From positions 1 to 64,000 of the forward strand of contig JADGPS010000004.1 in the NCBI GenBank assembly GCA_017882285.1: 64,000 bases of DNA, read 5' to 3'. Shown piece by piece: positions 1 through 64,000 of this stretch; the stretch's first letter is position 1; each line of letters begins with the position of its first letter. The notes under the pieces were generated by a model, which was given only the letters and a program-made list of their open reading frames with translations, made no database searches and was not told the origin of the DNA. The position numbers and the translations under genes are program-made. Source of the stretch: Paludibacter sp. (GTDB lineage Bacteria > Bacteroidota > Bacteroidia > Bacteroidales > Paludibacteraceae).

Positions 1-2937
1 TATGTTTTCCATGTCAGTATCAGCCGGAATCACTTCCAGTTCTTTTACGTTCACTTCGGCTTTTACCAGTTCAGCAACATAACTTAATTGACTGAACGTG
101 ATGTCATCAGGTGCTGGTACAATAGCTTTAGACAGCGGCTGACGCACTTTTTTGTCGGCTTTGCGGCGCAACGCCAGTATCATCGATGAAGTTTGTTGTG
201 CCAGTTGCATACATGCTTCCAGATTGCTGTCGATTAAAGTTTCATCGAAAGTTGGGAAATCGGCTAAATGAACCGATTCGTGTGTGTCTTTTCCGGTTAC
301 GGCATTTAAATCGAGGAATAACCGATCGGCATAAAATGGTGCAATCGGGGACATCAGGCGAGCAACAGTTTCCAAACAAGTGTAAAGTGTTTGGTAAGCC
401 GAAATTTTATCTTCGTCGAATTCACCGCCCCAATAACGTTTCCGGTTCAGACGAACATACCAGTTGCTCAGGTTTTCACCCACAAAATCCGAAATAGCAC
501 GTCCGGCACGGGTTGGTTCGTATGTTTCGTAGTATTCGGTAACGTCTTTCACCAACGTGTTGAGCAATGAAATGATCCAACGGTCGATTTCAGGACGTTT
601 TTCCATCGAAATTTCTGCTTCTGCATAATAGAATTGATCCACATTGGCATAAAGCGAGAAGAACGAATAGGTATTGTACAAAGTTCCGAAGAATTTCCGA
701 CGAACTTCTTCAACGCCTTCTGTGTCGAATTTCAGGTTGTCCCAAGGTGAAGAATTGGTCATCATATACCAACGCAACGGATCGGAACCGTGTTTTTCAA
801 TAGTCGAAAACGGATCAACTCCATTGCCGAGTCGCTTTGACATTTTGTTGCCGTTTTTGTCGAGCACAAGACCGTTGGAAATAACGTTTTTGAATGCTAC
901 CGAACCACGAACCATGGTGCTGATAGCATGCAAGGTAAAGAACCAACCACGGGTTTGATCCACACCTTCGGAAATAAAATCGGCAGGGAAGTTGGTCCCG
1001 TTGTTAATCAATTCTTTGTTCTCAAACGGATAATGCAACTGTGCATACGGCATAGCTCCCGAATCGAACCAAACGTCGATTAAGTCGAGTTCACGTTTCA
1101 TCGATTTGCCACTTTTCGAAACGAGTACGATGCTATCCACGTACGGACGGTGTAAATCTATATTTTTTACTGCATAATTATCAGCAGTATATTCTCCTAC
1201 TTTAAAATTTTTGTACGGATTTTCAGTCATAAATCCGGATACTATTGATTTTTCGATTTCCGAAATCAATTCTTCTACCGAACCGATACAAATTTCCTCT
1301 ATGCCATCTTCTGTGCGCCAGATTGGAAGCGGTGTTCCCCAATAGCGGCTGCGTGATAAGTTCCAATCTTGCAGATTTTCAAGCCATTTTCCGAAACGAC
1401 CTGTTCCGGTTGAAGCTGGTTTCCAGTTAATGGTATCGTTCAATGTCATCATTTCTTCACGGCAAGCCGTTGATTTGATAAACCAACTATCTAACGGATA
1501 ATATAATACAGGTTTATCGGTACGCCAGCAATGCGGATAACTATGAATATGTTTCTCAATTTTAAAAACCAGACCTTGTTGTTTCAACATCACGGAAAGG
1601 TCAATATCGAGTGTATTAATTCCATCTGTGTCACCTGTTAGTGTAGGAATCGGTGAAACTTCATAAGCGTTTTTCACATAGCGTCCGGCATATACGCCAT
1701 ACAAATCAACCTGTATGTTTGAAGCTACAAATTCCGGATTTAAATCTTCAATTTTGAAGAACTTTCCGGTTCTGTCCACCATTGGTTGACGGTTTCTATC
1801 TTTGTCGATAAGAAGTAGTGGTGGAACATTATTTTGTTTGGCTACGCGGTCATCATCCGCACCAAAAGTAGGCGCAATGTGAACGATTCCTGTACCGTCT
1901 TCGGTAGTTACAAAATCGCCTGTGATGACTCTAAACGCACCCTCGCCCGGATTCACCCAGGGGATCAGTTGATCGTACTGAATCCCTGTTAAATCAGAAC
2001 CTTTACATTCACTGATTACCTTGAACGGTAAATTTTTATCGCCATGTTTATAATCTTCAAAAGGTAATTCAGCATTTTTAGGATTAAAAAGAGTGTTTAT
2101 CAGATCTTTGGCTAAAATTAAGGAAACAGCTTCACCGGAATATGGATTAAAGGTATGAACCAACACATAAGTAATGTTTGGACCTACGCAAAGTGCTGTA
2201 TTCGAAGGCAATGTCCAGGGAGTAGTTGTCCAGGCAATAAAATAGCAATTACCTTCAACATTAGTATGAAAGGGCAACGTTTTATTGTCTGAAACTTTAA
2301 ACTGTGCAATACAGGTGGTATCTTTCACATCGCGGTAACAACCCGGTTGATTTAGTTCGTGAGTGCTGAGACCAGTTCCGGCAGCCGGTGAGTAGGGCTG
2401 AATGGTGTATCCTTTATAAAGTAAATTTTTGTTATAAAGTTGTTTGAGCAACCACCACAAAGTTTCGATATACCGGTTATCATAAGTAATATACGGATTT
2501 TTCATGTCTACCCAATATCCCATTTTGGTGGTCAGGTCTTCCCATTCTTTGGTGTATTTCAAAACATCTTTTCGGCAAGCGGCATTGTATTCATCGACAC
2601 TGATTTTCTTACCGATGTCTTCTTTGGTAATTCCCAATGCTTTTTCCACGCCCAGTTCCACCGGAAGTCCGTGTGTATCCCAACCGGCCTTGCGTTTTAC
2701 CTGAAAGCCCTGCATGGTTTTGTATCGACAGAAAATATCCTTGATAGTTCGTGCCATCACATGATGGATACCCGGTAACCCATTAGCCGAAGGAGGTCCT
2801 TCATAAAACACGAAGGATGGTTTGCCCTCACGGGTTTCGATACTTTTATGAAAAATGTTCTGCGCGTTCCATTGCGACAACATTTCTTTGTTGATTTCCG
2901 ATAAATTTAGTCCGGAATATTCTTTAAACTTCTTCAT
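1..2937 (-). CDS. ileS: Isoleucine-tRNA ligase, C-terminus cut by window edge
   Basis: Cytoplasmic class I aminoacyl-tRNA synthetase that charges tRNA-Ile and edits misactivated valine. The frame runs open from the ATG at 2937 to the left edge, giving 979 residues; Bacteroidetes IleS is usually about 1,130-1,150, so the end of the anticodon-binding and C-terminal part is missing. The HIGH-type signature reads GIHHV at residues 56-60 (preceded by PPSANGLP), and the KMSKS loop reads KMSKR near residue 699. The stretch CYFIAWTTTPWTLPSNTALC matches the start of the CP1 editing domain. The start follows an 80-90 base leader with a TAATTTTG promoter box. The family assignment is secure. Confidence 0.97.
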   Translation of the reverse strand, partial: MKKFKEYSGLNLSEINKEMLSQWNAQNIFHKSIETREGKPSFVFYEGPPSANGLPGIHHVMARTIKDIFCRYKTMQGFQVKRKAGWDTHGLPVELGVEKALGITKEDIGKKISVDEYNAACRKDVLKYTKEWEDLTTKMGYWVDMKNPYITYDNRYIETLWWLLKQLYNKNLLYKGYTIQPYSPAAGTGLSTHELNQPGCYRDVKDTTCIAQFKVSDNKTLPFHTNVEGNCYFIAWTTTPWTLPSNTALCVGPNITYVLVHTFNPYSGEAVSLILAKDLINTLFNPKNAELPFEDYKHGDKNLPFKVISECKGSDLTGIQYDQLIPWVNPGEGAFRVITGDFVTTEDGTGIVHIAPTFGADDDRVAKQNNVPPLLLIDKDRNRQPMVDRTGKFFKIEDLNPEFVASNIQVDLYGVYAGRYVKNAYEVSPIPTLTGDTDGINTLDIDLSVMLKQQGLVFKIEKHIHSYPHCWRTDKPVLYYPLDSWFIKSTACREEMMTLNDTINWKPASTGTGRFGKWLENLQDWNLSRSRYWGTPLPIWRTEDGIEEICIGSVEELISEIEKSIVSGFMTENPYKNFKVGEYTADNYAVKNIDLHRPYVDSIVLVSKSGKSMKRELDLIDVWFDSGAMPYAQLHYPFENKELINNGTNFPADFISEGVDQTRGWFFTLHAISTMVRGSVAFKNVISNGLVLDKNGNKMSKRLGNGVDPFSTIEKHGSDPLRWYMMTNSSPWDNLKFDTEGVEEVRRKFFGTLYNTYSFFSLYANVDQFYYAEAEISMEKRPEIDRWIISLLNTLVKDVTEYYETYEPTRAGRAISDFVGENLSNWYVRLNRKRYWGGEFDEDKISAYQTLYTCLETVARLMSPIAPFYADRLFLDLNAVTGKDTHESVHLADFPTFDETLIDSNLEACMQLAQQTSSMILALRRKADKKVRQPLSKAIVPAPDDITFSQLSYVAELVKAEVNVKELEVIPADTDMENI

Positions 2938-3020
2938 TAATTCAATTTCCAATTCAATAATTTCCAATTTCCAATTAATCTAATTGGCATATTGGCACAT
3001 TAGCATATTATTCAGGGGTG

Positions 3021-3028
3021 CAAAATTA
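3021..3028 (-). promoter_or_regulatory. -7 box of the ileS promoter
   Basis: Minus-strand TAATTTTG fits the Bacteroidetes -7 consensus TAnnTTTG. The leader to the ileS ATG (2938-3020) contains repeated AATTGGAAATT and TGCTAATGTGCCAAT-like words but no gene. Confidence 0.6.
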
Positions 3029-3104
3029 CAAAAAAATAACCGAAAGAGGAAAGTATTATTGTACAAGCAATATTAAGAATAAATTAAACAGTCATAAAAC
3101 AAAA

Positions 3105-3137
3105 TTCCCTCAAATTAGAATATCTAATCTGAGGGAA
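3105..3137 (-). terminator. Intrinsic terminator of tRNA-Ser
   Basis: A near-perfect inverted repeat of about 14 bp (TTCCCTCA-ATTAGA against TCTAAT-TGAGGGAA) lies just 3' of the tRNA on the minus strand and is followed there by a T-rich run. It also insulates ileS from the tRNA transcript. Confidence 0.75.
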
Positions 3138-3143
3138 AAATTT

Positions 3144-3234
3144 TGGCGGAGAGAAAGGGATTCGAACCCCCGGTACCCTTTTGGGGTACACACGCTTTCC
3201 AAGCGTGCCTCTTAAACCACTCGAGCATCTCTCC
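3144..3234 (-). tRNA. tRNA-Ser, anticodon GGA
   Basis: The minus strand folds as a class II tRNA. The acceptor stem GGAGAGA pairs with TTTCTCC (one G-U); a D arm follows. The anticodon stem CACGC/GCGTG encloses loop TTGGAAA, giving anticodon GGA for UCC/UCU. The long variable arm TACCC/GGGTA is typical of serine, and the T arm is GGGGG-TTCGAAT-CCCCC. Discriminator G is followed by an encoded CCA. Confidence 0.95.
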
Positions 3235-3249
3235 GTTTTTTTGGAATTA

Positions 3250-3257
3250 CAAAAGTA
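3250..3257 (-). promoter_or_regulatory. -7 box of the tRNA-Ser promoter
   Basis: Minus-strand TACTTTTG lies 15 bases upstream of the mature tRNA 5' end, so transcription would begin a few bases before the tRNA. Confidence 0.6.
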
Positions 3258-3288
3258 AAACAAAAAAACGAGATATTAAAACAAAAAA

Positions 3289-4053
3289 TCAGATCGCAAA
3301 CAGTGATTTAGCATTGCGGGTGGTTTGTTCGTCAATTTGTTGCAACGTGCAATTATATACTTCAGCTAGTTTGTTGGCAACGAGTAATGTGTAAGCACTT
3401 TCATTTCGTTTGCCACGATGTGGAGCCGGCGTCAGATACGGTGAATCGGTTTCGAGAAGAATATGTTTAAACTCGATATTTGCTACTACATTAGCGAGCC
3501 CCGAATTTTTAAAAGTAACAATTCCATTAATTCCCAACAGAAATCCATCGAAATCGAGGATTTCCATCGCTTCATCCAGCGAACCGGTGAAGCTATGAAA
3601 AACACCGGTTAATCCTTTATTTCTGAATGATTCGAGTGCTTCCATCGTTTCGCGGAATGAATCGCGGACATGAATAATCACGGACAAATTGTATTCCAAT
3701 GCCCATTCAATTTGTTGCTGAAAAGCAATGATTTGTTCATCCAGAAATGTTTTATCCCAATATAAATCGATTCCGATTTCGCCAATGGCAATGTATTTGC
3801 GTCGTTCGAGTTCCGATTTCACCAAAGCCAACTCATCAAGATAATTTTCCTTTACACTCGTTGGATGAAGTCCGATGGCAGCATGGCAGTAATTGGGATA
3901 TTCAGCTTCCAATGCCAACATTTGCGGTAATGTTTTGCTGTCGCAATTGGGCAAAATGATATGAGAAACACCAACTTCTTTGGCTCGTTGAATTGCTTTG
4001 GCACGGTCAGTGTCAAATTCTTCGGAGTAAATATGGGAGTGAGTATCAATCAT
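3289..4053 (-). CDS. TatD-family metal-dependent DNase
   Basis: A 254-residue amidohydrolase-fold protein of the TatD/YcfH family, whose members are cytoplasmic Mg-dependent 3'-exonucleases or deoxyribonucleases. It starts MIDTHSHIY with the two N-terminal metal-ligand histidines (HSH). GEIGIDLYWD carries the conserved metal-binding Glu, IIHVRDS the next His, GVFHSFTGS a further His, and LLETDSPYLTP the catalytic Asp. Length is normal for the family. It lies downstream of guaA, from which it is separated only by a 111-bp repeat, and may be cotranscribed. The start codon is preceded by the end of that repeat rather than by ordinary leader sequence. Which TatD paralogue (TatD, YcfH or YjjV type) it is cannot be told here. 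Confidence 0.92.
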   Translation of the reverse strand: MIDTHSHIYSEEFDTDRAKAIQRAKEVGVSHIILPNCDSKTLPQMLALEAEYPNYCHAAIGLHPTSVKENYLDELALVKSELERRKYIAIGEIGIDLYWDKTFLDEQIIAFQQQIEWALEYNLSVIIHVRDSFRETMEALESFRNKGLTGVFHSFTGSLDEAMEILDFDGFLLGINGIVTFKNSGLANVVANIEFKHILLETDSPYLTPAPHRGKRNESAYTLLVANKLAEVYNCTLQQIDEQTTRNAKSLFAI

Positions 4054-4055
4054 GG

Positions 4056-4166
4056 AAGCCCCCTAAATCCAAGCCCCCTAAATCCCCCTAAAGGGGGACT
4101 TAAAGAGTTAGTTTGCTTATGTTATATTTTTAAAGAATTAGTATTTAAGTCTCCCCATGGGGGCTT
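4056..4166. repeat. MITE/REP-like intergenic element with inverted ends
   Basis: A 111-bp GC-rich element has ends AAGCCCCC (4056-4063) and GGGGGCTT (4159-4166) in inverted orientation. A second inverted pair, GGGGGACTTAAA and TTTAAGTCTCCCC, is nested inside. It fills the whole space between the guaA stop and the tatD start. The left part repeats AAGCCCCCTAAATCC twice. Confidence 0.7.
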
Positions 4167-5684
4167 TTATTCCCACTCAATAGTTGCCGGTGGTTTGGAG
4201 CTAATGTCGTATACTACGCGGTTTACGCCTTTTACTTTGTTGATAATTTCGTTGGAAATTTTCGCCAGAAAATCGTAAGGAAGTTGTGCCCAATCCGCTG
4301 TCATTGCATCGGTGGAAGTTACTGCCCTTAATGCAACAACATTTTCATAGGTGCGTTCGTCGCCCATAACACCGACCGATTGTACTGGTAGCAGAATAGC
4401 TCCGGCTTGCCATACTTTGTCATACAAGTTCCATTCACGCAGACCGTTAATGAAAATGTCGTCGGCATCTTGCAAAATGCATACTTTTTCAGTAGTAATA
4501 TCTCCTAAAATTCTCACTGCCAATCCCGGTCCGGGGAATGGCTGACGCTTAATCAAGTGGTGCATCATGCCAAGTTGAGTTCCCACTCGGCGCACTTCGT
4601 CTTTGAAAAGCAAACGCAACGGTTCACAGAGTTTCAGGTGCATTTTTTCAGGAAGTCCGCCCACGTTGTGGTGTGATTTAATAGTTGTACCGGTAATAGA
4701 AAGCGATTCAATTATATCAGGATAAATGGTGCCTTGTGCCAACCATTTTATATTTTTAATTTTGTGCGCTTCTTCATTGAACACGTCAATAAAACCGCTT
4801 CCAATGATTTTGCGTTTTTGTTCAGGATCCGAAACACCTTCTAATGCTTTGTAAAAACGTTCTTTTTCGTTAACCCCGATTACGTTTAAACCAAGGTGTT
4901 CGTAGTCTTTCATTACGTTTTCGAACTCGTTTTTGCGTAACAAACCATGATCAACAAAAATACAAGTCAGGTTTTTACCAATGGCTTTATTCAACAATAC
5001 GGCTGCTACCGATGAATCTACTCCACCCGAAAGCCCGAGAATCACTTTATCGTTACCCAATTGTTTTTTCAGTTCAATAACAGTTGATTCCACAAATGAA
5101 GCAGGCGACCAATTACGCTTACAACCGCATATATTCAGGAAGTTTTCAAGAATCAATGTTCCATCGAGTGTGTGATACACTTCGGGGTGAAACTGAACGC
5201 CCCATGTTTTTTCACCTTCAATTTTGTAAGCTGCCAGTTCAACAGCGTCGGTGCTGGCAATCTTATTGAAATGTTCAGGAATTTTAGTGATGCTATCGCC
5301 GTGTGACATCCAGATTTGTGATCCGGGTTGTATATCTTTTAGTAATAAATCATTCGTATCGATAAACGAAAGATTAGCGCGTCCATATTCTCGTGAATCA
5401 GCTGATTCAACATTTCCACCCGAAGTGTAAGCCATATATTGTGCACCGTAACAAATACCCAATACCGGAAATTTCCCACGAATGGTGCTCAAATTGGCTT
5501 TGAAAGATATAGGGTCATAAACTGAATATGGGCTGCCCGAAAGAATCACACCTTTAATGTCGTTTGTGTTTTCGGGAAACTTGTTGTAGGGCAAGATTTC
5601 GCAATACACGTTCAGTTCACGCAAGCGGCGACCAATCAATTGAGTGGTTTGAGAGCCGAAATCGAGGATAATAATTTTTTCCAT
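4167..5684 (-). CDS. guaA: GMP synthase (glutamine-hydrolysing)
   Basis: Converts XMP, ATP and glutamine to GMP, the last step of de novo guanine nucleotide synthesis, in the cytoplasm. The 505-residue protein has the usual two-domain order. The class I glutamine amidotransferase domain spans about residues 1-190, with nucleophile Cys in GICYGAQ and the His-Glu pair in [11 protein letters not shown]. The ATP-pyrophosphatase domain follows with P-loop [13 protein letters not shown]. The C-terminal dimerisation domain ends in the family signature [16 protein letters not shown]. It has its own promoter box at 5717-5724. Confidence 0.98.
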
Positions 5685-5716
5685 AAGGTGGATTTGTTGA
5701 GGAATTAAAAGTTATG

Positions 5717-5724
5717 CAAAAGTA
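5717..5724 (-). promoter_or_regulatory. -7 box of the guaA promoter
   Basis: Minus-strand TACTTTTG lies 33 bases upstream of the guaA start and separates guaA from queA. Confidence 0.6.
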
Positions 5725-5762
5725 CGAATAATGTGAGGGTTGTACAAGTGTAAAAATGAATT

Positions 5763-6983
5763 TTATGGCATTAACAACGAACTGTCCCCATAACTCAAAA
5801 AGCGGAAATCATTCTTCAAGGCATAATCGTAAATTTTCTTCCAACCACCACCAACAAAAGCCGAAACGAGTAAGAGCAAAGTGCTTTTTGGTTGGTGAAA
5901 GTTGGTAATCATGCCATTGACCAATCGAAACTGGTAGCCGGGTTTAATCATAATTTGTGTTTCGGCATGTAGAGTTGTCAGGTTATTTGCATTCAAATAA
6001 TCCAGAATATTTTGCAACGCTTTTTCAACCGGAATTTCGTCCGATATTTCGTAAGGCGTCCATTGCGAAATGTGAAAATCGTACGTACTCGGGTTTTTGT
6101 GCAATTTCAATCCAATATAATACAGACTTTCCAATGCCCGCACCGAAGTCGTTCCCACGGCAATAATATTTCCAACTTTTTGTAATAAATGTTCGATAGT
6201 AGATTTATGAACCGAAATCACTTCGGTATGCATGTGGTGATCATTTATTGTTTTAGTTTTTATAGGTTGAAAAGTTCCCGCACCAACATGCAAAGTCAAT
6301 TCTTCGATTTCAATATTCTTCGATTTTAAACTTTCAAAAACTTCCGGTGTAAAATGCAGTCCGGCTGTGGGTGCTGCTACCGAACCTTTTATTTTGGAAT
6401 AAACAGTTTGATACGTGGTGAGGTCACTTTCTTCTGTTTTTCGGTGAAGGTAAGGCGGAATAGGCAATTCACCGGTTTTTTCCAGTATATCGGCAAAATG
6501 AACATCGGCATTATTCCACGTAAAACGGATGCTATGCATATTTCGTTTTGTTTCGATAAATTCGGCATTGAAAATGCAGTTTGTACCTTCTATTTCAATT
6601 TGTTTGCTCAACAAACCGTCTTTCCATTTTTTTAAATTTCCCACCATGCATTTCCAAACGCATTCGGTGGTTGAACCGAGCGATTGAGCGTAATCGGCTG
6701 GTGTGAGCGGTTCCAGACAAAATACTTCGATGCGTGCACCGGTTTCTTTATGGAAAACTAACCGTGCCTGAATAACACGGGTATTGTTATAAACCAATAA
6801 GCATTTTTCAGGCAAAAAATCAGCAATATTGGAAAAAGCACTTTCGATAATTGTGTCATTTTTATAAACCAACAATTTGGATGCATCACGACGTGGCAAG
6901 GGAAACTTGGCGATACGTTCGTCGGGTAACGAATAATCGTATTCGTCTATTAATATGGCTTGTTTATTAATATGATTGTTCAC
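5763..6983 (-). CDS. queA: tRNA preQ1(34) S-adenosylmethionine ribosyltransferase-isomerase
   Basis: QueA transfers and isomerises the ribosyl moiety of AdoMet onto preQ1 at tRNA position 34, giving epoxyqueuosine. At 406 residues it is slightly longer than the usual 340-360, because of an N-terminal leader (about 15 residues before DYSLPDERIAKFPLPRRDAS) and insertions. Diagnostic blocks are LLVYNNTRVIQARL, SVAAPTAGLHFT, LTLHVGAGTFQPI and the C-terminal MITNFHQPKSTLLLLVSAF. The start at 6983 has a TACTTTTG promoter box 28 bases upstream. No preQ1 riboswitch was recognised in the short leader. Confidence 0.97.
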   Translation of the reverse strand: MNNHINKQAILIDEYDYSLPDERIAKFPLPRRDASKLLVYKNDTIIESAFSNIADFLPEKCLLVYNNTRVIQARLVFHKETGARIEVFCLEPLTPADYAQSLGSTTECVWKCMVGNLKKWKDGLLSKQIEIEGTNCIFNAEFIETKRNMHSIRFTWNNADVHFADILEKTGELPIPPYLHRKTEESDLTTYQTVYSKIKGSVAAPTAGLHFTPEVFESLKSKNIEIEELTLHVGAGTFQPIKTKTINDHHMHTEVISVHKSTIEHLLQKVGNIIAVGTTSVRALESLYYIGLKLHKNPSTYDFHISQWTPYEISDEIPVEKALQNILDYLNANNLTTLHAETQIMIKPGYQFRLVNGMITNFHQPKSTLLLLVSAFVGGGWKKIYDYALKNDFRFLSYGDSSLLMP

Positions 6984-7010
6984 TGTAAAAATTCATTGAA
7001 AAACGGTTGA

Positions 7011-7018
7011 CAAAAGTA
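7011..7018 (-). promoter_or_regulatory. -7 box of the queA promoter
   Basis: Minus-strand TACTTTTG lies 28 bases upstream of the queA start. Confidence 0.6.
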
Positions 7019-7056
7019 GTAAAAAAATGGTTTAAGAGTGATTTTAATGAAATTGT

Positions 7057-7099
7057 ATAAAATCTTTATAAAATCTTTATATCTTTGAAAATTATCTTT
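7057..7099 (+). promoter_or_regulatory. Tandem 11-bp repeats and promoter upstream of the permease
   Basis: ATAAAATCTTT occurs twice back to back (7057-7067, 7068-7078). ATCTTT then recurs at 7081-7086 and 7094-7099. TATCTTTG (7080-7087) also fits the -7 consensus. Helical-turn spacing is typical of OmpR-family regulator sites, so the nearby KdpE-like regulator is a candidate binder. An alternative start site lies at GAACTTTG near 7124. Confidence 0.45.
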
Positions 7100-7168
7100 A
7101 TGTAAGATTTACAAAAATTATGCGAACTTTGCAGCAAATATTAATGTATAAATTATAGGTATAAAATT

Positions 7169-9187
7169 ATGGCTGATGTTTTTGGAAAAATTAGAAAAAC
7201 TGTTATCGGAAATCCACGCGATTTGAAGGATAATAGTACGTTTCGACAGATTTCGCTTATTGTATTTCTAGCATGGGTAGGGCTGGGATCTGATGCTCTT
7301 ACATCTTCGTGTTATGGACCGGAAGAAATTTATAAAACGTTAGGATTGCACGTTAGTCTGGCTGTTATTGTAGGATTAATAACTATGGTAACAATATTTA
7401 TTATTAGTACCAGTTACTCTCAAATTATCAAGTTGTTTCCTCACGGTGGTGGTGGTTACTTGGTAGCAACCCGGTTAATTTCGCCGAATGTGGGAATGAT
7501 TTCCGGTAGTGCTCTGTTAATTGACTATGTATTAACCATTTCTCTTTCAATTTCAAGTGGTTCAGATGCATTCTTTAGCTTTTTACCAATACAATTTCAT
7601 CCGTACAAAGTCCCATTTGCACTAATGATATTGGGAATACTGGTGATTCTTAATCTTCGGGGTGTAAAAGAATCAGTCTCAGCTTTAACTCCAATTTTTA
7701 TTATTTTTGTTTTGGCTCACGTTTTTCTAATCGCTTATGCTTTCACAACTCATATTCCTGAAATTAAAGGAGTTGCAGTTCAAACCAGTTCAGGCTTAAC
7801 TACTTCAATAAGTCAATTAGGTATATTTGGAACCATCGTTTTGGTTATGAAAGCTTACAGTATGGGAGCAGGAACTTATACCGGAATAGAAGCTGTAAGT
7901 AACGGATTGCCAAATCTTCGTGAACCTCGTGTTAAAACGGCTATCAAAACAATGCGGTTACTCTCCATATCATTATCCATTGCCGTGATTGGATTAATCA
8001 TTTCGTATTTTTTATTCGATGTTCATATTCAACAAGGAAAAACGTTGAATGCTGTTTTAATCAGTAAGGCTATTGCTTCGTGGAATCCGTTTATGGGTCA
8101 GTCATTTCTTTATATTACACTGATTTCGGAAGCAGCATTACTTTTTGTGGCAGCTCAAACCGGCTTTCTTGATGGTCCACGGGTTATGGCCAATATGGCG
8201 CACGATTCGTGGTTGCCGCGTCGTTTTAGTATGTTGAGCGACCGTTTGGTTTCGCAAAACGGTATTTTGATTATGGGTGTTGCGGCTTATTTTGTCATCT
8301 GGCTATCAAAGGCTTCTGTTGGATTCTTGGTTGTGCTTTATAGTATTAATGTATTTATTACTTTCTCATTATCCCAATTTGGGATGGTAAGACATTGGAT
8401 TACAGAACGCAAAACGGATAAAAATTGGTTGGGTAAATTATTGATAAATGGGATAGGACTTATATTAACCACATTTATTTTATTTACTGTAATAATCATC
8501 AAGTTTGACGAAGGTGGTTGGATTACCATTCTGATTACCGGAGCATTGGTATCGTTGGCGGTTTATATCAAACAACATTACATCAAAATAGGGAAAGAGA
8601 TCGGTAGAATACAACAAGTAATGAACAGCAAAATGCCTGAAACCATTGCAGAACTAAATCAAAATCATAAACGAAAATCAGATGATAGAACGATTGATGT
8701 TCACGATATGACTGCTGTAATTTTGGTAAATGGTTATACGGGTATCGGTTTATATTCGTTGTTTAAAATTTTGAGTAAGTTCAAAGATGTTTATAAGAAT
8801 TTCGTGTTTATTCAGATAGGAATTGTGGATGCCGATAGTTTTCATCAGGAAGCTGTGGTGGAAACCATTAAGCAAAACATAGAACAGGATTTGAGCAAAT
8901 ATGTATATTTAATCAAACAATTAGGTTATAACGCTGAATATCGATACAGTATAGGTACAGATGTGGCTGAAGAAGTGCTTAATATTGTTCCGGAAGTTGT
9001 TGAAAAATACACAAATACAACCTTTATCGGAGGACAACTTGTTTTTGGAGGAACCTATCGCATTACGCGGATTTTACATAACTATACGATTTTTTCTATC
9101 CAAAAACGATTATATAATATAGGCTTAACCTCAATTGTTATCCCGATTTCGTTGAGAAAAGCTGTGCAAGTGAATAATTATAAATAA
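7169..9187 (+). CDS. KimA-like APC-superfamily permease, probable potassium importer
   Basis: A 672-residue inner-membrane transporter. The N-terminal 470 residues contain about 12 hydrophobic segments, and the C-terminal 190 residues form a soluble cytoplasmic domain. Conserved blocks resemble Bacillus KimA (YdaO): GLGSDALTSSCYGPEEI, LFPHGGGGYLVATRL, SGSALLIDYVLTISLSISSG, YTGIEAVSNGLPN and FSLSQFGMVRHW. KimA imports K+ with protons, whereas other APC relatives carry amino acids. Two genes downstream lie a KdpD-like kinase and a KdpE-like regulator, which supports potassium as substrate. No KdpFABC or Trk genes are nearby. Tandem repeats upstream may be the regulator's site. The family call is strong and the substrate is inferred. 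Confidence 0.75.
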   Translation: MADVFGKIRKTVIGNPRDLKDNSTFRQISLIVFLAWVGLGSDALTSSCYGPEEIYKTLGLHVSLAVIVGLITMVTIFIISTSYSQIIKLFPHGGGGYLVATRLISPNVGMISGSALLIDYVLTISLSISSGSDAFFSFLPIQFHPYKVPFALMILGILVILNLRGVKESVSALTPIFIIFVLAHVFLIAYAFTTHIPEIKGVAVQTSSGLTTSISQLGIFGTIVLVMKAYSMGAGTYTGIEAVSNGLPNLREPRVKTAIKTMRLLSISLSIAVIGLIISYFLFDVHIQQGKTLNAVLISKAIASWNPFMGQSFLYITLISEAALLFVAAQTGFLDGPRVMANMAHDSWLPRRFSMLSDRLVSQNGILIMGVAAYFVIWLSKASVGFLVVLYSINVFITFSLSQFGMVRHWITERKTDKNWLGKLLINGIGLILTTFILFTVIIIKFDEGGWITILITGALVSLAVYIKQHYIKIGKEIGRIQQVMNSKMPETIAELNQNHKRKSDDRTIDVHDMTAVILVNGYTGIGLYSLFKILSKFKDVYKNFVFIQIGIVDADSFHQEAVVETIKQNIEQDLSKYVYLIKQLGYNAEYRYSIGTDVAEEVLNIVPEVVEKYTNTTFIGGQLVFGGTYRITRILHNYTIFSIQKRLYNIGLTSIVIPISLRKAVQVNNYK

Positions 9188-9200
9188 ATTTGTACGCTGA

Positions 9201-9482
9201 AAAACTAATGGAGGACTTAATTCTACGTCCGGGAACTCAGAATTAAATTCGGTAAAAGATTTTTCAGTAGCGGTTTGGGCATTTAATTGTCATGAAATAG
9301 CCGGTAAATTTACAGATACTTTAAGTGATGCCAGTCTTCAATTCATTCCATTGGCAACTATCTACGGAGTTTGGGGAGTGATAGTTTACGTTTTTTTGAT
9401 AAAAAAGCTCCTGCATTTGATATTCAGTGAATCTTTAAAACGATTTAAATGTCAGTGGCTTTGTCCATTGAGCGTGAAATAA
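9201..9482 (+). pseudogene. Startless open frame between permease and sensor kinase
   Basis: The frame following the TGA at 9198-9200 stays open for 93 codons to a TAA at 9480, but contains no ATG, GTG or TTG suitable as an early start. Its translation is protein-like: a polar N-terminal part (SVKDFSVAVWAFNCHEIAGK), then a hydrophobic segment rich in aromatic and aliphatic residues (PLATIYGVWGVIVYVFLIKK), then a basic tail ending PLSVK. It could be the remnant of a small membrane protein whose 5' end was lost, or chance. I do not recognise the family. Confidence 0.35.
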
Positions 9483-9568
9483 ATAATGATAAGCGAGTAG
9501 AATCCGCTCAAAACAATTAATTTTGAGAGATTTTGCCGTTAATACTGAATAATTTACATTAATAATTT

Positions 9569-10753
9569 ATGTTTATGAATACCAGATACTTTAATCAGAG
9601 TATTAAAAAGCAATTTGTTATCAGTATTATTGCGACAATTTTTGTTTCAATAATTTGTTTTTCACTTTCAAATCTGATAGGTTATCGAACAGTTGCTTTA
9701 ATTTTAATGGCCACAGTATCGATTTCAGCCATCTTTTTTTCCTTATATCCTGTATTAGCGGCGGCTACATTAAGTGCGTTAATTTGGGATTATTTCTTTA
9801 TTCCGCCTCATTTTACTTTTCATGTGGGAAGTTCGGAAGATGTGCTGATGTTGCTCATGTATTTTGTTATTGCACTGATAAACGGCATTTTGACATCGAG
9901 AGTCAGAGCGTTGGAGAAATTGGAACTGCAAAAAGAAGAACGGCACAATACCATAAAATTGTATAAAACACTTTTCGACTCTATCTCGCACGAGTTGCGC
10001 ACCCCGATAGCCACCATTGTCGGAGCTTCAGATAATTTGATGCAAAAAGAATCAAACATTTCCGAAAATGACAAATCGAATTTGATAAGTGCCATTTCTA
10101 TAGCCGCATTTCGTTTGAATCGTTTGATTGATAATTTGTTGAATATGCAACGACTTGAATCAGGTTTGCTGATGATTAAACCCGATTGGTGCGAAATTAA
10201 CGAATTGATTAACAGTCCGGTAAATCGTTTGAAAAATGAACTTTCTACGCATAATTTGCAAATTCAGATTGAGGAAGATTTTCCAATTATCAAGTTAGAT
10301 TTTGGTTTGATTGAGCAAGCGCTTTTCAATTTGTTACATAATGAGACTTTGTACACGCCCATAGATTCAACAATTACAATTACGGCTAATTATAAAAATA
10401 ATAAGTTGATTGTGACGATTTCGGATAATGGAAAAGGATTTACTCCGGAAGAATTGAACTTGTTGTTTACCAAATTTTATCGTTCTACCGTTAAAACTAC
10501 GGGTGGTACAGGTTTAGGCTTGTCGATAGTAAAAGGTTTTGTGGAAGCCCATGAAGGAAAAGTGAAAGTCGAAAATAATATTCCTCACGGTGCAAAATTT
10601 ACATTAGAAATTCCTGTGGAAATTCTGGAATTGCAAGATTATATGGATTTTACAGAAATGACAATTAAGGAAAATACACAATACGAAACACTGACTGATA
10701 TTTACACTCCCAAAAAGAATAATAAAATCAAGACTTCGGATACCGTAATGTAA
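9569..10753 (+). CDS. Short KdpD-like sensor histidine kinase
   Basis: A 394-residue membrane kinase. Residues 20-110 carry four close-packed hydrophobic segments with the DUF4118/KdpD transmembrane signature IWDYFFIPPHFTFHV. A HisKA domain follows with phospho-acceptor His in FDSISHELRTPIATIVGAS, then a HATPase_c domain with SDNGKGFTPEEL and GGTGLGLSIVKGF. The large N-terminal KdpD turgor/K+ sensor and the Usp domain of full-length KdpD (about 900 residues) are absent. It is followed 42 bases later by a KdpE-like regulator and preceded by a KimA-like permease. The role is inferred to be control of potassium uptake. An ATG two codons downstream (9575) is an equally possible start. Confidence 0.88.
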   Translation: MFMNTRYFNQSIKKQFVISIIATIFVSIICFSLSNLIGYRTVALILMATVSISAIFFSLYPVLAAATLSALIWDYFFIPPHFTFHVGSSEDVLMLLMYFVIALINGILTSRVRALEKLELQKEERHNTIKLYKTLFDSISHELRTPIATIVGASDNLMQKESNISENDKSNLISAISIAAFRLNRLIDNLLNMQRLESGLLMIKPDWCEINELINSPVNRLKNELSTHNLQIQIEEDFPIIKLDFGLIEQALFNLLHNETLYTPIDSTITITANYKNNKLIVTISDNGKGFTPEELNLLFTKFYRSTVKTTGGTGLGLSIVKGFVEAHEGKVKVENNIPHGAKFTLEIPVEILELQDYMDFTEMTIKENTQYETLTDIYTPKKNNKIKTSDTVM

Positions 10754-10795
10754 CAGAGTAATTTTCCATATCATAAATTTTAAAATTGTTAGGGT

Positions 10796-11491
10796 ATGAG
10801 TACAAAAATGAATATTTTAATCATTGATGACGAAATGCAAATTCGCAAATTGCTCGAAATCACCTTAAAAAGCAACGATTATACTACAATGTTAGCCGCA
10901 ACTGCCAAAGAAGGTACTATGATGTCAGTAATTCATCCGCCCGATTTGATTATTCTGGATTTGGGATTGCCCGACGAAGATGGACAGGTGGTTTTGCGTA
11001 AATTACGCGAGTGGTATCTGGGAGCGATTATCATTCTTTCGGTTCGCAGTTCGGAAGAAGAAATTGTAAAAGCATTGGACAACGGAGCGAACGATTATCT
11101 GACAAAACCTTTTCGTACAGGTGAATTGCTGGCGCGAATCCGCACTGCTTTACGACAAACTCAGAATATTAGCATTATACAAAAACTGGAATTTGAAAAT
11201 CTGGTTATTGACCTGACATCAAGAACTGTTATACTTGATAATGAGCCGTTAAAGTTGACAGCTACCGAATATTCACTTCTCACTTTACTGGCAAAAAACG
11301 ATGGAAAAGTATTAACTCATCAGTATATTTTAAAAAATATCTGGGGACCGGGTTATACGCAACAATCGCAATATCTCCGTGTTTTTGTTGGACAACTGCG
11401 TAAAAAAATTGAACCGAATCCAAACAATCCTAAATTTATCCTAACCGAATCAGGCATTGGTTACCGTTTCTGTCCGAAAATGGAAGAATAG
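10796..11491 (+). CDS. KdpE-like OmpR-family response regulator
   Basis: A 231-residue transcription regulator. The receiver domain (about 5-120) has acidic pair DDE, phospho-acceptor Asp in LIILDLGLPDEDG, and the conserved Lys in YLTKPF. The C-terminal winged helix (about 130-228) contains LTATEYSLLTLLAKNDGKVLT and the recognition-helix region YLRVFVGQLRKKIEPNP, closer to KdpE than to other OmpR members. It pairs with the kinase immediately upstream. Likely target: the permease promoter with 11-bp repeats at 7057-7099. Confidence 0.9.
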   Translation: MSTKMNILIIDDEMQIRKLLEITLKSNDYTTMLAATAKEGTMMSVIHPPDLIILDLGLPDEDGQVVLRKLREWYLGAIIILSVRSSEEEIVKALDNGANDYLTKPFRTGELLARIRTALRQTQNISIIQKLEFENLVIDLTSRTVILDNEPLKLTATEYSLLTLLAKNDGKVLTHQYILKNIWGPGYTQQSQYLRVFVGQLRKKIEPNPNNPKFILTESGIGYRFCPKMEE

Positions 11492-11503
11492 CTGAAATTG
11501 TTT

Positions 11504-11511
11504 TATCTTTG
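11504..11511 (+). promoter_or_regulatory. -7 box upstream of the DUF2027-Smr gene
   Basis: TATCTTTG lies 43 bases before the ATG, inside the gap after the response regulator, so the next gene probably has its own transcript. Confidence 0.5.
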
Positions 11512-11554
11512 TAACTCAATTTTAGAATTTTAATAGCAGATCAAAAATAAAACA

Positions 11555-12646
11555 ATGATAAAAAAAGGCGATACCGTGCGTTTTCTAAGCGCAGTGGGTG
11601 GAGGAATAGTTACCCGAGTGGATGAAGTAAAGAAAATGGTGTTTGTTGAGGATGCCGATGGTTTTGAAATTCCTGTACTGGAACGTGAATGCGTGGTGAT
11701 AGATGCCATAAATGAAGAAACCAATTTTCCAAAAAAAGACTTTAAAACAAAACCTGCTTCAAGTGTTGAACAAGTACAAAACCTAGTTAACGAAACACAG
11801 AACGCGAAACCCGAAACGCGCAATGAAGAACCAATCATCGAAACTCCTGAGGGCGAAACATTGAAAGTCCTGCTTGCCTTTTCTTCTATCGATATCAAGC
11901 AATTGCAAACTACGTCGTACGAATGCTACCTGATAAATGACAGTAATTATTATCTGTTCTACAATGTAGTGAATGGTGAAAATGATGCATGGAAAAGTGT
12001 TGCCAATGGTCTTATTGAGCCGAATATGCAGGAATTGCTGACCGAAATTAAGAAAGAGGAATTAAGTGCATGGGAACAAATTCGAGTGCAATTAATCCCA
12101 TTCAAACAAGGCAAAAACTACACGCCACAATCGGTCATTGATTTCAATCTGAAAATCAATGCCGTGAAATTTTACAAACTTCATAGCTTTACTACCAACG
12201 AATATTTCGATGAACCGGCTATGTTGATAGATATTATTACCGAAAAAGAAAAAGAAGCTGAAAATAAAAAATTAACTGACATATCGCCTGAAGAAATTAA
12301 ACAAGCTATGTTTCAGAAAGAAGAAACCCGTCGTCCACGGATTTTCAAACGTCCGCAAGTTGCTGAAATAATTGAAGTTGACTTACATATCAACGAATTA
12401 CTGGATACAACAGCCGGATTGTCGAATGCCGCTATGCTTCAATGCCAGTTGGATAAATTCCATGCAGTGCTTGATGAAAATAAGAACCGCAAAGGACAGA
12501 AAATTGTCTTTATTCATGGAAAAGGTGAAGGCGTTTTAAGGAAAGAAATTGAGAAACTGCTCAAAACACGCTACAAAACGTATTATTTTCAGGATGCTTC
12601 GTTCAGGGAATATGGATTCGGAGCTACGATGGTAACGATTAAATAA
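11555..12646 (+). CDS. DUF2027 and Smr-domain protein
   Basis: A 363-residue cytoplasmic protein. The N-terminus (1-50) is an SH3/KOW-like fold, GDTVRFLSAVGGGIVTRVDE. A low-complexity acidic linker and a beta-rich DUF2027 core follow. The C-terminal 85 residues are an Smr (small MutS-related) domain with DLHI near residue 275 and the HGKGEGVLRKEI signature near 325. Smr domains of MutS2-type proteins are nucleases acting on DNA, or on RNA of stalled ribosomes; this protein lacks MutS ATPase domains. The architecture is common in Bacteroidetes but its function is unknown. A strong hairpin terminator follows. Confidence 0.85.
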   Translation: MIKKGDTVRFLSAVGGGIVTRVDEVKKMVFVEDADGFEIPVLERECVVIDAINEETNFPKKDFKTKPASSVEQVQNLVNETQNAKPETRNEEPIIETPEGETLKVLLAFSSIDIKQLQTTSYECYLINDSNYYLFYNVVNGENDAWKSVANGLIEPNMQELLTEIKKEELSAWEQIRVQLIPFKQGKNYTPQSVIDFNLKINAVKFYKLHSFTTNEYFDEPAMLIDIITEKEKEAENKKLTDISPEEIKQAMFQKEETRRPRIFKRPQVAEIIEVDLHINELLDTTAGLSNAAMLQCQLDKFHAVLDENKNRKGQKIVFIHGKGEGVLRKEIEKLLKTRYKTYYFQDASFREYGFGATMVTIK

Positions 12647-12664
12647 TATGCTAATATGCCAATG

Positions 12665-12712
12665 AAAAGAAAAGCGTCAGACAGAAATAAATCTGTTTGA
12701 CGCTTTTCTTTT
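12665..12712 (+). terminator. Strong terminator hairpin
   Basis: A stem of about 20 bp, AAAAGAAAAGCGTCA-ACAGA paired with TCTGT-TGACGCTTTTCTTTT, has a 6-base loop and ends in T-rich sequence, just after the DUF2027-Smr gene. It is nearly symmetric and could act in both directions. The remaining sequence to 12827 shows nothing recognisable. Confidence 0.8.
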
Positions 12713-12827
12713 GGAATAGAATCATTGAGAATTTATTCTTCCATTTAAGGTTTTACACCTGGATTTAGCTTCAAAGAACTTCGTCACAGTTAAATATAAT
12801 TAAATACATGAATGATTTATGTTTTTA

Positions 12828-12859
12828 ATTTGGTTTATAATATAAACCGGTTTATATTT
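12828..12859 (+). promoter_or_regulatory. Promoter overlapped by a 20-bp perfect palindrome
   Basis: TTTG (12828-12831) and TATATTTG (12852-12859) are spaced as -33 and -7 elements. AATATAAACCGGTTTATATT (12838-12857) is a perfect palindrome covering the spacer and most of the -7 box, an ideal repressor site. The HTH protein encoded at 13479 is the obvious candidate for autoregulation. Confidence 0.65.
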
Positions 12860-12904
12860 GCAGTCAAATACAATCAACTTTATTCAACAACTCAATTTAA
12901 TCTT

Positions 12905-13477
12905 ATGGAAGACAAAATTTTAAACGAGAAAGAAAGTTTAGAACTTATTTCTCAAATGATTCGGAATTCACAACAGAGACTGAAAGAAGGTAATGGAAAA
13001 CCATTTTTGATTTTTGGTTACATAACAATAGCTATTTCTATGATTGTGTATAGTTTGCTAACTTTAACTCAAAGCAATTTATCGCATTTAGCTTGGTTTG
13101 GCATTCCTGTTATTGGATTTGTAATTATGTATTTAAGTAAAAAAAACGAAGTAAAATACAGCAAAACCTATCTCGATCGTATTGTTATCAATATTTGGAC
13201 TGTAATTGGAGCATCAGTCATGTTTGTCTCTATTGCTGCGATATTCGTACGTATTCCGGTTATGCCATTACTTATTTTACTATTAGGCATTGCGACAACA
13301 TTAACCGGATTAACTATCAGATTCAAACCCGTTATATTTTGTGGAGTTTTTGGAATGGCATCTTGCGTTCTGCCTTATGTGATGAATGGTTATAATCAGG
13401 TTTTAATGTATGCTATTTGCATTTTTGTTATGATGGTTATTCCGGGTCATATTCTTCATTTAAAAAGTCGTAATTAA
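12905..13477 (+). CDS. Small multi-pass membrane protein
   Basis: The frame is open from 12812, but the first ATGs would lie upstream of the promoter at 12828-12859, so the start MEDKILNEKESL at 12905 is chosen (190 residues). A charged N-terminal helix (MIRNSQQRLKEGNGKP) precedes four to five hydrophobic segments (IFGYITIAISMIVYSLL and following). This arrangement is common in Bacteroidetes proteins paired with a small winged-helix regulator, as here: the next gene begins one base after this stop. Function unknown; it may be a stress-responsive or co-sensing membrane protein controlled by its partner. Confidence 0.75.
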   Translation: MEDKILNEKESLELISQMIRNSQQRLKEGNGKPFLIFGYITIAISMIVYSLLTLTQSNLSHLAWFGIPVIGFVIMYLSKKNEVKYSKTYLDRIVINIWTVIGASVMFVSIAAIFVRIPVMPLLILLLGIATTLTGLTIRFKPVIFCGVFGMASCVLPYVMNGYNQVLMYAICIFVMMVIPGHILHLKSRN

Positions 13478-13478
13478 A

Positions 13479-13766
13479 ATGTTTAAGGAATTAAATCCAT
13501 TATTACATTCTGAACTTCGACTGGCCATCATGTCGATTCTTATTTCAGTAGAAGAAGCTGATTTTCTCTACATTAAAGAGAAAACGGGAGCTTCTGCCGG
13601 AAATATCAGCGTTCAGATCGAAAAATTGAGTGAAGCCGGTTATATAAGGGTGGACAAAGGTTTTGTCGGAAAACGTACAAGAACGGTATGCAGTTTAACC
13701 GAAAGCGGGGCAAAAGCTTTTGCCGAATATGTGGAAGCAATAAAAAGTTATCTCGAAGTCAAATGA
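13479..13766 (+). CDS. Winged-helix transcriptional regulator (MarR/ArsR-like)
   Basis: A 95-residue one-domain DNA-binding protein of the PF13601-type winged-helix group. Features seen: an N-terminal helix NPLLHSELRLAIMSIL, an HTH with recognition helix around GASAGNISVQIEKLSEAGYI, and a wing with KGFVGKRTRTVCSLTESG. It lacks obvious metal-binding cysteines, so a small-molecule or protein signal is more likely. It is translationally coupled to the membrane protein before it. Inferred target: the palindrome over their common promoter at 12838-12857. Confidence 0.85.
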   Translation: MFKELNPLLHSELRLAIMSILISVEEADFLYIKEKTGASAGNISVQIEKLSEAGYIRVDKGFVGKRTRTVCSLTESGAKAFAEYVEAIKSYLEVK

Positions 13767-13833
13767 GTCAATTGTATGAATTAGTGGCATGAAATACAGG
13801 TGATGTACTAAATAAAAAATTTAAAGAATATAT

Positions 13834-13870
13834 AAAAAATGCGCCTCCCGAATTTCTCAAGAAGCGCATT
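13834..13870 (-). terminator. Terminator of the nfn operon
   Basis: On the minus strand AATGCGC...GCGCATT forms a 7-bp stem, with an extra TC/GA pair inside, followed by six Ts, 20 bases after the nfnB stop. Plus-strand 13767-13833 shows nothing else. Confidence 0.65.
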
Positions 13871-13892
13871 ACTACCAACTACCGACTACCTA

Positions 13893-15350
13893 CTATTTCT
13901 TCAGCCATTCGTCCATAGCTTTTGCCGCACGACGACCGTCGCCCATAGCCAGAATAACCGTTGCACCGCCACGAACAATATCGCCACCCGCAAAAATAAT
14001 CGGAATAGCCGATTGCATGGTTTCATTGTTCACCACCACAGTTCCCCATTTGGTTACTTCCAATCCTTCCACCGATTGCGGAATCAGCGGATTGGGCGAA
14101 ACACCCACACTTACAACCACTTCGTCCACTTCAATCAATTCGGTTTTGCCGGAAACTTCAACCGGTACCCGACGTCCGGATTCGTCCGGTTCACCTAAGG
14201 TCATTGCCTGAAGCAACATGTGTGTAACCCGTCCCTGTTTGTTTCCTCTATATTCAATCGGATTATGCAAGGTCCAGAATTCAATTCCTTCTTCTTTGGC
14301 GTGTTTCACTTCTTCCAAACGGGCAGGCATTTCACTTTCTGAACGACGATAAACAAGCATAGCACGTTCTGCACCCAACCGGCGAGCTGTACGAACAGAG
14401 TCCATCGCGGTGTTTCCACCACCGATTACCGCTACTTTTTTCCCTTTAAAAACCGGTGTGTCCGATTCAGGATTGGCGGCATCCATCAGGTTTACGCGTG
14501 TCAGGTATTCATTGGACGACATAACGCCCACCAGATTTTCGCCTTTGATATTCATAAAACGCGGTAATCCTGCACCGCTGGCAACAAATATGCCTTTAAA
14601 ACCTTCATCTTCCAAATCCTGAATGGAAATGGTTTTGCCCACCACACAGTTCGTTACAAAATGAACGCCCATTGCCTGAAGGTTCTGAATTTCAACATCC
14701 ACGATTTCATTTGGTAAACGAAATTCAGGAATTCCATATTTAAGCACTCCACCAATTTCGTGCAACGCTTCGAAAACCACAACTTCATAGCCCAATTTTG
14801 CCATATCGCCGGCAAAAGCCAATCCGGCAGGACCTGAACCTACACCTGCGATTTTAATATTGTTGGCAGGAGCAACTTCGGGTACAGAAATATTGCCACT
14901 TTCGCGTTCGTAATCGGCAGCAAATCGTTCCAAATGACCTATAGCAACCGATTCTTTTTTCATTTTCAAATAAATACATTGCTCTTCACATTGTTTTTCC
15001 TGCGGACAAACACGGCCGCAAACTGCAGGAAGTGCCGACGTTTCTTTTAATGTTTTGGCAGCTTCCAGAAATTCGCCCCGTTCGATATTTTTGATAAACT
15101 TCGGAATGTAAATCCTGACAGGGCAACCTTGCATACAAGTCGGGTCGGCGCAGTCGATGCAACGTTTGGCTTCAATCATTGCCATTTCAGGAGTTAAACC
15201 TAAATTCACTTCTTCCAGGCGACTGTGGCTGCGGTATTCGGCATCGAGTTCAGGCATGTGAACACGTGGTATTTCTGTGCGTTCTTTGGCTTTCATTGAT
15301 TTCCGCAAATCGGTACGCCATTGTTCGTTTCGTTCTTCTATAATAGACAT
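13893..15350 (-). CDS. nfnB: NfnB-type large subunit of bifurcating transhydrogenase (GltD-like)
   Basis: A 485-residue cytoplasmic flavoprotein homologous to the glutamate synthase small subunit. The N-terminal ferredoxin-like domain has two cysteine clusters for [4Fe-4S] centres (CIDCADPTCMQGCP near 56-69; CGRVCPQEKQCEEQC near 111-125). The FAD-binding motif GSGPAGLAFAGD and the NADPH-binding motif GGGNTAMDSVRTARRLGAE follow. It is often annotated as GltD or GltA. Immediately downstream of an NfnA-type gene and with no glutamate synthase large subunit nearby, it fits NfnB, which with NfnA couples NADH, NADPH and reduced ferredoxin. A short TTGATTGG repeat tract precedes its start. Confidence 0.8.
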   Translation of the reverse strand: MSIIEERNEQWRTDLRKSMKAKERTEIPRVHMPELDAEYRSHSRLEEVNLGLTPEMAMIEAKRCIDCADPTCMQGCPVRIYIPKFIKNIERGEFLEAAKTLKETSALPAVCGRVCPQEKQCEEQCIYLKMKKESVAIGHLERFAADYERESGNISVPEVAPANNIKIAGVGSGPAGLAFAGDMAKLGYEVVVFEALHEIGGVLKYGIPEFRLPNEIVDVEIQNLQAMGVHFVTNCVVGKTISIQDLEDEGFKGIFVASGAGLPRFMNIKGENLVGVMSSNEYLTRVNLMDAANPESDTPVFKGKKVAVIGGGNTAMDSVRTARRLGAERAMLVYRRSESEMPARLEEVKHAKEEGIEFWTLHNPIEYRGNKQGRVTHMLLQAMTLGEPDESGRRVPVEVSGKTELIEVDEVVVSVGVSPNPLIPQSVEGLEVTKWGTVVVNNETMQSAIPIIFAGGDIVRGGATVILAMGDGRRAAKAMDEWLKK

Positions 15351-15352
15351 AA

Positions 15353-15424
15353 ATGGTTGATTGGTTGATTAGTTAATCTGTTGATTGGTTGATTGGTTAA
15401 CTGGTTGATTAGTTGATTGGTTAC
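15353..15424. repeat. TTGATTGG-type simple repeat tract
   Basis: About eight imperfect 8-9-base copies of GGTTGATTGGTTGATTAGTTAAT-like words fill the spacer between nfnA stop and nfnB start. A related tract occurs at 20698-20745. Confidence 0.7.
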
Positions 15425-16246
15425 TTACTGCTTACTATACTGTTCCATTTCTTCTTGTTCAATGTCTTTATATCCGCCCAGACGCATAAGCATTTCATCA
15501 AAATCCACCAAATGCGCATCAAATTCAGGTCCGTCCACGCATACGAATTTCGTTTTTCCGCCCACACTAACACGACAAGCTCCGCACATTCCGGTTCCAT
15601 CAACCATTATGGTATTCAAGGATGCAAGGGTCGGAACTTCGTATTTTTTTGTTAGCAAGCTAACAAATTTCATCATGATTGCCGGTCCGATTGTTACGCA
15701 CAAATCTACTTTTTCGCGATTGATAACCGATTCAACCCCTTTTGTAACCAATCCTTGTGTTCCGTAAGAACCATCATCAGTCATTACAATTACTTCATCC
15801 GACAATGCTCGCATTTGTTCTTCCAGAATAATCAAATCTTTTGTGCGGGCTGCCAATACTATTATTACACGATTACCGACTTTTTTTAATGCAGCCACAA
15901 TGGGCATCATCGGTGCAGTTCCCACACCACCACAAGCACAAATTACGGTTCCGAAGTTTTCGATATGCGTTGCTCTTCCAAGCGGACCAACCATATCGGT
16001 GATAAAATCACCTACTTCCAGTGCGCACAATTTGGACGAAGAAACACCCATTTTTTGAACTACGAGCGTGATTGTGCCTTTTTGTAAATCGGCATCAGCA
16101 ATGGTTAACGGAATGCGTTCACCTTTCGCACCAACTTTTACCATCACAAAGTGACCGGCTTTTCTTGCTTTAGCAATCAAGGGAGCTTCTACCTCAAATT
16201 TTACCACATTTGCCGAGAAATACTCTTTGCTTATAATTTTATTCAT
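15425..16246 (-). CDS. nfnA: NfnA-type small subunit (FAD/NAD and [2Fe-2S])
   Basis: A 273-residue protein of the dihydroorotate dehydrogenase electron-transfer/sulfide dehydrogenase beta family. The FAD-binding domain (1-95) contains ERIPLTIADAD, and the NAD-binding domain has CACGGVGTAPMMPIV. The C-terminal [2Fe-2S] motif is DGTGMCGACRV plus FVCVDGPEFDAH. The frame extends to 16306, but a TACTTTTG promoter box sits at 16276-16283, so the MNKIISKEYF start at 16246 is preferred. With NfnB it would form NADH-dependent reduced ferredoxin:NADP+ oxidoreductase, apt for a fermentative anaerobe. Confidence 0.82.
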   Translation of the reverse strand: MNKIISKEYFSANVVKFEVEAPLIAKARKAGHFVMVKVGAKGERIPLTIADADLQKGTITLVVQKMGVSSSKLCALEVGDFITDMVGPLGRATHIENFGTVICACGGVGTAPMMPIVAALKKVGNRVIIVLAARTKDLIILEEQMRALSDEVIVMTDDGSYGTQGLVTKGVESVINREKVDLCVTIGPAIMMKFVSLLTKKYEVPTLASLNTIMVDGTGMCGACRVSVGGKTKFVCVDGPEFDAHLVDFDEMLMRLGGYKDIEQEEMEQYSKQ

Positions 16247-16275
16247 TCTAATAACCGGATTTTTTAAACAGAGCG

Positions 16276-16283
16276 CAAAAGTA
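16276..16283 (-). promoter_or_regulatory. -7 box of the nfnAB promoter
   Basis: Minus-strand TACTTTTG lies 29 bases before the preferred nfnA start. Confidence 0.6.
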
Positions 16284-16453
16284 CTAAAAATATGCCTTAT
16301 TGCCATTCAAATTGATTTAAAAAACAACAAAATAAATCCGATATTCGATAACAATATTCAATTCTAATACCGTTTTTATGTATAAAATTGCTTGAATTGC
16401 TGCAAATAAACCTTAACAATTACATTAAATGATGCTTCATATTGTTTTTTAGG

Positions 16454-16461
16454 TACTTTTG
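16454..16461 (+). promoter_or_regulatory. -7 box of the TonB-receptor promoter
   Basis: TACTTTTG lies 37 bases before the receptor start, with TTG about 10-20 bases further upstream; it is divergent from the nfn promoter. Confidence 0.55.
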
Positions 16462-16498
16462 CACGAATTTTTTCTCAATATTATTTAAATAAATTAGC

Positions 16499-18349
16499 AT
16501 GATTAATCGTATTAAGACTTTGAAAAAGAATTATCTATTTCTATTCTTAGCAGTTTTGTATGTAAATTTTGTTTTTGCGCAGTCCAATGTGAAAGACAGT
16601 ATTCAACTGAGTGATATCGTTGTAACCGGTTCAAAAATAGAGATCTCCAGAAAAATTATTCCGCTTTCTGTTTCGCAAATTTCAAGACAAGATATAGAAA
16701 ACAGTGGTCAAATGAATATCCTACCGGCATTGAATATGTACACACCCGGTGTTTTTGTTACCGAACGGAATATTCTGGGTTTTGGGGTTTCAAACACCGG
16801 TGCCGGGGCAATCACCATGCGGGGAATCAGCAGTTCGCCCAATACTGATGTGTTGGTTTTAATTGATGGACATCCTCAATATCAGGGCATTTTTGGACAT
16901 CCGTTAGCCGACGCGTATGTGGCTTCGGATGTGGAAAAGGTTGAAATTATTCGCGGTCCGGCTTCCATTCTGTATGGTTCGAATGCCATGGCAGGAGTGA
17001 TTAATATTATTACCAAAAAGCAAAAAGAAGATGGTTTTCAACTCAATCTGGGCGCTTCTTACGGATCTTTCAATACGCAAAAATATTTTGGAACAATAGG
17101 TTATAAAAAAAACAAATTAAGTGCTTATGCATCTGTAAATCATGACCAAACCGATGGAATCAGGGCTAATACCGATTTCAATATCTCGAATGGTTATGCA
17201 AAAGTGGGTTATGAAATCAACAACCATTTTGACGTGATTGCCGATTTCAGTATTGCAAAGTATTATGCGAATGATAACGGACCAAATACATTATTAAAAC
17301 CACTACCTTTTAATATCGATATTACTCGAGGAAAAACATCTTTATCCATCGATAATAAGTTTGAAAAATCGGAAGGTGGATTTAAATTTTATCACAATTT
17401 TGGTACGCATAATACTTTTGATTCAATAAATGGAAAATTTCGTTCTACCGATAATAATACCGGTGCTATGCTTTTTCAAACATTTAAACTTGCAACCGGA
17501 ACGACTATCACTGCCGGTGCTGATTTTAAACAATACGGCGGAATAGCCAATCACGGATTTAAACACGATTCGTTGATTACAGTGAATGAGTTGGCAGCGT
17601 ATGCTTACGTCCAACAGACTTTGTTTGAAAAACTAACTGTCAGTGCGGGTTTAAGGCTTGAAAATAACTCCAAGTTTGGTAATGAACTTATTCCTATCGG
17701 CGGGCTGACTTATAATTTATCCAATGCAACGACATTCAAAGCTTCTGTTTCAAAAGGGTTTCGAAGTCCTACCATTATGGAACTGTACCTTTACGCACCC
17801 AATCCCGCTTTACAACCCGAACGCATGATTAATTATGAAATCAGTTGGTTGCAATCCTTGCTCAATAATCATTTAAATCTTGAATTAACGGCATTTAAAG
17901 TGAAAGGTGATAATCTTATACAAGTTGTTGGTATAGGTTATTCAGCTAAACGGGAAAATGTGGGTTCGTTCGATAACCATGGAATAGAGTTTTCAACCAG
18001 ATACATGTTAAACAGCAATCTGTATTTTAATGCCAATTACAGTTATCTCAATTTGGATAAACCTGTTATTGCCGCTCCCCGTCAGCAAGTGAACGTGGGA
18101 GCAAATTATAGTTATAAAATATGGAGTTTACACATTTCGGCTCAATATATTGAAAACTTGTACACTTCGGTTCAACCTTTAGTAACTCAAAGCTATGCGC
18201 TTCTTAATGTACGTTTATCGGCAAGACCAACCAAATTCCTGGAGTTAGATATTGCCGGAAATAATTTGACAAACGCTCAATATCAGATTAATTACGGCTA
18301 CCCCATGCCGGGAATTAATTTTAATGGTGGAGTGAATGTGAGGTTTTGA
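16499..18349 (+). CDS. TonB-dependent outer-membrane receptor
   Basis: A 616-residue protein. The signal peptide ends near FVFAQS (about residue 28). A TonB-box-like DIVVTG follows at about 40. The plug domain has ITMRGISSSPNTDVLVLIDG and VEKVEIIRGPASILYGSNAMAGVINIITK. A 22-strand-type barrel ends with aromatic-rich strands and a C-terminal Phe (NVRF). There is no CarboxypepD_reg or STN domain, so it is not SusC-like and probably not coupled to an anti-sigma factor. It resembles vitamin B12/siderophore receptors (BtuB, CirA), but the substrate cannot be read from sequence and there is no linked transporter. Confidence 0.9.
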   Translation: MINRIKTLKKNYLFLFLAVLYVNFVFAQSNVKDSIQLSDIVVTGSKIEISRKIIPLSVSQISRQDIENSGQMNILPALNMYTPGVFVTERNILGFGVSNTGAGAITMRGISSSPNTDVLVLIDGHPQYQGIFGHPLADAYVASDVEKVEIIRGPASILYGSNAMAGVINIITKKQKEDGFQLNLGASYGSFNTQKYFGTIGYKKNKLSAYASVNHDQTDGIRANTDFNISNGYAKVGYEINNHFDVIADFSIAKYYANDNGPNTLLKPLPFNIDITRGKTSLSIDNKFEKSEGGFKFYHNFGTHNTFDSINGKFRSTDNNTGAMLFQTFKLATGTTITAGADFKQYGGIANHGFKHDSLITVNELAAYAYVQQTLFEKLTVSAGLRLENNSKFGNELIPIGGLTYNLSNATTFKASVSKGFRSPTIMELYLYAPNPALQPERMINYEISWLQSLLNNHLNLELTAFKVKGDNLIQVVGIGYSAKRENVGSFDNHGIEFSTRYMLNSNLYFNANYSYLNLDKPVIAAPRQQVNVGANYSYKIWSLHISAQYIENLYTSVQPLVTQSYALLNVRLSARPTKFLELDIAGNNLTNAQYQINYGYPMPGINFNGGVNVRF

Positions 18350-18401
18350 AATTAATTTGAACTTTTTTATAACAGTTTGGTTGTAATTATAAAAATATTA
18401 T

Positions 18402-18409
18402 TACTTTTG
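18402..18409 (+). promoter_or_regulatory. -7 box of the phe leader and operon
   Basis: TACTTTTG is preceded 18 bases earlier by TTG (18381-18383). Transcription would start about 20 bases before the leader peptide ATG. Confidence 0.65.
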
Positions 18410-18436
18410 CATCGTCTAAACAAAAAGACACTTGTT

Positions 18437-18490
18437 ATGATCAATCGATTTTTTACATATTTCTTTTTTTACTTTTACTTTAGCCGGTGA
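18437..18490 (+). CDS. Phe/Tyr-rich attenuator leader peptide
   Basis: A 17-codon frame reads MINRFFTYFFFYFYFSR then TGA: seven Phe and three Tyr among 17 residues. It lies between a promoter box and a terminator hairpin ahead of the prephenate dehydratase operon. The stop codon abuts the first arm of the antiterminator, as expected if a ribosome reaching the stop blocks that arm. The codon content matches the end products of the operon. This is the control peptide of a transcription attenuator. Confidence 0.85.
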   Translation: MINRFFTYFFFYFYFSR

Positions 18491-18579
18491 GAGCAGGATA
18501 GCCTTTATGTAAAAAAACAAAACTATATTAATAGAAAATACATGAAAATCCTGCTCAAATACGAGTAGGATTTTTTTTT
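18491..18579 (+). terminator. Phe attenuator: antiterminator and terminator hairpins
   Basis: Three complementary arms are present: GAGCAGGAT (18491-18499), ATCCTGCTC (18548-18556) and GAGTAGGAT (18563-18571), the last running into nine Ts. Arms 1 and 2 pair perfectly over 9 bp (antiterminator). Arms 2 and 3 form the terminator with one G-U pair and U-tract. The two pairings exclude each other. Stalling at Phe/Tyr codons would free arm 1; completing the leader would cover it and permit termination. Confidence 0.85.
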
Positions 18580-18587
18580 AGAAAATC

Positions 18588-18633
18588 GGGCAAATCGGAA
18601 TTATTCACTGAGGTCATGACCTCTGGTTTGCCC
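18588..18633 (+). promoter_or_regulatory. Second structured element in the pheA leader
   Basis: GGGCAAATC (18588-18596) pairs with GGTTTGCCC (18625-18633), and GAGGTCATGACCTC (18610-18623) is a perfect palindrome inside. It has no U-tract and ends 17 bases before the pheA ATG, so it may affect translation or bind a regulator. Function unknown. Confidence 0.45.
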
Positions 18634-18650
18634 ATACCAAAACAAAAAAT

Positions 18651-19496
18651 ATGAAACGAGTAGCTATTCAGGGAGGTTTAGGAGCTTATCACGGCATTGC
18701 AGCTGAGAATTTTTTTGTGGATGAAGAAGTTGAAATCATACCTTGTGTCAATTTTAAAGATATTTTTACCGCTATAAAAAAAGACTCAAACGTGGTTGGA
18801 ATCATGGCGATAGAAAATACCATTGCAGGAAGCTTATTACCTAACTACGAACTGCTGAAAGAACATAAGCTTCCTATAGCAGGTGAGTTCAAATTAAGGG
18901 TTTCGCATTGCCTGGCTGCATTGCCTGGTCAAACCATTCATGATATTAAAGAAGTACAGTCGCACCCGATAGCTTTGATGCAATGTGCCGATTTTTTAGG
19001 AACTTTACCGGGAATTAAAGTGGTTGAACACGAAGATACTGCCCTTGCTGCCCGTGATATTTCGAAATATAATTTATTGGGAAATGCCGCTATTTGTAGT
19101 GAACGTGCAGCCGAAATCTACGGATTAACCGTTTTGGCACATGGAATTGAGACCAATAAACGCAATTTTACCCGCTTTCTGATTTTTGGGAATTCGTGGA
19201 TGGTGGACGAAATTCAGAAAGACGATTCCATTAATAAGGCGTCTGTCGTTTTCACTTTGCCTCATGCCGAAGGAAGTTTGTCGAAAGTATTGTCGGTTTT
19301 CTCATTTTACGGTATCAACCTGACCAAAATTCAATCCTTGCCGATCATAGGCCGCGAATGGGAATATCAGTTTTATGTGGATTTTACATTTGATGATCTG
19401 GAACGCTACAAACAATCGGTTGCGGCTATAAAACCACTGATAAGTGAACTGAAAACACTGGGTGAATATCCGGAAGGAATAACACCGAATGAATAA
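18651..19496 (+). CDS. pheA: Prephenate dehydratase
   Basis: Converts prephenate to phenylpyruvate in phenylalanine synthesis. The 281-residue protein has the periplasmic-binding-like catalytic domain (1-180), with GIMAIENTIAGSL and the active-site motif NFTRFLIFG. The C-terminal ACT domain starts at about 195 (GSLSKVLSVFSFYGINLTKI). The usual allosteric ESRP motif reads QSLP, so feedback by Phe may be changed. There is no chorismate mutase domain; that activity is fused to the DAHP synthase two genes on. First gene of an attenuated aromatic operon. Confidence 0.95.
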   Translation: MKRVAIQGGLGAYHGIAAENFFVDEEVEIIPCVNFKDIFTAIKKDSNVVGIMAIENTIAGSLLPNYELLKEHKLPIAGEFKLRVSHCLAALPGQTIHDIKEVQSHPIALMQCADFLGTLPGIKVVEHEDTALAARDISKYNLLGNAAICSERAAEIYGLTVLAHGIETNKRNFTRFLIFGNSWMVDEIQKDDSINKASVVFTLPHAEGSLSKVLSVFSFYGINLTKIQSLPIIGREWEYQFYVDFTFDDLERYKQSVAAIKPLISELKTLGEYPEGITPNE

Positions 19497-19535
19497 TTCA
19501 CAATGTGAATTTTAAACTATTAACTAACGACTAAA

Positions 19536-20702
19536 ATGAAACCTATTATACCTGCCGAACGTTTAAGTTCAATAAGTGAATATTATTTTTCCACCAAGTT
19601 GAAAGAAGTTGCGGAGATGAATGCCAAAGGCCTGAACGTGATTAGCTTAGGAGTTGGAAGTCCCGATTTACCACCTTCGAAAGAAACGATTGAAGCACTT
19701 TGCAAATCGGCTGCGGAGCCTAATGCGCACAGCTATCAACCCTACGTTGGAATTCCCGAACTGCGGAAAGCCTTTGCCGATTGGTATAAAAAATGGTTTG
19801 CGGTAGACTTGAATCCTGCAAACGAAATACAACCGCTTATTGGTTCAAAAGAAGGAATTTTGCATATTTCGCTTGCATTTTTGAATCCGGGCGATGGTGT
19901 GTTGGTTCCCAATCCCGGTTACCCAACTTATTCTTCGGTGAGCAATCTGGTTCAGGCAAAAGTTATAAGTTACGATTTGGACGAAAACAATAACTGGCAA
20001 CCTGATTTCGATGCGCTTGAACAAATTGACCTGAGTAATGTTAAACTTATGTGGGTCAATTATCCGAATATGCCTACCGGTGCAAGTGCTACTCCTGAAT
20101 TGTTTCAAAAATTGGTTGCTTTTGGCAAAAAACACGGCATTGTTATTTGCAACGATAATCCCTACAGTTTTATTCTGAACGAAAACCGATTAAGCATACT
20201 TCAAGTAGAAGGTGCCAAAGATTGTTGTATTGAGTTGAATTCGATGAGTAAATCGCACAATATGCCGGGTTGGCGTATGGGAATGTTGGCTTCTAACGCC
20301 GAATTTGTGCAATGGGTACTGAAAGTGAAAAGCAACATCGACAGCGGTCAATTTAAACCCATGCAGGTAGCTGCCATTGCAGCGTTGAATAATCCGGACG
20401 AATGGCACCGCGAAATGAATATCGAATTATATAAAAACCGTCGTCAATTAGCAGAAAAAATACTCAAAACATTAGATTGTACATTTGATAAAAGTCAGGT
20501 TGGAATGTTCCTTTGGGGGAAAATTCCTGATAAATATAAAGATAGTGGTGAATTGGCTGACAAAGTGCTGTACAACGCGAAAGTATTTATTACACCCGGA
20601 TTTATTTTCGGGGATAAAGGGAATCGGTATATACGACTTTCGCTCTGTGCCAACGAGAAAATGTTGGGAGAAGCACTTGAGAGAATTAAGTTGATAAGTT
20701 GA
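19536..20702 (+). CDS. PLP-dependent aminotransferase, class I/II (aromatic operon)
   Basis: A 388-residue fold-type I aminotransferase. The PLP lysine lies in NSMSKSHNMPGWRMG; VNYPNMPTGA and CNDNPYSFI give the conserved cofactor-binding Asn and Asp/Tyr positions; the C-terminal substrate Arg lies in RYIRLSL. It sits between pheA and DAHP synthase-chorismate mutase with 39- and 78-base gaps, so it probably transaminates phenylpyruvate and/or 4-hydroxyphenylpyruvate (or prephenate). Sequence alone does not separate these from aspartate or LL-diaminopimelate aminotransferases. Confidence 0.88.
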   Translation: MKPIIPAERLSSISEYYFSTKLKEVAEMNAKGLNVISLGVGSPDLPPSKETIEALCKSAAEPNAHSYQPYVGIPELRKAFADWYKKWFAVDLNPANEIQPLIGSKEGILHISLAFLNPGDGVLVPNPGYPTYSSVSNLVQAKVISYDLDENNNWQPDFDALEQIDLSNVKLMWVNYPNMPTGASATPELFQKLVAFGKKHGIVICNDNPYSFILNENRLSILQVEGAKDCCIELNSMSKSHNMPGWRMGMLASNAEFVQWVLKVKSNIDSGQFKPMQVAAIAALNNPDEWHREMNIELYKNRRQLAEKILKTLDCTFDKSQVGMFLWGKIPDKYKDSGELADKVLYNAKVFITPGFIFGDKGNRYIRLSLCANEKMLGEALERIKLIS

Positions 20703-20745
20703 ATGGTTAATTAGTTAATTGCTTAATTAGTTGGTGAAATTTAAA
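20698..20745. repeat. TTAATTAGTTAATT simple repeat tract
   Basis: Overlaps the aminotransferase stop and fills most of the gap to the next gene with imperfect 8-9-base copies of TTGAATGG/TTAATTAG words. Similar to the tract at 15353. Confidence 0.55.
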
Positions 20746-20780
20746 AATTGTAAATAAATAAATAAATCGTAAATTAAGAT

Positions 20781-21839
20781 ATGGAACTAGAATCAATTTT
20801 ATTACCCGGAGTCGACGGAAAGCGTCCGCTCGTAATTGCCGGGCCGTGTAGTGCGGAGACTGAAGAACAGGTTATGGAAACGGCACGTAGATTGGCTGCG
20901 CGTGGTATAAAGATTTTCCGTGCAGGAATCTGGAAACCACGAACTAAACCCGGAGGTTTCGAAGGAATTGGAGTGAAAGGACTTCCCTGGCTTAAACGTG
21001 TTCATAAGGAATTAGGTATGTATACGGCAGTGGAAGTAGCCACGCCCTATCACGTTCGTGAGGCGTTGGCACACGATGTAGATATTCTTTGGATTGGAGC
21101 ACGCACTTCAGCCAATCCGTTTGCCGTTCAGGAAATTGCAGACGCATTGGAAGGTGTTGATATTCCTGTTTTTATAAAAAATCCGGTTAATCCCGATTTG
21201 GATTTGTGGATTGGAGCCATCGAGCGAATTCACAATGCAGGTATTCGTCGTATTGCCGCTATACATCGCGGTTTCAGTACATACGATAAAAAGATCTATC
21301 GCAATTTACCGCAATGGCATATTCCTATCGAACTTCACCGTCAGATACCTAATTTGCCGATAATTTGTGATCCAAGTCACATTGGCGGGAAACGGGAATT
21401 GATAGCACCGCTTTGTCAGCAAGCAATGGACCTGAATTTCGATGGTTTGATTATTGAATCGCATTGTAATCCGGACAAAGCATGGAGTGATGCTTTTCAA
21501 CAAGTTACGCCCGAAGTACTTGATTTAATACTCAACTCTCTCGTCATAAGGGATATGACTCAATCGACAGAGAATTTAACTGATTTACGCCATCAGATTG
21601 ATGAACTTGATAACAGTTTGCTCGAATTGCTTGCCCGTCGTATGCGTGTATCCGAAGAAATCGGAACTTACAAAAAAGAACACAATATGTCTATTTTACA
21701 GGAACAACGATACGATGAAATCTTGAGAAACCGAATAGGTCAGGCTGAACAAATGGGAATGGATGGAGAATTTATGAAAACAGTGTTAGTTGCCATTCAC
21801 GAAGAATCAATACGTCATCAACAGGAAATAATGAAATGA
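20781..21839 (+). CDS. Bifunctional DAHP synthase / chorismate mutase
   Basis: A 352-residue fusion. Residues 1-260 are a KDPG/KDO8P-like (AroA-beta) DAHP synthase, with VIAGPCSAETEEQ, RAGIWKPRTKPGGFEG, IGARTSANP, FIKNPVNPDLDLW, ICDPSHIGG and IIESHCNPDKAWSDA. Residues 262-350 are an AroQ-type chorismate mutase helix bundle (LRHQIDELDNSLLELLARRMRVSEEIGTYKKEHN). It therefore supplies both the first reaction of the shikimate pathway and prephenate for PheA. The fusion is characteristic of Bacteroidetes. A tyrA gene, often next in this operon, is absent; a terminator follows instead. Confidence 0.95.
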   Translation: MELESILLPGVDGKRPLVIAGPCSAETEEQVMETARRLAARGIKIFRAGIWKPRTKPGGFEGIGVKGLPWLKRVHKELGMYTAVEVATPYHVREALAHDVDILWIGARTSANPFAVQEIADALEGVDIPVFIKNPVNPDLDLWIGAIERIHNAGIRRIAAIHRGFSTYDKKIYRNLPQWHIPIELHRQIPNLPIICDPSHIGGKRELIAPLCQQAMDLNFDGLIIESHCNPDKAWSDAFQQVTPEVLDLILNSLVIRDMTQSTENLTDLRHQIDELDNSLLELLARRMRVSEEIGTYKKEHNMSILQEQRYDEILRNRIGQAEQMGMDGEFMKTVLVAIHEESIRHQQEIMK

Positions 21840-21863
21840 CCCCCAACCCCTCCCGTACACGGG
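21840..21863. repeat. CCCCAACCCC-type repeat fragment
   Basis: A GC-rich CCCCCAACCCCTCCCGTACA-like sequence directly follows the stop codon and ends in a small CCCGT/ACGGG hairpin. It belongs to the repeat type seen at 46219 and 56206. Confidence 0.5.
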
Positions 21864-21890
21864 ATAAATTGCTGGGAATTTAAGAATAAG

Positions 21891-21928
21891 AAACTCCCAT
21901 AAATCTACTTGATTTACGGGAGTTTTTT
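21891..21928 (+). terminator. Terminator between the aromatic operon and rprY
   Basis: AAACTCCC-TAAATC pairs with GATTTA-GGGAGTTT around a 5-base loop, with Ts following; near-symmetric, so it can serve both convergent units. Confidence 0.8.
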
Positions 21929-21951
21929 ATAAGAAGTTTAAATCAAATTTC

Positions 21952-22659
21952 TTAGTCTTCTTTTACCTGTGGAGTAATCAATTTATACCCTTTACCATGG
22001 ATATTGATAATGGCTACATTTTGATCATCTTTCAATAGTTTGCGCAATTTGGTGATATACACGTCCATGCTGCGGGCATTGAAGTAGTTATCATCCACCC
22101 AAATTGTTTTCAAGGCAAAATTACGTTCCAAAATGTTATTAGCATTTGCAGCCAATAAATTCAGCAATTCAGATTCTTTTGTGGTAAGTTTTTTAGATTC
22201 ACCTTCAAAAATAAGCAGTTGTTTTTGAGCATCAAAAGTGAAACCACCGATTTGATAAATTACCACGTCTTTAGCACGTTTTCCTTTTACGCGACGCAAA
22301 ATTGATTCAATGCGGTACAACAATTCTTCCATGCTGAATGGTTTGGACAAATAATCGTCGGCACCCAATTTGAATCCCTGCAAAATGTCTTCTTTCATTG
22401 ATTTTGCGGTAAGGAAAACAATAGGCACTTCGGAATTCATAGACCGTATGTCGGCTGCCAAAGCAAATCCGTCTTTTTTAGGCATCATCACGTCCAATAC
22501 GCACAAATCGTATTTGTTGCGTGAAAAAGCTTTGTAACCGGCTTCGCCATCGGGTTGCAAGTCTGCATCATACCCTTTGGTTTGCAAATACTCTCTGAGA
22601 AGCATGCCAAGATTTTCGTCATCTTCGCACAGCAAAATTTTTACTTTTTCGTCTGTCAT
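21952..22659 (-). CDS. rprY: RprY-like OmpR-family response regulator
   Basis: A 235-residue regulator. The receiver (1-120) has CEDDE, phospho-Asp in LCVLDVMMPKKDGF and Lys in YLSKPFSMEELLYRIE. The winged helix (135-230) has LTTKESELLNLLAANANNILER and MDVYITKLRKLLKDD. It closely resembles Bacteroides RprY, partner of RprX, which has been linked to stress and envelope-related control. The kinase gene ends 5 bases upstream of this start, so the two form one operon with rprX first. Confidence 0.82.
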   Translation of the reverse strand: MTDEKVKILLCEDDENLGMLLREYLQTKGYDADLQPDGEAGYKAFSRNKYDLCVLDVMMPKKDGFALAADIRSMNSEVPIVFLTAKSMKEDILQGFKLGADDYLSKPFSMEELLYRIESILRRVKGKRAKDVVIYQIGGFTFDAQKQLLIFEGESKKLTTKESELLNLLAANANNILERNFALKTIWVDDNYFNARSMDVYITKLRKLLKDDQNVAIINIHGKGYKLITPQVKED

Positions 22660-22664
22660 AATCG

Positions 22665-24194
22665 TTAATTTTTTAAAGTTGGTATTGTAATAGTGAATTT
22701 GGTCCCAATTTTTAGTTCGCTTTCTACTTTAATGGTTCCTTTATGTTCGGTGATAATTTTTTTTACGTAAGCTAAGCCCAATCCAAAACCTTTTACATTG
22801 TGAAGGTTGCCGGTAGAAACCCGATAAAATTTATCGAAAATACGTTTCAAATCATCTTTGTTGATCCCTATGCCATTGTCTTCAATGCTGATAAGCAAAT
22901 TATTTTTTTCATTCCATGTTTCAATCGTAAGCAATAATGGTTTGTCACTGTATTTAAGTGCATTATCCATTAAATTAAAAATCACGTTGGTAAAATGAAC
23001 TTCATCAATCAAAGCAACATCATAAATTGCTTTAAGATTGGAAGTAATTTTTCCTCCTTTGCTGGTTACTTTAAGTGAGAAATTTGCGATTATATCTGAA
23101 ATCAACGAATTAATTCTCATTTCATTCAGCTTTAAAATAGAATTATCTTTCTCAAAAATAGCCATTTGCAAAACTTTTTCAACCTGAAAACTCAACCGTT
23201 TTGTTTCGTCATGAATTACATTTGAAATATGTTTTAATGTTTCGGGAGTTTTGCCTACACCCTGATCTTGTAACATTTGCGAAGCTAACGAAATTGAAGA
23301 AATAGGTGTTTTAAACTCATGAGTCATATTGTTAACAAAGTCATTTTTCATGGTATTAAGTTGTTTCTGCCTAAAAATAATGATTAAGGCTACAATAAAA
23401 ACTCCTAGAATAAGTGCAACCAGACCTATAGAAGGCAAAAGCAAATTCATCGAATTTAAAATATAATTTTGCTTTGTTGGGAAAATTACCTGCAAATATG
23501 CCATTTTGTTCGATTCTTCTAACGGGAAAAACCGTTGTATATAGATATTGTTTGTCGTATTTAAGTTGTTGTCATGTAAATCTTTATGACACTGAAATAT
23601 AACCCTTCCTTGCTTGTCCACTATAGAATAAGTAAAGGGTAAATTTACGCCATTATTGACTAAAACTTTGTCAAGAATTCCGTTCAATTCTTCAAAGTTA
23701 ATACGTTCACTAATGTCTTTTTCATCGATTTCTTTCATCCATCTGAAAACAGCCTGATCAAGAATGGTTTTAGAACGGGAAAAGTTTTGTTTAAACTTTT
23801 CTTGAAGATATCGTGATGTTTCTTCAATTGTAGCCTTACCATGACGTGTTGACAATCTGATAGTTGGTCGGTTTTTTTGTTCTGAAGTTAATTTCAGATT
23901 TTCTGCCATACTATCTATATTGTTTTTCATCCGGATATTTTGAGCTTCTAAACTCAAAACTTTATTCTTATTACCGTTATAATCAATTCCTTCGAGGGTT
24001 TGGCCCAAATATTCAAGGGCTTCATTTTCTTCCACAAGGCTTACAGTCTGAAATAAACTTCGCTGCACATTTTCATTGAATTGATTTTCAATCATTTCGG
24101 CATTTATGCGGACATAACGAGCTTGTAAAGCAATCAGCCCTACAAAAGTTAAAAGCATGAATATTATCAATAACCAAATAGTTGTTCTTTTCAT
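22665..24194 (-). CDS. rprX: RprX-like sensor histidine kinase
   Basis: A 509-residue inner-membrane kinase. The first transmembrane helix (5-25) is followed by a periplasmic region of about 240 residues and a second helix (IGLVALILGVFIVALIIIF). Next come HisKA with His in NDFVNNMTHEFKTPISSISLAS, and HATPase_c with N box MDNALKYSD and SIEDNGIGINKDDLKRIFDKFYR. The frame reaches 24233, but MKRTTIWLLIIF at 24194 begins the conserved part and suits the promoter at 24266-24273. Confidence 0.82.
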   Translation of the reverse strand: MKRTTIWLLIIFMLLTFVGLIALQARYVRINAEMIENQFNENVQRSLFQTVSLVEENEALEYLGQTLEGIDYNGNKNKVLSLEAQNIRMKNNIDSMAENLKLTSEQKNRPTIRLSTRHGKATIEETSRYLQEKFKQNFSRSKTILDQAVFRWMKEIDEKDISERINFEELNGILDKVLVNNGVNLPFTYSIVDKQGRVIFQCHKDLHDNNLNTTNNIYIQRFFPLEESNKMAYLQVIFPTKQNYILNSMNLLLPSIGLVALILGVFIVALIIIFRQKQLNTMKNDFVNNMTHEFKTPISSISLASQMLQDQGVGKTPETLKHISNVIHDETKRLSFQVEKVLQMAIFEKDNSILKLNEMRINSLISDIIANFSLKVTSKGGKITSNLKAIYDVALIDEVHFTNVIFNLMDNALKYSDKPLLLTIETWNEKNNLLISIEDNGIGINKDDLKRIFDKFYRVSTGNLHNVKGFGLGLAYVKKIITEHKGTIKVESELKIGTKFTITIPTLKN

Positions 24195-24265
24195 AATCAC
24201 GACAAACTTACAACAAAAAAACGAATCATGCATTATTATTTCATTAATAATTATAGATTATTTAG

Positions 24266-24273
24266 CAAATATA
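24266..24273 (-). promoter_or_regulatory. -7 box of the rprXY promoter
   Basis: Minus-strand TATATTTG lies about 70 bases before the rprX start. Confidence 0.55.
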
Positions 24274-24565
24274 AACTATATTGTGAATTAATTTCATTAA
24301 TATTTAGTTTAATATAGAAGAATAATTAACAACAGAGTCTTAAAAAGGTTAATTTATTCATTGAAAAAAGTTATAAATTCAGAATATTACGTTAAATTGG
24401 TTGTTTATGCGGAAAAATTAAAGTTTTAGTGTTAATATAAAAAACAGATACCTGAAAAGGAATTTGATTCGTTAGAATGACCATGCAATTTTTCAAAATG
24501 AGTTTGATAAATTATAAGAAAAACCTGAAACTACATTTTAGATTGTATAATGATGCAAAAAAGCC

Positions 24566-24573
24566 TATATTTG
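24566..24573 (+). promoter_or_regulatory. -7 box of the S9 peptidase promoter
   Basis: TATATTTG has TTG (24543-24545) 20 bases upstream and lies 67 bases before the ATG. The rest of the 400-bp divergent gap (24274-24540) shows only AT-rich sequence. Confidence 0.6.
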
Positions 24574-24640
24574 CATTTAAAATAATCGATAGAAAAAAGG
24601 GACAACTTCGATTCAACGCATACACAATCAACTTAAAAAA

Positions 24641-26722
24641 ATGAATACATTATTAAAAACGAGTATTATGGCGATAGCCGTTGTAGCTGCTTCATCGTGC
24701 AGTAAAAAAGATGAAAGCCCGATAATAGGGAAACAACAACCAAAAATAGAAAATGGATGCATGACTCCCGAAGTGCTTTGGTCATTCGGACGTGTTGCCG
24801 GAGCTCAGGTTTCACCCGATGGGAGCAAAGTGCTGTACAGCGTTTCGTATTACAGTATTCCCGAAAACAAAGGTAATTCGGAGATTTTTGTAATGAATTC
24901 TGACGGTTCGGACAAAAAACAAATTACCAAAACTTCTACCCGCGAAGCTGCCGCCAAGTGGATGAAAGATAGCGAACATATCGCATTTTTATCATCTGAA
25001 ACCGGAACTATGCAGCTGTGGATCATGAAATCTGATGGCAGCAACCGAAAACAAATTTCCAACCGTGAAGGCGGCATAAATGATTTCCTATTCTCACCGA
25101 ACGAATCAAAACTGCTTTTCGTTGCAGATGTAAAATATGGCAAAACGACTGCGGATAAATATCCCGACCTGCCAAAAGCCAGCGGCATTATTGTCAATGA
25201 TTTGATGTACAAACACTGGGACGAATGGGTGCAAACCGTTCCGCATCCTTTTGTGGCTGATTTTAAAGACAATAAAATTGAAAACGAAACCGATATTCTC
25301 AAAGGCGAACCTTTCGAAAGTCCGATGAAACCTTTTGGTGGTATAGAACAACTGGCATGGAGTCCGGATGGAAAAACGGTAGCCTACACTTGTCGCAAGA
25401 AAACGGGAAAAGAATATGCTCTTTCTACCAATTCGGATATATATTTCTACAACTTAGAAACGAAAAAGACTGAAAATAAGACACCTGGCATGATGGGTTA
25501 TGACCAAAATCCTACTTTTTCGCCCGACGGCAAATGGTTGGCTTGGGAAAGTATGGAGCGCGACGGTTACGAAGCCGACAAAAACCGCCTGTTTCTCATG
25601 AATCTGCAAACCGGCGAAAAAACTGATTTATCTGCCAGTTTTGATCAAAATTCAACCGGTCTTACGTGGACTTCTGACAGCAAATCCATTTATTTAGTGA
25701 GTTGCTGGCATGCACTTACACAAATTTATCGTGCCGATATTGCAGATAAAAAGATTACTCAAATCACCAAAGGCGTTCAGGATTATTCTTTTGTTGCCGA
25801 AGCAAAAGACAAACTGATAGGAGTAAAACACTCCCTGAGCAAACCGGATGAAGTTTATTCAATTGACCCGAAAAACGGAACTGAAACCGAAGTTTCATTC
25901 GAAAACAAAGAAATTCTGGCACAGGTAGAAATGGGAAAAGTGGAAGAACGTTGGATAACGACCACCGACAACAAACAAATGTTAACTTGGGTAGTTTATC
26001 CGCCTAAATTCGACCCAACTAAAAAATATCCAACGTTGCTTTTCTGTGAAGGAGGACCACAAACAACTGTTAGTCAGTTCTGGTCGTACCGTTGGAATTT
26101 ACAATTAATGGCCGCAAATGGCTATATTGTTGTAGCACCAAATCGTCGGGGACTTCCAGGTTTTGGCATGGAATGGCTGGAACAAATCAGCGGTGATTAT
26201 GGCGGACAAAATATGAAAGATTATTTTTCGGCAATTGATGCGTTGGCTAAAGAACCCTATGTAAACAAAGATAAGTTGGGTTGTGTGGGAGCAAGTTACG
26301 GAGGTTTCTCCGTTTATTGGTTAGCAGGACATCACGAAAAGCGTTTCAAAGCATTTCTTGCCCACGATGGAATGTTCAACCTGCCACAACAATACTTAGA
26401 AACAGAAGAAATGTGGTTTGTAAACTGGGATTTAGGCGGTTCGTACTGGGATAAAGCAAATGCCATTGCTCAACGCTCGTATGCAAATTCTCCTCATTTA
26501 TTTGTAGATAAATGGGATACACCGATTTTGGTAATTCATGGCGAAAAAGACTATCGCATTCTTGCTTCACAAGGCATGGCGGCTTTCAATGCAGCTGTTT
26601 TGAGGGGAGTTCCGGCCGAAATGCTGATTTTTCCGGATGAAAATCACTGGGTTCTGAAACCTCAAAATGGCATTTTGTGGCAACGAACTTTTTACGAATG
26701 GCTGGATAAGTGGCTGAAGTGA
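24641..26722 (+). CDS. S9-family dipeptidyl peptidase-like lipoprotein
   Basis: A 693-residue prolyl-oligopeptidase-family serine peptidase. The N-terminus carries a lipoprotein signal with lipobox AASSC (Cys20), so it is membrane-anchored. A beta-propeller of WD40/TolB-like repeats (for example SPDGSKVLYSVSYY, SPDGKTVAYTCR, SPDGKWLAWES) occupies 45-420. The alpha/beta-hydrolase domain has Ser in GASYGGFS (near 552), Asp in HGEKDYRI (near 637) and His in DENHW (near 669). It is closest to DPP5/acylaminoacyl-peptidase types. It is convergent with an S46 dipeptidyl peptidase, suggesting a shared role in peptide utilisation. Confidence 0.92.
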   Translation: MNTLLKTSIMAIAVVAASSCSKKDESPIIGKQQPKIENGCMTPEVLWSFGRVAGAQVSPDGSKVLYSVSYYSIPENKGNSEIFVMNSDGSDKKQITKTSTREAAAKWMKDSEHIAFLSSETGTMQLWIMKSDGSNRKQISNREGGINDFLFSPNESKLLFVADVKYGKTTADKYPDLPKASGIIVNDLMYKHWDEWVQTVPHPFVADFKDNKIENETDILKGEPFESPMKPFGGIEQLAWSPDGKTVAYTCRKKTGKEYALSTNSDIYFYNLETKKTENKTPGMMGYDQNPTFSPDGKWLAWESMERDGYEADKNRLFLMNLQTGEKTDLSASFDQNSTGLTWTSDSKSIYLVSCWHALTQIYRADIADKKITQITKGVQDYSFVAEAKDKLIGVKHSLSKPDEVYSIDPKNGTETEVSFENKEILAQVEMGKVEERWITTTDNKQMLTWVVYPPKFDPTKKYPTLLFCEGGPQTTVSQFWSYRWNLQLMAANGYIVVAPNRRGLPGFGMEWLEQISGDYGGQNMKDYFSAIDALAKEPYVNKDKLGCVGASYGGFSVYWLAGHHEKRFKAFLAHDGMFNLPQQYLETEEMWFVNWDLGGSYWDKANAIAQRSYANSPHLFVDKWDTPILVIHGEKDYRILASQGMAAFNAAVLRGVPAEMLIFPDENHWVLKPQNGILWQRTFYEWLDKWLK

Positions 26723-26748
26723 TTTACAATTTATTGATTTATAATATT

Positions 26749-26793
26749 ACTGAACTTTCGCAAACTTTATTATATTGCTTGCGAAAGTTCAGT
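26749..26793 (+). terminator. 15-bp perfect inverted repeat between convergent peptidase genes
   Basis: ACTGAACTTTCGCAA (26749-26763) and TTGCGAAAGTTCAGT (26779-26793) are exact complements with a 15-base loop. There is no U-tract on either strand, so it is at best an unusual bidirectional terminator. Confidence 0.6.
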
Positions 26794-26804
26794 CAATATG
26801 AAGA

Positions 26805-28928
26805 TTATTTGATATTTAATTCATCAATCAATCTTTTTGCCTTGCCAACTTTATCCATCACGAACAGAATATAGCGAACGTCAACTGAAATAGTTCGTTG
26901 TAAATCGGGTTCGAAAACTATGTCACCACTCATGGCTTCCCAGTTTCCGTCGAAAGCAAGGCCAAGTAATTCGCCTTTGGAATTGAAAATCGGGCTGCCT
27001 GAATTTCCACCGGTAATGTCGTTGTTGCTAAGGAAAGCAATATGCATTTCGCCTGTTTTCTGGTCGAGATAAGCACCGTAATTATTCTCCTGAATGGCTT
27101 TTTTGAGTTTTTGAGGAACATTAAATTCCTCGTCACCAGGAATTTCTTTTTCCAGAATTCCCTTTGTTGTGGTATAATATTTATAATCTACAGCGTCTGC
27201 AGGTTTGTATCCGCCTACTTTTCCATAAGTCAGACGCATGGTCGAATTTGCATCCGGATACATTGGTTTTCCTGTTTCGGCAGCCATTGCTTTGATTCCG
27301 TTTTCGTAAAGCCTTTCGGTATCACGTATTTGTTCATTGGTTTTCGTATATTCGTCGCTATGGATATTTTCCATAGTTTTTCTGACTTCCCGTGCGAAGA
27401 CAATAACCGGGTCTTTTGAAAAGTCAAGTTTCTTGCTCTTTATCGCTTTTGTGATTTTTTCTAACGTGCTGAAATCAGATTTCTCAAACACAAACTTTGC
27501 ATATTTTACAAAATCGCCTTTGTATTTCTTTTGAATGACATTGTAAAATTCGGGTAAAGCATCTGCATCAACCGATTTTTTATATACATCCAACATGGCT
27601 GTCATAGTAGCTTGATCGACAGCAGGATAATAATCTTTATAGATTTCGGTGGTTTGAATCAACAAGGAGTCTTGAGACAGATTCTTTTTAATTAATTTTT
27701 CCACCTGAGTAGCAATACGTGGCATTTCAACCCCACTCTGAAGCGATTCCATTAGATAATTTATTGAGCGACTGTATGGATAGATTTTACCATAACCATC
27801 TTCAAGTGTTTTCAACACATTTTTATACTTTATCTGGCGTTCCGGCGAGGCATTTACCCAGGCAGCAAATTCTTTTTCCTGTTCTTGTTTTTGGGAAATT
27901 ACTCCTAACTTGCCAATGGCTTTATTCATTCCAATGCTGTTTTTCCAGTAATTGGAACTGCGCGCAAACTTACTTGCATAAGCAATATTGATAGCTTCAT
28001 CAGTACGCATAAACGAATGCCAAACGTCTTGTTTTACTCCACGAACATCAATACGTGCCTGATTTGAAGCTTTCATGCGGTTATTTACACCCCACGATGA
28101 CAAATAGCGCGTTGTTGTCTCCGGATTTCCTAAAATCATGGTATAATCACCCGGTTGATAACCCTGAATTGAAATTGTTGCAAATCGTTTGGGAGAATAG
28201 GGGACATTATCTTTGGAGTATTTTGCCGGTTTGCCATCGGGTGCACAATAAACGCGAAAAACAGAGAAATCACCGGTATGACGCGGCCACATCCAATTGT
28301 CTGTATCGCCGCCAAATTTACCGATTGAAGTAGGAGGAGCAAAAGTAAAACGAATATCGCTGAATTCCTGATAAACAAATAAATAAAATTCGTTACCCGA
28401 ATAGAAAGAACGTACTCTGGCTGAATAATCAGTCCCTTTTTGTGCTTCTTTTTGAATAACTTTCGAAATAGAATCAACTTTATCAGTACGTTTGCTTCCA
28501 AGCAAGGTGTCGGGCAATTGTGAAACAATGCGCTCGGTAACATCCTGAATTTTTACCAAAAAGCGTACAGTCAATCCAGCACACGGAATTTCGTCAGTTT
28601 GTTTTTCGGCAGTAAATCCAAACTTCAGGTAATTGTGTTCTATTGTACTTTGTTTTTGAATAGCATCGTAACCGCAATGGTGATTGGTGAAAACCAGTCC
28701 TTGATTCGAAACCATAACTCCGGTACACACATTTCCGAAAATAATAACTGCATCTTTTAGACTCACGTTTTTGTCGCTGTAAATGTCTTCGGCTGTAAGG
28801 GTTAATCCCAACCCGTTCATTTTTTGGATGTTTAATTTTTGAATTAAAGGCAGCATCCACATACCTTCGTCGGCTTTTAATCCGGCAAATAAGCTGAGTG
28901 AAAGCAAAAGAATCATTAGTTTTTTCAT
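26805..28928 (-). CDS. S46-family dipeptidyl peptidase (DPP7-like)
   Basis: A 707-residue secreted chymotrypsin-fold dipeptidyl aminopeptidase found mainly in Bacteroidetes, releasing dipeptides in the periplasm. A signal peptide (1-19, ending GLKA) precedes DEGMWMLP. Catalytic His lies in TNHHCG (about 84), and catalytic Ser in TGGNSGSPIFN (about 640). The residue 18 positions after the Ser is Gly (AFDGNWEA), which in Porphyromonas enzymes marks DPP7 (hydrophobic P1) rather than DPP11 (Arg, acidic P1). Specificity is inferred from this one position. It has its own promoter at 29008-29015. Confidence 0.93.
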   Translation of the reverse strand: MKKLMILLLSLSLFAGLKADEGMWMLPLIQKLNIQKMNGLGLTLTAEDIYSDKNVSLKDAVIIFGNVCTGVMVSNQGLVFTNHHCGYDAIQKQSTIEHNYLKFGFTAEKQTDEIPCAGLTVRFLVKIQDVTERIVSQLPDTLLGSKRTDKVDSISKVIQKEAQKGTDYSARVRSFYSGNEFYLFVYQEFSDIRFTFAPPTSIGKFGGDTDNWMWPRHTGDFSVFRVYCAPDGKPAKYSKDNVPYSPKRFATISIQGYQPGDYTMILGNPETTTRYLSSWGVNNRMKASNQARIDVRGVKQDVWHSFMRTDEAINIAYASKFARSSNYWKNSIGMNKAIGKLGVISQKQEQEKEFAAWVNASPERQIKYKNVLKTLEDGYGKIYPYSRSINYLMESLQSGVEMPRIATQVEKLIKKNLSQDSLLIQTTEIYKDYYPAVDQATMTAMLDVYKKSVDADALPEFYNVIQKKYKGDFVKYAKFVFEKSDFSTLEKITKAIKSKKLDFSKDPVIVFAREVRKTMENIHSDEYTKTNEQIRDTERLYENGIKAMAAETGKPMYPDANSTMRLTYGKVGGYKPADAVDYKYYTTTKGILEKEIPGDEEFNVPQKLKKAIQENNYGAYLDQKTGEMHIAFLSNNDITGGNSGSPIFNSKGELLGLAFDGNWEAMSGDIVFEPDLQRTISVDVRYILFVMDKVGKAKRLIDELNIK

Positions 28929-29007
28929 GAAAATGATAATTAAATAATTAGTTTAGAAAAAAGGTGTAAGAAAAAAGATGGATTTGTTTTTTGAAAAAAA
29001 AACAGGG

Positions 29008-29015
29008 CAAAAGTA
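29008..29015 (-). promoter_or_regulatory. -7 box of the S46 peptidase promoter
   Basis: Minus-strand TACTTTTG lies 80 bases upstream of the S46 start; the sequence between it and 29157 shows nothing else recognisable. Confidence 0.55.
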
Positions 29016-29157
29016 AAAAATAAATTTAGGTTTTAGGATGTATTCTGAATTTTTGTGTTGAAGAATTTTAGAAAAAGACGTTTAAAGTGCATAAAAAAGA
29101 TCTTTTTGACAGGCAATTAAACTTACGGACACAAATTTTACAGACCTTCTTAATTCA

Positions 29158-29191
29158 CACGGGCAAGTTCCCAATTGGAAACTTGCTCGTG
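29158..29191 (-). terminator. Terminator hairpin of the outer-membrane protein gene
   Basis: CACGAGCAAGTT-CC pairs with GG-AACTTGCCCGTG around an AATT loop (minus-strand reading), about 60 bases after the stop of the next gene upstream. The following U-tract is weak. Confidence 0.6.
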
Positions 29192-29250
29192 AAATAAGGA
29201 TTTTATTTTTTCGTTGAATCTAACCTTTAAAACTCGTGTTACAAATAAAA

Positions 29251-30666
29251 TTAGAAGAATGAATAAATAAGAGAAGCTGAAATGCCTCCAATTAAACTTG
29301 AAAGTTTATAATTATCTGAACTTTGAAAGTTGCACCCGATTCCAGCATTGCCTGATAACCGAAATTGTGGTGAAAAATAATAACTGGCATTCAAGTTAAA
29401 TGATGTTGAAGATTGGAATGAATCTGGGCTTGTTGTAGAACCGATCATATCTTCATATGACATAAAATAAAAGAATTGAGTTAGACCAACCGAGTAATTT
29501 GTCCGGGTGTTTGGATAAAAACTAATATAATAACTACCTCGTAAATACGCATCATTATACGTGTATTTGCTATTTGTAGATGGGTAATTTGTTTCCGGTA
29601 AAGTTTTTTGGTCGAAGAGGGTCGAATTACAATTTAAAGTCACATTGGCTGAATGTTGCCAGTTTAAGCTTACCGGTTTTTCATAATTGTAGGTAATCGA
29701 TAATACCTTTCTGAAATAATTGAAATAACCATGTGCCCAGGTCAATGAATCAGTACTGAGACTATTGTCTGAAGATAAAATTACAGCTGGAGATAAGTTG
29801 ATGGCAAATTCATGACCCGACTTTCGGCTGTTTAAAGCTCCGTATTGCCAATAATCATACAAAGTTGTAAAATAAGTTGCATCTGATTTTGTGAGTAGAT
29901 GGTTACTCACAAAAAATGAATCAACGGAAGTGATTTCATCTATCAAATGTAAGCGGGAATCGAGAAATCGCTTATTTTTTACCCGGGATATTTGTTGAGC
30001 AAACTGAAATACTTCATCGTCTGATAATTGACGCGTCAATATTCCTTTTTTTGATAATTCATCAAGTATATAAATGGCCTGACGTGCATCTTCGACCGAT
30101 TCAATTCTACCAAAACCCAATCCAATTGAAGCGCCAAAACCTCCGTCGAAATTCTGGTTTCCGGCTTTAGTCTTGACGGAGTTGGTGGTAAAATGATTCA
30201 TATTCCCGTCCTCTCCAATACTTCCATGTATTCCAAGCGATAAAAATTGTTTTTTGGGGTTGTAAAACCGGACATCGTAACCGATGTTTAAATTGTTTGT
30301 TGATTGTGTGGCAAGAAATGAATCATTACTTGGTTTATAATCCGAATTATTGAATTGTCCCTGAAGATTAAGATTAATATCTAACAAGGATACTTTTTTA
30401 CGTGTGTTCTTATATGATTGAAATGATGATCCTAATACCCCATTTAAGTTGTTGGAGTTTTGTGTATTATTAGGAAGTGAATCTCTTTTGTATAATTGAT
30501 TTGAAAAACCTCCAGCCGAGTTGAAGTTTAAATCCAGACTGTTACGCACAATATCAGGTGTGTAATACTTGCTGATATCGTATTTATACTCTTGGGCCGA
30601 AGTATTAAAAGATAATACTGCTAAGAAAAAACAAAAAATAAAACCGGTAATGAATGTCTTTTTCAT
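29251..30666 (-). CDS. Outer-membrane beta-barrel-like protein of unknown function
   Basis: A 471-residue protein. A clear signal peptide (1-24, ending NTSAQE) precedes alternating aromatic/polar beta-strand patterns (DLNFNSAGGFS, DINLNLQGQF, LNIGYDVRFY, FLSLGIHGSIG) and a C-terminal strand SASLIYSFF ending in Phe, as in outer-membrane proteins. Between strands, about residues 190-260, lies a charged helical insert (VEDARQAIYILDELSKKG; FAQQISRVKNKRFLDSR) that may be periplasmic or extracellular. I do not recognise a named family. No partner gene is obvious; the glycosyltransferase upstream is about 100 bases away. Confidence 0.7.
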   Translation of the reverse strand: MKKTFITGFIFCFFLAVLSFNTSAQEYKYDISKYYTPDIVRNSLDLNFNSAGGFSNQLYKRDSLPNNTQNSNNLNGVLGSSFQSYKNTRKKVSLLDINLNLQGQFNNSDYKPSNDSFLATQSTNNLNIGYDVRFYNPKKQFLSLGIHGSIGEDGNMNHFTTNSVKTKAGNQNFDGGFGASIGLGFGRIESVEDARQAIYILDELSKKGILTRQLSDDEVFQFAQQISRVKNKRFLDSRLHLIDEITSVDSFFVSNHLLTKSDATYFTTLYDYWQYGALNSRKSGHEFAINLSPAVILSSDNSLSTDSLTWAHGYFNYFRKVLSITYNYEKPVSLNWQHSANVTLNCNSTLFDQKTLPETNYPSTNSKYTYNDAYLRGSYYISFYPNTRTNYSVGLTQFFYFMSYEDMIGSTTSPDSFQSSTSFNLNASYYFSPQFRLSGNAGIGCNFQSSDNYKLSSLIGGISASLIYSFF

Positions 30667-30771
30667 GATACTTTAATTTTAAATTATGCTTCCTTAAATA
30701 ACAAGAATCGTTCCGTTAAATTTAATAATGCTAACTTGATGAAACAATTGTAAATTATTAACTCTTTGGGT

Positions 30772-32244
30772 TTATCGTATAATTGATTTCTTTACAAGGT
30801 TTTGTCTTGCTTTTAATTCAATCGTTCGAATTTTATCTTTGTACAAATTATGGCCATTCATTTTTACAACATCGAGCGAAGCATCGGAATTTTCGTCCCA
30901 ACGGCGGCAGAGGTATAGTGACTGATAAACACGTCCAATCTGGTACTCGCGACTAATTCGTAATCCCAACGCATAATCTTCACCATAACTGGTATTTGGG
31001 ACTTTAATATCTCGAAGAACCGGCGTATAAAAAGCCCGTGGTGCACCCAGACCATTGATGCGTAATGCATTGTTTCTTCCGTTTTCTGCAGTCCATTCTT
31101 TGTGGTCAATTAATCCGGGTGGAATAGTTTCCATTTTGAAATTGGTCATGGTGTACGAACCGATGACCATAGCGCAGTTTTGTTCGTAAAAGGCATTGAC
31201 TAAGGATTGTAGCGTATTTTCATTCTGGTAAACATCATCGCTGTCGAGTTGCACTGCAAATTTCCCGCAAGCGCTATGTTGTACGCCCTCGTTCCAGCAA
31301 CCGCCAATGCCTAAATCCGTTCGTTCGGGGATTAGGTGAATAACCCGACTGTCTTTTTTGGCATATTTTTCAATCAGTTCTGAAGTCCCGTCGGTGGAGA
31401 AATTATCAATAATAATCAGATTAAATGCGAAAGTTGTTTTTTGAATCAATACTGATTTAATGGCAGCTTCCACTGTTCGTACCCGGTTTTTAATTGGAAT
31501 TATCACCGAAGCTTCCAGCGGAAAATTACTTTCATTGAATGCGATTTTTTTGAAATCCGGAGCCAGATATGCACCGATTTTCTTTAAATGATCTGTACAA
31601 GCAGATTCCATTTCCAATTGTACAGAACGGTTTTTCGGATCCACGTAATCGAATTGCTTTTCACCACTTTTGCGTGTGTCGAACTCTACTTCGGAATATA
31701 GATATTCATTGATATGAACCAGCTCGGCTTGTTGGGAGACTTTCAGCCGGAGATTGTACAATCCGGCAAATTGATAGTTTTCGGTTGTCTCATCAACGGC
31801 TTCTTTCAAGAATTCAGTATTATAAAACAGCACTGAACCAAAGTTGAAATCGTCTCGCAGACTGCCTTCCTGATAATCGATTACCGGATGATTGGAACGA
31901 AGTCCGTCTTTTATTTCGTAATAATCGGAGTAAACTAGCCCTGCCTGAGTATCTTCGGCAATGAGGAAAAAACGTTCAAGGGCAAACTGCCCCAATTCGA
32001 GAGTAGTGTCTTTGGTATAAATAAGCGAATAAGCCGTGTCCGATTTTTCGGTTATTTTTTTTATGGTTTCGCTGCTTTGAATTGAATCGATTTCTATTGT
32101 TTGGCAACCGTCAATAGGAATATTACACTCTTTTTTTACAAGAAGATAAACGGCATTTACGAGCGGTGAGTGGATGATTTGTTGAATGGTTTTTTCGGTT
32201 TGAGCTGTATCGTTACAAGCTAAGAAACAATTGATTTTTTTCAT
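30772..32244 (-). CDS. Two-domain protein with C-terminal family 2 glycosyltransferase
   Basis: A 490-residue protein. Residues 1-240 form an N-terminal alpha/beta region (MKKINCFLACNDTAQTEKTIQQI...) that itself looks like a degenerate glycosyltransferase A fold. Residues 245-430 are a classical GT2 domain with ASVIIPIKNRVRTVEAAI, IIDNFSTDGTSELI, and metal-binding DSDD in KFAVQLDSDDVY. Cytoplasmic and without membrane helices. It would transfer a nucleotide-sugar to a glycan or protein; donor and acceptor are unknown. It is divergent from the sugar-kinase gene, sharing a compact double promoter. Confidence 0.85.
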   Translation of the reverse strand: MKKINCFLACNDTAQTEKTIQQIIHSPLVNAVYLLVKKECNIPIDGCQTIEIDSIQSSETIKKITEKSDTAYSLIYTKDTTLELGQFALERFFLIAEDTQAGLVYSDYYEIKDGLRSNHPVIDYQEGSLRDDFNFGSVLFYNTEFLKEAVDETTENYQFAGLYNLRLKVSQQAELVHINEYLYSEVEFDTRKSGEKQFDYVDPKNRSVQLEMESACTDHLKKIGAYLAPDFKKIAFNESNFPLEASVIIPIKNRVRTVEAAIKSVLIQKTTFAFNLIIIDNFSTDGTSELIEKYAKKDSRVIHLIPERTDLGIGGCWNEGVQHSACGKFAVQLDSDDVYQNENTLQSLVNAFYEQNCAMVIGSYTMTNFKMETIPPGLIDHKEWTAENGRNNALRINGLGAPRAFYTPVLRDIKVPNTSYGEDYALGLRISREYQIGRVYQSLYLCRRWDENSDASLDVVKMNGHNLYKDKIRTIELKARQNLVKKSIIR

Positions 32245-32309
32245 GGGGATTATTATTTATTTTTCAGTTGTCAAAAATACGACTAAATTCCGAAATTTCA
32301 ATTGGTATG

Positions 32310-32346
32310 TCAAAGATAGAATAATAAAAAAATATCCTATCTTTGT
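32310..32346. promoter_or_regulatory. Back-to-back divergent promoters
   Basis: CAAAGATA (32311-32318; minus-strand TATCTTTG) and TATCTTTG (32338-32345) are mirror-image -7 boxes 19 bases apart, forming a 9-bp inverted repeat. The first would drive the glycosyltransferase, the second the kinase-murQ genes. The upstream regions of the two promoters overlap. Confidence 0.6.
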
Positions 32347-32384
32347 GTATTATTATGTTTTTTTTGATTTTTAAAATTAGAATT

Positions 32385-33221
32385 ATGATATTAATTGCTG
32401 ATAGTGGATCGACCAAAACGCATTGGTGTGTAGCAGATGGTCATTTTGTGGTAAAAGATGTTTTCACAAAAGGTATTAATCCGTTTTATCAGACCGAAGT
32501 AGAAATTTCGGATGAAATTGAATTCGGGTTATTACCCGAGTTGGATAAAATACGGGTAGATGCTGTGTTCTTTTATGGAGCCGGATGTTCTTTTCCCGAA
32601 AAGAAACAATTGGTAAAACAGGCTTTGGCAGCACACTTTCCGGATTCCTCAATTGAAATTGAAAGTGATTTGGTGGGAGCTGCACGTTCATTGTTTCAGC
32701 ACGAAAAAGGAATTGCGTGCATCCTCGGAACCGGTTCTAATTCTTGTCTGTATGATGGGGAAAAAATTGTTGAAAATGTATTACCACTTGGTTTTATACT
32801 CGGCGATGAAGGCAGTGGAGCCGTATTGGGAAAACTTTTTGTGGCTGATTGCATGAAAAATCAACTTCCTGTAGAATTAAAAGAAAAGTTCTTGAATCAG
32901 TATAAATTAACTCCGTCCATTATTCTCGAAAATGTATATAAAAAGCCTTTCCCCAATCGGTTTTTAGCGAAATTCACACCGTTTTTATTGGATCATATTG
33001 AAGAACCGACCATTTTTAATCTTGTTTTTGATAGTTTAGATGCATTTTTTGTTCGCAACGTGATGCAATATCCGTTGGAAGATAGGAAAGTCGGATTTAT
33101 CGGCTCAATAGCTTATTATTTCCGTGATACACTCGAAATTGTAGCTTCAGAACGGGGAATTGTAATTTCCCAAATTATACAAAGTCCCATGGATGGATTA
33201 GTAAAATATCATTCAAAGTGA
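32385..33221 (+). CDS. BadF/BcrA-type sugar kinase (GlcNAc/MurNAc kinase-like)
   Basis: A 278-residue actin-fold ATPase resembling N-acetylglucosamine kinase NagK. The phosphate-1 motif is LIADSGSTKTHW (3-14); CILGTGSNSCLYDG is phosphate-2-like; the adenosine region is GFILGDEGSGAVLGK. The frame reaches 32343, but that start overlaps the -7 box at 32338-32345, so ATG 32385 is taken. It is followed 40 bases later by murQ, and both precede SusCD and cell-wall hydrolases. Inferred role: cytoplasmic phosphorylation of imported MurNAc and/or GlcNAc, analogous to MurK beside MurQ in Tannerella. Substrate not proven. Confidence 0.8.
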   Translation: MILIADSGSTKTHWCVADGHFVVKDVFTKGINPFYQTEVEISDEIEFGLLPELDKIRVDAVFFYGAGCSFPEKKQLVKQALAAHFPDSSIEIESDLVGAARSLFQHEKGIACILGTGSNSCLYDGEKIVENVLPLGFILGDEGSGAVLGKLFVADCMKNQLPVELKEKFLNQYKLTPSIILENVYKKPFPNRFLAKFTPFLLDHIEEPTIFNLVFDSLDAFFVRNVMQYPLEDRKVGFIGSIAYYFRDTLEIVASERGIVISQIIQSPMDGLVKYHSK

Positions 33222-33261
33222 AGTACATCAATATTATATAGTTATAATAAAAATTAATACT

Positions 33262-34077
33262 ATGGCATTTTTAAAAATCACAGAACAAAATTCGCTTCAC
33301 GATAATTTAGATAAAAAATCTATCAATCAATTGCTCGTTGAAATGAATGAGGAAGACCAAAAAGTACCTTTGGCCGTAGCCAAAGTGCTTCCTGAAATTG
33401 AAAGGTTGATAGAAAAAATAGTTGAACGAATGAAACTCGGAGGTCGGATTTTTTATATGGGAGCCGGCACCAGTGGGCGATTGGGTGTGTTAGATGCTTC
33501 TGAAATTCCTCCAACTTTTGGAATGCCTTCACATTTAGTGGTTGGCTTGATTGCCGGTGGCGAGCGTGCATTACGCAATCCGGTTGAAAATGCAGAAGAT
33601 GATATCAATAAAGGCTGGGAAGAATTGCAACAACATAATGTGAATCAGAATGATACAGTGATCGGAATTGCTGCCTCTGGAACAACTCCTTATGTGATTG
33701 GTGCATTAAGAAATGCCAGGGCAAAAGGAATCCTGACTGCATCGGTATCCTGTAATCCTGATTCACCGATTGCTCAAGAAGCTGAAATTAAAATTGAAGT
33801 AATTGTTGAACCTGAGTTCGTTACGGGAAGTACGCGTTTAAAATCAGGAACAGCGCAAAAGCTTGTTTTAAATATGATTACAACGATTACCATGATAAAA
33901 TTAGGTAGGGTAAAAGGAAACAAAATGGTGAATATGCAACTAAGCAATGCAAAGTTGGTAGATCGGGGAACCAGAATGCTTGTTGAAGAGCTAGGATTGG
34001 AATACGAACAAGCAAAAAATATTTTATTAATTCACGGGTCGGTAAAAAAAGCTGTAGACGCTTATCGAAAGCAATAA
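33262..34077 (+). CDS. murQ: N-acetylmuramic acid 6-phosphate etherase
   Basis: Cleaves the D-lactyl ether of MurNAc-6-phosphate, giving GlcNAc-6-phosphate and D-lactate, the committing step of MurNAc recycling in the cytoplasm. The 271-residue SIS-domain protein has GAGTSGRLGVLDASEIPPTFG (starting at 67), GLIAGGERALRNPVENAEDD, GIAASGTTPYVIGAL, and FVTGSTRLKSGTAQKLVLNMITT, all MurQ hallmarks. It is slightly shorter than the usual 295-300. It follows a sugar kinase and precedes a SusCD/cell-wall hydrolase block, which gives the locus its predicted substrate. Confidence 0.96.
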   Translation: MAFLKITEQNSLHDNLDKKSINQLLVEMNEEDQKVPLAVAKVLPEIERLIEKIVERMKLGGRIFYMGAGTSGRLGVLDASEIPPTFGMPSHLVVGLIAGGERALRNPVENAEDDINKGWEELQQHNVNQNDTVIGIAASGTTPYVIGALRNARAKGILTASVSCNPDSPIAQEAEIKIEVIVEPEFVTGSTRLKSGTAQKLVLNMITTITMIKLGRVKGNKMVNMQLSNAKLVDRGTRMLVEELGLEYEQAKNILLIHGSVKKAVDAYRKQ

Positions 34078-34093
34078 TTAAAAATTTCTTTAT

Positions 34094-34113
34094 TTTATGT
34101 TTTTAAACATAAA
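34094..34113 (+). promoter_or_regulatory. Inverted repeat between murQ and the SusC gene
   Basis: TTTATGTTT and AAACATAAA form a 9-bp inverted repeat with a 2-base centre, 17 bases after the murQ stop. It may be an operator; with only a 2-base loop and no U-tract it is a poor terminator. The rest of the 148-base gap is AT-rich leader. Confidence 0.35.
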
Positions 34114-34225
34114 TGCAAATGGTTGTAAATTTATTTATTTTTCGCTATTTTGCACAATCGGAAAATTGTTCATATTTATTAGAATAATATACAAAATATA
34201 ATTTACAAACGAATAAATCAATTTT

Positions 34226-37200
34226 ATGAAAAGAATCTTTCTTTTATTTGTAAGTTTCATGTGCTTGTTGCAATTCGGTTTTAGTCAGAAAGTTACAATA
34301 ACCGGAAATGTAACAACCAAAGAGGATGGCATACCCGTGATTGGTGCTTCTGTGATGGAAAAAGGAACTACAAACGGAACCGTAACAAATTTTGAGGGAG
34401 CTTATTCTATTTCGGTCTCAACTAATTCAGTACTAGTTTTTAGCTATATTGGAACAGAAAAAGTGGAAAAAAAGACATCGGGATTTTCATTAATAAATGT
34501 TGTTTTACAATCAAGTTCGGTTGCAATTGATGAAGTTGTAGTGACAGCCATGGGCATTAAATCAGAAAAGAAAAAGCTGAATTTTGCTGTACAAAGTATA
34601 AACTCCGACTTAATTACAGAAAGTCATCCTGCAAATTTTGTGAATTCTTTGCAGGGTCAGGTTGCAGGCGTGAATGTTACTAATTCGGGTGGTTCGCCCA
34701 ATGCAGGTTCTCAAATCATTATTCGAAGTATTTCGTCCATTAATAGTTCTCAAAATAATCAACCTTTATTTATACTCGATGGTATGGCACTTTCTGGTGG
34801 TGCAGCCGATATCAATCCAAATGATATTGAAAATATTACTGTTCTGAAAGGTGCTGCTGCATCTGCATTATATGGTCAGGAAGCTGCAAATGGGGCAATA
34901 ATGATTACTACAAAACAGGGAAGTACCGGTAAATTATTAGTCACAGCAAATACCGGTTGGCAATGGGATAATGCCGTTCGAGTACCACAATTGCAATCCC
35001 TTTACGGTCCCGGAGCGTTGGGTTTTTATAAACCCGAAGCAAGTGGAGGTTACGGTGGATGGGGTCCTTTGTTAAATACTAATGAAACTATTTACGATAA
35101 TATTGGTAACTTTTTTAAAACAGGCTTTTATCAAAAATACGATTTGAGTTTAACGGCCGGAAGTGAGAAATTTCAGGCTTATGCCTCAGCCAATTATTCG
35201 AGCAACGAAGGAATAGTTCCGAATGATTATTTGAAAAAAGCAGGAGTAATGGTGAAAGGAAGTTATCAAATCAGCGAGCAACTTTCGGTAACCATGATGG
35301 CAAATGTGGTTAATAATACCTCTCGTGGAGCAAGTGGAGTAAGTACAGCATATTCATGGCCCATTAATGACGATATAACAAATTATAAAAATATTGATGG
35401 AACACCCCGATTCCGCTATTTAAGTGAAAAAGACAAAGCAAGCTCTCCGATAAGTCCTTTGTGGAGCAGATACATGGATTCTGGAGTGAATTCATCAACC
35501 CGTAATATTTTACAAGGATCCATCACATATAAAGCGTTTAAAAATTTTGATTTAACCGGACGTTTAAGTTTAGATCAGAATAATTATTCCTACGACGGAT
35601 ACGCTGTACCTCGTTTTGATGACTCGGTAGTTTTACCTGAATTGGATACTTCTTCACCAACTTACCAAGCTGATTTGGCAGCTCAATACTTATCACCTTA
35701 TTTAACTCAAAAACAATTGGATAATCTTGATAAAAATCTGCTCGGAAATTATGCTTATTCACAAAGTTCGAGCAAATTATTGAATGCTTCTGCCATTGCG
35801 ACCTATAAATTTGACGTCTCAAAAGATTTGAATGTAGAATTGCTTGCCGGGACTGAAATTAAAACCAGAAATGCAACATCCTCTTCGTTAAGTGGCAGAG
35901 ATTTTATTGTTCCGGGAATTTACAGCATTTCAAATGTGAGTGAAATTTTAGGTGTAAATGATGTTGCATTAAATCACTCAGAGCGCAGAAATGCAGGAGT
36001 TTTTGGAGAACTAAGGGCTGATTATAAAGGAATCGCTAACCTGAGTGTAACTTCACGCTGGGATTGGTCATCGACATTGGCATTGGAATACAGTCCATAT
36101 TATTACCCTTCCGTAACAGGAGGTGTAATTTTTTCGGAATTATTTGATATTAAAAATGATTGGTTTTCTTATGGTAAATTACGTGGAAACTGGGCAAAAG
36201 TTGGAAAAGATGCTCCTTCACCTTATTTGTTCGATAGAAAATACACACAATATCCGACTTTACCCGATGGTGGTTATGGAGTTGATCCTTCTATGTCTGT
36301 TGCCAGCCTTTTGATTCCAGAAATGTCTTCTTCGTGGGAAATAGGATTAGAAACACGATTTTTCGACAATAAAACGCATTTAGATGTTGCCTATTATTCT
36401 ACAGGCGTTGATAATCAGATTGTAACGGTACGTGTTTCACCGGCTTCCGGTTATATTTTACAAACCCGAAACGAAGGAAGTATCGAAAATCATGGATTAG
36501 AAATTACGTTGGATCAGAATATCTATAAAAACAAAGATTTTTCCTGGACAGCTGCTGTGAACTTCAGTTTAAATAGAGGAGTTGTTGTTAGTTTACCCGA
36601 AGATATTGTTGAAATTCAGGGAACTCAATACGGAGATATTTTTCCGACATCGTATTTACATGGTTCAACAACGGCTATTTCCGGTAAAGATTATTTGAGA
36701 ACAGAAGATGGAAAAGTGATTTGCTCACCTGATGGTTTACCTAAAATTAATCCAACAAAAAGTGTAGTGATTGGTAATCGTGAGCCAGGTTTTTTATTAG
36801 GATTGTCAACGAAATTACAATATAAAGGATTTTCGTTAGGGATGTTATTTGATGGACGTAATGGTGGCGATGTGGTCAATGTTACCGGTCGTGGTTTGTG
36901 GTCGAACGGTCAAAATAAATCGCTGGAATTTTACCGTGGACGACAAGTAGTATGGGACGGTGTGGTTGAACAAGCTGATGGAACTTATATTAAAAACACA
37001 ACACCGATTGTGCTGGATTATCAAACCATTACAAATTATTATACAGCTGTAAGTTCAAATTTTATTGAGGATGGCTCTTATATTCGATTGAGTTATCTGA
37101 CGTTAGGATATGATTTTTCTAAATTAATTAAGAAAAACAGTCAAATTAAAAGTTTAAAATGTTCATTAACCGGAACTAATTTATTTCTGTTGACAAAATA

Positions 37201-37324
37201 TACCGGAACTGATCCGCAACTTAATGCAAGTCCAACAAGTGGTGGCACCGGTTCGATGGGGATTGATAATTATGCTGTACCCAACACAAGAGGAATAAAT
37301 TTTACAATTAATGCCAACTTCTAA
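34226..37324 (+). CDS. SusC/RagA-type TonB-linked outer-membrane transporter
   Basis: A 1,032-residue protein. A signal peptide (1-20) precedes a CarboxypepD_reg-like domain (22-110, VTITGNVTTKEDGIPVIGASVMEKGT) and a TonB-box-like DEVVVTAMG. The plug domain (120-235) has VNSLQGQVAGVNVTNSGGSPNAG and LKGAAASALYGQEAANGAIMITTKQG. The large barrel ends in FTINANF. No STN domain is present, so signalling to an anti-sigma factor is unlikely. The SusD partner starts 15 bases after. In context it probably imports peptidoglycan-derived saccharides or muropeptides across the outer membrane. Confidence 0.95.
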   Translation: MKRIFLLFVSFMCLLQFGFSQKVTITGNVTTKEDGIPVIGASVMEKGTTNGTVTNFEGAYSISVSTNSVLVFSYIGTEKVEKKTSGFSLINVVLQSSSVAIDEVVVTAMGIKSEKKKLNFAVQSINSDLITESHPANFVNSLQGQVAGVNVTNSGGSPNAGSQIIIRSISSINSSQNNQPLFILDGMALSGGAADINPNDIENITVLKGAAASALYGQEAANGAIMITTKQGSTGKLLVTANTGWQWDNAVRVPQLQSLYGPGALGFYKPEASGGYGGWGPLLNTNETIYDNIGNFFKTGFYQKYDLSLTAGSEKFQAYASANYSSNEGIVPNDYLKKAGVMVKGSYQISEQLSVTMMANVVNNTSRGASGVSTAYSWPINDDITNYKNIDGTPRFRYLSEKDKASSPISPLWSRYMDSGVNSSTRNILQGSITYKAFKNFDLTGRLSLDQNNYSYDGYAVPRFDDSVVLPELDTSSPTYQADLAAQYLSPYLTQKQLDNLDKNLLGNYAYSQSSSKLLNASAIATYKFDVSKDLNVELLAGTEIKTRNATSSSLSGRDFIVPGIYSISNVSEILGVNDVALNHSERRNAGVFGELRADYKGIANLSVTSRWDWSSTLALEYSPYYYPSVTGGVIFSELFDIKNDWFSYGKLRGNWAKVGKDAPSPYLFDRKYTQYPTLPDGGYGVDPSMSVASLLIPEMSSSWEIGLETRFFDNKTHLDVAYYSTGVDNQIVTVRVSPASGYILQTRNEGSIENHGLEITLDQNIYKNKDFSWTAAVNFSLNRGVVVSLPEDIVEIQGTQYGDIFPTSYLHGSTTAISGKDYLRTEDGKVICSPDGLPKINPTKSVVIGNREPGFLLGLSTKLQYKGFSLGMLFDGRNGGDVVNVTGRGLWSNGQNKSLEFYRGRQVVWDGVVEQADGTYIKNTTPIVLDYQTITNYYTAVSSNFIEDGSYIRLSYLTLGYDFSKLIKKNSQIKSLKCSLTGTNLFLLTKYTGTDPQLNASPTSGGTGSMGIDNYAVPNTRGINFTINANF

Positions 37325-37338
37325 AAATAATAAGAACA

Positions 37339-39114
37339 ATGGACTCAATGAAAAAATTTAGAAATTATACGATAACATTATTCTTGGTTGCAATAGTTTT
37401 ATTGTTTAGCGGTTGTCAGGATTGGTTGGATGTGAATACCAGCAAAGATACACCAACATCTGTACCTGCCGATCAAACGTTATCTCTGGTAGTATTTTAT
37501 GCTTCTCAGATATGTTATGATCATGCTGAATATGGCATTTATTTGTCGCAGGCATTAACAACCGGTGGTCGTAGCCAAACCGGTTCTTATGCCTATAAAA
37601 GTGGTTGGGAATTTTTATCTATGAATCGTCATCCTCAATGGCGTCGTCATTTTTACGATATTGGAGTGAATGTGAACGGAATGATAGCTGAAGCAGAAAA
37701 AATAAATTCTAAAAACTTTATCCTTATCGGTCGCACTATTCAATTGCAATCTACTTTACTTACAACCGATGCTTTTGGAGATATGCCTCTATCTCAGGTT
37801 TATAAATCCAATTCCCCAGCCTACGATACACAAGCGTCAATTTATGAGTGGATGTTGAAAGAAGCCGATGATTTGATAGCTTTATACAACGATGACGCCT
37901 GGATAAATAATCCAACAAATAAAACAATAACCCAAAAAATGGATCGAATTTTTGCAGGTGATTTGGGTAAATGGCGAGCTTATACAAAGGCGCTTAAAGC
38001 AAGAATCTTATTGCGTAAGTTACCCAACTGGGACAATACGCCGGAAAATTGTGATAAAATTATAGCCGCGGTTGACGATGCATTAAATGATCCTTCGTAT
38101 GCTGATGCCATTTACAAATACGATGGTGGTTCAACTGAAAAAAATTGTCCGTGGGGTCCGGCACAACCAAGTCTGAATTTAGGGTGGACACAAGGACGTG
38201 CTAATTTACTTACTGATGCTGTTCCTTCCAGATTTCTGACTTTTGCTTTGTTTGGAAGTTATGCAACCTTTGCACAATCAAGAGGATATGCTTTAGATCC
38301 GCGTGCCGAACAATTAATGACTCCACGAATAGATGCCGGAAGTGTTAAAACATTGCGTTATTTAGATAATAATATTGGGATGGCTACATCAATGAAGATA
38401 ACCTATTATCCTGACTTGTTCGCTGCCGAAGGAGGAAATCCATATAGCAGAAACAATGGATATATTTTACTGATGTCACAGGAAGAATTGTTATTTATGA
38501 AAGCAGAAGCTCAGTATTGGAAAGGAGATAAAACTTCTTCCTATAACACGACAGTAGATGCAGTAAAAATTAATATGGCAAGGGTAGGAGTAACAACTGA
38601 TAATGCTAATAAATTGGCTTATTATAACCGTTTCTTTCAAATTCGCTTACCGGGTGAAACATTATTCACTATATCCGATTTGATGCAACAAAAATACGTT
38701 GCCATGTACATGCAACCCGAATTATGGAATGACGTTCGACGTTATAATTATAGTAGTAAAACAAATGGTATTGCTTACGATGGTCAGTTCGTTTATACAG
38801 TTAAGACATGTCATGATGGATCGAGAAATGTAAATCCATCAAATTTTTCTGTGGAATTCTCGCTTACACGTCCATATAATTTGTATGATGCATATTGGAA
38901 TACACCAGAATCATTTGGAGAAAATGCGAAATTCTCTCCCAATGCATGGATTAACCGTTTGAACTATGATCCCGAAACAGAGGATAAATACAACCGAACT
39001 GAATTGGAACGGTTGGGAGCTTACAAAAATCCCGAATGGTTGAAAAAACGTATGATTTGGGCTTATAAAAATAATTCGTTCGTTACAAGTGCAGACGCCA
39101 CAGAATGGAAATAA
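37339..39114 (+). CDS. SusD/RagB-like surface lipoprotein
   Basis: A 591-residue lid/binding lipoprotein for the preceding SusC protein. The lipobox LFSGC follows a hydrophobic signal; a start at the second ATG (37348, MKKFRNY) is as plausible as 37339. Family features are QDWLDVNTSKDTPT just after the Cys, TPR-like helices with IQLQSTLLTTDAFGDMPLSQVY, LLMSQEELLFMKAEAQYW, and a C-terminal WNDVRRYNY. It resembles the SusD_2 subgroup (PF12771). Ligand unknown; muropeptides or cell-wall glycan are proposed from the genes around it. Confidence 0.92.
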   Translation: MDSMKKFRNYTITLFLVAIVLLFSGCQDWLDVNTSKDTPTSVPADQTLSLVVFYASQICYDHAEYGIYLSQALTTGGRSQTGSYAYKSGWEFLSMNRHPQWRRHFYDIGVNVNGMIAEAEKINSKNFILIGRTIQLQSTLLTTDAFGDMPLSQVYKSNSPAYDTQASIYEWMLKEADDLIALYNDDAWINNPTNKTITQKMDRIFAGDLGKWRAYTKALKARILLRKLPNWDNTPENCDKIIAAVDDALNDPSYADAIYKYDGGSTEKNCPWGPAQPSLNLGWTQGRANLLTDAVPSRFLTFALFGSYATFAQSRGYALDPRAEQLMTPRIDAGSVKTLRYLDNNIGMATSMKITYYPDLFAAEGGNPYSRNNGYILLMSQEELLFMKAEAQYWKGDKTSSYNTTVDAVKINMARVGVTTDNANKLAYYNRFFQIRLPGETLFTISDLMQQKYVAMYMQPELWNDVRRYNYSSKTNGIAYDGQFVYTVKTCHDGSRNVNPSNFSVEFSLTRPYNLYDAYWNTPESFGENAKFSPNAWINRLNYDPETEDKYNRTELERLGAYKNPEWLKKRMIWAYKNNSFVTSADATEWK

Positions 39115-39142
39115 AAGAACAATGAAAAAATAAGAAATATAT

Positions 39143-39991
39143 ATGAAAAAGATTAAAATCGTTGCAGTCATTTTAATGTCCATGTTGTTTTTTACAGCAT
39201 GCGATATCCATGATACTTTAGATCAAGATGTTATTGTTGGGAATATGGCTCCGCAGGTTTACTGGGAAGTTGCCAGTAGTACAGTTACTGCAGGAAGCAA
39301 TGTTCCTTTTACAGCGCAATACTATTCAACAAGTGAAGCCGCTATTGATCATTTGGAAGTTTGGTACAACGTAGATGAACAGGAAGCCAAAACGGTAAAT
39401 TGTCCGTGGACAACCTCATTGGTATTTAATTTTACCTCTACTACTTCCGTTGAAAAAAGAATTTCTCAGAAAATCAGTGAATATCCACATATAGAAACGA
39501 ACTGGTCTAAAGCATTAAGTGCCTATACTTTTACCGCCACATTTCCAACCAGTAATACATTGGCTTCTATTTCGTGGATAAAACCTACAACGTTTGATTC
39601 AACGAAGATGGTAAGTTATTTTGGTGCAGAATTTATGCAACATTTTAAGGACAGTCTTTATTCAAAGATGCAAGCCGTTGATTTCCAAAAGATGTATCAG
39701 GGACTTAATTTAGTGACTAATTTTAAAATTTATTTAGATTCTACATTTAATAATAATACGGGTAAGTATGATTACCATTTTCCTATTGATGCTCAGGGTA
39801 ATATGCCAGTTCCTGCAGCAATAAGAGCTATTTATCAGACGATACCTTTTGCCGATTTAATTTTTAATACCTCTAACGCAAATTACGAAGTTGAATTTAC
39901 AAGATCCTACTCGATAAATGCGAATTTGGAAACCATTGATACTAAAGGTGTGAATGGAAGTGCCATTAAAACAACTATTACACTAAATTAA
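39143..39991 (+). CDS. Lipoprotein of unknown function in SusE position
   Basis: A 282-residue lipoprotein with lipobox FFTAC (Cys near 20). A short linker is followed by an Ig-like beta-sandwich (NMAPQVYWEVASSTVTAGSNVPFTAQYYS), then a mixed region with LYSKMQAVDFQKMYQGLNLVTN and a final beta region. Positioned directly after SusD with a 28-base gap, where other systems place glycan-binding SusE/F-type proteins. No named family is recognised, and the binding role is an inference from position. Confidence 0.7.
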   Translation: MKKIKIVAVILMSMLFFTACDIHDTLDQDVIVGNMAPQVYWEVASSTVTAGSNVPFTAQYYSTSEAAIDHLEVWYNVDEQEAKTVNCPWTTSLVFNFTSTTSVEKRISQKISEYPHIETNWSKALSAYTFTATFPTSNTLASISWIKPTTFDSTKMVSYFGAEFMQHFKDSLYSKMQAVDFQKMYQGLNLVTNFKIYLDSTFNNNTGKYDYHFPIDAQGNMPVPAAIRAIYQTIPFADLIFNTSNANYEVEFTRSYSINANLETIDTKGVNGSAIKTTITLN

Positions 39992-40003
39992 AAGCATATT
40001 ATT

Positions 40004-41704
40004 ATGAATACAATACAAAAAATAAAATACCTCGGTGTTGCATTTGTCGTCAGTCTTTTTTCATTTAGTTGTATAGACGAACTTCCGCTTGTCGAAAATT
40101 TGCCAAATCCGGATGTGGCTTTTACTTACTCAGTCATTGACAATACATATCAAATTGATTATTATGTTGGTGCAACAGTTCAATTTGTCAGTAAATCAGC
40201 AGCTCAGGGAACATGTAGTTGGGATTTTGGTGATGGAACAACTGCTGCCGGCACTACTGTTACTCACAAATACGCTGTTGCAGGTACCTACGCAGTTAAA
40301 TTAACAGTTGAAGGTTCTGGTTCATTGACTCAAACAATCTTAATCAGTGACATTCGACCAATTATGAAATTAAACCCAATAGAAGGCGGTTTATGCGAAG
40401 TCTTGTCAACTTATGTGAGTTTTAATGTAGAGTTACCGAATCCAGAGGCGCTTACAGAAGAATATACCTGGACATTCCCGGCAGGAACCTTAAATGAATC
40501 GGGTGCTGCAAAAGAATCGTTTATTGGTAAAGATCCGGGTAGAATTAAATTTTCGAATGTAGGTTCACAAACGGTAAGGTTGAAAGTTAAATTAGGTGAG
40601 CGTTTGTTGGAAGAAAGTAATTTGAACGTTCAGGTAGCCTATAATTCAGCGGTTCCAACTCTTTATTTTGCAGTTAAAACTGGAAATATAATGGCTTTGA
40701 AACTGGTTGGGACAGCACCTGCAGGTATGCAAATCAATCCATTTGATTTAGGAGTAAAATCAGGACAGCATCCACTTAATATTTTGTTTAACGATACTTC
40801 ATTATATGTGTTAGATTGTGGAAAACAATTTACTTATGTGAATGATGTAGACGAAAATTTAGGAGATGGACGAATAACTGTGGTTTCGAAAAGCGGAAGT
40901 AAGGTTGAGACAATGTTAACAAATACAACTCAAGCGTTTGGTGATCCATTTTACGGTTATATTGAAGGAACAAAACTTTTTTTCGCTGACCGCAATACAG
41001 GTATTACAACCATTAATCTCAATGAACGAAATCGTTCACTTATCTTCACCGGATATTCTACAACACATTATCGTCCAGATTTTCCATATTATGTTCAAAA
41101 CACAACACTTGGCTATTACGGTCAGGGCATAAGTTTTGGTGCAATAAATGCAGGATTCGGGAAAATTAATGGAGTTTGGTATTGGTGTAAAACATTTAGT
41201 GGTAATGGAATTTTCCGATTTACCGATGCTGATATACTTCCTGCGCCGATTACCGGAAATGGAGTTTTACCCGCATCAGGAGTGGCTTTGGATGGGATGT
41301 CTCCTAAATCGTTTGTTTGGGATACTAAAAATCAGGTTTTATATTTCAGTATTTACGATACAGGTTATGAAGGTATTTATCGATGTACTTTAGCTCAATT
41401 AAATAATATTAAATCTCGTACAGACCTAGCTCCTTTTAAATTAACTCTGGCAAACGGAAAAACAGTAACTCCAATAACAGAAGTAGGAAAAGGAGAAGGT
41501 TCAGCAGGTGAATTTATTGGAATTTGTCAATTAGCACTTGATGAAAACGATGGTTCGGTATATTTCGGTTTGCGTTCGGCCGATGCAACTGTAAAATCAG
41601 GATTGATGCGCTATAATCCGGCTTCTGGGAAAATTGAATATGTTATTCAAGGGGTGGAAGTGTATGGAGTAGCCGTAAATAAAGCAAAAGCGAAATTATT
41701 TTAA
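40004..41704 (+). CDS. PKD-domain surface lipoprotein with propeller-like C-terminus
   Basis: A 566-residue lipoprotein with lipobox SFSC (Cys near 23). A PKD domain (about 35-120) has the signature TCSWDFGDGTTAAGTTVTHKYAVAG split by its usual turns. A second Ig/PKD-like domain (125-215, EYTWTFPAGTLNESG) follows. Residues 220-566 look like a beta-propeller, with repeated short strands and GLMRYNPASGKIEYVIQGVEVYGVAV at the end. Probable outer-membrane surface binding protein of the same uptake complex. Ligand unknown. Confidence 0.75.
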   Translation: MNTIQKIKYLGVAFVVSLFSFSCIDELPLVENLPNPDVAFTYSVIDNTYQIDYYVGATVQFVSKSAAQGTCSWDFGDGTTAAGTTVTHKYAVAGTYAVKLTVEGSGSLTQTILISDIRPIMKLNPIEGGLCEVLSTYVSFNVELPNPEALTEEYTWTFPAGTLNESGAAKESFIGKDPGRIKFSNVGSQTVRLKVKLGERLLEESNLNVQVAYNSAVPTLYFAVKTGNIMALKLVGTAPAGMQINPFDLGVKSGQHPLNILFNDTSLYVLDCGKQFTYVNDVDENLGDGRITVVSKSGSKVETMLTNTTQAFGDPFYGYIEGTKLFFADRNTGITTINLNERNRSLIFTGYSTTHYRPDFPYYVQNTTLGYYGQGISFGAINAGFGKINGVWYWCKTFSGNGIFRFTDADILPAPITGNGVLPASGVALDGMSPKSFVWDTKNQVLYFSIYDTGYEGIYRCTLAQLNNIKSRTDLAPFKLTLANGKTVTPITEVGKGEGSAGEFIGICQLALDENDGSVYFGLRSADATVKSGLMRYNPASGKIEYVIQGVEVYGVAVNKAKAKLF

Positions 41705-41708
41705 AGAG

Positions 41709-41753
41709 ACCTCTAACCTCGTTCGACTGAGCTCACGCCGAAGCCTAAAGGGG
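41709..41753. repeat. CCTCTAACCTC...CCTAAAGGGG intergenic repeat
   Basis: GC-rich unit containing TTCGACTGAGCTCACGCCGA between CTAACC and CCTAAAGGGG words, directly after the PKD gene. An inverted, diverged counterpart lies inside the next gene at 41831-41853. Confidence 0.55.
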
Positions 41754-41767
41754 AAAAGAAATTAGTA

Positions 41768-44623
41768 TTGAATACTGCAAGCATAAATATGAATAAAGAT
41801 AAATACATAAGAGACGAAGGTATTCTTAACTCTCCTTTAAGGGTTGGAGGTTTGTTATTATTACTGTTTTTTGCCATCCAGTTTATTTCTGCTCAATCGC
41901 CTAAACGTGAAATGCGTGCAACATGGCTTACTACTGTTTGGCGGTTGGATTGGCCAACAGTGACTGTTCCTAAAGCTACAGGAACAAACGATGCAGCCCG
42001 ACAAGCAGCTATATTGCAACAAAAAAACGAGTTGATATCCATTTTAAATTCATTGAAAACGGCAAACATGAATGCCGTGTTTTTTCAGGTGAGAAGTATG
42101 TGTGATGCTATGTATCAATCGTCCTACGAACCATGGAGTCAATGGATTTCAAGTGAACGTGGAGCTGATCCGGGTTACGACCCCTTGGCTTTTGCTATCG
42201 AAGAAGCACATAAACGAGGTATAGAATTGCATGCCTGGTTAAATCCATATCGTTATTCTACGTCTTCGACAACACATGGAGAACTGTCTACCGATTATTT
42301 CAACACACATCCCGATTGGTTGCTAGCGTATGATAGTTATACGAAAATTTTGAATCCAGGGATTCCCGATGTTGTGAAGCAAATTAAAAAAGTTGTAGGT
42401 GAAATAGCCACTAATTATGATATAGATGGAATTGTTTTCGACGATTATTTTTATGCTTATGGTGGAACAAGCAATACCTTGGATGCAGCAGCACAATCAC
42501 TTTATAAACCTGCTGATAAAAATATCGGTGATTGGCGGCGCGAAAATGTAAACAAAATGATTGCAGCAGTTTACGATACAATTCAAACGGTGAAACCTTA
42601 TATTACTTTTGGAGTTTCGCCTTTCGGAACCTGGACTACCGATCAGACTGTGGCTGCACAACGTGGTATTTTATTGCCTACCGGAGTTGGTACTACAGGG
42701 AATATGTATGCTGAGATTTATTGCGATCCTATGGCTTGGCTCGAACAAGGTACGGTCGATTATGTTTCTCCACAACTTTACTGGACAACTTACAGCGCAT
42801 ATCCTTATGGTCAATTAGCTCTCTGGTGGTCGAATATTTCCAACCGGTTTGGGAAACATTTTTATTCCAGTCATTCGCTTTCATCTCTGGCATCGGCAGC
42901 TCCTGCTGCTTCACACATCATTAATTTACAAAACGAAAATATAAATACGCGTTCACTTTCTACACTTGAACTTCAGGCTGTGAATCGTAAATCAATTTCA
43001 ATAAGTATGCGTGCACCGGCAGAAACAAATTTTGCTCCTTCCGAAATCGGCTTGCAAGTCGGATTTAACCGAACAAGTGATATAAATGATGCTCCGGGAA
43101 GTGTGTTTTATGCTACCGATCAAACTGTCAATACGAGTGGTTTTTTGACTTACCTGAATCAAAATGTATTTACACAACCCGCTTTATGTCCGGCTATTGG
43201 TTGGAAAGCAGCTGATAATCAAACATTGGCTGAAAATATAAGTTTGTCCGGGCAAATTTTAACCTGGACTTATTCAGGAACAAATATGCAGTATGCAGTT
43301 TATGCTATTCCCAATGCAAACAGAAACGATGCAGCGGTTTTTTCTTCTTCAAAATATCTGTTGGGATTGTCGTACAACAATCAGTATGAATTACCCGCAA
43401 GTGTTAGTTCAACAACTCATAAAATTGCAGTTTCAATTGTCGACAGGTTTGGAAACGAATTTTCGCCCCGCATTCTCAATGAAAGTCTTGCAACATCAGC
43501 TGCAGCTGAATTAGTTTATCCGGCTGATAATACAACAACTTTACTTCCTTGCGTCTTTAAATGGAACAGCATTGAAGGAGCAGATTCTTATGTATGGCAA
43601 TTGGCACGTGATGCACAATTTACCGATTTGGTTTGTTCGCGCGAAACCACCGGAACGCAATTTTTCTCCGGTTTGCAAACTAACCTGAAAGATAATACGG
43701 ATTACTTTTGGAGAGTAAGAACCCGAAAAGCAAATGCAGCAGATACATGGTCACTGGCAAGAAAATTTACCAGTAACAAATTTGGTATCAATTACCCGGC
43801 AAACGGAAGCAGTAATGTGGCTTTAGCTCCGGTGTTTGAATGGGATAATGTTAGCCAAACAGCCACCTATACCCTGGAAATAGCTACCAGTGTGGATTTT
43901 AGTGCAGCCAAACGAGTATTTTTGAATACTTTACAAACTCCAAATTTGACTTTACCTTCGGGAACTTTAATGCCAAGTACCATCTATTATGCTCGGATAA
44001 GTGTAACCGACGGTCTTGTAAAAGCTACTTCCGAAACGGTTTTATTTACAACGTTGGATGTTCCGATTACAGTTCCTCAAATAATAAATCCAACAACAGG
44101 AAGTACAATTTTCGGAACAGCTATCCAGGTTTGTTGGAACGAACAAGTTTCAAAAGGGTTTAGAGCAGAATTGTCGAAAGACGCAACTTTTCCTCCAAGA
44201 GCAACAACTGTAAAATCGGTTGATGCATCGACATATTGTGCTTTATACGAAAATTTGACGGCAGCAACTTATTACCTACGTGTAAAAGCTGCAACAAACG
44301 ATGGTCTTACAAATCCTTCCGAAACCGTATCTATTATATTAAATGATAATTCTGGTATTGATCAAGTTGGAGATAAACAATTAAAATGTTTCGTTCGATC
44401 GACTGGAAGTGAGAAAAAGAAACTTGTTATTCAGTCAAATTCGACATTTACAGCTACAATTCGACTATTCTCGATTACCGGAGTAGAAAAAACACAACTT
44501 ATAACTGAGATTAAAGCTGGCGATAACGTGATAGATTTAAATATTGAAAATCTTCCACAAGGTGTTTACCCTGTATTAATTCAATCAAAAGCAGAAAAGT
44601 CAGCTTTTAAAATTATATTGTAA
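41768..44623 (+). CDS. GHL10-family glycoside hydrolase with FnIII-like and T9SS domains
   Basis: A 951-residue secreted enzyme. The hydrophobic signal FFAIQFISAQ is followed directly by the GHL10/DUF187 catalytic barrel (about 43-400): SPKREMRATWLTTVWRLDWP, MNAVFFQVRSMCDAMY, GIELHAWLNPYRY, the acidic DGIVFDDYFYAYGG and YVSPQLYWTT. An Ig-like region and about three FnIII-like repeats follow (580-860). The end (870-951, LFSITGVEKTQLI to LPQGVYPVLIQSKAEKSAFKIIL) is a type A T9SS signal. GHL10 proteins such as YngK are associated with cell-wall glycan degradation. The N-terminus is odd: it includes sequence derived from an intergenic repeat (NSPLRVGGLL). An internal ATG at 41789 is a possible start. 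Confidence 0.88.
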   Translation: MNTASINMNKDKYIRDEGILNSPLRVGGLLLLLFFAIQFISAQSPKREMRATWLTTVWRLDWPTVTVPKATGTNDAARQAAILQQKNELISILNSLKTANMNAVFFQVRSMCDAMYQSSYEPWSQWISSERGADPGYDPLAFAIEEAHKRGIELHAWLNPYRYSTSSTTHGELSTDYFNTHPDWLLAYDSYTKILNPGIPDVVKQIKKVVGEIATNYDIDGIVFDDYFYAYGGTSNTLDAAAQSLYKPADKNIGDWRRENVNKMIAAVYDTIQTVKPYITFGVSPFGTWTTDQTVAAQRGILLPTGVGTTGNMYAEIYCDPMAWLEQGTVDYVSPQLYWTTYSAYPYGQLALWWSNISNRFGKHFYSSHSLSSLASAAPAASHIINLQNENINTRSLSTLELQAVNRKSISISMRAPAETNFAPSEIGLQVGFNRTSDINDAPGSVFYATDQTVNTSGFLTYLNQNVFTQPALCPAIGWKAADNQTLAENISLSGQILTWTYSGTNMQYAVYAIPNANRNDAAVFSSSKYLLGLSYNNQYELPASVSSTTHKIAVSIVDRFGNEFSPRILNESLATSAAAELVYPADNTTTLLPCVFKWNSIEGADSYVWQLARDAQFTDLVCSRETTGTQFFSGLQTNLKDNTDYFWRVRTRKANAADTWSLARKFTSNKFGINYPANGSSNVALAPVFEWDNVSQTATYTLEIATSVDFSAAKRVFLNTLQTPNLTLPSGTLMPSTIYYARISVTDGLVKATSETVLFTTLDVPITVPQIINPTTGSTIFGTAIQVCWNEQVSKGFRAELSKDATFPPRATTVKSVDASTYCALYENLTAATYYLRVKAATNDGLTNPSETVSIILNDNSGIDQVGDKQLKCFVRSTGSEKKKLVIQSNSTFTATIRLFSITGVEKTQLITEIKAGDNVIDLNIENLPQGVYPVLIQSKAEKSAFKIIL
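41831..41853. repeat. Repeat copy inside the signal-peptide coding region
   Basis: TCTCCTTTAAGGGTTGGAGG plus TTT is a diverged inverse of the CCTCTAACC...TAAAGGGG repeat; it encodes part of NSPLRVGGLL just ahead of the hydrophobic signal core. Confidence 0.5.
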
Positions 44624-44702
44624 ACTGCATCAAATAAACATATTATATTTATATTTTCAAAAAAGTAATTCTCAATTTTAAAACAATTAAAAAGTAAACA
44701 TT

Positions 44703-46160
44703 ATGAAAAAACAAGTACTTTTCGGAATTGCACTCGTATGCAGCGCTTTCCTGACAAACCTAATGGCTGCAAATCCATTAGTAGATCCTGCAACTTATGT
44801 TCCAAGAGGAACAAACGGTGAATTAACTCTTCAGAGTAAATGGCTTTATTCTAACGTATTGAATAATTACAATCTAGTCGCTGATTTGATTGGAACTTCA
44901 GGGACAGTTCGTGGAATGGCTGCTAAAGATGGTAAAATGTATTTTGCCAGCAGAAATTCAGGTAATCAAATTCTGGTTGTAAATGGTACGACAGGTGCTA
45001 AAGAGACAGCTATAAATTTGGCAAGCAATGTTTTTACATATCAAGGCAGAAATAAAGCAAATACACTTGATAGTACCTATTTGGCAGGTTTTCCTTGTAA
45101 TGACATTAAAATTGATGGTGCCGGAAACGTATTGGTGGCAAACATGCCAACTTCAAATGCCGGTCGCTACCAAATTTGGAAAATTAATTTAACAACCGGA
45201 GCCGGTACTCTTGTTATTGATCAGGCTAATTTGGCTACATTGTTTCCAGCAGCATCAACCATGCGTTTTGATGCATTTGGTGTTTGGGGTGATGTAAATG
45301 GCAATGGAGTAATTATGGGAGCTAATGCTTCTGTAACTGCTATGGAAGCTTATAAATGGACTATCACCAATGGCGTTGTAGGTACTCCAACGTTAATTGA
45401 ATTGGATCCTACTCCTTCATACTATTTATCTGCAACGCCTCTAGTACCTATGGCAAATCTCGGTTCTGCACCTCAGGTTTTTCCTCTTGATGAAAATCTT
45501 TTCTATTTAGATGGAAATTTAACCTACCCAACATTAATGGATGGAAATGGTAACGTAATTGACGGTTTCTATAATAATCCAAATGCATTAAAAGATTTAG
45601 TTACAGTACCCGGTACTACATTGACAATGAACCAGGGACATAATGGAGTTACTGAATTTCAGGTCGGCGATAATTATTTTCTTTTAATGGCTGCCACCAA
45701 TACAGCTGGTGCGCCGCCTTCAACTTTCCGTTTATTCAAGTTTGCTGATTCCAGCAAAGCATTTTCAGGTTTGACTTGTTTGTGGACATTCCCTCAGGCT
45801 GGTATGGGAGGTGCATCAAATGCTTATCGTACAGCTATGCCTAGTGTAGAAGTAAGTGGTAATGTAGCCAGTATCTATGTGTATACCGGTGAAAACGGAT
45901 ATGGAAAGTATCAAATGACGCTTGCACAAACAGGTGTTTCTGAACTTCAAGTGTCGAATGTAACAATTTCAATGAGTGGAAAACAAATCCGTTTGTCAGA
46001 AGAAGTCACTTTGGCTGAAATTTATACCATAACCGGTCAAAAAATCTCCAGTGAAAAAAATATTTCAGCTTTGAATGCTCCAGTTGCAAACGGAGTTTAT
46101 ATTGTAACTCTTGTTGACAAAACAGGCGCTAAGAAAATTCAAAAAGTTGCTGTAAACTAA
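44703..46160 (+). CDS. DUF4623-type secreted protein with T9SS signal
   Basis: A 485-residue protein. A signal peptide (1-22, ending LMAAN) is followed by a DUF4623-like propeller domain: RGTNGELTLQSKWLYSN, VRGMAAKDGKMYFASRN, AFGVWGDVNGNGVIMGAN. The C-terminal 75 residues (VSNVTISMSGKQIRLSEEV, LAEIYTITGQKISSE, APVANGVYIVTLVDKTGAKKIQKVAVN) form a T9SS sorting domain. No catalytic motif is evident; a carbohydrate- or wall-binding role is a guess from context. A strong hairpin follows the stop. Confidence 0.78.
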   Translation: MKKQVLFGIALVCSAFLTNLMAANPLVDPATYVPRGTNGELTLQSKWLYSNVLNNYNLVADLIGTSGTVRGMAAKDGKMYFASRNSGNQILVVNGTTGAKETAINLASNVFTYQGRNKANTLDSTYLAGFPCNDIKIDGAGNVLVANMPTSNAGRYQIWKINLTTGAGTLVIDQANLATLFPAASTMRFDAFGVWGDVNGNGVIMGANASVTAMEAYKWTITNGVVGTPTLIELDPTPSYYLSATPLVPMANLGSAPQVFPLDENLFYLDGNLTYPTLMDGNGNVIDGFYNNPNALKDLVTVPGTTLTMNQGHNGVTEFQVGDNYFLLMAATNTAGAPPSTFRLFKFADSSKAFSGLTCLWTFPQAGMGGASNAYRTAMPSVEVSGNVASIYVYTGENGYGKYQMTLAQTGVSELQVSNVTISMSGKQIRLSEEVTLAEIYTITGQKISSEKNISALNAPVANGVYIVTLVDKTGAKKIQKVAVN

Positions 46161-46185
46161 TTGATTTTTTTTATTCACTTTAATA

Positions 46186-46214
46186 AAAAGAGGTGGTGTC
46201 ACACCACCTCTTTT
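46186..46214 (+). terminator. Hairpin terminator inside the cell-wall locus
   Basis: AAAAGAGGTGGTG pairs perfectly with CACCACCTCTTTT over 13 bp with a 3-base TCA loop, 26 bases after the DUF4623 stop, with a short T-run. It would end or reduce transcription ahead of the phosphodiester glycosidase gene. Confidence 0.75.
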
Positions 46215-46218
46215 AGTT

Positions 46219-46238
46219 ACCCCTAACCCCTAAAGGGG
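46219..46238. repeat. ACCCCTAACCCCTAAAGGGG repeat unit
   Basis: A 20-base GC-rich unit just after the terminator. A nearly identical copy in inverted orientation lies at 46369-46390, so the two flank the next start codon. Confidence 0.65.
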
Positions 46239-46276
46239 AATTTGATTACAACAGTCTCTATAAAAAATAATATATT

Positions 46277-48823
46277 ATGAAAAGAAATGAAACAGAAATA
46301 CAAGTTGAAAGGTTCAATAACTCCCTTTTAGTTGCTCTGTATAACAAACAAAATAAAAGTAACTCAGTCCCCCTTCAGGGGTTAGGGGTTCTTCTCTTTC
46401 TCCTTATTTTATTCTTTTCTTACTCTTTTGCAGGTAATATAGTAGTTGGAACAAAAACCTATCCGGTTGATACTCTGGCACACTTCAAAATAGGTCCCGG
46501 AAGTTATTACACGGCATTGAATTTAATAGATGCCACAAAACCACTTCGGGTATTTTTCTTAGAAGTGGATGCCACAAATCCATATATAAGTTTTAAAAGT
46601 GTATTAGGTAAAGATTCGACGGTAACCTGCGAACGTCCTTCAGATATGGCAAAACGAAAAACCAAAGCAGGAGCTATGTACTTTGGAGGAACGAATGGTG
46701 ATTTTTTTTCCACAACAGCTCCAGTAGGAATTCCAGTGGCTGGTAGTATGGTAGAAGGAGAAATCGGTAGAATACCGAATACACGTCCTGATATAGCTTT
46801 CGACAGAAATATAGCTCCCTTTATAGGTACGAAAGTATATGCCGGAAATGTAAGCATAGGCGGAAATACTTTTTCCATTGCCAATATCAACACCACTCGA
46901 AGTACCAATCAACTAATACTTTATAATAGTCTGAATGGCAAATTTACACATACAAATTCTTTTGGTACCGAAGTGCTTGTTCAGCTAATTGACCCTAAAT
47001 GGGATGTAAATAAAACATTGAAGGCTAAAGTTATCTCAGTTGTTTCAGGAGTCGGAAATATGGCTATTCCGCAGGGAAGTGCTGTATTGTCAGGTCATGG
47101 TACTGCCCAAACTTATTTAAATACATTGAACGTTAATGATGAGATAGATATTAATTTGGGAATTACAATAGGTGGAAGCGAAAAACCATCTTTGACCGAT
47201 ATGGTTGGTGGCGATCGACCCATACTTCAGGATGGTCTGGTGACCGATAATGATTGGGTTGAATTGAATCCTCGTACAGCCATGGGATTTTCTGCAGATA
47301 AAAGCAAAATCTATTTTTGTGTTGTTGATGGTCGTTCACTGTTGTCGATTGGTGTAGGGACAAAACAATTAGCTGATATAATGAAAAGCGCCGGTGCTTA
47401 TACGGCTATCAATTTAGATGGCGGAGGTTCGAGCTGTATGTATGTGAAGGAATTTAATGTTATGAATGTTGGAAGTGATGGAGTGGAACGCGCTGTTGGT
47501 AACGGAATTTTTGCTGTTTCGTCCGCACCTACCGATGCTGCTATCAGTGAAATTTCTTCCTATGAAAAAACAATTGAATTACCCCGATATGGTGTGTTTA
47601 AACCTCAATTTCTAGGTTATAATCAATATGGGACATTACTGAATACCAATGTGCAGGGTGTAACATTAACCTGTCCTCCTGAAGTTGGTTATATTAATGG
47701 CAACGGACAACTAGTTGCTTCCGGCACACAAAACGGAGTCTTGACGGCAACCTTTAATGGAATTCAAACCAAAGTGAATATTGTTTTACGTGACGAAGCT
47801 GAAATTGCCATTCGGCTGGATTCTGTGCTGATTGACAATCGATTTGAATATCCAATTGAAGTCCAAAGTGTAATCGGACAAAATACCATGCAAGTTCTTC
47901 CTTCTGCTTTGACCTGGACAGTTTTACAACCTGAAATATGCTCGGTAGTAAATGGGAATCTAATAGGTATGAAAAACGGAACAAGTCTGGTAATCGGTAA
48001 TTTGGGTTCTTTTAAAGACACTTTATTAGTTCGTGTTGAAATTCCAACAGCCCCTCGAATGGTACAGGATGATTTTAGTAATATAGCATCATGGACTATG
48101 ACTTCGCCGTCTTCAACCTGGAATGCAACAATGACTTCAGAGGTTTTACCTGTCGGCTGGACGCATGGAACAGCTATCCGGTATGTATATAAATCTGCCC
48201 GGGCGCCTTCCATCAAGATGGCAAAAGTTATGAGATTATATAGTTTGCCCGATACAATTAAGTTTGTTATAAATCCGGGCGATGTTGATATTAATAAATT
48301 GATTCTGGGTTTTCATATTAATAATCAAACCCAGTCTTTAACTTCAAATTTCACAGTTGTTCCTAAAAATACAGACTCGGAATTTAGTATCCCAACTTCA
48401 AGTATTGTTTCAACTGTCAGTGATATTGCTTCATACCCTGTCTGGTTCGACTATTTTTCAATCTATATTAATACTGCCACTCAATTTGCCGATGCAACTT
48501 ACAACATCTATTTGAAAGAAATAGCTTTGTGTTATAAAAATATTGTTTTAGGCTTGACTAATCCCGAATTACTTTCGAATTTAAGAGTTTATCCCAATCC
48601 TGTTTTTGGAAATGAATTAAGTATAGCTTTAAAAAATATTTCTTTGGAACCAATTCGGATTCAACTATATAATGTTGTCGGGCAATTAATTCGCTCAGAA
48701 AATTTAGGAATTCAGCTAACCAGAGAGGTTAATTTTCCGGTGAACCAACTTCAATCCGGCACTTACTTTTTAAGTATTTATCAGGGCAAGAAAGTTGATA
48801 CGATAAAATTTATTAAACGTTAA
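46277..48823 (+). CDS. NAGPA-type phosphodiester glycosidase with T9SS signal
   Basis: An 848-residue secreted protein. The domain at about 90-420 matches the DUF2233/NAGPA family (mammalian uncovering enzyme, which removes GlcNAc from GlcNAc-1-P-6-mannose): GAMYFGGTNGDFFST, GGDRPILQDGLV, NPRTAMGFSADKSKIYFCVVDGR and YTAINLDGGGSSCMYV. A Big_2/Ig-like region (430-600) and a beta-sandwich follow; the end is a T9SS domain (LRVYPNPVFGNELSI, LQSGTYFLSIYQG). Substrate unknown; GlcNAc-1-phosphodiesters such as teichoic-acid linkage units are plausible. The N-terminus is unusually long before the signal core (GVLLFLLILFFSYSFAG) and includes repeat-derived residues SVPLQGLGVL. Confidence 0.87.
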   Translation: MKRNETEIQVERFNNSLLVALYNKQNKSNSVPLQGLGVLLFLLILFFSYSFAGNIVVGTKTYPVDTLAHFKIGPGSYYTALNLIDATKPLRVFFLEVDATNPYISFKSVLGKDSTVTCERPSDMAKRKTKAGAMYFGGTNGDFFSTTAPVGIPVAGSMVEGEIGRIPNTRPDIAFDRNIAPFIGTKVYAGNVSIGGNTFSIANINTTRSTNQLILYNSLNGKFTHTNSFGTEVLVQLIDPKWDVNKTLKAKVISVVSGVGNMAIPQGSAVLSGHGTAQTYLNTLNVNDEIDINLGITIGGSEKPSLTDMVGGDRPILQDGLVTDNDWVELNPRTAMGFSADKSKIYFCVVDGRSLLSIGVGTKQLADIMKSAGAYTAINLDGGGSSCMYVKEFNVMNVGSDGVERAVGNGIFAVSSAPTDAAISEISSYEKTIELPRYGVFKPQFLGYNQYGTLLNTNVQGVTLTCPPEVGYINGNGQLVASGTQNGVLTATFNGIQTKVNIVLRDEAEIAIRLDSVLIDNRFEYPIEVQSVIGQNTMQVLPSALTWTVLQPEICSVVNGNLIGMKNGTSLVIGNLGSFKDTLLVRVEIPTAPRMVQDDFSNIASWTMTSPSSTWNATMTSEVLPVGWTHGTAIRYVYKSARAPSIKMAKVMRLYSLPDTIKFVINPGDVDINKLILGFHINNQTQSLTSNFTVVPKNTDSEFSIPTSSIVSTVSDIASYPVWFDYFSIYINTATQFADATYNIYLKEIALCYKNIVLGLTNPELLSNLRVYPNPVFGNELSIALKNISLEPIRIQLYNVVGQLIRSENLGIQLTREVNFPVNQLQSGTYFLSIYQGKKVDTIKFIKR
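46369..46390. repeat. Inverted CCCCTAACCCC repeat copy inside the coding sequence
   Basis: CCCCCTTCAGGGGTTAGGGG plus TT is the reverse complement, with small changes, of the unit at 46219-46238. It encodes PLQGLGV immediately before the hydrophobic signal segment. Confidence 0.65.
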
Positions 48824-48951
48824 TTGTGAAATTTCTTATTGGGGAAAATATAACTTAAAATTTATATACCGGTTTTGTAATGCAAAATCCAAAATAATTT
48901 ATACTTTTACTCCCTGAATTCTCAATTTTTATTCATTAAATTTACATTATT

Positions 48952-49854
48952 ATGAAAAAATTTCTACTTTTATTTGCAATTTCAGGACAATTCATTTTTG
49001 CCCAACAAATTCAGATACAGTCAATTGATCAGTTGAAGAACACGGAGTCGAGTGGATTGTTTCATCCAACTTTCAGTCCAACGGGCGATTACCTTTTGGC
49101 TACAACTGAGAACTATGCAGGATTAAAATTGTACTCGTTTACCGACAAAACCATTAAAACACTCACATCCGATCCCGGTGCCGGTTACGGTGTTCAGATT
49201 AGCGACGATGGGAACAACATAGTTTATAAAAAGAATGAATTTGTAAAAAACCTGAAACACACTTCGCTTATCTCCTATTCCCGCTCAAACGGAAAACAGA
49301 TTCAGTTGGTTTCACCTACAAGAGAACTTATTACTCCAAGATTTGCAGCAAATAAGCCTCAATATGTTGTGGGCAGAAAACTTGTAAGGAACAATATAAC
49401 AACAACTGAATCAACGCCCGTTATTTGTATTGAAAACCAGAAGATGGTTATGTACAGCGGAAATAGTCGTAAAGTTCTGACTCCAAATGGCGAACAAGCC
49501 AGTTATATCTGGCCATCTATTTCGCCCGATAAAAAAAATATCGCCTATGCAGTTGCCGGCAAAGGTACTTTTGTTTGTCGGATGGATGGTTCAAACGTAA
49601 AATCACTTGGGAAATTAAATGCACCGGTTTGGTTGAACAGCAAATGGTTGGTTGGCATGGACGATAAAGATGACGGTCAAAAAATGCTTTCTTCTAGTTT
49701 AATTGCACTGACAATCGATGGAAAAACCAGACAAACTCTTTCAACCCCAACAGGAAAAATGGCTATGTATCCTGCAACTTCGGCCGATGGATCGCGTATT
49801 GCATTCAATACTGAAAATGGAGAACTTTATTTAATGAATATTCAAATTAAGTAA
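48952..49854 (+). CDS. Small secreted TolB/WD40-like beta-propeller protein
   Basis: A 300-residue protein with a signal peptide (1-18, MKKFLLLFAISGQFIFAQ). Repeated propeller blades follow: HPTFSPTGDYLLATTENYAGLKLY, VQISDDGNNIVYKK, WPSISPDKKNIAYAVAGKGTFV and YPATSADGSRIAFNTENGELYLM, giving about six blades. It lacks a T9SS C-terminal domain, unlike its neighbours, and lacks a lipobox, so it should stay periplasmic. The amidase gene starts 15 bases later. It may be a scaffold or peptidoglycan-sensing partner; function unknown. Confidence 0.75.
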   Translation: MKKFLLLFAISGQFIFAQQIQIQSIDQLKNTESSGLFHPTFSPTGDYLLATTENYAGLKLYSFTDKTIKTLTSDPGAGYGVQISDDGNNIVYKKNEFVKNLKHTSLISYSRSNGKQIQLVSPTRELITPRFAANKPQYVVGRKLVRNNITTTESTPVICIENQKMVMYSGNSRKVLTPNGEQASYIWPSISPDKKNIAYAVAGKGTFVCRMDGSNVKSLGKLNAPVWLNSKWLVGMDDKDDGQKMLSSSLIALTIDGKTRQTLSTPTGKMAMYPATSADGSRIAFNTENGELYLMNIQIK

Positions 49855-49869
49855 AGGGAGGAAATTAAT

Positions 49870-52800
49870 ATGAAAAGATTTTTTGGTATTATACTTGCCT
49901 CCTTTGTCCTGATTTCAGTTTATGCTGTGGATTTCACCGGCATAAAAATATATATTAATCCTGGACATGGCGGTTATGATGCAAACGACCGTAATGTCGT
50001 GACAATTCCTTATGCTTTAGGCGATACGTTGGGATTCTGGGAATCGTACAGTAATTTACAAAAAGGACTGGCTTTACGCGATTTACTTCAGGCTTCAGGA
50101 GCAACTGTCATTATATCACGTACGCAAAACCGTGATGTGGACGACCGTAATTTAACTGAAATTGCTGAAGAAGCTAATGCAAATAATGTGGATGCTTTTT
50201 TGTCAATTCACAGCAATGCCGTCGGAACAAATACCGGAACAAATTATTTATTACTCTTGTATCATGGAAACGATAATGCGCCTACAGTAGCTGCAAGTTT
50301 ACCTATGGCACAAACAGCCTGGCCCCGAATGTTTTCAAATCAACTCACTAACTGGACTTATTATAGTCTCGCTTCACCCAACTTACGCGGCGATTTCACA
50401 TTTTATGGAGATACCAGTGGTTTAGGCGTTTTGAGACCGTTGACAGTACCCGGATTTTTAAATGAAGGTTCATTTCACGATTATGGTCCTGAAACCCACA
50501 GGCTGTTAAATAAGAATTATCGCAAATTAGAAGCCGTAAACTTTCACCGCTATTTCTGCGATTATTTCCATGCCGATTTACCAACAACCGGTGTAATTGG
50601 AGGATTTGTAAAAGGGAAAGATGAAACTATTGTCAACCCTAAATATGTTTATAAAGCAGGAACTAACGATCGTTGGTTGCCTTTGAACGGAGCTAAAGTG
50701 AAATTAATGAATAATGCAGGTGATTCGTTGAATTTCTGCCAGGTTGATACTTTATATAATGGTATTTTCGCTTTTTATAATTTAACTCCCGGCACTTATA
50801 AGTTACATATTGATGCCAAAGATCATACGTCCAAAGATACAACTGTCACTGTAACAGCTGCTACTACGACCTATGCTAAAATGATGCTGATAAATCCAAC
50901 TATAGTTATAGCTAAAGATACCACACCGAATTATCCTGACCCAGTTCAGGAAGCAGGAGCTGTAGCTTTAAAACATTATAATTTCGGAACAACAACCCCA
51001 TCAGTTCCCGATTGGCTGAATCCAAATCAAATTCGGAAAGTATTGTATCGAAATGAAAAATTATATATTTTAACCACAGAACCTAAGATTTTAGTTATCA
51101 ATGCGGTAACCACTGCTAAAATCCGTGAAATGGATTTGACAGGAATTTCGGGCGGAGTTATCATATTGAACGATATTAATTTCACTTCTGATGGCTATTT
51201 ATTAGCCTGTAATAAAGATACTGTAGGTTTGCCCGAATTAAAAGGACGTTATTTCAAAGTATACACATGGAATAATGATTCAATTGCACCGTCGTTACTG
51301 TACCAAACCCAACAACAAGGTAACTGGGCGAATGGAGTGATGGGTGAAACCTTTGCAGTAAGCGGACCACGTTGGAAATGTACGGTTTACACTCCTTCGG
51401 TTACAACCGGTACGACGAAAGCCATTCGCATTGTTGGACTACTTTATGAAGAAGGTATTTCTTCCATTGGTTATAAATATATGGCTGATATAGCTTCACC
51501 AAGTACATATACCGAAGCATTATGGGGAAAGAAACTGAAATTTACAATTTCGCCAACCGGTACCGATCATTTCTATTTTGACAGCGAAAAAGTGTTACCA
51601 ACTGAATTTCAGTTCGACTGGAATATTGCCGATCGTTCTCTACTTGTAAATAAAGGAGTTTTTGCTGAAAAATCAGGTTATACGATTCAACCGATAGCTT
51701 CGGGCAACTTCTTTTTCCGCAATGCGAAGCATGTATTTATGGCTTCACCGGTTTGTATGCCCGATTCTACTGCTGTGGGAGTTGTTATGTTCGATGTTAC
51801 AAATGGATTGAGTAATGCATTGAAAATATCCGAAAAACTTCCCGATGCAGGACTTGGCGTTCAAAAATCAACCTATATGGCTGCTGCTGCAAAAGTAAGC
51901 GGTTACGATATTGATTTGTTGATTTTAGCCCAAAACCAAGGAATTGCACGCTATAAAACTGTTGTTCCGGCGGCAAAAGCAAATATTTATGCCTCTGAAC
52001 TGAAGGCTGAATCCACAGTCGATGGTTATAATTTGAAATTCACATTGAACGAAGCTTCAACATCAACCACTATAACTGTTTATAACGGAACTGATGTTGT
52101 GAAAACAATTGATGCCGGATCATTCAGCAAAGGACAACATACAATTGCAATTCTTTCTGCCGATTTGCCGGAAGGTAATTTTACCTGGACAGTTAAAGCT
52201 GTAGCAGAATCAGTTGACCGTCCGCTAAAGTTCTCGGACAATAATCAGATTCAAATGCAATTCTACTCACCACGCGGTGTAGCAGTTGACAATATCGTCG
52301 AAAGTCCGTATTTCGGACGGGTTTATGCTTCAGAAACATTGCCACGAACAACAACCGGAAGAATGACAACTGATGGAGTTTATATTTTGAACGCTGCATT
52401 AGAAGATGTTACCAATCAGGGAGCTGCAAGTTATACCGGACAAATCACCTGGGATGCAGCCAGTAGCCCGATGCGGGTTAGTGTGGCACCTGATGGAAAA
52501 GTATATATTTGCGACCAAAGTCTTTTACATTCAGGAGTTTGGATCATGGATCCGGCTAATCCTTCCGGAATATTTAAACCGGTTTTTGATGGGCTTACGC
52601 TTACAGCAGGTCTTGCAAGTAAAAATGGAGTAAATGTTCACGGTACAATTTCACATTGTTGGGTAACTGGAACCGGAGCAGACACAAAACTGTACACTTT
52701 TGATAAAGAATATGTAGATGCAACTGCTACAAACATGGGAAATATGTTGCAATATAATATCGGAACACTGGAAACTCCGTGGCAAACTGCTCCGAGTGCA

Positions 52801-53553
52801 GTAGTTTACAACGATGGTTTGAATGGCAATTTGCAACAAAACTACAATTCCTGTTTAGCTCCCGATAATCGCGGAGGTTGGTGGATTTCGCAATACAGAG
52901 CCACCGATGCAGCAACGATTCCGTCACTGATTCATATTAATGAAACCGGCGTTTTGAATTTTAATTCAGGAATTACACCAACTTTAATTGGAAATTCGTA
53001 TACCGGCGGAATGGCTGTGAATTTCGATGGAACCATTCTGGCTATGGGTTGTCAGGATGAAGTGAAAGTGTTTTCAATAACATATTCCGCTACAGGAGTT
53101 CCAACTTTAGTTCGTTTGCATTCAATTAAACCGGCTATGGGAAGTAACTCTGCAGGATTGGCATTCGACCGTGCCGGAAATGTGTATGTTATTTCAAATA
53201 CTTCAGAACGGTTAGGAGTTTGGGCATTACCAAAAGTCGACAATCAATTTGTTACACCGGCACCAACAAGTCAAGGTATCATTGTCATGCATACTTCTGT
53301 TGATCAAATTAAAAATCCGGCTGACATGATAAATGTTTATCCAAATCCGGCTTTTGATAATGTAATTGTTGATTGTGCAGGTACGACAATGGAAAAGGTG
53401 GCACTTTACGATATGAAAGGACATTTGATTTATTCTGAAAATGTGACGACAAATCGGATGAACTTATCTGTTTCATCTTTGCAGTCGGGTGTGTACATTT
53501 TGAAAGTTAAAACTGCTGCAGGAACTGCCGTGAAGCGGATTATGAAACAGTAA
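49870..53553 (+). CDS. Amidase_3 N-acetylmuramoyl-L-alanine amidase, large multidomain, T9SS
   Basis: A 1,227-residue secreted zinc amidase that would cleave stem peptides from MurNAc. Signal peptide 1-19. The Amidase_3 domain (22-235) shows ligand His in INPGHGGYD, Glu in FWESYSNL, His in LSIHSNAVG and catalytic Glu in LNEGSFHDYGPETHR. A CarboxypepD_reg-like domain (255-340, GIFAFYNLTPGTYKLHIDAKDHTS) follows. Residues 370-1,130 hold long beta-propeller-like regions with an Ig-like insert (680-770). The end is a T9SS domain (INVYPNPAFDNVIVD, LQSGVYILKVKTAAGTAVKRIMKQ). The homologue at 58279 shares the catalytic half only. A GGAGG-like sequence lies close to the start. Confidence 0.92.
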   Translation: MKRFFGIILASFVLISVYAVDFTGIKIYINPGHGGYDANDRNVVTIPYALGDTLGFWESYSNLQKGLALRDLLQASGATVIISRTQNRDVDDRNLTEIAEEANANNVDAFLSIHSNAVGTNTGTNYLLLLYHGNDNAPTVAASLPMAQTAWPRMFSNQLTNWTYYSLASPNLRGDFTFYGDTSGLGVLRPLTVPGFLNEGSFHDYGPETHRLLNKNYRKLEAVNFHRYFCDYFHADLPTTGVIGGFVKGKDETIVNPKYVYKAGTNDRWLPLNGAKVKLMNNAGDSLNFCQVDTLYNGIFAFYNLTPGTYKLHIDAKDHTSKDTTVTVTAATTTYAKMMLINPTIVIAKDTTPNYPDPVQEAGAVALKHYNFGTTTPSVPDWLNPNQIRKVLYRNEKLYILTTEPKILVINAVTTAKIREMDLTGISGGVIILNDINFTSDGYLLACNKDTVGLPELKGRYFKVYTWNNDSIAPSLLYQTQQQGNWANGVMGETFAVSGPRWKCTVYTPSVTTGTTKAIRIVGLLYEEGISSIGYKYMADIASPSTYTEALWGKKLKFTISPTGTDHFYFDSEKVLPTEFQFDWNIADRSLLVNKGVFAEKSGYTIQPIASGNFFFRNAKHVFMASPVCMPDSTAVGVVMFDVTNGLSNALKISEKLPDAGLGVQKSTYMAAAAKVSGYDIDLLILAQNQGIARYKTVVPAAKANIYASELKAESTVDGYNLKFTLNEASTSTTITVYNGTDVVKTIDAGSFSKGQHTIAILSADLPEGNFTWTVKAVAESVDRPLKFSDNNQIQMQFYSPRGVAVDNIVESPYFGRVYASETLPRTTTGRMTTDGVYILNAALEDVTNQGAASYTGQITWDAASSPMRVSVAPDGKVYICDQSLLHSGVWIMDPANPSGIFKPVFDGLTLTAGLASKNGVNVHGTISHCWVTGTGADTKLYTFDKEYVDATATNMGNMLQYNIGTLETPWQTAPSAVVYNDGLNGNLQQNYNSCLAPDNRGGWWISQYRATDAATIPSLIHINETGVLNFNSGITPTLIGNSYTGGMAVNFDGTILAMGCQDEVKVFSITYSATGVPTLVRLHSIKPAMGSNSAGLAFDRAGNVYVISNTSERLGVWALPKVDNQFVTPAPTSQGIIVMHTSVDQIKNPADMINVYPNPAFDNVIVDCAGTTMEKVALYDMKGHLIYSENVTTNRMNLSVSSLQSGVYILKVKTAAGTAVKRIMKQ

Positions 53554-53564
53554 CACAATAATTT

Positions 53565-53600
53565 AGTGAGGGCTTCGCTTCAAGTGAAACCCTCACTTTG
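53565..53600 (+). terminator. Terminator after the large amidase gene
   Basis: AGTGAGGG and CCCTCACT form an 8-bp stem extended by TTC/GAA pairs, with Ts following. The remaining 235 bases to the next gene hold AT-rich leader with no gene; a promoter for the next gene is probable but no exact TAnnTTTG box was found. Confidence 0.7.
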
Positions 53601-53835
53601 ATAAAGTCCACAAATCATTTGAACAAATAACTAAAAGTCCTAAGTATTTTTGAGAGTGGAAAATCAGCTACAGGAACTCTTTCTCATACTGCTTACTACG
53701 AAAGGTTTTTGCAAGAAAAGTTTATATTTATGCTATTAAACATGTATGCAAGCGTTTATATTTTCAATTTATTTTTATAATTTTACAATCAAATAACACT
53801 AATCAATTATTTATTCACTTTAAAATTTATCATTT

Positions 53836-56205
53836 ATGAAAAAAATTACTTTATTAATGGCTGCCTTGGTTATTACCGCGGTGGCAATGGCTCAAATGTC
53901 AGGAATCTATAAAGTTGGAACTTCAGAAGTTTCTCCTAATTTTGCGTCCTTAAGTGCGGCGGTTACAGCTCTTAATACAAATGGAGTTGCAGGAGATGTG
54001 GTTCTTGAAATCACTTCGGATATCACCGAAGCTGCTAATGTAGGTTTAGGTGTAAACACCAATGGATGGGGAATTACGATTCGTCCGGATGTGGTTGCAG
54101 ATCCAAACACTGATCCAGTTCGTACTATTACTTTTACAAAAACGACTGATAATACAAGTCCTTCGGGGCATTTTGTAATTGGTTATTCAGTTTTGACTGC
54201 TGCATGGGCTGATGCCAATACCATTCCAACAAACAAAGTAACCATTGATGGGTATGCAGTAGGTGGAACAACAAAAAGATTGAAATTTACAACTGCCAGT
54301 GGAAGTTTGGCTGCTTCAAGATTAATTATGGTAATTGGTGCTTGTCAAAATACAGTTATCAAAAACTGTACAATCGAAAGTAAATCAACTGCTGCTTCTG
54401 CATGTTGTATTGGTACAATTGCCAGAAAATTAATTGGTACAGGTGAAGCAGCACCAGCAAATGTTACTGTTGATAATAACATAATTACTGCGGTTGCATC
54501 TCCATCCGGTCAGGGATTAATGACTTCTAGTTCAGGTACACTTGTAAGTGCCAAAACCACAGGTTTAGTTGTAAAAAACAATATCATTACAGCTCAAGGT
54601 CGATGTGGTTGGTTCTATTATATAAATGGTGGTAATTTCTTTGGTAATGAATTTCATCTAACTCAACTTGGAAGTTCTGCAACTGTAAATTATGGATTAT
54701 GGACTTCAACCGGTGCTATAGGAACTTATAATATTTACAACAATAAATTTCTTGAAGTTACTACTATGGAAACAGCTGCTTCAGGTACATTAGGTATGAG
54801 GGCTCTTTCATTGGCAGCCGGTGTTTACAATGTATATAACAATTATTTTGCAGGAATGGACAGAAAAGCTGTTGCAACTGGGTCTGTGAATCAAACTTAT
54901 GTATTTTTTGGAGGTACTTCTGGCTATATTAATAATAATACATTTTATATGCCTCCATTAACTACAAAAACAACGCCTGGTTATTATCAGGCAATTACTC
55001 TTTCTTACTCTAATCCGGATATAAAAAACAATATTTTTATCAGTAACGAAGATGGTATTGCCAATGCATTTTATGGAACTGTGACAACTGGTGTTTCTGA
55101 CTTTAATGTTTTCTATGACAGAGCTGGAAATACAAAAGCTTTATTTGTTTCAGGCACTACCACCTCTACTTTTGCCGCTTATCAAGCAGCGTATCCAACT
55201 AAAGACAAAAACTCTAAGAATGTAGATGTTAACTTTGTAAGTGCAACTGATTTGACTCTCACGGGAGCATCTGTCAACGATGTCAATTTGGCTGTTCCAC
55301 GCTTGTCATCAATTCTCACCGACATTGCCGGAACAAGTCGTGCAACGGTGACTTATGCAGGCGCTTTTGAAGCCAGTAATTTAACTTCAATAGCAAAACA
55401 GTTTACAGTAACTGTGCCAAACGGAACTGCACATGTATATATTGCAGGATCGTTTACCGGAAAAGCATGGGATTACACTACACCATTCGAGTTAATGCCG
55501 ACAGCAACTGCTAATCAATTCACCGGAATTTTTCCATGTGTTGATGGAGTAGCTTATAAATACTTATGCGAAAAAACAGAAGATTTGGATTATGCAGAAG
55601 CAGTTTATGATGGAGGAAATGCACCTCTACTTGGTTCGAACCGCACTTATAATGCTACAGACAATGTGCCAATTTGGTATCGTGTAAACAAAATTACATT
55701 CAATGCATCATTTGCATCCGGAACAGCAATTCCATTACAATTATTTGTTAAAGGAGGCTTTAATAGTTGGGCAACCGGAATTGAAATGACTAAAACAGCT
55801 AATACGTTTTCTACTACATTGGGTGGTAATGTTGGTGATAAATTCCCTGCAAACACAGAATATAAATATTACACCAATGACATGGTAACTGACAATTGGG
55901 AATCTGATGCCACGGGAGGTTATAAAGGTAATAGGTGGGCAATAGCACCAATTATGAATGATGTTGTTGCTCGATTTACAACTTTGATTATTACAAAAGT
56001 AAATGAGGTTGAAACATCAGCTCGCATCATGCGTACATATTCCGGTATTGAAATTGTTGTCGAAAGCGAATCAACAATTGAACTATACGGTATCAATGGC
56101 GTATTGATTGATAGAACAAATGTCAGTGGTTCGTATTCACACGATTTGAATAATGGAATTTATATAGTTCGGGTAAACGGAAAAGCAACTAAGTTTGTAA
56201 AATAA
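53836..56205 (+). CDS. Beta-helix protein with carbohydrate-binding-like domains and T9SS signal
   Basis: A 789-residue secreted protein with signal peptide 1-19 (ending AMAQ). Residues 25-510 look like a right-handed parallel beta-helix, with recurring short strands and Asn-rich turns (NTVIKNCTIESKS, VDNNIITAVASPSG, VVKNNIITAQGRCG, YNIYNNKFLEV, YNVYNNYFAGM, GYINNNTFYM, DIKNNIFISNEDG). Two starch-binding/E-set-like domains follow (520-620, AHVYIAGSFTGKAWDY; 640-735, LQLFVKGGFNSWATGIEM). The last 60 residues (IELYGINGVLIDR, NNGIYIVRVNGKATKFVK) are a T9SS domain. It could be a polysaccharide lyase-like or adhesin protein; no catalytic residues can be assigned. Confidence 0.75.
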   Translation: MKKITLLMAALVITAVAMAQMSGIYKVGTSEVSPNFASLSAAVTALNTNGVAGDVVLEITSDITEAANVGLGVNTNGWGITIRPDVVADPNTDPVRTITFTKTTDNTSPSGHFVIGYSVLTAAWADANTIPTNKVTIDGYAVGGTTKRLKFTTASGSLAASRLIMVIGACQNTVIKNCTIESKSTAASACCIGTIARKLIGTGEAAPANVTVDNNIITAVASPSGQGLMTSSSGTLVSAKTTGLVVKNNIITAQGRCGWFYYINGGNFFGNEFHLTQLGSSATVNYGLWTSTGAIGTYNIYNNKFLEVTTMETAASGTLGMRALSLAAGVYNVYNNYFAGMDRKAVATGSVNQTYVFFGGTSGYINNNTFYMPPLTTKTTPGYYQAITLSYSNPDIKNNIFISNEDGIANAFYGTVTTGVSDFNVFYDRAGNTKALFVSGTTTSTFAAYQAAYPTKDKNSKNVDVNFVSATDLTLTGASVNDVNLAVPRLSSILTDIAGTSRATVTYAGAFEASNLTSIAKQFTVTVPNGTAHVYIAGSFTGKAWDYTTPFELMPTATANQFTGIFPCVDGVAYKYLCEKTEDLDYAEAVYDGGNAPLLGSNRTYNATDNVPIWYRVNKITFNASFASGTAIPLQLFVKGGFNSWATGIEMTKTANTFSTTLGGNVGDKFPANTEYKYYTNDMVTDNWESDATGGYKGNRWAIAPIMNDVVARFTTLIITKVNEVETSARIMRTYSGIEIVVESESTIELYGINGVLIDRTNVSGSYSHDLNNGIYIVRVNGKATKFVK

Positions 56206-56292
56206 CGGACCCTAACCCCTGACCTCACCCGTCCTTCGGACACCCTCTCCAAATGGAGAGGGAAAGCAGAAAAGGAGAATTTGGAGAGGGGA
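56206..56292. repeat. CCCTAACCCCTGACC / CCCTCTCCAAATGGAGAGGG composite repeat
   Basis: Begins right after the stop codon with CCCTAACCCCTGACCTCACC. It continues through a hairpin (CCCTCTCC AAAT GGAGAGGG, 56243-56262) and ends in GGAGAATTTGGAGAGGGG. Same repeat type as at 21840, 41709 and 46219. Confidence 0.65.
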
Positions 56293-56300
56293 ATTAAATT

Positions 56301-56338
56301 ACAACCGTCTTTCTCTTAGATAGAAAGGCGGTTGTTTT
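56301..56338 (+). terminator. Terminator before the second GHL10 gene
   Basis: ACAACCG-CTTTCT pairs with AGAAAG-CGGTTGT around a 7-9 base loop and runs into TTT. Confidence 0.75.
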
Positions 56339-56362
56339 ACTAAATTCAATATTTTCAACAAA

Positions 56363-58243
56363 ATGAGAAAACTTACAATTCTTACATTCTACATTTTTAC
56401 ATTTTTAATTCTTTCAGCTCAATCTCCTAAACGAGAAATGCGTGCCGGATGGTTGGCAACAGTTTCCCGTATCGATTGGCCGACAACACCCATGACCAGC
56501 GTTACTGTCGCCAATATTGCCGCTCAGAAAGCAGAATTTACCGCCATTCTCGACTCGGTAAAAGCTGCCAATATGAATGCGGTTTTTTTTCAGGTGCGTC
56601 CCGAAACTGACGCGTTTTATAACTCGGCTTACGAACCCTGGTCGGCACATTTAGGCGGAACACGTGGCACATATCCCGGATACGATCCCCTGGCATTTGC
56701 TATTGAGGAAAGCCATAAACGAGGCATCGAACTGCATGCATGGTTAAATCCATATCGTTATGAAACCTCTGCAGGCAAATATACGGGGCTTCCGGGCGAC
56801 TATAAAACAGCACACCCAGAGTGGATACTCGATTATGCCAAATACACAAACGGCACAAAAACTACAGATGGCATTACCATTCTTGATCCCGGCAATCCGG
56901 CTGTTCGTAAATTGATAAAAAATGTAATTGGTGATATTCTGAGTAAATACGATTTGGATGGGATTATTTTCGATGATTATTTTTATGCTTATGCTGGTAC
57001 AAGTCCTACACTGGACAGTTATTCACAGGGGATGTATAAACCGGGCAGCATGACCCTCAGTAACTGGCGACGTGATAATGTAAACAAAATGGTTGCCGAG
57101 GTGTATGATACGATTCAAGCCGTGAAACCGCATGTAATTTTTGGTGTATCGCCTTTTGGAATCTGGACAACGCAAACTGCTGTGGCAACTGCACGTGGCT
57201 TGACTTTGCCTTCTGGAATAACCGGTTCGGATATGTATGAACAAATATACTGTGATCCGGTTGCCTGGCTTCAACAAGGGAAAGTGGATTATATTTCACC
57301 GCAACTGTATTGGACAACTACCAGCACTGGTCAGGATTACAAAAAATTGTGTCCGTGGTGGTCAGATGTGGCGAATAAATACAATAAATATTTTTATTCG
57401 AGCATGAGTTTAACGGCGCTTGCTTCAACTTATAACGCCCCGAAATATTCACCAGCAGTGTTCCGATCGGATATTCCTGCTGACTTGCCTGAATTGAAGT
57501 TATATACCCGAAACGGTGGCTTACCAACCGGTTTAACTCAAACCGAACAGCGCATTGCTGCTGCGACTGCCTACGCTGACTCCGAAGTTGGTCTGGAAAT
57601 TGACTGGAACCGGAATTCAACAAAAAATGCTGCACCCGGCAATGTTTTTTACAGCATTAAAAATTTACAGACAAAAGGGAACTTTACAAGGTACCTCCGC
57701 GAACAAAGATTTACTTCACCGGCACTGACTCCGGCAATAAATTGGAAATCGCATGTCACTTTAACTGCTCCTTCAAATGTAATTATCAATGGAAATACGT
57801 TGAACTGGGATTTTTCACAACCCAATGTCCGATTTGTAATTTATGCAATTCCAAATGCACAAGTAGGAAATTCGTCTGCGTTTGCAACTGTTACCAATAT
57901 AATCGGGATTTCATACACAAATGAATTTGACTTAACAAAATACATCAGCAAATTCACGACTCACAAATTTGCGGTAGCAGCTTTAGATCGGTATGGTAAT
58001 GAGTTCACACCGGCTTATTCCACGTATACTGATATAAATAAGTTTATGAACGACGATGTTCATATTTCTATCAACAACGGTAGCATTTGTGTCAACTTTA
58101 GTGGAAAAGCTGTAATTGAGTTGTTTACAATCAGCGGTACATTATTGCACACTCAGATTTCAGCGGAAGAATACTCACGAAAACTTGCTCACGGAGCTTA
58201 TCTGCTTCGTATAAACGGTAAAACGCATAAAATTATAATTTAG
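56363..58243 (+). CDS. GHL10-family glycoside hydrolase, second copy, T9SS
   Basis: A 626-residue secreted enzyme, paralogue of the product at 41768. The normal short signal peptide (1-19, MRKLTILTFYIFTFLILSA) leads straight into QSPKREMRAGWLATVSRIDWP. The catalytic barrel has MNAVFFQVRPETDAFYN, GIELHAWLNPYRYET, acidic DGIIFDDYFYAYAG and YISPQLYWTT. An Ig-like domain follows (about 465-560) and then a compact T9SS domain (IELFTISGTLLHTQ, AHGAYLLRINGKTHKIII). It lacks the FnIII repeats of the first copy and lacks any repeat-derived N-terminus. The amidase gene follows 35 bases later, giving a GHL10-amidase pair. Confidence 0.9.
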   Translation: MRKLTILTFYIFTFLILSAQSPKREMRAGWLATVSRIDWPTTPMTSVTVANIAAQKAEFTAILDSVKAANMNAVFFQVRPETDAFYNSAYEPWSAHLGGTRGTYPGYDPLAFAIEESHKRGIELHAWLNPYRYETSAGKYTGLPGDYKTAHPEWILDYAKYTNGTKTTDGITILDPGNPAVRKLIKNVIGDILSKYDLDGIIFDDYFYAYAGTSPTLDSYSQGMYKPGSMTLSNWRRDNVNKMVAEVYDTIQAVKPHVIFGVSPFGIWTTQTAVATARGLTLPSGITGSDMYEQIYCDPVAWLQQGKVDYISPQLYWTTTSTGQDYKKLCPWWSDVANKYNKYFYSSMSLTALASTYNAPKYSPAVFRSDIPADLPELKLYTRNGGLPTGLTQTEQRIAAATAYADSEVGLEIDWNRNSTKNAAPGNVFYSIKNLQTKGNFTRYLREQRFTSPALTPAINWKSHVTLTAPSNVIINGNTLNWDFSQPNVRFVIYAIPNAQVGNSSAFATVTNIIGISYTNEFDLTKYISKFTTHKFAVAALDRYGNEFTPAYSTYTDINKFMNDDVHISINNGSICVNFSGKAVIELFTISGTLLHTQISAEEYSRKLAHGAYLLRINGKTHKIII

Positions 58244-58278
58244 CCAATCATTCTAATAAATAATTAATTATCAATATA

Positions 58279-60690
58279 ATGAAACTTCGAATAAGTTTGA
58301 TAGTCCTGGCAATAATTCTATTTTCGGGATTAAGAGCACAAAACCTAACGGGAATTACGATTTGTGTAAATCCCGGGCATGGTGGTTACGACAGTGACGA
58401 CCGGAATATGGTCATCGCACCCTATGCTTCTGGAGATCCTAACGGTTTTTGGGAATCGCAAAGTAATCTCGATAAAGGGAAACAGCTTCGCGATATGTTG
58501 GTGGCTGCCGGTGCAAATGTGATACTTACACGCGAAACTAATACAACTGCCGATGATTTAAATCTTTCGGTCATTGTGGCTATGGCAAATCAGGGGAATG
58601 CTGATTTTATGGTAGCTATTCACAGTAATGCCGGTAATGGTATTGCCAACAGTGTGTTGCAACTCTATGCGGGAAAAGATTTGACAGATGCTACAACCTA
58701 TCCAACTCCCACTCCAATGTCTGACAAAAGTAGAGAAATAAGTACCGTTATCGCTAAAAATCAATATGCCAATCAGATAACAACCTGGTCTTCATCCTAT
58801 TCTGTTTCAGGGGATAAAACTTTTGGACGAGTGGCAATGGGATGGAGCGATGGTTATGGAGTGCTGCGTAGTTTGACTGTTCCGGGTACAATTTCCGAAG
58901 GTTCGATGCACGATTATATTCCGGAAACTTATCGACTTATGAATATGGAATACAAATGGTTGGAAGCTTGGAACTTTTTCAAATCATTCAGCACCTATTT
59001 TAAGCCGGCTGAAACAATTCCAACCGGAAATATAGCCGGTTCGGTACGTGATAGCAGAAATTTAAATACAGCTACTTATTATAAAATTAAAGGAAAAGAT
59101 GAGCTCTTGCCTTTGAATGGAGCTAAACTAACTATTGTCGAAACTCTTCAGACTTACACAGTTGATCAACTGAATAACGGAGTTTATGTGTTTAAAAACT
59201 TGCCTCTCGGAACTTATAATGTAAAAGCCGAAGCAACAGGATATTATGCACAAACAATTCCTGTAGTAGTGAATGCCGGTAATATTTCATACTTTAATTT
59301 TAATCTGAATAAAGTACGGAATACGCCTCCGCAGGTTGTTTCTTATTCACCAAACGTTGCCATTACCGATAGTGTCGAATGTTCAACAAGTATAGCACTG
59401 AATTTTAATTGGGATATGGATGTTGAATCCACTACTCAGGCTTTCTCAATAACGCCTGCTGTGGCAGGAACAATCACTTTTGAAGATAGTCAGTATCGAT
59501 TGCGTTTTACTCCGACAAAACCACTTGAAAAATCAACAGTTTATACCGTAAAACTGGCAAAAACAGCCAAGCATCCCGATAATCTGAGTATGGTTGATGA
59601 TTTCAGCTTCCAGTTTACTACAAAAAGCCGAAACAGGTTGGCGTTATTGACTTCATATCCTTACGAAGGAGCGAAAGGAGTATACATAAAGCCAATGTTC
59701 CATTTTGTTTTTGATAAAGTGCTGGATACAGGTAACCTGCTGACTGCAATAAAAGTATATGATAAAAACGGAACCGAGCTGACAAAAAATGCACGTTCGT
59801 TTCTGAATAACAAAGTTTCGACACCTTACGGTTCCTGTTATTTTGAACTTACAAATGCATTGAACCCAAATGAAGACTATAAAGTTGTTGTTCAGGCTAA
59901 TGTGCTTGACGAAGTCGGTGTTTCGGTTGTCGAACCGATTGAAATTAATTTCCGCACTTCTACAGTTTTGGTTGATAGTCAGCCTTTAGTCGATGGTTTC
60001 GAAACGCCAACGTATGTCTATGATCCTTTGCAAAGTTCTCAGGTTTCAACTGCATCAGTGTCACTGAATTCATCCAAAAAATTGTTTGGCTCGTATTCAA
60101 ATCAGCAGAGTTATTCATTTGCACAAAACGAGGCTAATGTTACATTTGCCAATGCTACTCCGACTATTACTGTTACCCGTGACAAAGTAATCGGATTGCA
60201 CGTATATGGAGATCTTTCAGGCAATGAACTGCAACTTCAACTTATTTCGGGTGTCGATGTTCGTTATGTGAAATTGTGCGATTTGAACTTCTTTGGATGG
60301 GAATTTGCCGAAGTAAAACTGACTTCGTTAGCCGAATCGGCAAACTATGAACTTACAGGTATCAGGATTGTCCGGAATGCCGGAGTCTTGTCTGCCGGAG
60401 GTGATGTTTATCTGGATAATATGCTTTTGTATGATGCTGCCATTCAGTCAGTCAGCAATGTTTTGAAAGATAACGCAAAAATTTATCCGAATCCGGTTCG
60501 TGATATATTGCACGTTTCAATTTCAACTAATGAAAGTCCTGTTTTACAGTTGTTTTCAATCGGAGGAATTTTATTGAAAGAGATTAAAGCAAATGAAATA
60601 AATATTCATGATGTTTCTTCCGGAACTTATTTTCTGAGAATAAAGTTAAAAAATAGCTCTGCCAGTTACCCGGTAATGATAGTGAGATAA
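58279..60690 (+). CDS. Amidase_3 N-acetylmuramoyl-L-alanine amidase, second copy, T9SS
   Basis: An 803-residue secreted zinc amidase. Signal peptide 1-20. The Amidase_3 domain (23-235) has ICVNPGHGGYDSDDRN, GFWESQSNLDKG, FMVAIHSNAGN and ISEGSMHDYIPETYR, so all zinc and catalytic positions are present. A CarboxypepD_reg-like domain (250-345), two Big_5 Ig-like domains (350-560; PPQVVSYSPNVAI and LLTSYPYEGAKGVYIKPMF) and a beta-sandwich (570-725) follow. The end is a T9SS domain (AKIYPNPVRDILHVSI, SSGTYFLRIKLKN). The catalytic half closely matches the first amidase; the accessory domains do not. Last gene of the cell-wall locus. Confidence 0.92.
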   Translation: MKLRISLIVLAIILFSGLRAQNLTGITICVNPGHGGYDSDDRNMVIAPYASGDPNGFWESQSNLDKGKQLRDMLVAAGANVILTRETNTTADDLNLSVIVAMANQGNADFMVAIHSNAGNGIANSVLQLYAGKDLTDATTYPTPTPMSDKSREISTVIAKNQYANQITTWSSSYSVSGDKTFGRVAMGWSDGYGVLRSLTVPGTISEGSMHDYIPETYRLMNMEYKWLEAWNFFKSFSTYFKPAETIPTGNIAGSVRDSRNLNTATYYKIKGKDELLPLNGAKLTIVETLQTYTVDQLNNGVYVFKNLPLGTYNVKAEATGYYAQTIPVVVNAGNISYFNFNLNKVRNTPPQVVSYSPNVAITDSVECSTSIALNFNWDMDVESTTQAFSITPAVAGTITFEDSQYRLRFTPTKPLEKSTVYTVKLAKTAKHPDNLSMVDDFSFQFTTKSRNRLALLTSYPYEGAKGVYIKPMFHFVFDKVLDTGNLLTAIKVYDKNGTELTKNARSFLNNKVSTPYGSCYFELTNALNPNEDYKVVVQANVLDEVGVSVVEPIEINFRTSTVLVDSQPLVDGFETPTYVYDPLQSSQVSTASVSLNSSKKLFGSYSNQQSYSFAQNEANVTFANATPTITVTRDKVIGLHVYGDLSGNELQLQLISGVDVRYVKLCDLNFFGWEFAEVKLTSLAESANYELTGIRIVRNAGVLSAGGDVYLDNMLLYDAAIQSVSNVLKDNAKIYPNPVRDILHVSISTNESPVLQLFSIGGILLKEIKANEINIHDVSSGTYFLRIKLKNSSASYPVMIVR

Positions 60691-60697
60691 AGGTAAA

Positions 60698-60731
60698 AAA
60701 AAGGTTGAATTTATTCAAATTCAACCTTTTT
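60698..60731 (+). terminator. Bidirectional terminator at the end of the cell-wall locus
   Basis: AAAAAGGTTGAATTT and AAATTCAACCTTTTT are perfect complements around ATTC, with A- and T-runs suiting both convergent transcripts. Confidence 0.88.
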
Positions 60732-60747
60732 GCAATCTGTAACTTGT

Positions 60748-61860
60748 TTAATTATTTTTCCGGTAGCTCAATACAGCCAAACCATTAAAGAAAACGGCAA
60801 ACCCCAATAAAGCAGCCAGTTCTCTGCCAAGCTGAGTAAAATTACTGCCCTTCAGATAAATTGACCGCATGACAATCATTAGATGTTTGAGCGGATTAAA
60901 AGCTGCAATCCATTGTGCCCAATTGGGCATACTGTCCACCGGCGTGTAAAGTCCGCTGAGCATGATAAACAGCATCATGAAGAAAAATACAATAAACACC
61001 GCTTGTTGAAGTGTTTGTGCATAGTTCGAAATCACGATTCCCATGCCCGAAATGGCGAAAATATAAATTGCCGCGAAAGTGTAAATTATGTAGAAATGTC
61101 CCACCGGAATCAACCCGTAATCCAACCAGGCAACAGTAAAACCAATAGTGATGGCTATGAATCCGATAAGCCAGAATGGAATCAGTTTAGCCAGAATAAA
61201 GGTTATTTTGGGAACCGGACTCACATTAATTTGTTCCATTGTACCTATCTCTTTTTCGAAAACAATTGAAACCGCAGGCAAAAATCCGCACAATAAGGTC
61301 AGAATCATAACCATAAGCGCCGGCACCATAAATACCTGATAATTAAGGTGTTTGTTGAACCGGTATTGAGAATCTATTTGAATAACCGATGAATTGCTTT
61401 TAGCCAGTTCGGGATATAATTCCGAAATGATAGTAAGGTTGAAATCGCCGATAATGCTCGAAAGATAGGTCATTCCAATGCCGCCTTTCATTCCGTTTAC
61501 CGCATTTGCCGAAATCATCACTTTTGTACCTTCGCGGTTGATGATGCTTTTCTCAAAATTTTTCGGAATTTCCAGAATAATATCTGCCTTGTTTTTCTCA
61601 ATGCTTTTCAAAGCCTGATTGTAACTGGCCGATTGATCAGTAAGTCTGAAATAATTCGATGAAATAATCGTTTGTGTCAAACGTCGCGAATAGGAAGAAT
61701 GATCGTTGTCAATTACGCTTAAATTCAGGTTTCGTATTTCGTAACTTGCTGCCCATGGGAAAACCAGCAGTACCAATAACGGGAATATAAAAATCACTAT
61801 CGGCAAAAACTGATTCCGAATGATTTGTTTGAACTCTTTTTTCAGAAGATATTTTATCAT
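60748..61860 (-). CDS. ABC-2 type transporter permease
   Basis: A 370-residue inner-membrane permease of the YhhJ/YbhR/YbhS family. One N-terminal transmembrane helix (FLPIVIFIFPLLVLLVFPWA) is followed by a periplasmic loop of about 130 residues (LSVIDNDHSSYSRRLTQTI, ADIILEIPKNFEKSI) and a block of five helices. EKEIGTMEQINVSPVP is the conserved cytoplasmic coupling region. The second permease lies just upstream, so they form a heterodimer. Substrate unknown; drug or membrane-stress export is usual for the family. Confidence 0.9.
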   Translation of the reverse strand: MIKYLLKKEFKQIIRNQFLPIVIFIFPLLVLLVFPWAASYEIRNLNLSVIDNDHSSYSRRLTQTIISSNYFRLTDQSASYNQALKSIEKNKADIILEIPKNFEKSIINREGTKVMISANAVNGMKGGIGMTYLSSIIGDFNLTIISELYPELAKSNSSVIQIDSQYRFNKHLNYQVFMVPALMVMILTLLCGFLPAVSIVFEKEIGTMEQINVSPVPKITFILAKLIPFWLIGFIAITIGFTVAWLDYGLIPVGHFYIIYTFAAIYIFAISGMGIVISNYAQTLQQAVFIVFFFMMLFIMLSGLYTPVDSMPNWAQWIAAFNPLKHLMIVMRSIYLKGSNFTQLGRELAALLGFAVFFNGLAVLSYRKNN

Positions 61861-61908
61861 ACAATTGACTTTTTTAAACTACATACTACCAACTACTTAC
61901 TTCCAATT
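61861..61908. repeat. ACTACCAACTACTTACTTCC simple repeat spacer
   Basis: The spacer between the two permease genes consists largely of ACTAC/CCAACTAC words; similar sequence occurs at 13871-13892 after nfnB. Confidence 0.45.
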
Positions 61909-63015
61909 TTATTCCAACCTCACTTTAAACTTTTTCAAACTGATAGTTACCAAAACAGTTCCCATCAACACCAAAACGCCAACATCTTTCAACACAGAAC
62001 TGATACCAAGTCCCTTTATCATAATTGTTTTCACCGCATCGATATACCATCGTGCCGGAACGAAGTTAGACAAAAACCGTAGAAATGCTGGCATGTTCTC
62101 CACCGGAAATATCATGCCCGAAAGCAACATGACCGGAATCATCAATCCCATACCTGAAATCAACATGGCAGCTAATTGCGAACTGGTGAGTGTTGAAATA
62201 AGCAACCCAAGCGAAAGTGCCACGAAAATATAAAGTAACGAAACTGTCAATAAACTAATGAAACTTCCGGCGATAGGCACTTTCAGTATAAAAACCGAAA
62301 GCAACATAATGGTGGCGAAGTTGATAACGGAAAGCACGAAATAAGGTGCAATTTTCGACAAAATGGTATAGATGGGCCTCATGGGCGATACCAGCAAAAT
62401 TTCCATTGTTCCCATTTCTTTTTCGCGCACGATGGCAATGGAAGTCATCATGGCGCAAATCAGTATCATAATCATTCCCAAAACGCCCGGCACAAAGTTG
62501 AACGCACTTTTCATTTGCGGATTGTAGAGCATTTTTACTTCCGGCATTATCAAGCCGCTGTTCGTTTGAGTCGGCGACAATTCCTGCTGATAATTGGTAA
62601 TAATATTGCTGGCATAAAACATAAATGAAGTTGCTGCATTCGGATCGGTGGCGTCGGCAATGAGCTGAATATGAGCTTTACCGATGTGTTTCAGGTTTTC
62701 TGAAAAATGATCTTCGAAAACCATGGCGAGTTTTGCTTTTCCATCGCGGAAGGCGGCGTCAATATCGTTGGAATTATGCGCCACAACTGCCACATCGAAA
62801 TATTCACTGGCATCAACCCGGTCAATAATTCGCCGTGTTGCATCGTCGCTCGTGTTTGCCAAAACGACAACCTTTGTGTCTTTTACTTCCTGCGACAACG
62901 CAAAACCAAACAAAACAATCTGGATGACAGGCATTAACAACAAAATCATAACGGTGGTTTTGTCCCTTAATATATGATGAAATTCCTTTCGGATAAATGA
63001 AAATAGTTGTTTCAT
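61909..63015 (-). CDS. ABC-2 type transporter permease (YbhS-like)
   Basis: A 368-residue partner permease. It has the N-terminal helix MILLLMPVIQIVLFGFAL, a periplasmic loop with VVVLANTSDDATRRIIDRVDASEYFDV, and a C-terminal group of helices. VREKEMGTMEILLVSPMRP marks the coupling helix and LLSGMIFPVENMPAFLRFLSNFVPARWYIDA the C-terminal family block. It starts 2 bases after the stop of the ATPase gene and is the second of the exporter operon's permeases in gene order. Confidence 0.9.
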   Translation of the reverse strand: MKQLFSFIRKEFHHILRDKTTVMILLLMPVIQIVLFGFALSQEVKDTKVVVLANTSDDATRRIIDRVDASEYFDVAVVAHNSNDIDAAFRDGKAKLAMVFEDHFSENLKHIGKAHIQLIADATDPNAATSFMFYASNIITNYQQELSPTQTNSGLIMPEVKMLYNPQMKSAFNFVPGVLGMIMILICAMMTSIAIVREKEMGTMEILLVSPMRPIYTILSKIAPYFVLSVINFATIMLLSVFILKVPIAGSFISLLTVSLLYIFVALSLGLLISTLTSSQLAAMLISGMGLMIPVMLLSGMIFPVENMPAFLRFLSNFVPARWYIDAVKTIMIKGLGISSVLKDVGVLVLMGTVLVTISLKKFKVRLE

Positions 63016-63017
63016 AA

Positions 63018-63758
63018 TTAATCGGCTTTACGTGTGGACTTTCTGGCTAACTGTTGAAAAACTTCGTCCATGTTTTTTGCGATGTATGTCTTTTTCAGGT
63101 TCGATGGCGAATCCAGTGCTTCGATTCTTCCGTCTACCATGATGGAAACACGGTCGCAATATTCAGCTTCATCCATATAATGTGTTGTTACAAAAACGGT
63201 TATTCCGCTTGCTGTTGCATCGTAAATCATTTCCCAAAAACGACGGCGGGTAATGGGGTCAACGCCACCGGTTGGTTCGTCCAAGAATACAACCTGCGGA
63301 TGATGAAATATTGAAACTGAAAACGCCAACTTTTGTTTAAATCCTAATGGTAAGGATTTTACAAGATGATCTCGTTCTTCTTCAAAATTTAAACGCACCA
63401 TTAATTCATCCGTTTTTATTTTTATGTCTTTGTCGGACATGCCATAAATTCCACCAAATAGTTCGAGATTTTCCCAAACTTTTAAATCTTCGTACAATGA
63501 AAATTTTTGACTCATGTATCCAATGCTTTTCTTGACCAGTTCAGGTTGTCTGAAAATGTCGTAACCCGCAACAGTTCCTTTTCCCTCAGTGGGAATGCTC
63601 AGTCCGCAAAGCATACGCATAGCCGTGGTTTTGCCGGCTCCATTTGCTCCTAAAAAACCGAAAATTTCACCCCGTTTTACTTCGAAAGAGATATTGTCGA
63701 CTGCTGTGAAATCGCCGAAACGTTTGGTTAGATTTTCAACTTTTATTACTGTATCCAT
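63018..63758 (-). CDS. ABC transporter ATP-binding protein
   Basis: A cytoplasmic ATPase subunit of 246 residues from ATG 63758 (MDTVIKVENLTKRFGDF). The frame is open to 63803, but the longer form overlaps the end of the preceding gene. Walker A is GANGAGKTTAMRML, the Q-loop is IGYMSQKFSLYEDLKVWENLELF, the ABC signature is degenerate (KSLPLGFKQKLAFSVSIFHHP; usually LSGGQ), Walker B is VVFLDEPTGGVDP and the H-loop is VFVTTHYMDEAEYCDR. It energises the two permeases downstream. Confidence 0.92.
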   Translation of the reverse strand: MDTVIKVENLTKRFGDFTAVDNISFEVKRGEIFGFLGANGAGKTTAMRMLCGLSIPTEGKGTVAGYDIFRQPELVKKSIGYMSQKFSLYEDLKVWENLELFGGIYGMSDKDIKIKTDELMVRLNFEEERDHLVKSLPLGFKQKLAFSVSIFHHPQVVFLDEPTGGVDPITRRRFWEMIYDATASGITVFVTTHYMDEAEYCDRVSIMVDGRIEALDSPSNLKKTYIAKNMDEVFQQLARKSTRKAD

Positions 63759-63769
63759 TTTTCTTCCTC

Positions 63770-64000
63770 TCAAATTTGTGTGTTGGATAATTCCATAAAA
63801 CAATCTTCAATCGTTGGTTCAATTGATTGAATTTCAATGTTGTTATGACCGCGTTCAATTAAATATTTCTTCAAACTGTCAACTGTCAATTGTCCATTTT
63901 CAACTGTCACGTGTATCGAATTTCCAAACGCAAAACTGCTTTTCACCTGCTCGTCATTGCGCAAATCTTCCAACAATTTATGCATATTATCGCTTTTTGC
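63770..64000 (-). CDS. C-terminal end of another ABC ATPase, cut by window edge
   Basis: The open frame enters from the right edge (AKSDNMHKLLEDLRN...) and ends at 63770, 12 bases before the next ATPase start. The visible 76 residues match the C-terminal part of ABC-2 exporter ATPases, including the typical end SIEPTIEDCFMELS. The internal ATG at 63985 is not a gene start. With the adjacent ATPase it suggests a two-ATPase exporter of the YbhF/RbbA kind. Confidence 0.75.
   Translation of the reverse strand, partial: AKSDNMHKLLEDLRNDEQVKSSFAFGNSIHVTVENGQLTVDSLKKYLIERGHNNIEIQSIEPTIEDCFMELSNTQI

Follow-up and report, generated by a model that had tools for sequence, protein, structure and literature searches.

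The pheA operon considered here lies in a stretch of 64,000 nucleotides (hereafter the window) from a genome of Paludibacter, a member of the Bacteroidales. Three genes make up the operon: pheA (prephenate dehydratase), one for an aminotransferase of class I/II and one for a fusion of DAHP synthase with chorismate mutase. The tyrA gene of this genome is situated elsewhere, away from the pheA block; of 55 long related loci, 29 have tyrA as the block's fourth gene. Between an outer-membrane receptor gene and pheA lie a promoter, a short open reading frame (ORF) and a set of complementary RNA segments that ends in an intrinsic terminator (Table 1).

Table 1. Features of the pheA locus and its leader (positions are those of the window).
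Feature	Position	Strand	Remarks
Outer-membrane receptor gene	16499-18349	+	5' neighbour of the leader, same strand
Bacteroidota-type promoter	18376-18409	+	TTTG/GTTG near 18376-18383 (-33 region); TAnnTTTG (TACTTTTG) 18402-18409
Leader peptide ORF MINRFFTYFFFYFYFSR	18437-18490	+	ATG 18437; stop TGA 18488-18490
Segment 1 (protector strand, TTTTTTACATA)	18449-18459	+	within Phe-Phe-Thr-Tyr codons
Segment 2 core (arm 1, GAGCAGGAT)	18491-18499	+	begins at first base past the stop codon
Segment 2, second part (TTTATGTAAAAAA)	18504-18516	+	partner either upstream (segment 1) or downstream (18539-18546, antiterminator extension)
Segment 3	18539-18556	+	inner extension 18539-18546 plus arm 2 (ATCCTGCTC) 18548-18556
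Intrinsic terminator	18544-18579	+	arm 2, loop AAATAC, arm 3, nine Ts 18571-18579
Arm 3 (GAGTAGGAT)	18563-18571	+	3' side of terminator hairpin
pheA, prephenate dehydratase	18651-19496	+	PF00800 (PDT), E 1.7e-52
Class I/II aminotransferase	19536-20702	+	PF00155 (Aminotran_1_2), E 1.2e-62
DAHP synthase fused to chorismate mutase	20781-21839	+	PF00793 (DAHP_synth_1), E 1.3e-41; PF01817 (CM_2), E 4e-23

A second hairpin (GGGCAAA...TTTGCCC around GAGGTCATGACCTC; -18.7 kcal/mol) stands between the terminator and the start of pheA, at 18588-18634. A 36-nt part of it has an 86% copy elsewhere in the genome (G000:C109), and the spacer between terminator and pheA is much shorter in many relatives.

A sequence-only reading of this DNA had described a 17-codon peptide with seven Phe and three Tyr, a TAnnTTTG promoter, and three arms followed by nine Ts. 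The leader ORF gives the same count (17 codons, among them 7 Phe and 3 Tyr), the promoter motif is present 27 nt 5' of the leader ATG, and the T run is in place, as is each of the three arms. The set of arms was nevertheless incomplete: a fourth (protector) segment, TTTTTTACATA, is added here.

Close relatives keep the leader motif [T/A]YFxFYFYFS[R/K], and among relatives both the composition and the frame of the peptide are conserved: the order of Phe and Tyr varies, while the content of the two is kept. T or C occupies the third position in 703 of the 706 TTN/TAN codons of the Phe/Tyr block; these codons of the putative leader show coding constraint. Averaged over 131 leaders there are 6.4 Phe and 4.2 Tyr per leader, with a minimum of two Tyr in every one. 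Certain Tyr positions (TACTTTTACTTT) are nearly invariant at the nucleotide level, and other Tyr positions move among relatives. On the 5' side, all 74 non-redundant leaders have TAnnTTTG no more than 70 nt from their ATG, compared to 5% in shuffled sequence. A further short ORF, MKILLKYE (18542-18568), runs across the terminator: because it is absent in relatives, it was taken as chance.

The terminator hairpin has a predicted energy of -17.5 kcal/mol (z -7.1; none of 200 shuffles was equally good), and the antiterminator on its own folds at -16.4 kcal/mol. Dinucleotide shuffles of the spacer produced a complement to arm 2 that matched arm 1 in quality in only 2 of 5,000 cases, one of them at stop+0 to stop+3. 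A scan of both strands showed the combination of a short ORF, a terminator and a matching arm 1 to be present at this site alone in the 64-kb window; a simple terminator scan did not include the terminator in its list.

In enterobacterial trpL and pheL leaders, segments pair 1:2, 2:3 and 3:4. In the MFE structure of the pheA leader, TTTTTTACATA (18449-18459) is paired with TATGTAAAAAA (18506-18516), which is located after arm 1. Since these two sequences are able to pair, the leader looks like the four-segment type, with pairings 1:2, 2:3 and 3:4; confidence is lowest for the 1:2 (protector) pairing. On the MAFFT alignment the columns past arm 1 are out of register and several pairs stand near 50%, so that this helix could not be counted there and complementarity was scored sequence by sequence instead. 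The mean score among relatives is 17.5, compared to 13.3 for shuffled sequences (largest shuffle mean 14.0), a difference that is significant for the whole set and not for many single sequences. Variants of the protector are matched on both strands (ACATA/TATGT, GCATA/TATGC, TCTTATACA/TGTATGAGA). In addition, TTTATGTA has an alternative partner, TACATGAA, just 5' of arm 2, and this pairing lengthens the antiterminator.

Covariation of the arms was assessed in a set of 62 distinct sequences by counting paired cells against slid and shuffled controls. For the antiterminator 90.0% of cells are paired and 6 pairs have changed on both sides; sliding the partner by one to three columns reduces pairing to at most 46.6%. 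For the terminator 97.7% of cells are paired and 94 cells have changed on both sides, values that none of 500 shuffles reached. Pairing percentages and doubly changed counts thus exceed every shuffle for both helices, and at several positions joint changes span all three arms (for example, third base G/C/G to A/T/A). On this alignment the predicted helices – mutually exclusive as antiterminator and terminator – covary.

Recurrence was examined in a sample of 80 named loci from GTDB genomes plus further loci from two genome searches, using a fixed detector that required an ORF with at least six Phe/Tyr in 14 codons, a terminator no more than 130 nt away and a complementary arm. A Phe/Tyr leader stands 5' of pheA in nearly all related loci examined. 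The detector was positive at 108 of 110 order-level pheA loci, and at 23 of 27 more distant ones (these being the best-scoring pheA matches rather than a random sample, with a few from outside the class). Applied to random 500-nt windows it gave 0 positives in 1,375, which argues that the layout is not chance. In the two order-level failures (L062 and L086) the leader and hairpin are visible by eye, and the T run is weak. The same detector gave no positive among 20 regions 5' of pheA in families that belong to the phylum but not to the class; we therefore make no phylum-wide claim. As judged by this detector, the putative attenuator layout is conserved across the class Bacteroidia.

From this computed anatomy – ORF, arms, covariation, the position of arm 1 with respect to the stop codon and recurrence across the class – we infer a course of events in which translation of the ORF is coupled to transcription, and termination or read-through depends on the amino acids sensed. 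RNA polymerase would start just past TAnnTTTG and transcribe the leader, and a ribosome would begin to translate the 17-codon peptide. With charged tRNA-Phe or tRNA-Tyr in short supply, this ribosome would stall on a Phe or Tyr codon, of which there are ten, and open segment 1, so that segment 2 (arm 1 plus TTTATGTA) could pair with segment 3 once the latter is made; pairing of segments 2 and 3 would deprive arm 3 of arm 2 and allow read-through into pheA, the aminotransferase gene and the DAHP synthase/chorismate mutase gene. With charged forms of both tRNAs at hand, the ribosome would reach the stop codon and bury arm 1: arms 2 and 3 would then form the terminator and the transcript would end near 18579.

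This switch was modelled by folding the transcript as far as arm 2 while the ribosome footprint – assumed, and of the E. coli type – was kept unpaired. The modelled probability of pairing between arm 1 and arm 2 is 0.98 with the P site at codons 2 to 14 (at 14 the last Phe codon is in the A site), falls to about 0.65 at codon 15, and is no greater than 0.01 at codons 16 and 17: the block of Phe/Tyr codons thus extends just to the point past which a stall would make no difference. The same folding predicts, for 72 of the 74 non-redundant leaders, an antiterminator that a stall favors, whether at the middle Phe/Tyr codon or at the last, and that disappears once the ribosome is at the stop. Arm 1 is positioned at the stop in 62 of the 74 and inside the ORF in ten, with its start 12-20 nt ahead of the stop codon's end; in the model, a ribosome at the stop covers arm 1 of the 72 fitting leaders either from the front or from behind. 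The remaining two (L073 and L080), both Bacteroides-type, do not fit the covering model: arm 1 starts as much as 27 nt ahead of the stop codon's end, and with the ribosome at the stop the pairing probability is 0.61-0.74. Since their arm 1 is left uncovered by the modelled ribosome at the stop, either the footprint or the logic of the switch has to be different. In Bacteroides and kin (L067, L070, L072-L074, L079-L081, L111, L112) the ORF continues through arm 1 and has the conserved end KVEREFVC(I/V)K.

Folding of the complete RNA at equilibrium favors the terminator at any ribosome position. The switch must therefore be kinetic, and requires a close race between ribosome and polymerase; no evidence for such a race in Bacteroidia was found. 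According to PMC9976891, ribosomes of Bacteroidia do not recognize Shine-Dalgarno sequences, and efficient initiation on the pheA leader is thus an assumption.

Two further leaders are present in the same genome. The pheA-leader covariance model has a second genome match (E 6.4e-5) 5' of leuA, where a Leu/Ile leader, MNKSYLHILLLGIIILLQNK (L147 815-877; G000:C33, leuA at 1176), has arm 1 at its stop, followed by a terminator. A Trp leader, MKSLLTVNKFWWWHLQIS (L160 3118-3255, minus strand; G000:C93), is found 5' of trpB/trpE and matches Rfam Bacteroid-trp (RF01692): its arm 1 is also at the stop and pairs with the terminator's loop and 3' side. Simulation of the leu and trp leaders gave the same switch at the stop as for the pheA leader. 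That the codons follow the pathway (Phe/Tyr, Leu/Ile, Trp) makes an explanation other than attenuation hard. In this genome, no comparable leader was found for his or thr. Other weak matches to the leader model (L142-L146) are terminator hairpins that are unaccompanied by a leader ORF.

The hairpin might merely terminate the receptor gene, or an independent small RNA, with the Phe/Tyr ORF a by-product of T-rich sequence. The receptor gene does end at 18349 on the same strand, and many small RNAs with such hairpin ends are present in Bacteroides transcriptomes (PMC7366714), but a promoter is situated between the receptor gene and the leader, the leader accompanies pheA in genomes across the class, third codon positions are T or C in 703/706 cases, and arm 1 covaries with arm 2: we consider this explanation very improbable. 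Marginally less credible again is direct sensing of Phe or Tyr by a riboswitch or a protein-binding switch, to which the ORF would be incidental. Such a switch would account for an RNA that is structured and conserved; however, the conserved features are codons and simple arms rather than a compact aptamer, there is no match to an Rfam riboswitch, the peptide changes its F/Y order and keeps its F/Y content, and the leaders of leu and trp genes in this genome carry codons that match their pathway.

An attenuator of the same type could also respond to Phe only, the Tyr codons being passengers kept for RNA pairing. In favor of this reading, there is more Phe than Tyr, and at some Tyr positions (TACTTTTACTTT) the nucleotides hardly vary. 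Other Tyr positions nevertheless move, at least two Tyr are present in 131 of 131 leaders, and the operon contains DAHP synthase and often tyrA too; a response to Phe alone is in our view unlikely rather than far-fetched. Joint sensing of Phe and Tyr by the pheA leader is a reasonable reading, because every detected leader has at least two Tyr and tyrA is often in the block.

The locus thus holds a short Phe/Tyr-rich ORF, an intrinsic terminator between this ORF and pheA, a covarying and mutually exclusive antiterminator, and a geometry – computed with an assumed footprint – in which stalling frees arm 1 and completion blocks it. We regard it as highly likely that these elements form a ribosome-mediated transcription attenuator 5' of the pheA operon that senses Phe/Tyr supply; leader and RNA switch very probably turn on the Phe/Tyr synthesis genes when these amino acids are scarce. 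The Phe/Tyr attenuator had been proposed from the initial reading, and its anatomy (peptide, placement of arm 1, covarying helices, promoter) has held in relatives; the suggestion that the Tyr codons fit control of DAHP synthase agrees with the DAHP_synth_1 and CM_2 domains in the operon and with the Tyr counts. A broader proposal – that the attenuator is ancestral and class-wide in Bacteroidia, dependent on tight ribosome-polymerase coupling despite Shine-Dalgarno-blind ribosomes, and rewired in Bacteroides-type species, where the ORF runs through arm 1 and another ribosome position decides – is possible, if rather doubtful.

The mechanism is a textbook one, yet barely described in Bacteroidia. 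The enterobacterial pheA/pheL leader (RF01859, Phe_leader) is alike in its Phe-rich peptide, its exclusive antiterminator and terminator, and the prephenate dehydratase gene downstream; the pheA leader described here differs in its Tyr codons, in an arm 1 that abuts the stop, in its TAnnTTTG promoter, and in an operon that includes an aminotransferase and DAHP synthase. The RF01859 model scores 22.2 bits on the pheA leader, below the gathering score of 55, which places it outside that family. Bacteroid-trp, a curated leader (PMC2864571) and the sole curated Bacteroidota case met in this analysis, is likewise a leader-peptide attenuator with arm 1 directly past the stop, but its codons are Trp and its arms differ; the RF01692 model has no match to the pheA leader, and when the window and eight loci of relatives were scanned against Rfam, no named family was returned for this leader.

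As of 2010, leader-peptide systems were known from Proteobacteria and Actinobacteria only (PMC2965389). Short ORFs resembling leader peptides are mentioned for the B. thetaiotaomicron transcriptome (PMC7366714). For Flavobacterium psychrophilum, the accessible part of a transcriptome study reports clues to leader peptide attenuation 5' of amino acid operons and, 5' of pheA, a structured element that is conserved within Flavobacteriaceae and has no Rfam match (PMC9723704). Gene and phylum are the same as for the Bacteroidales leader; for pheA, neither a peptide nor arms nor a mechanism is described in that part of the source, and Bacteroidales fall outside its coverage. We found no description of a Bacteroidales pheA leader in the literature searched, a search with most subscription journals outside its coverage. 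Taken with the leaders for Leu and Trp, a class-wide Phe/Tyr leader would mean that attenuation is a standard form of control over amino acid synthesis in Bacteroidia. Moreover, since such an attenuator works only if the ribosome keeps up with RNA polymerase, it would be a natural reporter of transcription-translation coupling in these bacteria.

Four loci of the same family (L092, L093, L097 and L105) have two tandem Phe/Tyr-rich leader ORFs 5' of pheA. The second peptides, such as MNTINFSIRFYYWFYFMNS, contain a Trp, and in three of these loci (L092, L093 and L105) a second terminator is recognized by eye.
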